Source: Dehalococcoidales bacterium
GTDB lineage: Bacteria > Chloroflexota > Dehalococcoidia > Dehalococcoidales > RBG-16-60-22
NCBI GenBank assembly: GCA_016930185.1
Contig: JAFGHK010000063.1
Span: 1 to 33,023 of the forward strand
Direction of reading: 5' to 3'
Length of the DNA stretch: 33,023 nt
The notes below the pieces were generated by a model, which did not search any database, was not told the origin of the DNA, and was given only the letters and a program-made list of their open reading frames with translations. Of this stretch, positions 1-33,023 are shown one piece after another; positions within the stretch are counted from its first letter, which is position 1; the number at the start of each line of letters is the position of its first letter. Both the position numbers and the translations under genes were made by a program.

Positions 1-819
1 ACCCTGCCCGCCATGATACAATGGTCGAAAAAACGCAAGTACCCCTTCCTGTTCTTTACGGAAGCGTCCATTAATCTCGCCGATGATGAGGAATTGATGG
101 ACTTAATGTCGGAGGCCGGTTTTAACCGCGTCTTTATCGGCATCGAAACCCCCAATGAAGACAGCCTGGTGGAATGCAATAAGTACCAGAATACAAACCG
201 CGATATGGCAGCTGCGGTGAAAAAAATGCAGAACCACGGTTTTGAGGTGCAGGGAGGTTTTATTATCGGATTTGATAGCGACCCTCTCTCCATCTTCAAG
301 AGACAGATTCAGTTTATTCAAAAGACCGGCATCGTTACCGCTATGGTCGGCCTGCTCAATGCCCCCAAGGGCACAAAACTCTACCAGCGCCTTGAGAAGG
401 AAAACCGTTTGCTTAAAAATTTCACCGGGGATAATACTGACTTTTCCATCAACTTCGTTCCCAGGATGAAATTAGAGACTCTCATCGAAGGTTATAAGCA
501 TGTCATGGAAACCATTTACTCGCCGCGCTATTACTATGAAAGAGTCGTCGCTTTCCTCAAGGAATATAAACCGAGAAGGGCCGCAGGTATCTCAAAACTT
601 GAGCTCTATCACGTTGTCGGTTTCTTCAAAGCCTTCTGGTATCTGGGCATCCGGTATAAAGGCAGAAGGTATTTCTGGCGACTCCTCATTACCACGCTCA
701 TTAAGCGGCCCCGCCACTTCGGCATATCGGTAGGCCTGTCTGCCTCCGGCTTTCACTTCTATAAGGTCGTCGAGAGCTACAATGAAGTACTTGTCCAGCT
801 CCGCCAGCAGGAAGCTTAA
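1..819 (+). CDS. B12-binding-type radical SAM protein, C-terminal part (5' truncated)
   Basis: The reading frame is open from base 1 (the codons before the ATG at 13 read T-L-P-A), so the gene starts upstream and the Met at 13 is probably internal. The visible part holds the second half of a radical SAM barrel: FIGIETPNEDSL (the GIET/GIES strand) and GGFIIGFDSD, followed by an alpha-helical tail resembling the DUF4070 region of B12-binding radical SAM proteins. The CxxxCxxC cluster motif and the cobalamin domain would lie outside the window. Family members of this build act in tailoring of lipids, cofactors or secondary metabolites; no substrate can be assigned here. The tail after about residue 185 is basic and aromatic, which would fit membrane-proximal work, but this is inference. 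Confidence 0.8.
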   Translation, partial: TLPAMIQWSKKRKYPFLFFTEASINLADDEELMDLMSEAGFNRVFIGIETPNEDSLVECNKYQNTNRDMAAAVKKMQNHGFEVQGGFIIGFDSDPLSIFKRQIQFIQKTGIVTAMVGLLNAPKGTKLYQRLEKENRLLKNFTGDNTDFSINFVPRMKLETLIEGYKHVMETIYSPRYYYERVVAFLKEYKPRRAAGISKLELYHVVGFFKAFWYLGIRYKGRRYFWRLLITTLIKRPRHFGISVGLSASGFHFYKVVESYNEVLVQLRQQEA

Positions 820-1103
820 GCCCCCCGCCCCTTTACCCCCCACTGCTTGCCCTTCGTAGCTTTAGCGTAGGAGGGTCATTGCGAGACTCGACAAAGTCGG
901 GTTGTGGCAATCTACATCTCCCGACGTCATTCCCGCGTAAGCGGGAATCCAGACCCCTTTTCCCCCTTTTGTCATGCTGGAGTCCCAGTTTATCGGGACG
1001 AAGCATATCGGGGTGGGGCAGGGGTTTCCTTCACTGAACCCCCTCCGTTATTCCCAACCCGCCTATCCCGTACTTCAGTCGAGGATTGGAAATCCAGCCG
1101 AAT
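820..1103. repeat. Intergenic cluster of dispersed palindromic (REP-like) repeats
   Basis: This spacer has no credible gene. At least three repeat-like units lie side by side. Unit A, about 875-913, runs from GTCATTGCGAG to GTGGCAATCT. Unit B, about 925-952, holds a perfect palindrome with 8-bp arms, ATTCCCGC (929-936) and GCGGGAAT (941-948), around a GTAA loop. Unit C, about 970-1010, begins GTCATGCTGG and has short GTCCC/GGGAC arms. Sequences of the GTCATTGCGAG and GTCATTCCCGC types are known as dispersed intergenic repeats in many bacterial genomes. The rest, to about 1100, looks like decayed copies. Confidence 0.7.
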
Positions 1104-1131
1104 TTGACAAATGTATTCATAGGAGTATAAT
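1104..1131 (+). promoter_or_regulatory. Sigma70-type promoter of the ATPase cassette
   Basis: TTGACA at 1104-1109 and TATAAT at 1126-1131, separated by 16 bp; both hexamers match the consensus perfectly. They lie 33 bp upstream of the first cassette gene, exactly where the base composition turns AT-rich, which suggests the cassette carries its own promoter. Confidence 0.75.
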
Positions 1132-1164
1132 TTTAATTACCTTACATAATAAGGGGGCAATACC

Positions 1165-1359
1165 ATGTCAAAGGAAGAAGAGGAAGATACTTCCAAACCT
1201 ATTCCAGACCAAATATTTGAAGAAATGATTTCCGATGTTCGAAAACACCCTGAATTCGACACTGAATTGGTAAAAAAAGTTGAAAAACTTTACGCGAACG
1301 GCGGGTTACAGAAGGCTACAAAAATCATTGAGACTATAATACCCGAATTAGAGTCATAA
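1165..1359 (+). CDS. Small acidic helical protein, first gene of the ATPase cassette
   Basis: A 64-residue protein of unknown function. The first nine residues are strongly acidic (SKEEEED), followed by two predicted amphipathic helices, about 15-26 and 33-62. No signal peptide, membrane segment or metal motif is visible. The ATG at 1165 has a GGGGG Shine-Dalgarno-like tract eight bases upstream and is served by the promoter at 1104-1131. The stop codon ends one base before the ATG of the large ATPase gene, so the two are almost certainly co-transcribed and probably translationally coupled. Low GC matches the ATPase and not the left and right flanks. It could be a partner subunit, a regulator or an antitoxin-like factor; the sequence does not decide. 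Confidence 0.7.
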   Translation: MSKEEEEDTSKPIPDQIFEEMISDVRKHPEFDTELVKKVEKLYANGGLQKATKIIETIIPELES

Positions 1360-1360
1360 A

Positions 1361-3832
1361 ATGAAAATATTTGAATTAGACATTGAGAATGTGCGAGGAA
1401 TTCCAAATCTATCATTAAGACCTGGTGGGAAAAATCTTGTTGTCTGGGGATTAAATGGGTCGGGTAAGAGCGCAGTTGTAGATGCCATTGATTTTTTATT
1501 AACGGGTCACATATCGCGTTTAATTGGTGAGGGTACAGGTGATATATCGTTAGCCAAGCATGGACATCACATCCTGCATAAGCAAGAAGAGGCAATGGTA
1601 CGTGCTTTAATAAAATTAGATTTAGTAAAAGAACCCATTGAAATAAAACGGCACATGGATAAGCCTACAGATGTTGAGATAAATTGCGAAAAGGATTCGA
1701 AGGAATTTGTTGAATTTGTCCTTTGGAATGCCCAAAGAGGGCAGCATGTACTTGCTCGGCGTGAAATTTTAAAGTATATACACTCGGAAGCAGGAAATCG
1801 AGCAAAAAGAATTCAAGAATTATTAAATTTAAGTGATATTGAGAGTATTAGAGGCGCTCTTGTTTCGGTAAAACATAGAGCTGAGGAGGAAAATCGTACT
1901 TCTCAGCATGGTGTTAAAGTGGCAGAAGCAGCTATTAATCAAACGGTGGGTGAGAAGAGTTTTTCACAACAATCAATATTAGATTATTCCAATAAAAACC
2001 GAAAAACACTTGGAGGAAACGCTCTTACCAAGGTAACAACTATAAATATTCAAAAAGATATTAGGAAGCCTGCAGACTCGTCAAATGTGATAGGCATGAA
2101 TAGTGCACAATTTGATAGAGTGCTTGAAAACGTTAATTCAGAAATATCCCCTGAACAAAAAGAAAAAAGAGCAATAATCGATAAAAAATTAAGGAAGATT
2201 ATACAGGAAATAAGATCTGACAAGGATTCGCTGAAAAAATCTGCACGACTTCAATTGACTCAAGCAGGAATACGACTGATTGATACTGATGGTAGTTGTC
2301 CTCTATGTGATACTCCTTGGAAACCAGGGGAGTTATTGAATTATTTGAAAGAAAAAATTAAAAAAGGAAAGCAAATTGCCGAGAATAATGAGGCGATCAA
2401 TGAAATGTGCAATGAACTTTCAAGTCATTTCGAACAACTTAGTTCCAGTTTAAAAACGTTGATACAGGCAACTGCCAAGATTGAGTTGGTACAAGAGAAA
2501 GCCTTACTTGTGGAATGGTTGAAACAACTTGAGGGATTGTCGGTCTTAATAAATAATCCGATAGAAAAATACCCAATACAGGAAGAGGAAATTGATATAA
2601 TAACAAACTTAAAGGCATCCAAAAAAATAGATCAAGTTTTGGTCAATATTAAAAAGGTCGTGAAGGAAAGAGTTCCTGACCTAACCCCAGAATTAAGTGC
2701 TTGGACATCATTAGTACAACTAACCGAGAACTTAAAAGCTCTGGAAACAGCAAAAGTTAAACTTGAACAATCGAATAAATATTTGAAGAGAGCGACCATA
2801 TTACATGATAGTTTTCATACTGCGAGAGATAAAATAATGGGTGTTCTATATGACACAGTTCGAGATAGATTTGTAGAGTTATATCGACAACTTCACAATG
2901 AAGATGAAAGTAAGTTTACGGCAGTATTAAAACCTGTTGGTCCAGCTTTGGATTTTGAGGTAGACTTTTATAACTGTGGGAGTCATCCGCCACATGCCCT
3001 TCACAGTGAGGGGCATCAAGATAGCATGGGAATTTGTTTATATTTGGCATTAGCCGAAAATTTGAACAAAGGTTTGATAAACCTAATAATCCTCGATGAT
3101 GTAGTTATGTCTGTTGACAACGAGCACCGGAAGAAATTGTGTAGTCTTCTGTCCACATCTTTTCCGGAAAAGCAGTTCATTATAACCACACATGATAGAA
3201 CGTGGGCTAACCAATTGAAAGCTGAGGGGTTAGTAAAATCGAACGAACTAATAGAGTTCAATAATTGGAATATCGATACTGGGCCACAAGTTAGTTATGA
3301 CGTAATTCTATGGGATAAAATCGCAGAGTGCCTTGGAAAAGGAGATGTACCGAATGCCGCTTTTTATCTAAGAAGAGGATTAGAATCTTTCTTCTGTGAA
3401 ACATGCGACTCTTTAGAAGCGTCAATAAAGTATAATATACAACAGAAATGGGAACTAGGTGACTGGTGTCCAGCGGTGTTGAAACAATATCGTAATCTGG
3501 TCAAACAGGGGAAAAATGCAGCGAATTCATGGTCAGATGAAGAAGCCTTAAAAAAATTAGATGAAAGAGAGAAAATTTCAGCAGCGATATTTGAAACAAG
3601 TCAAGCTGAACAGTGGAATATTAACGAGGAAGTACATTATAACAGTTGGAAGGATTCTCAAAAAGAAGATTTCTATCCCGTTGTAGAGGCATTCAAAGAT
3701 TTATGTAGTTTGTTTGAATGTAGTAAATGTGGCTGTAAGCTAAAAGTAGTATCTGCTGATAAAGAAAAAACAAACGTCCGGTGCAGTTGTGGAAACGAAA
3801 ATTGGAATTTAACCGAAAAAAGAAAAAATTGA
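1361..3832 (+). CDS. SMC/Rad50/RloC-like AAA (ABC-type) ATPase with zinc hook and C-terminal zinc ribbon
   Basis: An 823-aa P-loop ATPase of the Rad50/RecF/SMC-like class. Walker A is GLNGSGKS at residues 30-37. A CPLC zinc-hook-like motif lies at 313-316 between two helical, charged stretches (about 150-305 and 330-490), so the coiled-coil arms are short. A signature-like segment HSEGHQDSMG precedes Walker B LIILDD (575-580) and the downstream VVMSVD, and a switch histidine lies in TTHD (H611). After the ATPase comes a roughly 200-residue helical module (about 625-780) and a zinc ribbon (C787-x2-C790, C808-x-C810). This layout recalls phage-defence and DNA-repair ATPases such as RloC, but no canonical HEPN RX4-6H, HNH or TOPRIM motif could be found. 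The gene is clearly more AT-rich than its neighbours, consistent with transfer. The ATPase class is secure; a defence role is inference. Confidence 0.8.
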   Translation: MKIFELDIENVRGIPNLSLRPGGKNLVVWGLNGSGKSAVVDAIDFLLTGHISRLIGEGTGDISLAKHGHHILHKQEEAMVRALIKLDLVKEPIEIKRHMDKPTDVEINCEKDSKEFVEFVLWNAQRGQHVLARREILKYIHSEAGNRAKRIQELLNLSDIESIRGALVSVKHRAEEENRTSQHGVKVAEAAINQTVGEKSFSQQSILDYSNKNRKTLGGNALTKVTTINIQKDIRKPADSSNVIGMNSAQFDRVLENVNSEISPEQKEKRAIIDKKLRKIIQEIRSDKDSLKKSARLQLTQAGIRLIDTDGSCPLCDTPWKPGELLNYLKEKIKKGKQIAENNEAINEMCNELSSHFEQLSSSLKTLIQATAKIELVQEKALLVEWLKQLEGLSVLINNPIEKYPIQEEEIDIITNLKASKKIDQVLVNIKKVVKERVPDLTPELSAWTSLVQLTENLKALETAKVKLEQSNKYLKRATILHDSFHTARDKIMGVLYDTVRDRFVELYRQLHNEDESKFTAVLKPVGPALDFEVDFYNCGSHPPHALHSEGHQDSMGICLYLALAENLNKGLINLIILDDVVMSVDNEHRKKLCSLLSTSFPEKQFIITTHDRTWANQLKAEGLVKSNELIEFNNWNIDTGPQVSYDVILWDKIAECLGKGDVPNAAFYLRRGLESFFCETCDSLEASIKYNIQQKWELGDWCPAVLKQYRNLVKQGKNAANSWSDEEALKKLDEREKISAAIFETSQAEQWNINEEVHYNSWKDSQKEDFYPVVEAFKDLCSLFECSKCGCKLKVVSADKEKTNVRCSCGNENWNLTEKRKN

Positions 3833-4245
3833 CTATTATCTCAATGTGACTAAAAATGTTTGTCCCCTCCCCCCGCGCCATTTTCCCCTTCACTTTCTCC
3901 CCTTAACCCCCCTATAATAGGGGAGAGACAGGGAGATTCAATACTGTAAGCTATCAACTCAACATAACAATTTAACATAACACTATAAAACGCAAAAACG
4001 AACCAGCTACGGCCCAAAGCTAAAACAACAAAAAAATTTTTCCCGAAAACAAATAAAACGAATAACCCTGAAGCTGATTAGCTATGGAAAAATCTTGAAA
4101 AAACGAATAAAATCTCGTCCCTTCCTCTTAACCTCTCCCTTGATGGGAGAGGAATGAAAAGGTGAGGGTGTCCTAACGGTGTGGAGTGGAGGTTTGGTGC
4201 TTGTATCTTGTGATTTGTATCTTACGTGCGGGGGTGGGGGTTTGG
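3833..4245. repeat. Gene-free spacer with inverted and short direct repeats
   Basis: No coding potential was seen. At 4132-4152 a perfect hairpin has arms CCTCTCCC (4132-4139) and GGGAGAGG (4145-4152), followed by GGTGAGGGTG, in the style of a dispersed intergenic repeat. A C-rich/G-rich hairpin lies around 3907-3924. Short direct repeats occur: AACATAACA at 3961 and 3974, AAACGAATAA at 4056 and 4101, and TTGTATCTTG at 4201 and 4263, the last copy already inside the 3' end of the next gene. The AT-rich part, 3930-4110, has the composition of the ATPase cassette and may be its trailing edge. Confidence 0.55.
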
Positions 4246-7200
4246 TTATTGTCCCTTGCTTCTTGTATCTTGCCTGCGCTTAAGCAGGTGTTCCCGTGCC
4301 TGCTGTATGAAAGCCTCGAACCTGATGCCCTCGCCCGGGTCCTTCGTCCCCTCCACCACCACGTTCAGCACCGGCAGCCCGTAGTCCTGGCGGAACTGGT
4401 GCAAAAGCAGGCTCACGATTGTCCCTGGCATGCACCCGAACGGTATGATGTTCACAACCCCGTCGAACCCGTGCTCCGCGTACTCCACGACCCTCCCCAT
4501 GCTCAAGATGGCCTCCCCCTCCACCGCCGGCGACAGGTACTTATGCCCCCGTTCGATTATCTTCTGCATCGGCAGCTCCCGCGTGAACAGCTCGATAGAG
4601 TCGTCGAACTGCCTCCGCAGCCGCTCCACCGTCGTCTCCATCACGATTTCCGTCAGCTTCTGCTTCGTCCAGTCCTTCCAGCCGCCTTCGATGCGATGGC
4701 TGTATCGGAATTCCCGCTCGTGGTCGATGTAGTCGAACCACTCCTCGATTGGCGGCACGCCCACCTGCGACCCCAGCGTCTCCAGCTTCTCGATAAGCCC
4801 GTCGTTGGCGAACCGGTTGCTCCTCACGAATATCTCCCCCACGATGCCGATTCGCGGCTTCGGCGAGCTCGTGTCTATCTTCACCGACTCAAAGGCGTGT
4901 TTGGCTTCGCTTGACAGCTTCTCCAGCACACTCACAGACTGCCCCACGTTCTGTATCAGCCGCTTCAGGTATTCTTCATAGACGGCGTCTATCTCGCCCG
5001 GGTTGACCTCGTAGGGCCTTCTTTCGTGCGTCATTTTCATCATGGAGTCCAGGATGATGAAACCCTTCCAGGCGTTGAGCCGGAACCCCTTGCCCATCGA
5101 TATCATGTCCTTGTGGTAGCCCCCGGTCTGGTCGAATACCAGCACCGGTACATTGGTGAGTCCCAGCTCGTCGAGTATCAGCCGGTGCAGCCGGTTATAC
5201 TGCCCGAAACGGCACGGCCCGCTGGCCGCCGGCATGAAAAACGCCGACTTCTCCGGTTCGAAGTCCGGCGCCATCGTCCTCTTTACGATGTCCCCGGTCG
5301 TGATGATGCTGGGGTAGCATTCCTTGCCCGTCGTGTACTTCCGCCCGATTTCCAGCGTCTGCTGGTTCGACTCCGGCAGGGGTTGGGCGTTTACCCCCCC
5401 ATGGCGCATCGCCGCCGCCAGTATGTACCCATGGTCTATCATGTACGGGATATAGACGATACGCTCGTTGGCGTGGTTCGATGATATGCTGATGTGCTGG
5501 ATGTATTTACTCGTGCCCTGTGTCTTAGCGTTACGTATCGTGTCGATGAAAGCCTCGCACCGCGTTATAACCCCTGCGTCGGCGGAATGCTCGTCGATTT
5601 CTATCGTCAGGAAGGGTTTGCCTTCCGTCTCTTTGCTGAAGAACTTCAGCAAATAGGAGTCTGGCCCGCAGTTAAAGTTCGTTACGTACAGCCCGAAAAG
5701 CCGCTTGTCCTGCGCAATCATTCTGGCCGCGCCCAGTATTTTCTGCCCGGCTTTCCAGTACATGTTCGGATGTGCTTTAATGACCTCTCCCGCCAGCGAC
5801 TGTAAAGGCAGGAAGTCCAGCGGTATCGCCAGCATATTCATGTCCCGCAGCTTTTCCGGGATATTCAGCGTCATCGCCTCGTCGTAGGTGTTATAGGCCC
5901 TTCCCACCACCACGATTGCTTTTTCATCGGGCTTTAGCTGGGAGAGTATTTCCTGCCCCCGCTTCTGCTGCCACTCATTGAACCTGTCGTATGCCTCGAA
6001 CCCTGCCTGAATCGCTTTATCTATCAGCGCGTTCGACTTTACACCGGCTTCGCGTGCCGTTTTCTTTAGGTTTTTCTTCAGCCATTTTCTGCCCCTGTCC
6101 GGGTGAGTGACCGTCCGCAGCACAACCGGGTGCTTGCCGTTCGAATCATTCAGGGCTTCTCTGATATGCGTGCTGCTAAGCACGAGGTAGGGCAGACTCT
6201 GCGTAAGCGGGCAGTTCCACGACTTTTTAAAGTCATCGGATAGCTTCTCCATAGTGCACTGCACCGGCATGAAGATATAGTCTGGCTTCTTTTCCAGTAG
6301 GTTTAGCATGTGCCCGTGCGACATTTTAATGGGCAGGCACGGCTCCTCCACGATATTCTCCACCCCCTGCCGGATAATGTGCCGGTTGGTGGGGTCGGAA
6401 AGCACCACCTGGAACCCTAATTCGGTGAAAAACCCTTTCCACAAAGGATAGAGTTCATGGAAGAACAGCGCTCTGGGGATGCCTACGGTCTTGCCGTTGG
6501 GTTTGTCCGGTTTGTCTTTCGGATATGTGTTCAGTAGAGCCTTAGCGCGTTCCTCGAAGAGGTGTGGCATCTTGGATAACTTCCTCTTCTCCTTCTTTTC
6601 CGTGCTGTCCCACTTGCCGCAGCGCGAACCGTAGAAAAGAGGTTTCTCCCCCTCGAATACCACTTTGTGGATTTCACACCTGTTGGAACAGCTCTGGCAT
6701 TCGAACGAGGAAAGCTCATACTTCCGTTCGGCAAGGTCGAATCCGCGGAAACGTGTCTTTTTACCGCTGGCTTCTATCTCCTCTTTAGCCAGCATGGCCA
6801 CCCCGATAGCCCCGAGGATGTCATGCTGGGGCGGCACATTCACTTTCTTGCCCAGGATGGCTTCAAAAGCAGCCTTAACAGCCCGGTTAAAGGCCGTCCC
6901 TCCCTGGAACAGGATATGCTCGCCGATTTTACGGTCTTCGACTACCTTGGTTAGGTAATTCTTTACCACCGAGTATGCCAGCCCGGCCACCAGGTCTTTC
7001 TTGTCGGCGCCGCGCTGTTTGCAGTAGTTCTGCTGGCTCTCCATGAAAACGGTGCAGCGCTCGCCCAGGTCCAGCGGGTGTTTTGACACTAGCCCCAGCT
7101 TCCCGAATTCTTCCTTGATACTTATTCCCAGCTTTTCCGCTTGCTCTTCAAGGAAAGAGCCGGTACCGGCAGCGCACACCTTATTCATCGCGAAGTCGAT

Positions 7201-8487
7201 AATCGTGCCGTTTTGCAGGCTGATGTATTTGGCATCCTGCCCGCCTATTTCAAAAATGGTATCTACTTCAGGGAAGACGAACGAAGCGGCTTTAGCATGG
7301 CTGGTAATTTCGTTATGGATAACATCGGCGCCGAAGAACTCGCCGGTCATGTACCGCCCGGAGCCGGTGGACCCGGTGCCCTTGATAATTACGCTGTCTC
7401 CCAGTTCCTGACCGACCTCTAGAAGACCCCGCTTGACGGCCTCGATTGGCTGGCTGGCGGTCATCAGGTAGCGCCTCGCCAGCACCTTGTTATCTTTATC
7501 AATCGCGACCACGTTGGTGCTGATAGAGCCTATATCCACGCCGATGTAGGCTTCAACAGATTTACCGGCATCCGGTTTTACTGACTCGATATCAATCGGG
7601 TAATCGTCTCCTTGCAGCGGGGGTAGCGTAACAAACTCATATTTGCGACTGGTAATATAATCTTTCAAGCGCTGGATAGCGTTTTGCGGTAATGTGCCAT
7701 TCTCGCTGGCCAGTGCCGCACCACTAGCCCCGAGGACGGCAAAGTGTTGGGGGATTATCAAGTCATTTTCTTCTAGTTCCAGTACTTCCAGCAGGGCCCG
7801 CCGTATGCCTTTATTAGCTGCCACACCCCCCTGGAAGGAGATAGGCTTGCAGAGGTCACGGCCCCGGATGACCTGTCCTTTATAGTTCCGTATCATCGCA
7901 AAGCATAAACCGGCTACGATGTCATGGACTGGAGTGCCCACTTGCTGCAGGTGAATCATGTCGCTCTTGGCGAAGACGCTGCAGCGGCCGGCTACGCGGG
8001 GCGGGTGTTCCGACTTCAAGGCAACGTCACCGAACTGCTCGATAGGGATACCCATGCGCGAAGCTTGCTGGTCGAGGAAGGAGCCCGTGCCGGCTGCGCA
8101 AACACCGTTAATGGCAAAGTCGCTTACTTTGGGCAGTTTCTCACCGGGCTCTTTTTGCAGGACGATGAGCTTGGAGTCTTCACCGCCTATTTCAAGCACC
8201 GTTTGTACTTCGGGATGAAAATGGGCGGCTCCGGCTGCCTGGGCTGTAATTTCGTTTACGAACGGTATATCCAGCAGGGACGCGATAAGCTGCCCTCCCG
8301 TGCCGGTGGCAGCCGCCGCTTTGAATCTTGCTGGCGGGTGTTTTGCCAGCAGCTCCTCTAAAATTGCCAGGATGGTTTCGACGGGCTGTCCTTTAGTGCG
8401 GACATACCTCGATTCGATGATATTGCTATCATCATCAAGGACTACTGCTTTAGCGGTTACCGAGCCTATATCAATACCGAGTTTCAT
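4246..8487 (-). CDS. 2-hydroxyacyl-CoA dehydratase activase family protein, double ASKHA ATPase fused to DUF2229/HgdB-like region
   Basis: A 1413-aa protein of the BadF/BadG/BcrA/HgdC activase superfamily. It has two complete ASKHA ATPase units in tandem. Unit 1 (about 1-265) has phosphate-1 motif GIDIGS and cluster cysteines C130 (CAAGTGSF) and C169 (GRCSVF). Unit 2 (about 314-570) has GVDIGS and C438 and C478. A four-cysteine knot follows (C597, C600, C604, C623), then a DUF2229 region from about 667, then an HgdB-like C-terminal third containing GCMPGT. In the family, activases bind one [4Fe-4S] cluster per homodimer and use ATP hydrolysis to inject an electron into a dehydratase or reductase. 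Here activator and acceptor-like parts are on one chain. Proteins of this length are known but lack an assigned substrate. No separate hgdAB or bcrBC genes are nearby. The start is the ATG at 8487, downstream of a good promoter; no strong Shine-Dalgarno sequence is visible. Confidence 0.88.
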   Translation of the reverse strand: MKLGIDIGSVTAKAVVLDDDSNIIESRYVRTKGQPVETILAILEELLAKHPPARFKAAAATGTGGQLIASLLDIPFVNEITAQAAGAAHFHPEVQTVLEIGGEDSKLIVLQKEPGEKLPKVSDFAINGVCAAGTGSFLDQQASRMGIPIEQFGDVALKSEHPPRVAGRCSVFAKSDMIHLQQVGTPVHDIVAGLCFAMIRNYKGQVIRGRDLCKPISFQGGVAANKGIRRALLEVLELEENDLIIPQHFAVLGASGAALASENGTLPQNAIQRLKDYITSRKYEFVTLPPLQGDDYPIDIESVKPDAGKSVEAYIGVDIGSISTNVVAIDKDNKVLARRYLMTASQPIEAVKRGLLEVGQELGDSVIIKGTGSTGSGRYMTGEFFGADVIHNEITSHAKAASFVFPEVDTIFEIGGQDAKYISLQNGTIIDFAMNKVCAAGTGSFLEEQAEKLGISIKEEFGKLGLVSKHPLDLGERCTVFMESQQNYCKQRGADKKDLVAGLAYSVVKNYLTKVVEDRKIGEHILFQGGTAFNRAVKAAFEAILGKKVNVPPQHDILGAIGVAMLAKEEIEASGKKTRFRGFDLAERKYELSSFECQSCSNRCEIHKVVFEGEKPLFYGSRCGKWDSTEKKEKRKLSKMPHLFEERAKALLNTYPKDKPDKPNGKTVGIPRALFFHELYPLWKGFFTELGFQVVLSDPTNRHIIRQGVENIVEEPCLPIKMSHGHMLNLLEKKPDYIFMPVQCTMEKLSDDFKKSWNCPLTQSLPYLVLSSTHIREALNDSNGKHPVVLRTVTHPDRGRKWLKKNLKKTAREAGVKSNALIDKAIQAGFEAYDRFNEWQQKRGQEILSQLKPDEKAIVVVGRAYNTYDEAMTLNIPEKLRDMNMLAIPLDFLPLQSLAGEVIKAHPNMYWKAGQKILGAARMIAQDKRLFGLYVTNFNCGPDSYLLKFFSKETEGKPFLTIEIDEHSADAGVITRCEAFIDTIRNAKTQGTSKYIQHISISSNHANERIVYIPYMIDHGYILAAAMRHGGVNAQPLPESNQQTLEIGRKYTTGKECYPSIITTGDIVKRTMAPDFEPEKSAFFMPAASGPCRFGQYNRLHRLILDELGLTNVPVLVFDQTGGYHKDMISMGKGFRLNAWKGFIILDSMMKMTHERRPYEVNPGEIDAVYEEYLKRLIQNVGQSVSVLEKLSSEAKHAFESVKIDTSSPKPRIGIVGEIFVRSNRFANDGLIEKLETLGSQVGVPPIEEWFDYIDHEREFRYSHRIEGGWKDWTKQKLTEIVMETTVERLRRQFDDSIELFTRELPMQKIIERGHKYLSPAVEGEAILSMGRVVEYAEHGFDGVVNIIPFGCMPGTIVSLLLHQFRQDYGLPVLNVVVEGTKDPGEGIRFEAFIQQAREHLLKRRQDTRSKGQ

Positions 8488-8508
8488 GTTATAGCATTTA
8501 GAATGAAT

Positions 8509-8529
8509 TACACATAAATAATAAGTGTA
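8509..8529. promoter_or_regulatory. Possible operator palindrome in the activase leader
   Basis: TACAC and GTGTA arms with an 11-bp AT-only spacer lie between the promoter and the ATG of the activase gene. The site is short and AT-rich, so chance is possible. Confidence 0.3.
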
Positions 8530-8538
8530 CTGCTCTAT

Positions 8539-8567
8539 ATTATAGCCTTATGGAAAATGTGTGTAAA
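8539..8567 (-). promoter_or_regulatory. Promoter of the activase gene
   Basis: On the minus strand, TTTACA (8567-8562) and TATAAT (8544-8539) are spaced by 17 bp. This is a near-consensus sigma70 promoter about 50 bases upstream of the ATG at 8487. Confidence 0.65.
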
Positions 8568-8579
8568 CTAGAGAGTAGT

Positions 8580-8799
8580 TTTGGAGGTGAGGGGGAAGCC
8601 GTAATGCCCCTTGTCAGCTTCCCCCACATTTGAGGGAGGAGGGGGAAAATGTCTTGCAGGATTTACATCCTGCTTCCGAAATTCTAAGACTCTCCGGCAA
8701 TATAGATATCGTACAAAATACCTAAATTCGTTGGTTTATCGGGCAAATATGGGAATGTTAAAGCCGAAGTTGCAGATATAGAGGGACTATTTAGGGTTT
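8580..8799. repeat. Gene-free spacer with hairpin repeats
   Basis: Two hairpins are visible. GGGGGAAGC and GCTTCCCCC form an imperfectly looped stem at about 8589-8623, followed by a G-rich GAGGGAGGAGGGGG tract like the other dispersed repeats here. GCAGGAT (8656-8662) and ATCCTGC (8667-8673) form a perfect 7-bp stem with a TTAC loop. The rest, to 8799, is AT-rich with no supported gene. Confidence 0.5.
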
Positions 8800-9189
8800 T
8801 TATTGAAGGGAAAAATACAAGTCTAAGAGGATACTTAATGTCCTGGTTACATTAATTAGTTTTGTCGTTTCGGCCTTGGGGCCGGACGCGGTGTTAAGCC
8901 GCTTTTCGAGTTCGTCAACTAGGTTGGTTATTATTTTGCGGAGGTCTTCGGTGTCGTTTTTGTTTTTAAGGGCTGTAACCTGTGTTGTTACTTCCGGCGA
9001 AGCTACATCCTTGAGCTGACTCAAAGCCATGGATAGATTCAGGTCTTTCAGTCCCTGCAGGACACCCCTGACCTTTTTCCCTTGTTCCTGTCTATGGCGT
9101 TCCTGTTTGTCGTGCTCTTCCTGCTGCCGGGTAAATTGTTGTGAAAGACGCATCAACTCATCGATGCCGCTCTCTTCTTCTTCTGGCAT
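8800..9189 (-). CDS. Hypothetical coiled-coil protein downstream of tRNA-Gln
   Basis: A 129-aa protein with no recognised family. Residues 1-12 are acidic. About 10-45 form a Gln/Glu/Lys/Arg-rich helix, probably coiled coil (repeated QEEHDKQERHRQEQ). The remainder looks helical, with an amphipathic C-terminal segment ending in LLDLYFSLQ. No signal peptide or convincing membrane segment is present. The ATG at 9189 is preceded by an AAGGTAG Shine-Dalgarno sequence. The gene starts only 20 bases after the encoded CCA of the tRNA gene on the same strand, with no room for a separate promoter, so it probably shares the tRNA transcript. Function is unknown. Confidence 0.65.
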   Translation of the reverse strand: MPEEEESGIDELMRLSQQFTRQQEEHDKQERHRQEQGKKVRGVLQGLKDLNLSMALSQLKDVASPEVTTQVTALKNKNDTEDLRKIITNLVDELEKRLNTASGPKAETTKLINVTRTLSILLDLYFSLQ

Positions 9190-9209
9190 TTTATGCTACC
9201 TTGATGACA

Positions 9210-9283
9210 TGGCTGGGGAGGAAGGAGTTGAACCTTCACTTACGGATTCAGAGTCCGCTGTCCTACCATTAGACGACTCCCCA
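9210..9283 (-). tRNA. tRNA-Gln (anticodon CUG)
   Basis: A cloverleaf can be drawn on the minus strand. The acceptor stem is TGGGGAG paired with CTCCCCA. The D-loop contains AATGGTAGG. The anticodon stem GCGGA/TCCGT closes a seven-base loop CTCTGAA, with CTG at the anticodon position. The T-arm is GAAGG-TTCAACT-CCTTC. The discriminator G is followed by an encoded CCA. Length is 74 nt including CCA. A likely promoter lies upstream, with TATAAT at 9300-9295 on the minus strand. Confidence 0.93.
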
Positions 9284-9339
9284 ATACATATAAAATTATA
9301 TCATGTAGTATTATCCGGAGACAATAATTATGTATTCTA

Positions 9340-9369
9340 TTGACACTATCCCTGCTACGGAGCTATTGT
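9340..9369 (+). promoter_or_regulatory. Probable promoter of rnc
   Basis: TTGACA at 9340-9345 matches the -35 consensus and a weaker TATTGT follows at 9364-9369, 18 bp on. It is placed just upstream of the RNase III start. Confidence 0.4.
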
Positions 9370-9391
9370 TATTACAGAAAGGGGATTTCCC

Positions 9392-10093
9392 GTGCCGGAT
9401 ATCGCTGAACTTCAAAAAACACTCGGCGTCTCTTTCAAACGGCCTGCCTTGCTGGAGCAGGCGATTGTCCATAGTTCATATATTAATGAAAATCCCGCTT
9501 ATAATTTGGGTCATAACGAGAGAATGGAGTTCCTCGGCGATGCCGTCTTGAGTTTCGTCGTTGCTGATAAACTATATCGGGAATTCCCGGATTTTAGTGA
9601 AGGCAGGATGACCAGGCTGCGCGCGGTCCTGGTGCGTGGCGATACCCTGGCTAAAATCGCCAGGAATATAAAGCTGGGCAATTTTCTTTTAATGGGCAAG
9701 GGAGAAGAATCCAGCGGGGGGCGTAATAAAGCAGCCAACCTTGCCGGAGCGCTGGAAGCGGTAATAGCTGCAGTTTATCTTGACCTTGGGGCTAAAGCTG
9801 CCGCGAAAGTGGTTCACGGATTATTGGCTAAAGACTGGCAAAAACTCACCAGCCTGGAAGCTGATATCGACTATAAATCAAAATTGCAGGAATTCACACA
9901 GTCGAAATACCAGTCTACGCCGGTGTATCGTCTGGTGTCTGAAAGCGGCCCGGACCATAAAAAAGTGTTCCAGATAAAAGTAATTATTAACAAAAAGACT
10001 ATTGCTGCTGCCGAAGGAAAGAGCAAGAAGATGGCGGAAACGGAGGCAGCTCGTTTAGCCTTGCAGAAACTTACTGACGACTTTACGGTGTAG
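9392..10093 (+). CDS. rnc: Ribonuclease III
   Basis: A 233-aa double-strand-specific endoribonuclease used for rRNA and mRNA processing. The nuclease domain (about 5-150) contains the signature NERMEFLGDAVL (42-53), with E46 and D50 matching catalytic E41 and D45 of the E. coli enzyme. The dsRNA-binding domain covers about 158-228 and ends in the usual KKMAETEAARLAL helix. The second metal-binding pair is unusual: the segment reads LAGALEA, so E122 (E117 equivalent) is kept but the position of D114 is G119. Length is normal. The GTG at 9392 was chosen because an AAGGGGA Shine-Dalgarno sequence lies six bases upstream. A small basic protein and acylphosphatase follow on the same strand. Confidence 0.95.
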   Translation: MPDIAELQKTLGVSFKRPALLEQAIVHSSYINENPAYNLGHNERMEFLGDAVLSFVVADKLYREFPDFSEGRMTRLRAVLVRGDTLAKIARNIKLGNFLLMGKGEESSGGRNKAANLAGALEAVIAAVYLDLGAKAAAKVVHGLLAKDWQKLTSLEADIDYKSKLQEFTQSKYQSTPVYRLVSESGPDHKKVFQIKVIINKKTIAAAEGKSKKMAETEAARLALQKLTDDFTV

Positions 10094-10149
10094 TTTCTAT
10101 TTGGTAAACTGCATAAGAAGTACCTCAAATGCCTTAGCGAGGTGTTATT

Positions 10150-10299
10150 ATGGCTGGTCATGGAGATTATGCTCATCGGGAAAAGAAGAAATCAAAGAAA
10201 GACTCTAAGAAGATAGCTCCGATTACTGTGACATCTTCGCCGGTAGAAGTAGAAGTTGTCAGGAAGAAGCGGAAGCCCAGGGAGGAAGAAGAGGAATAG
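10150..10299 (+). CDS. Small charged, lysine-rich protein
   Basis: A 49-aa open frame between RNase III and acylphosphatase. The sequence is MAGHGDYAHREKKKSKK at the start, a short hydrophobic-polar centre (IAPITVTSSPVEVEVV), then a basic RKKRKPR stretch and a final run of five glutamates. It has an AGGTG Shine-Dalgarno sequence with about six-base spacing before the ATG at 10150. Composition suggests a disordered nucleic-acid- or ribosome-associated protein, but no family is recognised. The ribosome-binding site, same-strand position and absence of another gene in this gap support it as real. Confidence 0.6.
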   Translation: MAGHGDYAHREKKKSKKDSKKIAPITVTSSPVEVEVVRKKRKPREEEEE

Positions 10300-10343
10300 T
10301 CCTGCCTCGTCAGGTTTAAAAATCTTTCGGGGAGAGGTGGCTC

Positions 10344-10625
10344 ATGGCGGATATGGCGTCGCTCCGGGCGACTGTGCAGGGTCGTGTGCAGGGGGTCTTC
10401 TTTAGGGCCTTTGTTGAATCAGCAGCCGAACGACTAAACCTGAAGGGTTACGTGTGCAATCGGCCTGATGGCGAGGTTGAGGTCTTGGCGGAGGGAGAAA
10501 AGCCTGATTTGGAAAAGTTGGTTGAAAATCTTAAGCTTGGACCACCATCTGCGAGAGTGGAGAAAGTGCTTGTTGCCTGGGGCGAATATACCGGGTACTA
10601 TTCAAGATTCAGTATCAGGTATTAA
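10344..10625 (+). CDS. acyP: Acylphosphatase
   Basis: A 93-aa protein of typical family length. It carries the phosphate-binding signature as GRVQGVFFRAF (residues 13-23), with catalytic Arg21, and the catalytic Asn39 in VCNRPDG. The usual glycine before FR is phenylalanine here (VFFR instead of VGFR), a mild deviation. Acylphosphatases hydrolyse carboxyl-phosphate mixed anhydrides such as acetyl phosphate and 1,3-bisphosphoglycerate in the cytosol. A GGGGAGAGG Shine-Dalgarno region lies upstream of the ATG. It probably belongs to the rnc transcription unit and ends convergently against the DUF362 gene. Confidence 0.92.
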   Translation: MADMASLRATVQGRVQGVFFRAFVESAAERLNLKGYVCNRPDGEVEVLAEGEKPDLEKLVENLKLGPPSARVEKVLVAWGEYTGYYSRFSIRY

Positions 10626-10643
10626 CTCATCCACATTTTACAG

Positions 10644-11375
10644 TCAGGCTTCGAGTTCTACCTTGGCCGACTTAATCAGGTCAAGGTAGCTTATTTTTAG
10701 TCCTAGTGTATCGGCTACCTCGCGGTCCGCGTCATAAGGCTCCCCGATGAAAATTTTATCGTACTCCTCAATTTCGCCTTCGTTCGGGTCCTCTATGACG
10801 GTGAATTTCTGCCTTGCCTCTACAATACCCAAATCGAAAGGCAGTGTAAAATAAAGGTCGGCTAATACTTTATCAATTCCAAGGCTATACAGACTCTCCC
10901 AACCTCCCAGAGTATCCCCGCTGTACTTGCTGCTGGGCAGCAGCGAAAGCAAATTGGGTATAGTAAAGCTCCCGGAGCCGTTGTAAGTCTTTAGCGGGGC
11001 TACGGTTATCAGATAGTCGCTGGACAGTATTACATTAGGCACCCAGAAAGTCGGCACGGCAAAAGGCTTGGGCAGGGGATTATCCACCTCTACGAAGATG
11101 CAGTCCTTTACATCCAGCGTCAGTACGCGCGGGAAATTATAACCGAGAGCTTGGTAAATAGGCCTGGTTGGTACGCCGTATGGTGTTCCCTCCAGTAAAA
11201 TTATATCGGCATCACTAACCCTTCTGATGCTGGATATAATCGCAGCCAGCATCTCGGCACTGGTCGAAACAGGGTAGGGTAGCGGATAAGACGCGGTGGG
11301 CTTTATCAGAACACGCCGCGCTCTGGCTACGACCGAAGGTACTTTAAATACAAAATCCGAGGTATCAAAAATCAA
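10644..11375 (-). CDS. DUF362-type protein, last gene of the molybdenum-cofactor operon
   Basis: A 243-aa protein resembling the DUF362 family: early VLIKPTASYPLPYPVSTSAE, then IILLEGTPYG, and a central ITVAPLKTYNGSGSFTIPNLLSLLP (segments of the family's substrate-loop region). No ferredoxin-like cysteine cluster is present, unlike many DUF362 proteins. The start is a TTG at 11375 that overlaps the mobB stop as TTGA; an excellent GAGGAGG Shine-Dalgarno sequence lies five bases upstream and fixes this unusual start codon. The tight coupling to mobB suggests a role tied to the pterin cofactor or a protein using it, but this is inference. The biochemical function of the family is not established. 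Confidence 0.7.
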   Translation of the reverse strand: MIFDTSDFVFKVPSVVARARRVLIKPTASYPLPYPVSTSAEMLAAIISSIRRVSDADIILLEGTPYGVPTRPIYQALGYNFPRVLTLDVKDCIFVEVDNPLPKPFAVPTFWVPNVILSSDYLITVAPLKTYNGSGSFTIPNLLSLLPSSKYSGDTLGGWESLYSLGIDKVLADLYFTLPFDLGIVEARQKFTVIEDPNEGEIEEYDKIFIGEPYDADREVADTLGLKISYLDLIKSAKVELEA

Positions 11376-12022
11376 TGTTTCCTCCTCAAGGATACATGTA
11401 AATTTTTAACTTCACCGTTATTCTTCAAACCGGGTATCATGGCGGTAAGTGTGCGTGTCAATAGTCCTTCCAGATGAGGACTCACCTGTGCAGGTACGCC
11501 GTTGATAACCACTTTCAACTCATTGACGTTATTTGGGGAAAGTATCGTTTTTTCGATGATATCGGCTATTCCAGCCACGTCATCATGAGAAAATTGCGGA
11601 ACGCTAACGTCCAGCGGTTCGTCGGTCACTACCGCCAATAAAAACTTGGGGTCGGTCAGTAATTCCTTCCCCTGTCCGCTGCGGTGGACTTCTATCTTGG
11701 GATAATTGCTGCTTTTAAATCCTTCGGTCAGCAGGATATCAAAATCCCACAGCACGAAATTGGATATATCCTGTGGGTCGAAGTAGTCATCCATGCGTCG
11801 GTAAATCGCCAGGTGGTCCAGCGAATTGATAGCAGATAACTCGCTGCCTGCCTTGGTAAAACGCCAGGTATCCTTAGCAGCAGTATCCAGGTCATCTTTA
11901 TGGTGCGAGTGCTTGACGATAGCCACCTTATACTCCCGCTTTTTAAGCTCGGCAATTAGTTTTTCCAGCAGAGTTGTCTTGCCGGAGCTTGATTTGCCTA
12001 CTATAGATATAATCGAACGCAT
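11372..12022 (-). CDS. mobB: Molybdopterin-guanine dinucleotide biosynthesis adapter protein MobB
   Basis: A 216-aa P-loop GTP-binding protein. Walker A is GKSSSGKT (9-16), followed by the family stretch VAIVKHSHHKDDLDTAAKDTWRFTKAGS (36-63) and LTEGFKSSNYPKIEVHR, which carries the Walker B-like region. MobB assists MobA in attaching GMP to molybdopterin. The N-terminal 170 residues match the family; the last about 45 form a tail with VVINGVPAQVSPHLEGLLTRTLTAMIPGL, similar to the small tail domain seen in some MobB proteins. It is 13 bases downstream of moeA and overlaps the DUF362 gene by four bases. Confidence 0.92.
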   Translation of the reverse strand: MRSIISIVGKSSSGKTTLLEKLIAELKKREYKVAIVKHSHHKDDLDTAAKDTWRFTKAGSELSAINSLDHLAIYRRMDDYFDPQDISNFVLWDFDILLTEGFKSSNYPKIEVHRSGQGKELLTDPKFLLAVVTDEPLDVSVPQFSHDDVAGIADIIEKTILSPNNVNELKVVINGVPAQVSPHLEGLLTRTLTAMIPGLKNNGEVKNLHVSLRRKH

Positions 12023-12035
12023 ATTATCGTTTCCG

Positions 12036-13316
12036 CTAGATATTTACTTCTTCATTCCAGTCCAGCATTAGCGCCTGGACGGTATCGCCTTTATTTACTC
12101 TTTTAGTATCTTCCGGTATAATCACCAGGCCGTTAGCCAGGCTCATGGACGAAAGTATCCCCGAGCCCTGCGGGCCGGTCAACCTGGCATAGTAGTGTCC
12201 GTTACGTTTCTCGATAATTGCCCGGTCGTAGATACGCCTGCCGGCATTATTTTTAATTGTATCTTCAATAATCACGTCTATTGAGGGTTTGGCCAGGTTC
12301 TGCTTGCCCATCATTTTCAGCAGGGCAGGCCGCACGAAAAGCTCGAAGCTGACCATACAGCTGGTGACATTGCCCGGTAGTCCCAGATGGGGTATGCTTT
12401 TTGCCTTGCCGTTCCTGTCTTTGCCTTTTATCTTCCCGAAGGCCAAAGGTTTTCCCGGCTTTACGCGTACTTTCCAGAAGACCATTTCGCCATCCCTGGC
12501 CAGGATATCCTTCACCATGTCGTAATCGCCCATGGAGACCCCGCCGGTCGTCAGCAAAACATCTGCATCCTGCACCTGCTTCAGCTTTTTTACCAGTTCC
12601 TTTTCGTTGTCGCGTGCTATCCCCAGCATTCTAGGAATACCGCCGTAACGTTTGACCAGCCCGGCGATGCTATAAGCATTACTGTCGTGTATCTTGCCTT
12701 CGGGCAATGGTTTATCTAATTCTACTAGCTCGTCTCCTGTTGAAAGAATCGCTACAACTGGACGTCTGATTACTTTGACCTGACTCCGCCCGGCGGAAGC
12801 CATCAGTCCTATTTCCTGTGGTCTGATAACGGTCCCCTTTTTCAAAGTTGTCTTACCTTGAGCAATATCCTCTCCCGCCAGCCTGATATTCTGCCCGGGC
12901 TTTGTCTCGGCGAAGATAGACACCTGTCCTGGTCGCTGATTTGAAGAGGCATCTTTATTCTTTTGGTCGTCGGTGTCTTCAAACTGCACCACACTATCGG
13001 CGCCGGAGGGTATAGGGGCTCCGGTCATAATACGGATTGCAGTCCCCGGTACCACTTCTTTTTTAGAGATACCTCCGGCCACTACCGTATCGGTTACCTT
13101 GAGTGTTATTGGCGCTTTTTCATTCGCCCCTCTGGTGTCTTCCGACCGTACGGCAAAACCGTCCATGGCGGAATTATCCAGAGGCGGCACGTTGATATTA
13201 GAGACAATATCCTCGGCGAGAACCTGTCCCAGTGCTTCCATGATGGGGACAGTCTCCTCCTCCAGCACATTAACCTCGGCGAGTATCTTTTGCAGCGCTT
13301 CTTCAACGGTTAGCAT
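12036..13316 (-). CDS. moeA: Molybdopterin molybdenumtransferase MoeA
   Basis: A 426-aa protein, slightly longer than the usual 390-410. It inserts molybdate (or tungstate) into adenylylated molybdopterin. The order of motifs is as in the family: PPLDNSAMDGFAV (about 43-55), the Pro/Gly-rich TGAPIPSGADSVVQFE, a short extra linker (DDQKNKDASSNQRPGQ), then GDELV, HDSNAYSIAGLVKRYGG, the catalytic-domain signature TTGGVSMGDYDMVKD, and the GLPGNVTSC segment, and a C-terminal beta-barrel domain IV. The gene is two bases downstream of mobA. The Gln/Asn/Lys-rich insert around residues 115-130 is probably a surface loop. Confidence 0.94.
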   Translation of the reverse strand: MLTVEEALQKILAEVNVLEEETVPIMEALGQVLAEDIVSNINVPPLDNSAMDGFAVRSEDTRGANEKAPITLKVTDTVVAGGISKKEVVPGTAIRIMTGAPIPSGADSVVQFEDTDDQKNKDASSNQRPGQVSIFAETKPGQNIRLAGEDIAQGKTTLKKGTVIRPQEIGLMASAGRSQVKVIRRPVVAILSTGDELVELDKPLPEGKIHDSNAYSIAGLVKRYGGIPRMLGIARDNEKELVKKLKQVQDADVLLTTGGVSMGDYDMVKDILARDGEMVFWKVRVKPGKPLAFGKIKGKDRNGKAKSIPHLGLPGNVTSCMVSFELFVRPALLKMMGKQNLAKPSIDVIIEDTIKNNAGRRIYDRAIIEKRNGHYYARLTGPQGSGILSSMSLANGLVIIPEDTKRVNKGDTVQALMLDWNEEVNI

Positions 13317-13318
13317 TA

Positions 13319-13924
13319 CTATGTGGCTCCTCTAGCTATCGATTTCGCTTTTTCCAAATCTTCAATTGTGTTGATGTTAAAGAAACTCAGGTGTTTCGGG
13401 TCGAATCTGTCTATCTCCTCGGCTTCTATAAATTTGACCTTGACATAGTCAAATAGTTCAATAATTACTTTTTTGCCTTGTTCCAGTATTGAGTTAATGG
13501 GGCTAATGCAGTTTTTTGAATATATGGCATGCAACGGCTCGTATAATTTATTAACACGCGGTAGTATAAAATCATAACCGTCCGCAACCTTTATCATATA
13601 TCGCAACAATGGCTCGTTTAAAAATGGCATATCCGCAGCCACAACAAGATTATAAAACGAATCTGATTTTACTAATCCGGTATATATACCGCCTAAAGAA
13701 CCTTGCCCGGGGAAAATATCATTTACAATTTTTACTTTTATGTTTTTAGCTATACGGGTAAAGGCCCTCTCTTTCGCTGTAACTATTATTATTTCTTTGC
13801 TGATTGGGTCTATGAGGGATATTGCTTTTTCAAGCAGACTTGTGTTGCCGATTCTTTCTAATATTTTGTCGTGACCGAAGCGTATGCTTCTACCACCGGC
13901 TAGGATAATACAGCTTATATCCAA
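13319..13924 (-). CDS. mobA: Molybdenum cofactor guanylyltransferase MobA
   Basis: A 201-aa nucleotidyltransferase that transfers GMP from GTP to molybdopterin, giving the MGD cofactor of DMSO-reductase-family enzymes. The N-terminal nucleotide-binding loop is ILAGGRSIRFGHDK (6-19), a variant of the consensus LAGGxSxRMGxDK with Phe for Met. The VVAADMPFLNEPLL segment holds the metal-binding aspartate and substrate loop, and FFNINTIEDLEKAK closes the protein as in the family. It is the first gene of the four-gene minus-strand set and has its own promoter upstream. AT content is higher than in moeA. Confidence 0.92.
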   Translation of the reverse strand: MDISCIILAGGRSIRFGHDKILERIGNTSLLEKAISLIDPISKEIIIVTAKERAFTRIAKNIKVKIVNDIFPGQGSLGGIYTGLVKSDSFYNLVVAADMPFLNEPLLRYMIKVADGYDFILPRVNKLYEPLHAIYSKNCISPINSILEQGKKVIIELFDYVKVKFIEAEEIDRFDPKHLSFFNINTIEDLEKAKSIARGAT

Positions 13925-13960
13925 ATCGTCTGCCTGTTTTTAAACGCGAACGTAACCCCC

Positions 13961-13988
13961 TATATACTATTCTATCATAAAAAGTCAA
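13961..13988 (-). promoter_or_regulatory. Promoter of the mobA-moeA-mobB-DUF362 operon
   Basis: On the minus strand, TTGACT (13988-13983) and TATATA (13966-13961) are spaced by 16 bp, some 40 bases upstream of the mobA start. No ModE-like palindrome was seen here. Confidence 0.55.
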
Positions 13989-14007
13989 GAGAAAATAGAT
14001 GTAGTTT

Positions 14008-15309
14008 TTACGCTTTTCGGATTTGTTTGACTCGGGGATATTCCCAGTTCGTGTTATCGATGACCATATCCACTACTTTAGTAGGGGGATATTTCTTCAT
14101 ATATTTTACCTGCGCCGGTAGGTATTTTTCATCGTACTTACTTACATTTGCCTCTGAATCTCTTATAATAGCCCGTCTTTTGCTTTCTTCCAGCGGGATA
14201 TCGAGGAACACTTTATAGTCGATATATGAGTCTAATTCTTTCCTGAATAAAAATACTCCTTCAAAGATTACCATCGAATCTCGGTCTATTGAATATACCC
14301 TATCGACTTCATATTCATCCGTATCCGGGTCCAGAGCCTTGAGGCTTAATGATAAAGGTTTTTTTTCTTTGATAGGGGAAAGTAACTTCTCGATAATCAG
14401 ACCTGTATTAAAGCTGTTATTATAGTAATTATCTGCTTGGTCGGTGCCGGAATACCGAATCACCTTCGGGTTATGAAAGTCGTCCAGATGTATTAACTGC
14501 GTCTGGTGCCCATTTGTCTTAAAGTAAGTCTCCAGTGCCGATGCAAATTCCGTTTTCCCCGCCCCGTCAATCCCGTTTATCCCGATGATGAAAGCTTTAT
14601 CTTCCCGTTTTCTCTGCCTTATCTCTTCCTTAATCCTCTCAAAAATCGGCAGTTTACGGTCGAAGATAAAAAGAAGTTCGTCGAATTTATCAATCGAGAT
14701 ATCCGCCTGCTTAGGTTCGTCTCCACCGTATCCGAAGAGAACTCCGATGGACAAAGAATCCGTATCCCTGGCAGCCTCGATATCGTGAGACCTGTCGCCG
14801 ACCACCGCCGCCGTCAATCCCCCGAATTTTTCCTTGATTTTCCTGACAAGTTCCGGCTTGGTCAGATTGTTATGCTGTATGCATTCTATATAGTCTAAGT
14901 ACTCCCTGATGTTCAATGATGACATGACTATATCAAGGTACATTGCGGATGCGTTGGTATATTGCGCCAGCTTATAGCCGCGCTTTCTCAAGGTTGACAG
15001 CGTTTTCTTTACGCCAGGGTAAGGCTGTGCCATGTCGCGGAATGTGCCTTCATATTCTTTACGCACCCTTTCCCTGACCTCATCAATAGACAACTTGCTA
15101 TCCAGCGGCGTGATGAACTCGTAAAGACTGCCTTTAGCTGACGCCGTTGTTATCCCGAAGAACTGATTGATATCGTCCGGACTGAACTTTACCGGCCACC
15201 CCAGTTTGTTAAAGGCTCTCTTTACCGACTCATAAACGGCGGGAAGAGAAGGAATGATTGTCCCGTCCATATCAAAGATAATCAGGTTGACGTCGTTGGG
15301 ATTTATCAT
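14008..15309 (-). CDS. Fusion of HAD-family phosphatase and uridine-kinase-like P-loop domain
   Basis: A 433-aa two-domain protein. The N-terminal domain (about 6-215) is a HAD hydrolase of the phosphoglycolate-phosphatase type: motif I DMDGT (D13 and D15), motif II in YTNAS (T118), a lysine in the LTKPELV segment, and motif IV GDRSHDIEAA (D172, D176). The C-terminal domain (about 238-433) is a uridine-kinase/phosphoribulokinase-like P-loop kinase: Walker A GINGIDGAGKT (243-253), then HLDDFHNPKV and a VIFEGVFLF segment. Coupling a phosphatase to a kinase suggests handling of nucleotide or sugar phosphates, but the substrate is unknown. The ATG at 15309 overlaps the methyltransferase stop (TGATG), so translation is probably coupled. 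Confidence 0.85.
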   Translation of the reverse strand: MINPNDVNLIIFDMDGTIIPSLPAVYESVKRAFNKLGWPVKFSPDDINQFFGITTASAKGSLYEFITPLDSKLSIDEVRERVRKEYEGTFRDMAQPYPGVKKTLSTLRKRGYKLAQYTNASAMYLDIVMSSLNIREYLDYIECIQHNNLTKPELVRKIKEKFGGLTAAVVGDRSHDIEAARDTDSLSIGVLFGYGGDEPKQADISIDKFDELLFIFDRKLPIFERIKEEIRQRKREDKAFIIGINGIDGAGKTEFASALETYFKTNGHQTQLIHLDDFHNPKVIRYSGTDQADNYYNNSFNTGLIIEKLLSPIKEKKPLSLSLKALDPDTDEYEVDRVYSIDRDSMVIFEGVFLFRKELDSYIDYKVFLDIPLEESKRRAIIRDSEANVSKYDEKYLPAQVKYMKKYPPTKVVDMVIDNTNWEYPRVKQIRKA

Positions 15310-15935
15310 CAGGTTTTTCTAACGTAAATATAGCGCAATATATGGGTATGAGGACCGCTGCCGTGGTTTTCAGGGTCTTCCATAATGCCCGTTTCCAGTA
15401 TTTCCATGTTCTTGAAGTACGCCTTGAGGTCATCTTCATCAAAGTAATGGACAGGGCGGCCGGGCTTGCTTTCAAAAGTGTTTTTCTCTACTTGTTTGCC
15501 TTTGCCGTAGCTTTCCTCTTTTTCCGAAAAGACGGTGAAAAACATAAGCCCCTGTTTCTTTATCCTCCTGACGCATTGGTCGATAAAAAGTGGCCGGTCA
15601 TAATCACGGAAAAAATGGAGTACACTGTGACAATATAAAGCATCATAATTGTGTGCAAGGAAAGACATATCAAGAACGGTATCGTTAAATATCCTGGTAG
15701 CCGGGTCGAAACTGCGCGCTATATTACAGGCTTTTTCTGATATTTCAACACCCGCTACTTTGATGCCGGACGCCGAAAATAACCTTGTGTTCCTGCCGTA
15801 GCCTGACCCTGGCACCAGCAGCTTCTTGACATCATGGTCTTTAAAGAGCTGCAAAACGTATTCGGCAGTACGACTGGGTGTTTCGCCCCAGATTTTATCT
15901 TCCGTTATAAACCTGTTTTCCCAGTATTCGCTCAA
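15309..15935 (-). CDS. Class I SAM-dependent methyltransferase (TehB/TPMT-like)
   Basis: A 208-aa cytosolic methyltransferase. The N-terminus YWENRF-x-IWGETPSR is typical of the thiopurine-methyltransferase/TehB-like group. The SAM-binding glycine motif is VPGSGYGRNTRLF (41-53), followed by the acidic VAGVEIS strand and a YDALYCHSVLHFF motif IV region. The C-terminal part HYFDEDDLKAYFKNMEILETG is also family-like. In relatives the acceptor is a thiol, selenium or tellurium compound, or a small toxic molecule; no acceptor can be assigned here. It lies 13 bases after the metallo-hydrolase gene and overlaps the downstream fusion gene by one base. Confidence 0.85.
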   Translation of the reverse strand: MSEYWENRFITEDKIWGETPSRTAEYVLQLFKDHDVKKLLVPGSGYGRNTRLFSASGIKVAGVEISEKACNIARSFDPATRIFNDTVLDMSFLAHNYDALYCHSVLHFFRDYDRPLFIDQCVRRIKKQGLMFFTVFSEKEESYGKGKQVEKNTFESKPGRPVHYFDEDDLKAYFKNMEILETGIMEDPENHGSGPHTHILRYIYVRKT

Positions 15936-15948
15936 ACGACTCTCAATT

Positions 15949-16590
15949 CTATAAAGATTGTTTTAACACGATTATCTGTGCAAGGCTGGGTAACTTACCG
16001 GCTTTTAGCTCGATTATACTTTCCTTCGAGCGGGTCACGTTGCCTTTGTCCTTGAGAAAAGGCTCTACATCGGAGATGGGGAAATTGATTTTTTCTGTCT
16101 TGTAATGCATGGGGATAATCACTTTAGGCTTGAGTTGCTCGCATACTTTCGTTGCTGTCTTGGCATCTATAGTAAAAAGTCCCCCCACCGGAATAATTAA
16201 AACATCCACCCTCCCGATGGCTTTTACCTGGTCGGCAGAGAGCTCATGCCCCAGGTCTCCGGCGTGGCAAATGTTTACACCGTCTATACTAAAGCAGAAT
16301 ATCCTGTTTTTGCCTCGCTGGCTTCCCCCTTTGTCATCGTGGGCTGCTTCAACGGCTTTTATGTTTATGCCCTTAACCGATTCACTGGTCTTGACTATTT
16401 TAGGTTTCCCGGCCACGGCAGCTACGTTGTTGTGGTCGCCGTGTTCATGGCTTACGGTCACTATGTCCGCTGTTTCCTTTATCGCGCCGTGCCTTAGTCC
16501 CTCCGATGTCTCATAGGGGTCGGTTAATATACGTGTACCTTTGTCCGATATAATTAAAAATGCAGAGTGGGCTAAATATTTGATTTTCAT
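15949..16590 (-). CDS. MBL-fold metallo-hydrolase (UPF0173-like)
   Basis: A 213-aa metallo-beta-lactamase-fold hydrolase. It opens with KIKYLAHSAFLI as in the UPF0173/UlaG-like group. The metal site HxHxDH is SHEHGDHNN (H48, H50, D52, H53), followed by CHAGDLGH (third-ligand region) and PMHYKTEK near the C-terminus. No signal peptide is present, so it is cytosolic. Members of the group include lactonase-like and phosphodiesterase-like enzymes; the substrate is unknown. It lies 19 bases downstream of pepA and 13 upstream of the methyltransferase gene, in the same minus-strand run. Confidence 0.85.
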   Translation of the reverse strand: MKIKYLAHSAFLIISDKGTRILTDPYETSEGLRHGAIKETADIVTVSHEHGDHNNVAAVAGKPKIVKTSESVKGINIKAVEAAHDDKGGSQRGKNRIFCFSIDGVNICHAGDLGHELSADQVKAIGRVDVLIIPVGGLFTIDAKTATKVCEQLKPKVIIPMHYKTEKINFPISDVEPFLKDKGNVTRSKESIIELKAGKLPSLAQIIVLKQSL

Positions 16591-16609
16591 TTACGTGCCT
16601 CCTGTGCCC

Positions 16610-18100
16610 TTATTTTTTCGCCTGTGCCAGTACGAAGTTCACCAGCGTCCTGACCGGTACGCCGGTCGCCCCTTTAACCAGGTAGCCTTTATCTTTATCG
16701 GTATCACCGGTGAAATCTATATGCACCCAGGGAGTCTTGCCCACGAACTCCTCCAGGAACTTGGCGGCGGTAATCGCGCCGCCGTATCTATTGCCGATGT
16801 TCTTGATGTCGGCAACATCGCTCTTGATGAATTCTTTATATTCGTCGAACATAGGCAGTTGCCAGGCAGGCTCGCCGGCTTCATTGGCGGCAGTTATAAT
16901 CTTGTCCAGTAAAGCTTGGTTGTTGGTAAAAGTTCCGAAAGTTATCTTCCCCAGTGCTATCTGGCAGGCGCCGGTTAGTGTGGCCGCATCAATTATGGCC
17001 TTGGCGCCGGTTTTAACGGCGTAGCTCAAGGCATCGGCCAGTATCAGCCGTCCCTCTGCGTCTGTATTAAGCACCTCGATAGTCTTGCCGTTCATGGCGC
17101 TGATGATATCGCCCGGTTTTAAGGCTGTGCCGCTGGGTAGATTCTCCGTTGCGGGTACGAATGCTGTTACGTTAATCGCTGGCTTTAATTGTGCTACAGC
17201 ATACAGAGTTGCCAACATAGCCGCTGCCCCTGCCATATCCCCCTTCATATCCGCCATGTGCTCCGAGGGCTTGATGGAAATGCCTCCCGAATCGAAGGTG
17301 ATGCCCTTTCCGACCAGCCCCAGGTCAATTTCACTGGATTGACGGCCTTTATAACTCAAAACGATGAACTTGGGCGGCTGCTGGCTCCCTCGCGAGACTC
17401 CCAGCAGTCCTCCCATCCCCAGCTCTTTTATCTTATCTTTATCGAATACTTGTATTTTAAGTTCGTACTTTTTAGCAAGCTGACGTGCCGCGTTGGCCAT
17501 CTGCGTCGGCGTCATGTAGTTGCCCGGTTCGTTGACCATATCCCGCGCGTAATTAGCAGCTTCTGCTATTATTTTCCCCTTGGCAATGGCCTGCTCGATT
17601 GCTTTTTTACCCTTGCCGAATATCGTCAGTTCTTTTATCTCTCCGAAGTCGTTTTCTTTTTTTGTCATGTATCGGCGGAACGTGTATAGACCTAATGCGG
17701 CTCCTTCAGCCATCGCTTGGATGGCATCATCGGTTTTTATATTGTTGATACCGTCTCCCAATATAACGCTAGCTATGCGGATGACACACTTTCCTCGTAG
17801 GTAGCGGCATGCCTCAGCTATAGCACCGCGTATTTTATTAGTTGTTAGCTCCTGTTTCTTACCCAGCCCCAGTACTACAACCTTACCAGCCGTCAATTTA
17901 CCCATGCTATGGAGTAACGTAATCTCATTAAGCTTGCCCTTGATATCTTTTTGTTTTGTAAGGTTTGAAATAGCTCCGCCCAGTTTTTCGTCTATATCTG
18001 CGGCGACCCCTTCGGGTTTCTTCGCGCCCTCGTGATGAATGATTATGATAGCGTCGGTCTTGCTACTGGCTATATCTCCGGTAGCGGCTTTAATTTCCAT
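16610..18100 (-). CDS. pepA: Leucyl aminopeptidase (M17 family)
   Basis: A 496-aa cytosolic aminopeptidase that removes N-terminal residues from peptides. The N-terminal macro-like domain covers about 1-160 and the catalytic domain about 170-496. All metal and catalytic residues are visible: K265 in VGKG, D270 in TFDSGG, K277, D288 in MKGDMAG, and D347, E349 and R351 in the family signature NTDAEGRL (345-352). Length is standard. The gene is 14 bases downstream of the P-loop kinase gene and 19 upstream of the metallo-hydrolase gene. In some bacteria PepA also binds DNA, but nothing here shows that. Confidence 0.95.
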   Translation of the reverse strand: MEIKAATGDIASSKTDAIIIIHHEGAKKPEGVAADIDEKLGGAISNLTKQKDIKGKLNEITLLHSMGKLTAGKVVVLGLGKKQELTTNKIRGAIAEACRYLRGKCVIRIASVILGDGINNIKTDDAIQAMAEGAALGLYTFRRYMTKKENDFGEIKELTIFGKGKKAIEQAIAKGKIIAEAANYARDMVNEPGNYMTPTQMANAARQLAKKYELKIQVFDKDKIKELGMGGLLGVSRGSQQPPKFIVLSYKGRQSSEIDLGLVGKGITFDSGGISIKPSEHMADMKGDMAGAAAMLATLYAVAQLKPAINVTAFVPATENLPSGTALKPGDIISAMNGKTIEVLNTDAEGRLILADALSYAVKTGAKAIIDAATLTGACQIALGKITFGTFTNNQALLDKIITAANEAGEPAWQLPMFDEYKEFIKSDVADIKNIGNRYGGAITAAKFLEEFVGKTPWVHIDFTGDTDKDKGYLVKGATGVPVRTLVNFVLAQAKK

Positions 18101-18114
18101 TTAAAGGTCTCCTT

Positions 18115-18702
18115 TCATCGCTTCACTTCTCTCACTACTTTATCGATAACGGGTGTAATATCCTGTGAGGTGCCCACGCTAAAGTGTTTTCGGCGTATTC
18201 TTTCTACCCTTGGTTTCATTTTCTGATATACTGCCCAGTCTGCATCAGAATTATCATGAATGTTTTTATTTTCCAATCTCTTTTTAAGTCTTTTTTGTAC
18301 CAGCTCCGGCGGTGCCTTGACGCTTACCATTATCAACTTGGCATCAACGTTCTCGGCAATATTATAAATTCGCTCTCTGTATCGTTCCTCGAGATTGGTG
18401 GCGTCCAGTATAACTGGTATTCCTTTCTTAAGCAGGTCTACTATTAATTGATAAATGGCGCGGAAAAGACTGGCGCTCTCTTCAGCGGTATATTTTGGCT
18501 CTGGAAAAAGCCGTTTGCGTAGAGCGTCGCTCTCCAAAATGAGAAAGGGCAGGCGCTCCGCCAGCCGACGGCAGAAATATGACTTCCCGGTCCCCGGCAA
18601 TCCGCTAACCACGATAATAGTGGGCTCAGCCTCTGCTTCGGGAAGTTCGATAAAATTGTTAGTTAACCAACGGGCATTGGTTATAACCTTCGGGGTTTTC
18701 AT
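18115..18702 (-). CDS. AAA_33-type P-loop kinase / ATP-binding protein
   Basis: A 195-aa protein with Walker A GLPGTGKS (34-41), the LESDALRKRLFPEPKYT segment, and VILDATNLEERYRERIYNIA, typical of the polynucleotide-kinase/zeta-like AAA_33 group. A lid-like arginine-rich stretch RLKKRLENK follows. Such enzymes phosphorylate small molecules, RNA ends or, in zeta toxins, UDP-sugar precursors; the phosphate acceptor here is unknown. No antitoxin-like gene is adjacent, which speaks against a zeta toxin pair. The gene lies between degV and pepA on the minus strand. Confidence 0.8.
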   Translation of the reverse strand: MKTPKVITNARWLTNNFIELPEAEAEPTIIVVSGLPGTGKSYFCRRLAERLPFLILESDALRKRLFPEPKYTAEESASLFRAIYQLIVDLLKKGIPVILDATNLEERYRERIYNIAENVDAKLIMVSVKAPPELVQKRLKKRLENKNIHDNSDADWAVYQKMKPRVERIRRKHFSVGTSQDITPVIDKVVREVKR

Positions 18703-18755
18703 CCCTTAGATTATAAATGGTTTCACTCCGTTTGGCTAGATATCGGGGAAAATGG

Positions 18756-19622
18756 TTACGGATTTTCTTCCCCGTAAAAAGCTGCGCCCACGAGCCCTGG
18801 TCCTGTATGTACCCCCATTACAGGAGTAAACTCGGTAATGTATATCTCTTTGCATTCGAATTGCGATGTAATTCTGTCTTTCAGTATTACCGCTTCCTCG
18901 ATGGCATCGGCATGCATTACGGCTACGTGTAATTGCTGACCTTTCTTAACCGCTGTATCCATTAGCTTCAACATACGGTCGAGGGCACTTTTCATTGTCC
19001 TTGGCAGACCAACCGTATGGGGTTCGGCATGGTTCAGCGTAAACACGGGTTTGAGGTTAAGTATTGTATTTACCAGCGCAGCAGCCTGGGGTACGCGACC
19101 GCTCCTCGCAAGGTAGTGTAGCGTGTCCAGCGCAGCGAATAGATTGACCTTCGACATGACGTTACCGACGATTCTCTTGACTTCTTCTAGTGAGTTGTCC
19201 AGCATAGCTGCTCTGGCGGCTGCTAGCGCAACCAGCCCCTGCCCGGCAGCGGCCGTCGTACATTCTATTACCTCGATTGTAACATCCTGAAGGGTGTTTT
19301 TTGCCATATCTACCGCTGTCCGCGCTGAATTGAACATTGCACTGAACTTGGCAGGTTCTGTCAAACAAAGGATGCTCCGTGCGCTGTGACTGGCGTTCTC
19401 AAAAGCTTGGAGGTAGGGAGTCGGCGATGAGGCGGATGTGGTAGGCATTTTTTTGGTACTGCGCAGCATGGTGTAGAATTCGGTGGGAGTGATGTCTATC
19501 CCGTCCCGATAGGTCCTCTCGTTGATTATCAGGGGAACGGGCACCACTTCGATATCAAGTATTTGTACCTGTTCCGGCGGAACGCAGGCGGTGGTGTCGG
19601 TAACGATGCCTACTTTTTTCGT
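18756..19622 (-). CDS. DegV family fatty-acid-binding protein, apparent ACG start
   Basis: About 288 aa. DegV/FakB proteins bind a fatty acid and can present it to a kinase partner. The binding motif region is PTTSASSP, with a later HTGPGLVG segment near the C-terminus. The first in-frame GTG, at 19547, would remove the essential N-terminal strand. Upstream the frame continues as KKVGIVTDTTACVPPE, which is the normal DegV N-terminus, so the real start lies near 19622. The only well-placed codon there is ACG (19622-19620), five bases after an AGAGGTG Shine-Dalgarno sequence. A one-base loss in the adjacent A6 tract, joining a GTG at 19630, is the alternative. The gene follows the HAAS gene by 10 bases. 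Confidence 0.8.
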   Translation of the reverse strand, partial: TKKVGIVTDTTACVPPEQVQILDIEVVPVPLIINERTYRDGIDITPTEFYTMLRSTKKMPTTSASSPTPYLQAFENASHSARSILCLTEPAKFSAMFNSARTAVDMAKNTLQDVTIEVIECTTAAAGQGLVALAAARAAMLDNSLEEVKRIVGNVMSKVNLFAALDTLHYLARSGRVPQAAALVNTILNLKPVFTLNHAEPHTVGLPRTMKSALDRMLKLMDTAVKKGQQLHVAVMHADAIEEAVILKDRITSQFECKEIYITEFTPVMGVHTGPGLVGAAFYGEENP

Positions 19623-19632
19623 GACTGCACCT

Positions 19633-20568
19633 CTATAGTGACACTTTATCTCGTTGAGGTTGTGCCGCTCTCTTTTTATTTTTAAGACGTCTTTCGAGTA
19701 GCAGAGGAATGAGTAGCACTCCCCACATTAACACCAGCAGTCCCAGGAAAGCCAGGTTAGTCAAATTACCTGTTGAGTGGTAGACTATTAGGCTTAACGT
19801 AACTAAACTTGGAGCAACAAGCAGACTCACTCTTAGCCACCGCTGTCGCAGGCGGATGAAAGTTGCGATGGTCAACGCAAGACCCATGAAGCTAAGCCCT
19901 ATCCAGGGGGCGTAATAGTAAAGCTGCTCTAAGCTTTCTTCGGAAAATTTGCCTGACGGCGATATCGCCAGTACCCACCCGATGATTATTGGCAGCGGCA
20001 GTAGCATTAGTGAGCTTAATAACCAGTCTCTCTTTATCGTCAGGCTAATAATGCGAAAGAGCCACCAGAGCGCCAGCGGGAAATATACCGGTAAGGCTAG
20101 GAAAGACCACCCCCTGGGAAGATATAGCAACATCAGACCGACGATAAGTACTGGCAGCAGTGTGTACCCCAGCCACGGAAAGACCCAGGTAGGTTTTCCG
20201 TGAAACCAGCCGTAGACCGTCGTGGCGAGAATCAGTACCAGGACAAGTGATATCCAACTGGCATAATGCCACCAGTTGAGTACAAACAGCAGCCCGAAGA
20301 GGAAATGGGGCATTGAAGCTAATAGAACCTGTTTCCAACTGCCCTGGCTGTAGGCTTCATATATCTGTCGGGCGATTGGCTTGGTGTTGCCCATCTGCTG
20401 AAGGCATGTTTTAATCGCTTCTTTTCTGGACATACCAGAATCGGTGAACTCCCGGAGCTTGTCCTCTATATGCGCCTCGAGTTCACTCATAATAACGGTC
20501 TCATCTGAGTGTTCGAGTCTGGCGTCGGACCGGATGGTTTCCAGGTATTGAGATAAATCCAGTGTCAT
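19633..20568 (-). CDS. HAAS-domain multi-pass membrane protein
   Basis: A 311-aa protein. Residues 1-75 form a helical HAAS-like signalling domain (SYLETI-type start, IMSELEAHIEDKLREF, KEAIKTCLQQMGNTKPIARQI). The rest holds about eight hydrophobic segments starting at about residue 84, and ends in a basic tail LERRLKNKKRAAQPQ, expected in the cytosol. HAAS proteins are commonly encoded next to PadR regulators and are thought to relay membrane or envelope status. Here the padR gene is 12 bases upstream, which is the standard pairing. No catalytic residues are visible. Confidence 0.8.
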   Translation of the reverse strand: MTLDLSQYLETIRSDARLEHSDETVIMSELEAHIEDKLREFTDSGMSRKEAIKTCLQQMGNTKPIARQIYEAYSQGSWKQVLLASMPHFLFGLLFVLNWWHYASWISLVLVLILATTVYGWFHGKPTWVFPWLGYTLLPVLIVGLMLLYLPRGWSFLALPVYFPLALWWLFRIISLTIKRDWLLSSLMLLPLPIIIGWVLAISPSGKFSEESLEQLYYYAPWIGLSFMGLALTIATFIRLRQRWLRVSLLVAPSLVTLSLIVYHSTGNLTNLAFLGLLVLMWGVLLIPLLLERRLKNKKRAAQPQRDKVSL

Positions 20569-20580
20569 TGGTCTATCCTT

Positions 20581-20922
20581 TTATATCCCTTCGGTTTCCG
20601 GCTGAAGTATTAGTTTAACAGCCGCGAAGTAGTCAAGCCATTGTGTTTTTTCCATCGCTAGTTTTGCTTGCCCCTTGGCAGTAATGTGATAATAACGTCT
20701 TTGACGTCCGTTTGGCAACATTTCCCATGTGCCTATAATCAGGCCGCTTTTCTCCAGCCGGTGTAGGGCGGGATAGAGTGTACCCTCTTTAAATTTGAAA
20801 TATCCTTGACTCCTCACCTCTAGTTCTTTAACTATCTGGTAGCCATACATGGGCTTTCGTTCCAGTAAAGATAGGAGGAGGTAGCTTGAACTGCCTTTTA
20901 GCAGATCGTGTTTTGACTCCAT
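20581..20922 (-). CDS. PadR family transcriptional regulator
   Basis: A 113-aa winged-helix regulator. The core SSYLLLSLLERKPMYGYQIVKELEVRSQGYFKFKEGTLYPALHRLEKSGLI is the PadR DNA-binding domain (about 12-65), followed by the beta-wing RQRRYYHITAKG and a short C-terminal dimerisation helix, so it is the small subfamily-2 type. It is the first gene of a probable run with the HAAS protein and likely represses its own promoter: a GACAT-N7-ATGTC palindrome covers the -35 region. The ligand is unknown. Confidence 0.92.
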   Translation of the reverse strand: MESKHDLLKGSSSYLLLSLLERKPMYGYQIVKELEVRSQGYFKFKEGTLYPALHRLEKSGLIIGTWEMLPNGRQRRYYHITAKGQAKLAMEKTQWLDYFAAVKLILQPETEGI

Positions 20923-20943
20923 AACAAATCACCTCAATTTTGC

Positions 20944-20972
20944 TATTTACTTAGACATTCTATGTATGTCAA
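20944..20972 (-). promoter_or_regulatory. padR promoter with overlapping palindrome
   Basis: On the minus strand, TTGACA (20972-20967) and TAAATA (20949-20944) are spaced by 17 bp. The palindrome GACAT-N7-ATGTC (20954-20970) overlaps the -35 box and spacer, the expected place for an autorepressor. It includes TCTATGTAT (20959-20967), which recurs in the next promoter. Confidence 0.6.
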
Positions 20973-21064
20973 TACTATCAGAGAAATTTTATCTTTGCAA
21001 GAGGCATTGTTCTGCTATTCAATCTATTTTACCGGGGCAGCCGATAGTCATTTTTTAAGTGTTA

Positions 21065-21232
21065 TTAATCCGATTTTACCGAGCCGGCCAATGCCAGCAC
21101 CGCGGCGATAGCACCGAAAACTATACCTACCCAGGAACCATCGATGAAAGAACCCAGCAGGACCCAGATTCCTAGAGAACAGACTGCAAGACTAAGTAAT
21201 TTCACTTTATAATTGACCTCCCCTTTTTTCAT
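21065..21232 (-). CDS. Small two-helix membrane protein
   Basis: A 55-aa frame from the ATG at 21232, or 46 aa from the GTG at 21205. A GGGGAGG tract lies 11 bases before the GTG, while only AGGGA precedes the ATG, so the start is not settled. From the GTG the protein reads MKLLSLAVCSLGIWVLLGSF, then a short polar turn (IDGSW), a second hydrophobic segment (VGIVFGAIAAVLALAG) and a KSD tail. A strong promoter lies directly upstream. Function is unknown. Its closeness to padR and a shared motif in both promoters suggest common control. Confidence 0.6.
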   Translation of the reverse strand: MKKGEVNYKVKLLSLAVCSLGIWVLLGSFIDGSWVGIVFGAIAAVLALAGSVKSD

Positions 21233-21262
21233 TTTTCCCTGTCAAGGCTGCCCCGGCAGTTA

Positions 21263-21300
21263 ATACCTAGAGAAACATAATACATAGATACTCTAGGTAT
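21263..21300. promoter_or_regulatory. Long inverted repeat at the transcription start of the small membrane gene
   Basis: Perfect 10-bp arms, ATACCTAGAG (21263-21272) and CTCTAGGTAT (21291-21300), are separated by 18 bp. The right arm touches the -10 box, so the repeat covers the transcription start and early leader, a classic repressor position. The spacer contains ATACATAGA (21280-21288), the reverse complement of the TCTATGTAT seen in the padR promoter. Confidence 0.6.
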
Positions 21301-21327
21301 AATATCAACAATATCCATATTTGTCAA
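21299..21327 (-). promoter_or_regulatory. Promoter of the small membrane protein gene
   Basis: On the minus strand, TTGACA (21327-21322) and TATTAT (21304-21299) are spaced by 17 bp: a near-consensus sigma70 promoter about 65 bases upstream of the first possible start. Confidence 0.65.
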
Positions 21328-21385
21328 TCGTCGACACGGGAATTTTTAGTGCTAATAGTAATGGATTAGTGACGGATGATTCTAC

Positions 21386-21414
21386 TTGAGACTACCCCTG
21401 AAAAATGTTATAGT
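21386..21414 (+). promoter_or_regulatory. Promoter of tRNA-Leu
   Basis: TTGAGA (21386-21391) and TATAGT (21409-21414) with a 17-bp spacer end 25 bases before the tRNA 5' end. Confidence 0.65.
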
Positions 21415-21439
21415 ACGGAATAACAGCTGTCTTGCCTGC

Positions 21440-21521
21440 GGGGGAGTGCCGGAATTGGCAGACGGGCTGGACTTAGGATCCGGTGCAGCAATGCGTGGGG
21501 GTTCGAGTCCCCCCTTCCCCA
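21440..21521 (+). tRNA. tRNA-Leu (anticodon UAG)
   Basis: The acceptor stem GGGGGAG pairs with CTTCCCC (one G-T pair). The D-arm contains GGAATTGGCAGAC, typical of class II tRNA-Leu. The anticodon stem CTGGA/TCCGG has a seven-base loop CTTAGGA with TAG at the anticodon. The variable arm is relatively short (TGCAGCAATGCG). The T-arm is GGGGG-TTCGAGT-CCCCC. The discriminator is A at 21521 and no CCA is encoded, in contrast to the tRNA-Gln in this window. Confidence 0.93.
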
Positions 21522-21599
21522 TTTTTTATTAATTTAACACCCCTCCCATTGACAACATGTTTATGCCGCTCATACAATTATATTTAAGGGTAGCGGAAA

Positions 21600-22595
21600 A
21601 TGGTTATTGTAACCGGGGCGACAGGACATATCGGTAATGTGCTGGTACGTGAGTTGATTGCTAGGGACTTGAGCGTAAGGGTCTTGGTCTTGCCTGATGA
21701 CGATATACGTCCCATAGCGGGATTAAATGTAGATACCGTTTATGGGGATATTACCGACGTTGAGAGTCTTAAATCCGCTTTTAAAGGTGTTGATATCGTT
21801 TTTCATCTCGCCGGTATTGTTACCATCATGCCCGGTATGGCAGCTGTACTTGAGAAGGTTAATGTAGGTGGTGTGCGCAATGTCATCGACGCCTGCCGCG
21901 CCTGTGGCGTTCGTCGTTTGGTCTATACCAGCTCTATCCATGCCGTCGCCGAGCCCCCTCACGGTACTGTTATCGACGAGTCGCAGCCGTTTTCTCCAGA
22001 GCGTGTTCTTGGCGACTACGCCAGGAGCAAGGCCCGCGCTACATTGTTGCTCCTTGACGAGATTAAAAAAGGCGGGCTTGATGGGGTTATCTGCTGTCCT
22101 ACGGGTGTTATCGGTCCCTGGGATTACGGAATTTCCAATATCGGTCAGCTTATTATTGATTTCGCCAGCGGACGTCTGAAATCCTATGTCAGCGGCGCTT
22201 ATGATTTCGTGGATGTGCGTGATATTGCCCGTGGTCTCATTCTTGCCGCAGAAAAAGGGCAGTCGGGGCGTCACTATATCTTCTCCGGCGCGCAGGTCCA
22301 GGTGCCGGAACTGATAAAAGAACTGGAGCATGATATCGGTTATCCAGCGCCGACTTACCGCATACCGGCTGTTATAGCTCGCGTTGCAGGGGTGCTTGCC
22401 AGTGTTTATTACCGCCTGTTGCGGCGTAAACCTGTTTTCACTGCTTACTCCATCGATGTGCTGCGGAGCAACTCAATGGTCAGTTCGGCGCGGGCGCGCC
22501 GGGAACTAGGTTTTAACTCAAGGCCTTGGCAGGAAACAATTCGCGACCATGTGGAATGGTTCCGCACCGAGGGTATGCTCCCCGTACGACGCTAG
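21600..22595 (+). CDS. NAD(P)-dependent epimerase/dehydratase-like extended SDR
   Basis: A 331-aa extended short-chain dehydrogenase. The N-terminal Rossmann motif is TGATGHIG (5-12), D50 lies in the YGDITD adenine-binding segment, and the catalytic set is S111/S112, Y140 and K144 (DYARSK). The sequence resembles dihydroflavonol-4-reductase/3-beta-HSD-like enzymes acting on a keto or hydroxyl group of a small molecule or sugar. The start at 21600 is preceded by GGGTAGCGGAAA, a weak Shine-Dalgarno sequence. The protein is soluble, with no membrane segment apart from a mildly hydrophobic stretch near 270. The substrate is not predictable. Confidence 0.87.
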   Translation: MVIVTGATGHIGNVLVRELIARDLSVRVLVLPDDDIRPIAGLNVDTVYGDITDVESLKSAFKGVDIVFHLAGIVTIMPGMAAVLEKVNVGGVRNVIDACRACGVRRLVYTSSIHAVAEPPHGTVIDESQPFSPERVLGDYARSKARATLLLLDEIKKGGLDGVICCPTGVIGPWDYGISNIGQLIIDFASGRLKSYVSGAYDFVDVRDIARGLILAAEKGQSGRHYIFSGAQVQVPELIKELEHDIGYPAPTYRIPAVIARVAGVLASVYYRLLRRKPVFTAYSIDVLRSNSMVSSARARRELGFNSRPWQETIRDHVEWFRTEGMLPVRR

Positions 22596-22709
22596 TCTTA
22601 ACTTGACACCCGCAACGTAGCCGTCTAAAGTATGGGATATCCGGTTTTATTAGCTTTTCTTTACGGGTAGTCATTTATTTTATTCAGCAGCGGGGAAAGA
22701 GGTATAAAA

Positions 22710-23447
22710 ATGGATCTTCAATTGAAGGATAAAGTAGCGCTCGTTACTGGCGCAGGCAGCCAAATCGGCTACGGCAAAGCAATATGCCTGACCTTGGCCG
22801 AAGAAGGTTGTCACATTATCGCTGCCGACATTGATTTTGAAGGGGCTAAGCGAACGGCTGCAGAGGCGGAGGCTTTAGAATGTCGGGCATTGGCTATTAA
22901 AGTCGATGTTACTAAAACGGTAGAAGTAGATGCAATGGTGGCTCAAACGATTAATAAATTCGGTAAAATTGATATCCTTGTTAATAACGCCGGCGCCAGC
23001 AGCGAGTTGCGCCCGTTTATGGAAATGACGGAAGGGGACTGGCAGTTCGATATCGGCGTGAATCTTATCGGTCAGATGCGTGTCGCCCGCGCTGTACTAC
23101 CTCATATGCTGGCCCGCAAGTACGGCCGTATCATCAATACCTCTGGAGGGCAGGGTATGCCCGATATCTCCATCTACGGAGCGGCTAAGGGTGGTGTAGT
23201 GCAGTTCACCAAGGCTTTAGCCAGGGAAGTCGGTGATAAAGGAATCTTTGTTAATGCTGTAGGTCCTGGACTCGGTAAGACCGGACTGGTCTGGCGCGCT
23301 CCAAAAGAAATGCTGGAAGGAGAAAAAGGAGCCTCTATGCTCAATCGACTCTGCGAGCCGGCTGACGTGGCGAATGTGGTAGCTTTCCTGGCGTCAAATA
23401 AATGCAGCTACATGATGGGGCAGCTCGTCCAGCTGGGCACGTCTTAG
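22710..23447 (+). CDS. Classical SDR oxidoreductase (FabG-like)
   Basis: A 245-aa short-chain dehydrogenase/reductase. It has the cofactor motif TGAGSQIGYG (13-22), D65/V66 in the adenine pocket, NNAG (92-95), catalytic N118, S145, Y156 and K160 (YGAAK). The C-terminus MMGQLVQLGTS takes the place of the more usual GQ-x-IxVDGG end, so the terminal substrate-binding strand is slightly shortened. An aspartate (ADID, residue 40) after the second strand favours NAD(H) over NADP(H). A GGGGAAAGAGG Shine-Dalgarno region lies upstream. Its stop overlaps the stop of the convergent ThDP gene within TTAG. Confidence 0.9.
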   Translation: MDLQLKDKVALVTGAGSQIGYGKAICLTLAEEGCHIIAADIDFEGAKRTAAEAEALECRALAIKVDVTKTVEVDAMVAQTINKFGKIDILVNNAGASSELRPFMEMTEGDWQFDIGVNLIGQMRVARAVLPHMLARKYGRIINTSGGQGMPDISIYGAAKGGVVQFTKALAREVGDKGIFVNAVGPGLGKTGLVWRAPKEMLEGEKGASMLNRLCEPADVANVVAFLASNKCSYMMGQLVQLGTS

Positions 23448-25066
23448 TCCTTTATCAGTGAATCCCAGGGCGTTTCCATTTGCGGTACCGGTATCTCAAT
23501 TAGGACAGGGCGGTTGGCTTTAAGAGCTTCGCCGAGCTTTTTACCCAGCTCCTCACGTTTTTCCACCCTTATCCCTATGGCCCCGAAAGCCTCGGCGAAT
23601 TTTACATAATCGGGGTTGTGTAACTTATCACCGATATACCTCCCCCCGAACTGCCGACGCTGGATGCCGCTGACCGTCCCGTAGGCGTTATCGGTGAAAA
23701 TAAGAGTAACCACGTTTATCTTTTCCTGTACGGCCGTGGCCAGTTCTGCGGAGGCGTATGAGAAACCACCATCCCCGCATATCGCCACTACGGCTCTGTC
23801 CGGGTTGGCTACCTTTGCGCCGAGAGCAGTTGGGAAAGCAAAGCCCAGCGTACCGAAATATGAGGAATCTACATAGCTTCGTATACGATTGACCGGGTAG
23901 GCGATGTCACACCAGTGACCGATGATAGTTACGTCCGGCACGATTATGCTGTCATCCCCAAGTGCCTCGTGAATTATATTGATAATAGACATTTGTAAAG
24001 GCCCAGCTTTTTCCAGCTTTCTCTTCAGTCCGTCGCGCAGACGGGTAATCTCTGCTTCCTGCCAGCGGCTTGCGTTTTTCTTGTCAAGCGTCTGCAACAG
24101 GGCCTTAAGTGTTAACCCTGCATCGGCGGAAATTCCTGTCTCGATACGGTGGTTTTTCCCCAGCTCTCCGGCGTCGCAGTCTACCTGGATTACTTTTTGT
24201 TCGTATTTAAGTTCGAGTTGGGTGCTGCCGGAAGCTCGCAGCCGACTGCCCACCACCAGAATGGCATCAGCTTCTTTGAAAAATGGATTGAGCCATAGAG
24301 TGAAATTGCCCCCATAAAACGGGTGGTCGTACGGTATCAGCCCCTGTCCCTCCGGTGTCATGACCACTGGTGCCCTTAGTCGCTCGGCCAGTTGCGTGAT
24401 TTCTTTGGTAACACCGGCTTTGACCGCCCCCCGCCCCGCCAGAATAATCGGGTGTTGGGCGCTGACCATTGTTTTTACTACTTTTTTAATATCCTCCGGT
24501 TCCGGCGGAATTGGTTCCAGTCTTTCCGTGCTGGTGAATGTCATTTCTCCCCGCTTTGACCACAGGTCGTAGGGAACTTCTATTTCCGTCGGTTGGGGCC
24601 GCTGGGTCTTAAGCTGGCGTAGGGCGTGGCAGAGAATATCCGGGATGTCCTCCGCCCGTGTTGCCCGGCTACAGTATTTGGTAAGGTAGCGGAAGATATC
24701 GATTTGCTCATCAAGTTCGTGAAGGACTCCCCGGTGGAAGCCTATGTGCTGGCTTTCTATCTGCCCCGATATCAGCAGTACTGGTGCTGATGCAGCGTAG
24801 GCTGTGCCGATGGCGGCTGCCGTATTTAGAGCCCCAGGACCGGGCAATACCATGGCTACACCTATTTTACCGGTGGTCATTGCGTAACCGAAGGCCATAT
24901 AGGCGGCGGTCTGTTCGTGGCGGGTGGATATCCAGCGGATGCTTTTATCGCGATATATAGCGTCCAGCGCGTCCATAATCTGAACGCCTGGCAGCCCGAA
25001 AATAACCTTTGTTTCCTCACGGACTAATAATTCTACCAGTGCTTCGGCCCCGCTCATTCTAGTCAT
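23444..25066 (-). CDS. Thiamine-diphosphate-dependent enzyme, acetolactate-synthase-like
   Basis: A 540-aa ThDP enzyme with the three-domain POX/AHAS layout. The Pyr domain has the catalytic glutamate E51 in RHEQTAAYMAFG. The central domain contains PIILAGRGAVKAG. The PP domain has the ThDP/Mg motif beginning CGDGGFSYASAELATA and ending FTDN. It is somewhat shorter than typical AHAS large subunits (560-590), and no ilvN regulatory subunit or ilvC follows, so it may be a relative such as an oxalyl-CoA-decarboxylase- or benzoylformate-decarboxylase-like enzyme rather than a true IlvB. The genuine substrate cannot be told. It is convergent with the SDR gene and seems to be a single gene. Confidence 0.88.
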   Translation of the reverse strand: MTRMSGAEALVELLVREETKVIFGLPGVQIMDALDAIYRDKSIRWISTRHEQTAAYMAFGYAMTTGKIGVAMVLPGPGALNTAAAIGTAYAASAPVLLISGQIESQHIGFHRGVLHELDEQIDIFRYLTKYCSRATRAEDIPDILCHALRQLKTQRPQPTEIEVPYDLWSKRGEMTFTSTERLEPIPPEPEDIKKVVKTMVSAQHPIILAGRGAVKAGVTKEITQLAERLRAPVVMTPEGQGLIPYDHPFYGGNFTLWLNPFFKEADAILVVGSRLRASGSTQLELKYEQKVIQVDCDAGELGKNHRIETGISADAGLTLKALLQTLDKKNASRWQEAEITRLRDGLKRKLEKAGPLQMSIINIIHEALGDDSIIVPDVTIIGHWCDIAYPVNRIRSYVDSSYFGTLGFAFPTALGAKVANPDRAVVAICGDGGFSYASAELATAVQEKINVVTLIFTDNAYGTVSGIQRRQFGGRYIGDKLHNPDYVKFAEAFGAIGIRVEKREELGKKLGEALKANRPVLIEIPVPQMETPWDSLIKD

Positions 25067-25289
25067 AATTAGCCTCCATACCGTATATGGGCTTGTGGTT
25101 ATTATTATAGTATAAATCGTTTAACCAGGTAATAAGCAGAAGTCAAGCACTCAAGGATATTCCATTAGTTAAAGGGTTTTTTAATAGAGCCTACTAACCG
25201 CATGCAGGTATAAATTGATGGCAAATATATAATATTTGCGGGGGAATTAGGGTAGGATTAACATTGGCTGGAGCTTTTCAACTGCGTAT

Positions 25290-25595
25290 CTATTTATCTG
25301 GGGTAAGAATTCTTATAAGAAATGTCTTATTAACCAGGTTCTTTATAATTTTGATTTGAGCTGTCTCCTGTGCTAGGCGGTTACGACGGTAGTCAACCCA
25401 CCTTTCTATTTCTGTGTTAGCTATACCTAGCGACTGTGCTATCTTGATCGTTTCATCTGTAATCTTCTTAGTATAACCTGTATTCTCTTCAATTCTAGCC
25501 CGCACCCCACTAGCGATCGCCTCCATGTTACTCATTAGTATCGTTTCTGTATTAAAGGGTGAACTTTGTGCAATGCTCGTACTAAAGTTGTCCAT
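25290..25595 (-). CDS. Hypothetical helical protein in AT-rich patch
   Basis: A 101-aa protein with no recognised family. It has a polar N-terminus (about 1-20), a central helical part with SGVRARIEENTGYTKKITDETIKIAQSLGIANTEIERWVDYRRNRLAQE, and a basic-hydrophobic C-terminal helix. No signal peptide or catalytic motif is visible. The GAAAGG Shine-Dalgarno sequence, nine bases before the ATG at 25595, is part of an inverted repeat that may regulate translation. It lies downstream of the HTH gene on the same strand and may form a unit with it. Base composition is more AT-rich than in the flanking metabolic genes. Confidence 0.6.
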   Translation of the reverse strand: MDNFSTSIAQSSPFNTETILMSNMEAIASGVRARIEENTGYTKKITDETIKIAQSLGIANTEIERWVDYRRNRLAQETAQIKIIKNLVNKTFLIRILTPDK

Positions 25596-25604
25596 ATATA
25601 CTTG

Positions 25605-25646
25605 CCTTTCAAAAGTATGTTGATTATATTTGAAAGGATACCTTTC
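25605..25646 (-). promoter_or_regulatory. Putative SD-sequestering hairpin switch
   Basis: Read 5' to 3' on the minus strand there are three alternating segments: GAAAGG (25646-25641), CCTTTCAAA (25637-25629) and TTTGAAAGG (25613-25605). Segment 3 contains the Shine-Dalgarno sequence of the 101-aa gene. Segment 2 can pair perfectly either with 1 (3-base loop) or with 3 (9 bp, 15-base loop). The second fold would hide the ribosome-binding site. Confidence 0.5.
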
Positions 25647-25690
25647 TATTTTTATGCCCTCAACAGGTTCTCTGTTTCCTCCGTGTGTTC

Positions 25691-25909
25691 TTACTCTTCA
25701 AAAGGCCAGCCTTTTACGGGCATGTTGAATTTTTCCAGGAATGTCTTAAAATCATTTTTATCAATACGATAGTGTCCGCTTGGCAGACGGAAAGCCTTTA
25801 GCCTTTTACTCTTTATCCATTCCAGCACGGTGCTTTTACTTACCTGGCAATAGGATGCGATGTCTCTTGATGTTAGTCTTGTTATTTCGGGTCTTTTTTT
25901 AGCTGGCAC
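25691..25909 (-). CDS. Small HTH (excisionase/MerR-like) DNA-binding protein
   Basis: A 72-aa protein if translation starts at the GTG at 25909, which has an AAGGAG Shine-Dalgarno sequence seven bases upstream; a GTG at 25927 would add six residues but cuts into that Shine-Dalgarno sequence. The core LTSRDIASYCQVSKSTVLEWIKSKRLKAFRLPSGHYRIDKNDFKTFLEKF is an HTH_17/MerR-like domain with a wing (about residues 9-60). Such small proteins act as excisionases of mobile elements or as BldC-like regulators. No integrase is in the window. The divergent intergenic region upstream holds helically phased ATCACAA boxes that are plausible binding sites. Confidence 0.75.
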   Translation of the reverse strand: MPAKKRPEITRLTSRDIASYCQVSKSTVLEWIKSKRLKAFRLPSGHYRIDKNDFKTFLEKFNMPVKGWPFEE

Positions 25910-26013
25910 GGTTGGACTCCTTTCCACCGATGCGGCGATGTGTTGTTTGTTTTTTGTGTTTTTAACGAAGTTTGCGTATTATACATATAATAGATATGGC
26001 GTGTAACAAATAA

Positions 26014-26107
26014 ATCACAAAAAATGAGTGAATTATCACAAAATAATCACAAATATTGTTATTTTATATTTAGATATCACAATCAATCACAGTCTCTCTG
26101 ATGTGAT
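26014..26107. promoter_or_regulatory. Array of helically phased ATCACAA boxes
   Basis: Direct copies of ATCACAA start at 26014, 26035, 26046 and 26076, and an ATCACAG starts at 26086. Offsets are 0, 21, 32, 62 and 72 bp, all close to multiples of 10.5, so the boxes lie on one face of the helix. Inverted copies occur at 26102-26107 (TGTGAT) and 26171-26177 (TTGTGAT, overlapping the modE start). The array sits between the divergent HTH gene and modE. Confidence 0.6.
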
Positions 26108-26132
26108 GCATACTCATTCTTGTTTGACAATG

Positions 26133-26156
26133 CGTTATATTGTTGATAATATAGTA
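26133..26156. promoter_or_regulatory. ModE-box-like palindrome upstream of modE
   Basis: CGTTATA (26133-26139), a 10-base spacer, then TATAGTA (26150-26156). This fits the E. coli ModE operator layout CGxTATA-N10-TATAxCG with a degenerate right end. It lies 17 bases upstream of the modE GTG, consistent with autoregulation. Confidence 0.6.
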
Positions 26157-26172
26157 TGTCTGGAACATCTTT

Positions 26173-26577
26173 GTGATGAGTAGAAAAAAAGTAAATCAAG
26201 ACTTCGTGCCTGAATTCGGCATAAAACATGGTTCCCGCTCCGGTCACAAACCGGAGTCCGGCATCGTGTTAAAGAGTAAAGTCTGGCTGGAAAAAGACGG
26301 CAAGCTGTTCATGGGCTACGGCAGGGCAACGTTACTGGAACGTATCGACCAGTTTGGCTCAATATCTGCCGCCGCCCGATCGATGAAATTGGCCTACCGC
26401 AATGCCTGGCTTTGGGTGGAAGCTATCAACCGCCTGGCGCCTAAACCGCTAGTAGTAAAGTCAACCGGTGGACCGCGTGGCGGCTACGCACGACTGACAG
26501 AGGAAGGCCGCCGTATAATCAAGGAATACAAGGAAAAGCGCGCCAGTGTCCGTGAGGTTATTGAGAAAAGGAAATAA
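26173..26577 (+). CDS. modE: ModE-type molybdate regulator, DNA-binding domain only
   Basis: A 134-aa winged-helix protein from the GTG at 26173 (the ATG at 26176 is an alternative, two residues apart when counted with the GTG). Residues about 30-125 match the ModE N-terminal domain: SKVWLEKDGKLFMGYGRATLLERIDQFGSISAAARSMKLAYRNAWLWVEAINR and the wing STGGPRGGYARLTEEG. The C-terminal Mop/TOBE molybdate-binding pair of full-length ModE (about 260 aa) is absent. The adjacent TOBE-containing ATPase ModC could provide sensing, but this is inference. ModE-like palindromes lie upstream of this gene and of modB. No strong Shine-Dalgarno sequence is visible. Confidence 0.85.
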   Translation: MMSRKKVNQDFVPEFGIKHGSRSGHKPESGIVLKSKVWLEKDGKLFMGYGRATLLERIDQFGSISAAARSMKLAYRNAWLWVEAINRLAPKPLVVKSTGGPRGGYARLTEEGRRIIKEYKEKRASVREVIEKRK

Positions 26578-26592
26578 AAAAATTTAACTCTG

Positions 26593-26616
26593 CGCTATAT
26601 TGACGATAGTATAGCG
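26593..26616. promoter_or_regulatory. ModE-box palindrome upstream of modB
   Basis: CGCTATA (26593-26599), a 10-base spacer TTGACGATAG, then TATAGCG (26610-26616): perfect 7-bp arms with the arm sequence and spacing of the E. coli ModE operator. It sits between modE and modB, so modBC may have a ModE-controlled promoter of its own. The rest of the gap (26617-26710) has no gene. Confidence 0.75.
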
Positions 26617-26710
26617 TTGCGCGTTGTCTGAATTTTACATGTGGGGAATACGAATTGCCTGCCTCATACCAACCGTGAACTGAATCTTAGTCTGTGGAAA
26701 GGTTGAGCAA

Positions 26711-27520
26711 ATGTTCAGGATTTTAAAAGGGGCCAGCGGTGAGAGGGTCTTCCGCACAGCCACGATAAGCGCCCTGGTGCTTTTGGCGCTGTTTTTCATC
26801 GGAATTATCGTGTCCCTGCTGGCTTACACTAAGTGGGATACCTTTATATCGGCTTTAGGCTCCAGTGAAATCCTCTCCGCTATCAAGTTGAGCCTGATGA
26901 CCGCTACGATAGCCGCTGTTATATCCATGCTGATTGCTGTGCCGGTGGCTTATGCTATCTCTCGTTCGAGTTTCCCGGGCAAAGACATTGTCGATAGCTT
27001 GCTGGACCTTCCCATCGTCGTCTCGCCGGTAGCCCTCGGCGCTGCCCTGCTGGTCTTTTTCAATACTCCCCTCGGCTCCGCCATCGACGATAATATCCTG
27101 AAATTCGTTTTCTCCGTACCTGGCATCGTCCTCGCCCAGGTTACCGTCATCAGCGCGCTGGCTATCCGCCTGCTTAAGTCCACCTTTGACGGCATCGACC
27201 CACGTTATGAGCAGGTCGCTCGTACGCTGGGGTGCAGTAAGCCGGAGGCGTTTTTCCGTGTCACTTTACCCCTGGCCAGGGACGGTCTTATAGCATCCAC
27301 TCTGCTTACCTGGGCCCGTGCCGTCGGTGAGTTTGGCGCTACTGTCATGCTGGCTGGCGCCACGGCCATGAAAACGGAAACCCTCCCCACCGCTATTTTC
27401 CTGAGTCTGGCCTCGGCTGATGTTGAAAAAGCTATCGCCGTAATTTTTGTACTGATATTGATTGCGGTAGCGGCTTTACTGATTATCCGCAAAACCGTGG
27501 GTAGAAGGTATCGTGTATGA
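26711..27520 (+). CDS. modB: Molybdate/tungstate ABC transporter permease
   Basis: A 269-aa inner-membrane permease. Hydrophobic segments lie at about 18-40, 58-84, 100-116, 136-154, 195-215 and 240-260. The cytoplasmic EAA-type loop that contacts the ATPase is EQVARTLGCSKPEAFFRVTLPLAR (167-190). The sequence is of the ModB/WtpB/CysT type, and PIVVSPVALGAALL and WARAVGEFGATVMLAG are family-typical. It imports an oxyanion delivered by a periplasmic binding protein, which is not encoded in this window. The stop overlaps the modC ATG (ATGA). A GGAAAGG Shine-Dalgarno sequence lies upstream. WtpB (tungstate) cannot be excluded. Confidence 0.9.
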   Translation: MFRILKGASGERVFRTATISALVLLALFFIGIIVSLLAYTKWDTFISALGSSEILSAIKLSLMTATIAAVISMLIAVPVAYAISRSSFPGKDIVDSLLDLPIVVSPVALGAALLVFFNTPLGSAIDDNILKFVFSVPGIVLAQVTVISALAIRLLKSTFDGIDPRYEQVARTLGCSKPEAFFRVTLPLARDGLIASTLLTWARAVGEFGATVMLAGATAMKTETLPTAIFLSLASADVEKAIAVIFVLILIAVAALLIIRKTVGRRYRV

Positions 27521-28581
27521 TAGAAATTAGGGACCTTTCATTGCGTCTTGGCGATTTTAATATTCAGGATATTAACCTGTCTATCCATGACGGTGAATAT
27601 TTTGTTATACTGGGTCCCACCGGGGCGGGCAAAACCGTCCTTCTTGAATGTGTGGCCGGACTTCATCGTTTTAAAAAAGGAGCGGTTTTTTTTAACGCTG
27701 CTGATGTCACCCGCCTCTTGCCCGAGGAGAGGAGCCTCGGTTATGTCCCGCAGGACTATGTACTGTTCCCTTTTCTCAATGTTTTCGATAATATCGCCTT
27801 CGGCTTGAAGCAGTTTAAGATTTCTGCTGCCGAAATCAAGAAGCGTGTCGATGAAATTGCCGGTATCTTGGGTATCACGCAGCTGCTTCGCCGTGATACT
27901 CGTTCTTTAAGCGGCGGCGAAAAACAGCGCGTGGCTTTAGCCAGGGCTCTAGCCCCTTCCCCACGCACACTCCTCCTTGATGAGCCGCTTAGCGCCCTCG
28001 ACCTGCGCACCGCCAGGTCTTTGCGACTTGAACTAAAGCGTATTCACCGTCAGCTGGAATTGACCACTATCCACATTACCCATGACCTCACGGAGGCTTT
28101 GGAGATGGCGGATAGGGTAGCCGTTATCCAGGACGGGTGCGTGGAGCAGGTGGCGGAACCGGAGGCAATGCTCTTCTATCCCGATGGCGATAAGGTCGCC
28201 GATTTCATCGGCTCGCCGAATATTTTAGATTGTGATTACTGTCGAAATCTCGGCCAGGGGGTTATGGAGGTTGGTTGCGGCAGTCTTAAGCTAACTGTTG
28301 CCCATGAAGGAGCCGATATTAAGAAGGTTGCCATTTTGCCACGCCATATCTATGTCTCCGAGACCAGGCCGCCGGGCTTGAGCGTTAACGGATTTCAAGG
28401 CCTGATATCTACCATCGAGTCTGTCGGCAACGTCGTGAAAATTACTATGGATGTAGCCGGGAAAAAATTGATGTCGGAGATACCTTCATATATCTTTGAT
28501 GAGATGGACCTGGTCGTGGGCAAAGAAGTCTTCATTATCCTCCGTATGAGACGCATCCGTATTTACGAAAGTAACCGATAA
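27517..28581 (+). CDS. modC: Molybdate/tungstate ABC transporter ATP-binding protein
   Basis: A 354-aa ABC ATPase powering oxyanion uptake with ModB. Walker A GPTGAGKT (33-40), Q-loop Q79 (VPQD), signature LSGGEKQR (131-138), Walker B LLLDEP (152-157) and the H-loop in HITHD near 188 are all intact. The C-terminal part (about 230-350) resembles a TOBE/Mop region (LPRHIYVSETRP, FQGLISTIESVGNVVKITMDV), which in ModC-type proteins can bind oxyanion and inhibit transport. Since the ModE here lacks this domain, it may be the only oxyanion-sensing part in the locus. It is coupled to modB by a four-base overlap. It could equally be WtpC. Confidence 0.9.
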   Translation: MIEIRDLSLRLGDFNIQDINLSIHDGEYFVILGPTGAGKTVLLECVAGLHRFKKGAVFFNAADVTRLLPEERSLGYVPQDYVLFPFLNVFDNIAFGLKQFKISAAEIKKRVDEIAGILGITQLLRRDTRSLSGGEKQRVALARALAPSPRTLLLDEPLSALDLRTARSLRLELKRIHRQLELTTIHITHDLTEALEMADRVAVIQDGCVEQVAEPEAMLFYPDGDKVADFIGSPNILDCDYCRNLGQGVMEVGCGSLKLTVAHEGADIKKVAILPRHIYVSETRPPGLSVNGFQGLISTIESVGNVVKITMDVAGKKLMSEIPSYIFDEMDLVVGKEVFIILRMRRIRIYESNR

Positions 28582-28644
28582 ACATAAACTAAATTTCTGA
28601 CAAGACTCCCTGTTTTTTTGCTAACCCTTTACTCTTTTTTGCGT

Positions 28645-28650
28645 TATAAT
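28645..28650 (+). promoter_or_regulatory. -10 element of the DUF4349 gene
   Basis: A perfect TATAAT lies 33 bases before the ATG at 28683; the -35 region is weak. Confidence 0.4.
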
Positions 28651-28682
28651 ACTAAACGACGCCCATAATTCAGGAGGGTAGT

Positions 28683-29870
28683 ATGAAAAAGAGTATGTTA
28701 AAAAGAATGTTATTCGGACTTCTGGCTCTAATGATTATCTCGCTCTTGATAGGCTCAATTGCCTGTGGCGGCAGCAGTGAAGCAGGACCTTATGAGGGTA
28801 CGTCGGGTATGAATGATGGCGTAATTATGCCCCAAACGACTCTTGCTGCCACCACAACTCATGCACCTGTTCCTACGATAGTCATGACACCGCCTGCGAC
28901 AACAACGCCTCCCAAGGTTATCAGCCCGGAAAGTAACGGCGGTGTATATTATGATATCGCCGCGACGACCGACCGCATGGTAATTCGTTCCGCATATTTG
29001 ACTATCGTAGTCGATGATGTTTCCACTTCGTTGCAGCAGATAAATAATTTCGCCGAGTTATACGGCGGTTATGTAGTTAACTCCAGTATCAGCGAAGATA
29101 GGAACAGGCTCTATGCTTATATCAGCTTTCGGGTGGACTCCACCCGATTCAATGATACCTTACAGGCGTTGCGAGACATGGCCGCCGATGTGAAGTCGGA
29201 GTCTACTGCGGGACAGGATGTGACGGAGCAGTATACCGACCTCGCGTCCAGGCTGCGTAATCTTGAGGCAAGCGAGGCGCAGCTGCTTGAGTTAATGAAC
29301 CAGGCTGGTACCGTAACAGAAATCCTTGCCGTCCAGAAAGAACTTACCAACACCCGCGAGGATATTGAACTGATCAAAGGCCAGATGCAATACCTGGAGC
29401 AGAGTGCTGCCCTGTCTTTGTTCACTGTGACTCTGGAGCAGTCAAAGCTCGTCGTTGAATTCGCTGCCGATTCTCGCACAGTAAAGGAAGGCAGCGGCAT
29501 CCAGTTTTATGCTGATATCTCCGGCGGTTTCTCGCCTTATTCTTATGAATGGGACTTCGGTGACGGCGATACCAGTACCGATGCCAATCCTTCCCATGTT
29601 TACGATGAAGGCGGCGATTTTACCGTTTCGCTTAAGGTCACCGATGATAAGGGGACTTCAGAGACTTATACGAGAGAAGACTACATTTCCGTCCTTCCTG
29701 GTTGGGGTGCCGGTACTGTCGCCGAGAGTGCCTGGAACGCGCTGGTCAGCTTCTTCCGCGGCGTGGGGGCTTTCTTTATCGGACTGGGAATATTCAGTCC
29801 GTTGTGGATAATAATCCTGGTAATCCTGTACTTTGCCTGGTGGCGTCGTCGTAAGAAGAAGAGTTCTTGA
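28683..29870 (+). CDS. DUF4349 lipoprotein with PKD domain and C-terminal membrane anchor
   Basis: A 395-aa exported protein. Residues 1-28 form a lipoprotein signal (hydrophobic core, lipobox SIAC with C28). A Thr/Pro-rich linker (about 50-85) follows, then a DUF4349-like domain (about 97-255: VIRSAYLTIVV, YGGYVVNSS, a helical coiled segment with RLRNLEASEAQLLELM). Next comes a PKD-like beta domain (about 262-340) with the typical YEWDFGDGDTSTDANPSHVY, and finally one transmembrane helix (about 362-382) and an RRRKKK stop-transfer tail. DUF4349 proteins normally run straight from the coiled segment into the helix; the inserted PKD domain, an adhesion or spacer module, is unusual. AGGAGG precedes the ATG. 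Function is unknown, at the cell envelope. Confidence 0.85.
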   Translation: MKKSMLKRMLFGLLALMIISLLIGSIACGGSSEAGPYEGTSGMNDGVIMPQTTLAATTTHAPVPTIVMTPPATTTPPKVISPESNGGVYYDIAATTDRMVIRSAYLTIVVDDVSTSLQQINNFAELYGGYVVNSSISEDRNRLYAYISFRVDSTRFNDTLQALRDMAADVKSESTAGQDVTEQYTDLASRLRNLEASEAQLLELMNQAGTVTEILAVQKELTNTREDIELIKGQMQYLEQSAALSLFTVTLEQSKLVVEFAADSRTVKEGSGIQFYADISGGFSPYSYEWDFGDGDTSTDANPSHVYDEGGDFTVSLKVTDDKGTSETYTREDYISVLPGWGAGTVAESAWNALVSFFRGVGAFFIGLGIFSPLWIIILVILYFAWWRRRKKKSS

Positions 29871-29896
29871 AATCAGAAAGGCATCTATTAAGCAAG

Positions 29897-29925
29897 AGGG
29901 GGGCATTTGCCCCCCCTCCCTTTTT
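29897..29925. terminator. Intrinsic terminator between convergent genes
   Basis: A G6 tract (29898-29903) pairs with a C7 tract (29910-29916) through a short CATTTG loop, followed by a T5 run (29921-29925). It sits 27 bases after the stop of the DUF4349 gene and overlaps the end of the opposing DUF167 gene by about two bases. Confidence 0.75.
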
Positions 29926-30214
29926 ACCCCGGAGTGTTTAGTTTTTTTATTAGTTCTTCGTTTCTTATCCCATTGAAAAGAATAACTTTTTTACGGCTGG
30001 TCTCTCCTTTAATAATGGCTATGGATGATTTTCTTACCCCCAGCTTCTTTGCCAGTAAATTAACTAGTGCTTTGTTGGCTTTACCCTTTTCCGGCGCTAC
30101 GGCAACCTTAACCTGTAAAATCTCGTCTTTGTAGCCGGTTATTTCATTGCTACCGGCATTAGGTGTTACTTTTATCGCCACCCGGATACCCGGACTGTCC
30201 TTTTTTATTCCCAA
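29924..30214 (-). CDS. DUF167 (YggU-like) protein
   Basis: A 96-aa member of the DUF167/UPF0235 family. The family core is clear: VAIKVTPNAGSNEITGY, LQVKVAVAPEKGKANKALVNLLAKKLGV (about 33-61) and GETSRKKVILFNG. Length is typical. Function of the family is unsettled; structures exist but no activity is assigned. It probably shares a transcript with the small membrane gene upstream on the minus strand (27-base gap). Confidence 0.92.
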   Translation of the reverse strand: MGIKKDSPGIRVAIKVTPNAGSNEITGYKDEILQVKVAVAPEKGKANKALVNLLAKKLGVRKSSIAIIKGETSRKKVILFNGIRNEELIKKLNTPG

Positions 30215-30241
30215 TTATATCTCGATGCTGGTTAGAATAAA

Positions 30242-30439
30242 CTAGTCTTCGTAGTTCTGTTTGCGTCCCAGTAGAAACGCGATTGCGCCCAGGATAAGTA
30301 TAATTGCCGCATACATCCAGAATACCCAGGTAAGGTTATCGTGAATTAGACGGTCCGATGTCACCTCAAGGATGTCCAGAACACCGAGTACGGCGGCTAT
30401 CCCACCTAAGGCCCCGAGAATCGCTGCTGTAAGTCCCAT
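30242..30439 (-). CDS. Small membrane protein with two helices
   Basis: A 65-aa protein. Hydrophobic segments lie at about 5-24 (ILGALGGIAAVLGVLDIL) and 40-58 (VFWMYAAIILILGAIAFLL), with a charged connecting loop and a KQNYED tail; N- and C-termini are probably on the same side. A strong AAGGAGG Shine-Dalgarno sequence lies upstream of the ATG at 30439. No family is recognised. It has the same two-helix design as the small protein at 21065-21232 but no obvious sequence identity. Confidence 0.75.
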   Translation of the reverse strand: MGLTAAILGALGGIAAVLGVLDILEVTSDRLIHDNLTWVFWMYAAIILILGAIAFLLGRKQNYED

Positions 30440-30528
30440 CTTTTAACCTCCTTGTTATTTATCCTAATGCTTTGCATGATATAATAATATTGGACTGTAA
30501 ATATAGTATCGTTTGGAGATAATATAGC

Positions 30529-31191
30529 ATGAAATTGATAAATAATCTATATTTCTACCCGGAGCAGGGGATGCTTGACTGTAATACCTATGTACTTAAA
30601 GGAATGCCCGGTATAATTATCGACCCCGGCAATCCGGATTACCTGGATACACGGGTTGCTGCGATGAATCAGGATGGCATAAAGCCCGAAGATATCGGCG
30701 TAATTATTAATACACACCTGCATATCGACCATTGTGGCGCCAACGAGGCGTTTAAGAAACTATCTGGAGCTAGAGTGGCACTGTATCCCGTCCAGAAAAA
30801 GAACTACCAGTTGGTTGTTGTTGACGGCGCGCGTCTTTTCGGCATAGAGCCGGGCGAGTTTACCGTGGATTATCTTTTAGAAGACCCCATCCTCAAGTCG
30901 GGCAATATTAAAATTGAGATAATTCCTTCTCCCGGCCACTCCCCTGACTCCGTTTGCTTTCACCTGCGGCAGGAGAAAGTACTTATCTGCGGCGACGTTA
31001 TCTTCGAGATGAATACCGGCCGCGTCGACCTGCCCGGCGGCAACGCTGACGACTTAAAAAATTCCATTGAAGCCTTATCTAAACTTGACGTAGAATATCT
31101 ACTGCCCGGCCATATGAGTATCGTGACCGGTGCTGAAAAGGTAAAGCAAAACCTTGAATTTGTCAGGAGTAATGTCTTCCAGTGGTTATGA
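30529..31191 (+). CDS. MBL-fold metallo-hydrolase (glyoxalase II-like)
   Basis: A 220-aa zinc hydrolase. The metal motif is NTHLHIDHCGA (HxHxDH, about residues 63-70), with PSPGHSPDSVCF (third histidine) and CGDVIFE (bridging aspartate) and the last ligand in LLPGHMS. This is the glyoxalase II/lactonase-like layout, at slightly short length. Substrates include thioesters and lactones; none can be assigned. It overlaps the next gene (radical SAM) as ATGA, so the two are coupled, which hints at a joint pathway. Confidence 0.88.
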   Translation: MKLINNLYFYPEQGMLDCNTYVLKGMPGIIIDPGNPDYLDTRVAAMNQDGIKPEDIGVIINTHLHIDHCGANEAFKKLSGARVALYPVQKKNYQLVVVDGARLFGIEPGEFTVDYLLEDPILKSGNIKIEIIPSPGHSPDSVCFHLRQEKVLICGDVIFEMNTGRVDLPGGNADDLKNSIEALSKLDVEYLLPGHMSIVTGAEKVKQNLEFVRSNVFQWL

Positions 31192-32327
31192 CCGATTTTC
31201 AGGTTGGTTCGTATGAATTAGGCCCCATCCGTCCGCCCAATGAGGCTTATTCGCTGCTTATCCGCGTCACCCGTAATTGTCCCTGGAACCGTTGCAAGTT
31301 TTGCCCTATTTATAAAAACGATAAATTCCAACTCCGCTCGGTTGATGAAATTAAGCAGGATATAAGTACCGCCCGGGCTATTTATGATAAAATCCTGGAG
31401 TTAGCCGGAGAATCGCCCGATAATGATGCCGTCCGAGAAGCTGCCGCTCGTGTTTATCATGATGCCCCTAATGATGCCTGCCGTAATGTCGCCCTGTGGA
31501 TGTATGCCGGCGCTAAAAACGCCTTCTTGCAGGATGCCAATACGCTTATCATGAAAACCCCCGGACTTGTTGAAGTTATAAGGTTTTTTAGAGAAACCTT
31601 CCCCTGCATCGAACGCGTAACCATCTATGCCCGTTCCCACACCGCCGCTAGGAAAAAACTTGAGGAACTTGTGTCCTTGCGTGAAGCAGGTCTTTCCCGA
31701 CTTCACATAGGGATGGAGTCCGGCTCTGATGCTGTGCTGGCTTTAATGGATAAAGGAGTCACTGCTGCCGACCACATAACCGCCGGTAAAAACGTTAAAG
31801 ACTCTGGAATATCCTTGTCTGAATACGTAATGCCCGGGGCGGGAGGTAAAAAATTGTGGCGCGAGCATGCGTTGGAAACAGCCCGGGTTCTTAATCAAAT
31901 CGACCCTGATATTATTCGACTCCGCACTTTAACTATTCAGCCGCGGATGCTTTTGTATAAAGATGTGGTCTCCGGTGACTTCGTCCGTTCTACCGATGAA
32001 GAAATTGTCGAAGAAATAAAAATATTCCTAGAGAACCTTGATTGTACTTCGCAGATCTTTAGCGACCATATGATGAATCTCCTGCCGGAAATAGAAGGCA
32101 AATTGCCGGATGATAAAGAACGGTTTTTAGAAATTATCCGTATTTTCCAGGCGTTGCCGCAACATGAGAGAGACATCTACAAACTGGGCAGACGGCTCGC
32201 CATTTATGATAAGCTAAAAGACCTTGATGACCGCGCCCGTCGCACCGAAGTTGAAAGTGTTCTTAGTCAAATAAAACCCGATGAACTTGATGAAGTGCTC
32301 TTCAAGCTGATGGAAAGGTATGTCTAA
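31188..32327 (+). CDS. Radical SAM protein with CX4CX2C cluster motif
   Basis: About 379 aa from the ATG at 31188 (overlapping the metallo-hydrolase stop as ATGA; a GTG at 31182 would add two residues). The cluster motif is C31-PWNR-C36-KF-C39, spacing CX4CX2C instead of CX3CX2C, within the context RVTRNCPWNRCKFCPIYK. The segments LHIGMESGSDAVLALMDKG and YVMPGAGGKKLW are radical SAM barrel strands (SAM ribose and glycine region). Between about 60 and 100 lies a charged helical insert. The C-terminus (about 260-379) is helical, with no extra cysteine cluster. No reaction can be assigned. The neighbours are a metallo-hydrolase and an NMN amidase. Confidence 0.88.
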   Translation: MTDFQVGSYELGPIRPPNEAYSLLIRVTRNCPWNRCKFCPIYKNDKFQLRSVDEIKQDISTARAIYDKILELAGESPDNDAVREAAARVYHDAPNDACRNVALWMYAGAKNAFLQDANTLIMKTPGLVEVIRFFRETFPCIERVTIYARSHTAARKKLEELVSLREAGLSRLHIGMESGSDAVLALMDKGVTAADHITAGKNVKDSGISLSEYVMPGAGGKKLWREHALETARVLNQIDPDIIRLRTLTIQPRMLLYKDVVSGDFVRSTDEEIVEEIKIFLENLDCTSQIFSDHMMNLLPEIEGKLPDDKERFLEIIRIFQALPQHERDIYKLGRRLAIYDKLKDLDDRARRTEVESVLSQIKPDELDEVLFKLMERYV

Positions 32328-32803
32328 TGTCTGACCGGGAATACGTAATTGGAGCGCTGTTGCGGGAAAAGAAACTGACTTTAGGCGTGGTTGAATCGGC
32401 CACTGGGGGGCTGATATCTCACCTTATCACCAATGTTCCGGGCAGTTCCAAATATTTTAAGGGTTCAATCACGACGTATGCCAATGCCGCCAAGAGAAAG
32501 CTGGTCGGTGTAAAGGCCTCCACCCTTACCCAGTATGGTGCGGTCAGCCCGCAGGTTGCCGTGGAAATGGCCGATGGCGGCCGGAAAGTGCTGGTGGTTG
32601 ACATCTGCATCTCCGATACAGGCATCGCCGGACCGGGTAGCTCTACGCTGGAAAAAGGGTTAGGGCTATTTTATATGGGTCTGGCGCACAAAAACAGCAC
32701 CTTGAGCCGTAAGTTTCAGTTCGAGGGCACCCGCGAGGAAATCAAGCAAAGCGCTGCCCAGGCTGCTTTAAACTGGCTGAAGGAATACCTAGTTTCGCTT
32801 TAG
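32327..32803 (+). CDS. pncC: CinA C-terminal family amidase (nicotinamide-nucleotide amidohydrolase)
   Basis: A 158-aa protein matching the CinA/PncC C-terminal domain: LGVVESATGGLISHLITNVPGSS (about 19-41), KGSITTYANAAKRKLVGV, and DTGIAGPGSSTLEKGLG (with TGIAGP), the usual active-site segments. The family deamidates NMN to nicotinate mononucleotide as part of pyridine-nucleotide salvage. The CinA N-terminal MoCF-like domain is absent, as in stand-alone PncC. The ATG overlaps the preceding stop (TAATG), so it is co-translated with the radical SAM gene. Confidence 0.9.
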   Translation: MSDREYVIGALLREKKLTLGVVESATGGLISHLITNVPGSSKYFKGSITTYANAAKRKLVGVKASTLTQYGAVSPQVAVEMADGGRKVLVVDICISDTGIAGPGSSTLEKGLGLFYMGLAHKNSTLSRKFQFEGTREEIKQSAAQAALNWLKEYLVSL

Positions 32804-32876
32804 TTCCAACCGATTGCCATACTCTATTTTCTCTGCTATACTCTCACCGTATCTCTGAATAGATTGGAGAAATTCT

Positions 32877-33023
32877 GTGAAAAGAGTTGACGGGCGTGCC
32901 TATGATGAGCTTAGGCCTTTTAAGATAATCCCCGGTTACCAGAGCTTCGCTGAAGGCTCGGCGTTAATCAAGCTGGGCAAGACTCACGTTCTTTGCGCTG
33001 TGAGTATGGAAGATAGGGTGCCC
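32877..33023 (+). CDS. rph: Ribonuclease PH, N-terminal part (truncated by the window)
   Basis: A GTG at 32877 with a TTGGAGA Shine-Dalgarno sequence starts a frame running off the end of the window: VKRVDGRAYDELRPFK, then PGYQSFAEGSALIKLGKTHV and LCAVSMEDRVP. This is the conserved N-terminus of RNase PH, a phosphate-dependent 3' exoribonuclease that trims tRNA 3' ends. Forty-nine codons of about 240 are visible. Confidence 0.9.
   Translation, partial: MKRVDGRAYDELRPFKIIPGYQSFAEGSALIKLGKTHVLCAVSMEDRVP

What the first reader, a model, noticed from the sequence alone, without database searches (positions are those of the whole stretch)
1104..3832. AT-rich two-gene ATPase cassette with its own promoter: possible undescribed defence or DNA-processing system
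Seen: a consensus promoter, a 64-aa acidic gene and, one base later, an 823-aa Rad50/RloC-like ATPase. Both genes are clearly more AT-rich than either flank, and both sides are repeat-rich spacers. Known: SMC/Rad50-like ATPases paired with a small partner are common in anti-phage systems. Inferred: the pair may be such a system. No known effector motif (HNH, TOPRIM, HEPN RX4-6H) was found.
Basis: partly seen in the sequence, partly recalled or inferred. Interest (0 to 1): 0.7.

Follow-up and report, generated by a model that had tools for sequence, protein, structure and literature searches.

The report
Two-gene RloC-like RNase defence cassette
A small two-gene cassette, a 64-residue partner plus a Rad50-like ATPase whose tail resembles a tRNA-cutting toxin domain, occurs as the same gene pair in many distant bacteria and archaea, often beside known anti-virus genes, and looks like an uncatalogued virus-defence system.

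Summary
The pair is an old, mobile, conserved module: 248 relatives were found in the species-genome collection, across many bacterial and several archaeal phyla. Of 78 loci whose ATPase start could be placed, 76 have a short ORF at the junction, mostly overlapping by 4 or 14 nt. A cross-validated HMM shows that these ORFs are one protein family (72/75 recovered, 0/2067 decoys). Flanking genes are rich in known defence genes. In a sister species the same slot holds a DNA methyltransferase instead.

The ATPase has an invariant Rad50-type zinc hook and a C-terminal helical domain with invariant R-x3-E ... N-x3-H, the arrangement of the PrrC/RloC tRNA-nuclease triad, followed by an invariant C4 zinc ribbon. 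In distant relatives of the same architecture that site reads RN-x4-H, the HEPN RNase motif.

Best reading: a two-gene anti-phage (abortive-infection) system, RloC-like in logic but with an obligate small partner and a zinc ribbon. RNase activity, its substrate and phage protection are inferred, not shown. No database model or open-access paper for the pair was found.

The parts
1041..1097 (.). 57-nt element at the left edge of the cassette, also at the left edge of the alternative cassette in the sister species
   Evidence: 87.7% match to L176:1002-1058; second genomic copy at C85
1104..1131 (+). perfect sigma-70-type promoter TTGACA-16-TATAAT
   Evidence: only such site in the window
1151..1157 (+). 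AAGGGGG, Shine-Dalgarno-like
   Evidence: sequence
1165..1359 (+). small partner gene, 64 aa, predicted three-helix protein
   Evidence: family conservation; AF2 pLDDT 78, helices 13-26, 33-44, 51-63
1361..3832 (+). 823-aa Rad50/SMC-like ABC ATPase with C-terminal HEPN-like domain and zinc ribbon
1448..1471 (+). Walker A, residues 30-37
   Evidence: near-invariant in 76 sequences
2297..2308 (+). zinc hook C313-P-L-C316
   Evidence: both Cys 100% conserved in 76 sequences
3002..3031 (+). ABC signature region, residues 548-557 HSEGHQDSMG
   Evidence: invariant except S555
3092..3118 (+). Walker B/D-loop, residues 578-586 LDDVVMSVD
   Evidence: D579 D580 V581 D586 invariant
3188..3193 (+). switch (H-loop) T610-H611
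3293..3712 (+). C-terminal HEPN-like helical domain (about residues 645-784)
   Evidence: AF2 pLDDT 87, pTM 0.82 for residues 634-823
3371..3385 (+). R671-x3-E675, first half of the PrrC/RloC-like motif
   Evidence: R and E 100% conserved; same in PrrC/RloC
3623..3637 (+). N755-x3-H759, second half of the motif, at the site of RN-x4-H in distant relatives
   Evidence: N and H 100% conserved
3719..3790 (+). C4 zinc ribbon, C787 C790 C808 C810
   Evidence: all four Cys 100% conserved; strands in the model
3871..3923 (.). right edge: sequence shared with the alternative cassette locus of the sister species
   Evidence: 85% match to L176:2553-2606

Best explanation
A horizontally mobile two-gene defence module. 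The ATPase is a Rad50/SMC-like ABC ATPase with a zinc-hook coiled coil (conserved motifs: shown). The 64-residue helical protein, encoded in step with it, is an obligate subunit (conserved pairing: shown; physical complex: inferred). The complex probably senses foreign or damaged DNA, as is proposed for RloC and Lamassu (inferred). ATP-driven rearrangement then releases the C-terminal HEPN-like RNase domain, whose site is R671, E675, N755 and H759 and which carries a C4 zinc ribbon (motifs shown, activity inferred). That domain would cut RNA, possibly tRNA anticodon loops, and arrest the infected cell (inferred). Because two haloarchaeal copies lack the C-terminal domain but keep the small gene, the small protein more likely serves the ATPase core as a sensing or regulatory subunit than as a plain antitoxin for the RNase.
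For: Pairing: 76/78 loci with a junction ORF, 47 overlapping by 4 nt and 16 by 14 nt, against 91/429 neighbouring genes with any such ORF and 35/429 at those offsets; HMM cross-validation 72/75 against 0/2067 decoys; 14 of 18 plasmid loci at E<1e-5. Effector: 12 invariant C-terminal positions including R, E, N, H and four Cys; R-x3-E...N/H-x3-H in PrrC and RloC proteins collected here, where the R-E-H triad is experimentally needed (PMC2610378); sister subfamilies with RNEVGAH/RNAVGAH at the aligned site (hhalign Prob 96.7, E 4e-10). Defence context: inside BREX-5 between pglX and pglZ, next to AbiEi/AbiEii and an Abi protein, DUF262 and HipA, DUF499, a restriction endonuclease, DarT/TIR/RES; PADLOC families at E<1e-25: 98 and 119 in flanks against 26 in a same-sized random set. 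Exchange with an N6/N4 methyltransferase in a sister species. Tree mixes phyla and domains; 4/400 genomes of the phylum carry it.
Against: The window's protein lacks the arginine of the canonical RX4-6H. Direct profile comparison with PrrC/RloC aligns only 31 columns (P 0.008). Foldseek gave no significant match for the C-terminal model in PDB or BFVD. The window contig shows no other clear defence gene among those tested. The random control regions come from few and mostly small genomes. No experiment.
Confidence: 0.65

Rival explanations
1. Toxin-antitoxin unit: the small protein is an antitoxin that directly neutralises the HEPN-like RNase, and the module mainly stabilises plasmids and islands.
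For: Small gene upstream of, and translationally coupled to, the toxin-like gene; many copies on plasmids, some next to conjugation genes.
Against: Two haloarchaeal copies lack the C-terminal domain but keep the small gene; most of the 823 residues are ATPase; chromosomal copies sit among defence genes.
Confidence: 0.2
2. DNA-acting defence: the complex loads on foreign DNA like Wadjet or Rad50, and the C-terminal domain with its zinc ribbon binds or cuts DNA rather than RNA.
For: Zinc hook and Rad50-like body; C4 zinc ribbons often bind nucleic acid (general knowledge); truncated copies without the C-terminal domain persist.
Against: R-x3-E...N-x3-H and RN-x4-H are RNase motifs of PrrC/RloC/HEPN; no DNA-nuclease motif or Mre11-like gene is part of the unit.
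Confidence: 0.15
3. Housekeeping or repair ATPase of the Rad50/SbcC/RecF kind that happens to sit next to a small gene.
For: Best PDB relatives by sequence are archaeal Rad50 chains (2.8e-7); relatives are auto-annotated with double-strand break repair.
Against: Patchy distribution (one clear and one marginal hit in 60 relatives; 4/400 of the phylum), phyla and domains mixed in the tree, no Mre11/SbcD in the unit, defence neighbours, exchange with a methyltransferase.
Confidence: 0.05

Closest known systems
RloC (Rad50-like ATPase with zinc hook and C-terminal anticodon nuclease, Pfam AAA_13)
   Same: N-terminal ABC ATPase, zinc-hook CxxC, C-terminal helical domain with R-x3-E...H triad
   Different: No AAA_13 match, E-to-H spacing 84 residues instead of 41, C4 zinc ribbon, near-obligate small partner gene, its own ABC signature (HSEGHQDSMG)
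PrrC (HEPN anticodon nuclease inside type I R-M operons)
   Same: R-x3-E...N-x3-H motif behind an ABC ATPase
   Different: PrrC lacks the zinc hook and ribbon and is held by a linked type I restriction enzyme, not by a small dedicated partner
Lamassu / ABC-3C (LmuA effector, LmuC small middle component, LmuB SMC-like ATPase)
   Same: SMC-like ATPase paired with a small upstream gene in a defence setting
   Different: Effector-like domain is fused to the ATPase instead of a separate gene; the small protein matches no known family; LmuB models match only partly
DndD/CxC ABC ATPase with DndE
   Same: Obligate pair of a Rad50-like ATPase and a small protein
   Different: No DNA-modification genes in the unit; the small protein is predicted as three helices without strands, unlike the two ribbon-helix-helix domains described for DndE (PMC10853773); RNase-like C-terminus

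Membership tests
RloC | match to the AAA_13 family model | tested here: not met
   no AAA_13 hit for the window ATPase at E<=1, while an RloC scores 4e-209
RloC | zinc-hook CxxC in the insert of the ATPase | tested here: met
   C313 and C316 invariant in 76 sequences
RloC | catalytic triad R-x3-E...H in the C-terminal domain | tested here: met
   R671, E675, H759 invariant; reference triad in PMC2610378; spacing to H differs
RloC | profile-level similarity of the C-terminal domain | tested here: inconclusive
   hhalign aligns only the R-x3-E helix, P 0.008
RloC | cleaves tRNA anticodon loops | not testable with these tools
   needs biochemistry
HEPN superfamily | RX4-6H motif | tested here: not met
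   window family has [IV]N-x3-H, no R there; sister subfamilies have RN-x4-H at the aligned site
HEPN superfamily | four-helix bundle fold | tested here: inconclusive
   predicted helical bundle of high confidence, no significant Foldseek match; second PDB hit 2q00 (E 1.2) is, from memory only, a HEPN-clan protein
Lamassu (ABC-3C) | separate LmuA effector and LmuC-type small protein | tested here: not met
   small protein has no PADLOC hit; no ABC-3C model among Pfam hits of 62 small proteins; no third gene in the unit
Septu / PARIS / Gabija / MADS | complete gene set with the named effector | tested here: not met
   only partial ATPase matches to mad3, AriA, PtuA, GajA; the flanking genes are a radical-SAM-type gene and an activase
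Rad50/SbcC repair complex | Mre11/SbcD nuclease partner | tested here: not met
   no such gene as part of the unit; in L104 a separate opposite-strand YhaN/exonuclease set lies nearby
Anti-phage defence system | protects cells from phage or plasmids | not testable with these tools
   genomic context only

The most novel reading that the evidence does not exclude
An undescribed anti-phage system present across bacteria and archaea (including ANME-1 and Lokiarchaeota bins), in which a Rad50-like sensor, an obligate three-helix subunit and a fused RNase with a rearranged HEPN active site (catalytic Arg supplied by the R-x3-E helix instead of the RX4-6H motif) act as one machine.
Probability: 0.4. 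Interest if true: 0.75.

Novelty: new variant of a known kind. Interest (0 to 1): 0.62.

Why it matters
If true, it adds a widespread system, without a model in PADLOC, Pfam or NCBIfam, to the ABC-ATPase/HEPN branch of immunity best known from PrrC and RloC, and links that branch to the partner-protein logic of Lamassu and Dnd. Its two-gene form makes the open question of how Rad50-like proteins sense infection testable with one small subunit that can be deleted or swapped. Its occurrence in anaerobic archaea and candidate phyla extends the known reach of such defences.

Tried and rejected
Single-sequence scans of genome and viral collections found nothing; the alignment query was needed. No relatives in annotated phages. 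Pfam finds nothing solid in the C-terminal domain of 69 members or in 62 small proteins. Structure search of the small protein gave nothing. Profile comparison of the C-terminal domain directly with PrrC/RloC was weak; the stronger bridge came through distant relatives that keep the same architecture. AAA_13 is absent from the window genome, so no second RloC is confused with it. Filing under MADS on the mad3 hit (5.5e-18) was rejected: mad3 also hit two random control proteins, so it is a generic ATPase match. Septu, PARIS and Gabija were rejected for lack of partners. A PrrC-like protein had no PDB sequence match. Paper searches turned up no description of such a pair; the 2020 classification of ABC ATPases, known to me from memory and cited in these papers, did not appear in the library, so a clade name there cannot be excluded.

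Full report
What is there. The window is a whole 33-kb contig (C89) of a 1.8-Mb, 104-contig genome bin; its nearest ATPase relatives include Dehalococcoidia and other Chloroflexota. Between a DUF4070 gene (radical-SAM type, 13-819) and a 1413-residue CoA-enzyme activase gene (4246-8487, minus strand) lie a perfect promoter (1104-1131), a 64-aa gene (1165-1359) and, one base on, an 823-aa ATPase gene (1361-3832). Cassette GC is 36.4% against 47.6% for the contig, and GC3 of the ATPase gene is 0.29 against 0.47-0.71 for ten other genes. All elements of the observation hold.

The pair is conserved. tblastn in plasmids gave 35 records, 19 of them over at least 80% of the protein at about 22-33% identity, and their annotation shows a short ORF abutting the ATPase. 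A pattern scan with an eight-member alignment found 248 relatives in the species-genome collection, 80 of which were fetched, and two in viral contigs. In 78 loci where the start could be placed, 76 have a 50-85-residue ORF at the junction, 47 of them overlapping by exactly 4 nt and 16 by 14 nt; in one of the two exceptions (L077) the small ORF is there but cut by masked bases. Among 429 neighbouring genes only 91 have any such ORF and 35 have one at those two offsets. The small ORFs are one family: leave-out HMMs recover 72 of 75 at E<1e-3 and all 75 at E<1, against none of 2067 decoy ORFs of like length from the same loci at E<1e-3. 14 of 18 plasmid copies match the same HMM at E<1e-5; the rest are two truncated haloarchaeal copies and two from a distant Bacteroidota subfamily, where a small ORF is present by position.

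The ATPase. Walker A, zinc hook C313-P-x-C316, signature HSEGHQDxMG, Walker B/D-loop and switch TH are near-invariant in 76 sequences. By sequence the nearest solved structures are archaeal Rad50. PADLOC gives only partial matches to several different ATPase models.

The likely effector. Residues 634-823 form a confidently predicted helical bundle followed by short strands of a zinc ribbon. Among 69 sequences the invariant positions include R671, E675, N755, H759 and four cysteines. In PrrC the triad is R320, E324, H356, and in RloC R692, E696, H737; [quoted passage not shown] PrrC and RloC sequences collected here show R-x3-E, and nearly all [N/H]-x3-H. One collected PrrC lies directly downstream of a type I R-M specificity gene, as expected for PrrC. 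Direct profile comparison with them is weak. A firmer bridge is the set of distant relatives in Hymenobacter, Fibrella and Streptomyces: the family HMM aligns the Hymenobacter and Streptomyces proteins from ATPase to C-terminus (4e-58, 2e-36), their C-terminal domains match at hhalign Prob 96.7, E 4e-10, and where the window family has [IV]N-x-x-V-H they read RNEVGAH or RNAVGAH, which fits the RX4-6H motif of active HEPN RNases (PMC3710099). So a HEPN-type RNase with its arginine supplied from the R-x3-E helix is the best reading. The fold search did not confirm it, so I rate the RNase assignment at about 0.7.

Context. In Halorhabdus tiamatea the pair lies inside a BREX-5 operon between pglX and pglZ; elsewhere it is near AbiEi/AbiEii and an Abi protein, DUF262 and HipA, DarT, TIR and RES proteins, an N6-methylase and a patatin gene, a DUF499 gene, and a BPTD_3080 restriction enzyme; other plasmid copies lie beside conjugation or metabolic genes. 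Scanning about 130 flanking ORFs at a time at E<1e-25 gave 98 and 119 PADLOC families (type I, II, IIG and III restriction-modification, Hachiman, Hma, PD-Lambda-5, PD-T4-6, SoFic, MADS), against 26 for a like number of ORFs from random regions, 21 of the 25 listed being Cas1 models with one matching protein each. The controls come from mostly small Chloroflexota genomes and are not perfectly matched, and the tool counts families, not proteins, so the excess is indicative.

Exchange in a sister species. In G003 of the same genus the two flanking genes lie in the same order (86% and 92% DNA identity), but the slot holds a 439-aa N6/N4 DNA methyltransferase gene on the other strand instead of this cassette (PADLOC MTase_II 1.8e-65). 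Both inserts start just after the same 57-nt element and end just before the same short sequence. The slot thus looks like a site where defence-type genes are swapped.

Spread. Of 60 relatives searched one clearly carries the ATPase (and one has a marginal 55-residue match); 4 of 400 phylum members, the window's own genome included, carry it. The tree interleaves Chloroflexota with ANME-1, Thermoplasmatota and Lokiarchaeota bins, and has near-identical copies in different actinobacterial families, pointing to frequent transfer, with the caveat that many are metagenome bins.

Mechanism. Shown: conserved pairing, motifs, context, mobility. Inferred: complex formation, sensing of DNA, RNase activity, abortive outcome. 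Two haloarchaeal copies end right after the ATPase yet keep the small gene, which favours the small protein being a subunit of the ATPase over a plain antitoxin. This rests on two related copies.

Comparison. It works like RloC plus a Lamassu/Dnd-style partner, but it is not RloC by the family model (no AAA_13 match), not Lamassu (no separate effector, no known middle component), and not any PADLOC, Pfam or NCBIfam family tested. I therefore call it a new variant of a known kind.

Noticed in passing
L176:1129-2448 (G003:C52): Sister species carries a 439-aa N6/N4 DNA methyltransferase whose C-terminus has a GGVDG...IQVK stretch like a PD-(D/E)XK nuclease, possibly a single-chain restriction-modification enzyme, in the slot where the window has the ATPase cassette.
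   Followed up: partly
L009:8753-10890 and L103:6753-8899: Natrinema and Halomontanus copies lack the whole C-terminal HEPN-like domain and zinc ribbon but keep the small partner; no shared downstream gene replaces the effector.
   Followed up: partly
L107:4503-7442 and L135:3587-6442: Sinorhizobium meliloti ABC ATPases of about 950 aa; L107 has R-x3-E...N-x3-H but no zinc ribbon, and no small gene was seen; an N-terminal extension might be a fused partner.
   Followed up: partly
L116:886-2778 (minus): Flavobacterium genome has another Rad50-like ATPase family with LRKEAES...LNSTSH, i.e. the same R-x3-E...N-x3-H signature, followed by an extra C-terminal domain.
   Followed up: no
L106:4691-7304 and L133: Bacteroidota sister subfamily also has an overlapping small ORF (about 80 aa) upstream of the ATPase, too divergent for the HMM, suggesting the pairing predates the family.
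   Followed up: partly
L054, L055, L058, L063: Nearly identical copies of the ATPase in Propionibacterium, Gordonia, Tessaracoccus and Kocuria records, i.e. recent transfer between actinobacterial families.
   Followed up: partly
L115 (G456:C25): The genome of L016 has an additional long AAA_13-like ATPase (1208-aa frame); not examined.
   Followed up: no
window 15312-15935 (minus): 208-aa ORF with a partial match (7.7e-14) to the PADLOC model mad2; probably a generic domain.
   Followed up: no
window 13251-14250 and 25001-26250: Two other AT-rich stretches (GC 0.36-0.40 in 500-nt windows) of the contig, not explained.
   Followed up: no
L090: An IMG/VR contig of 50 kb carries the pair near one end; whether it is a true prophage was not checked.
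   Followed up: no
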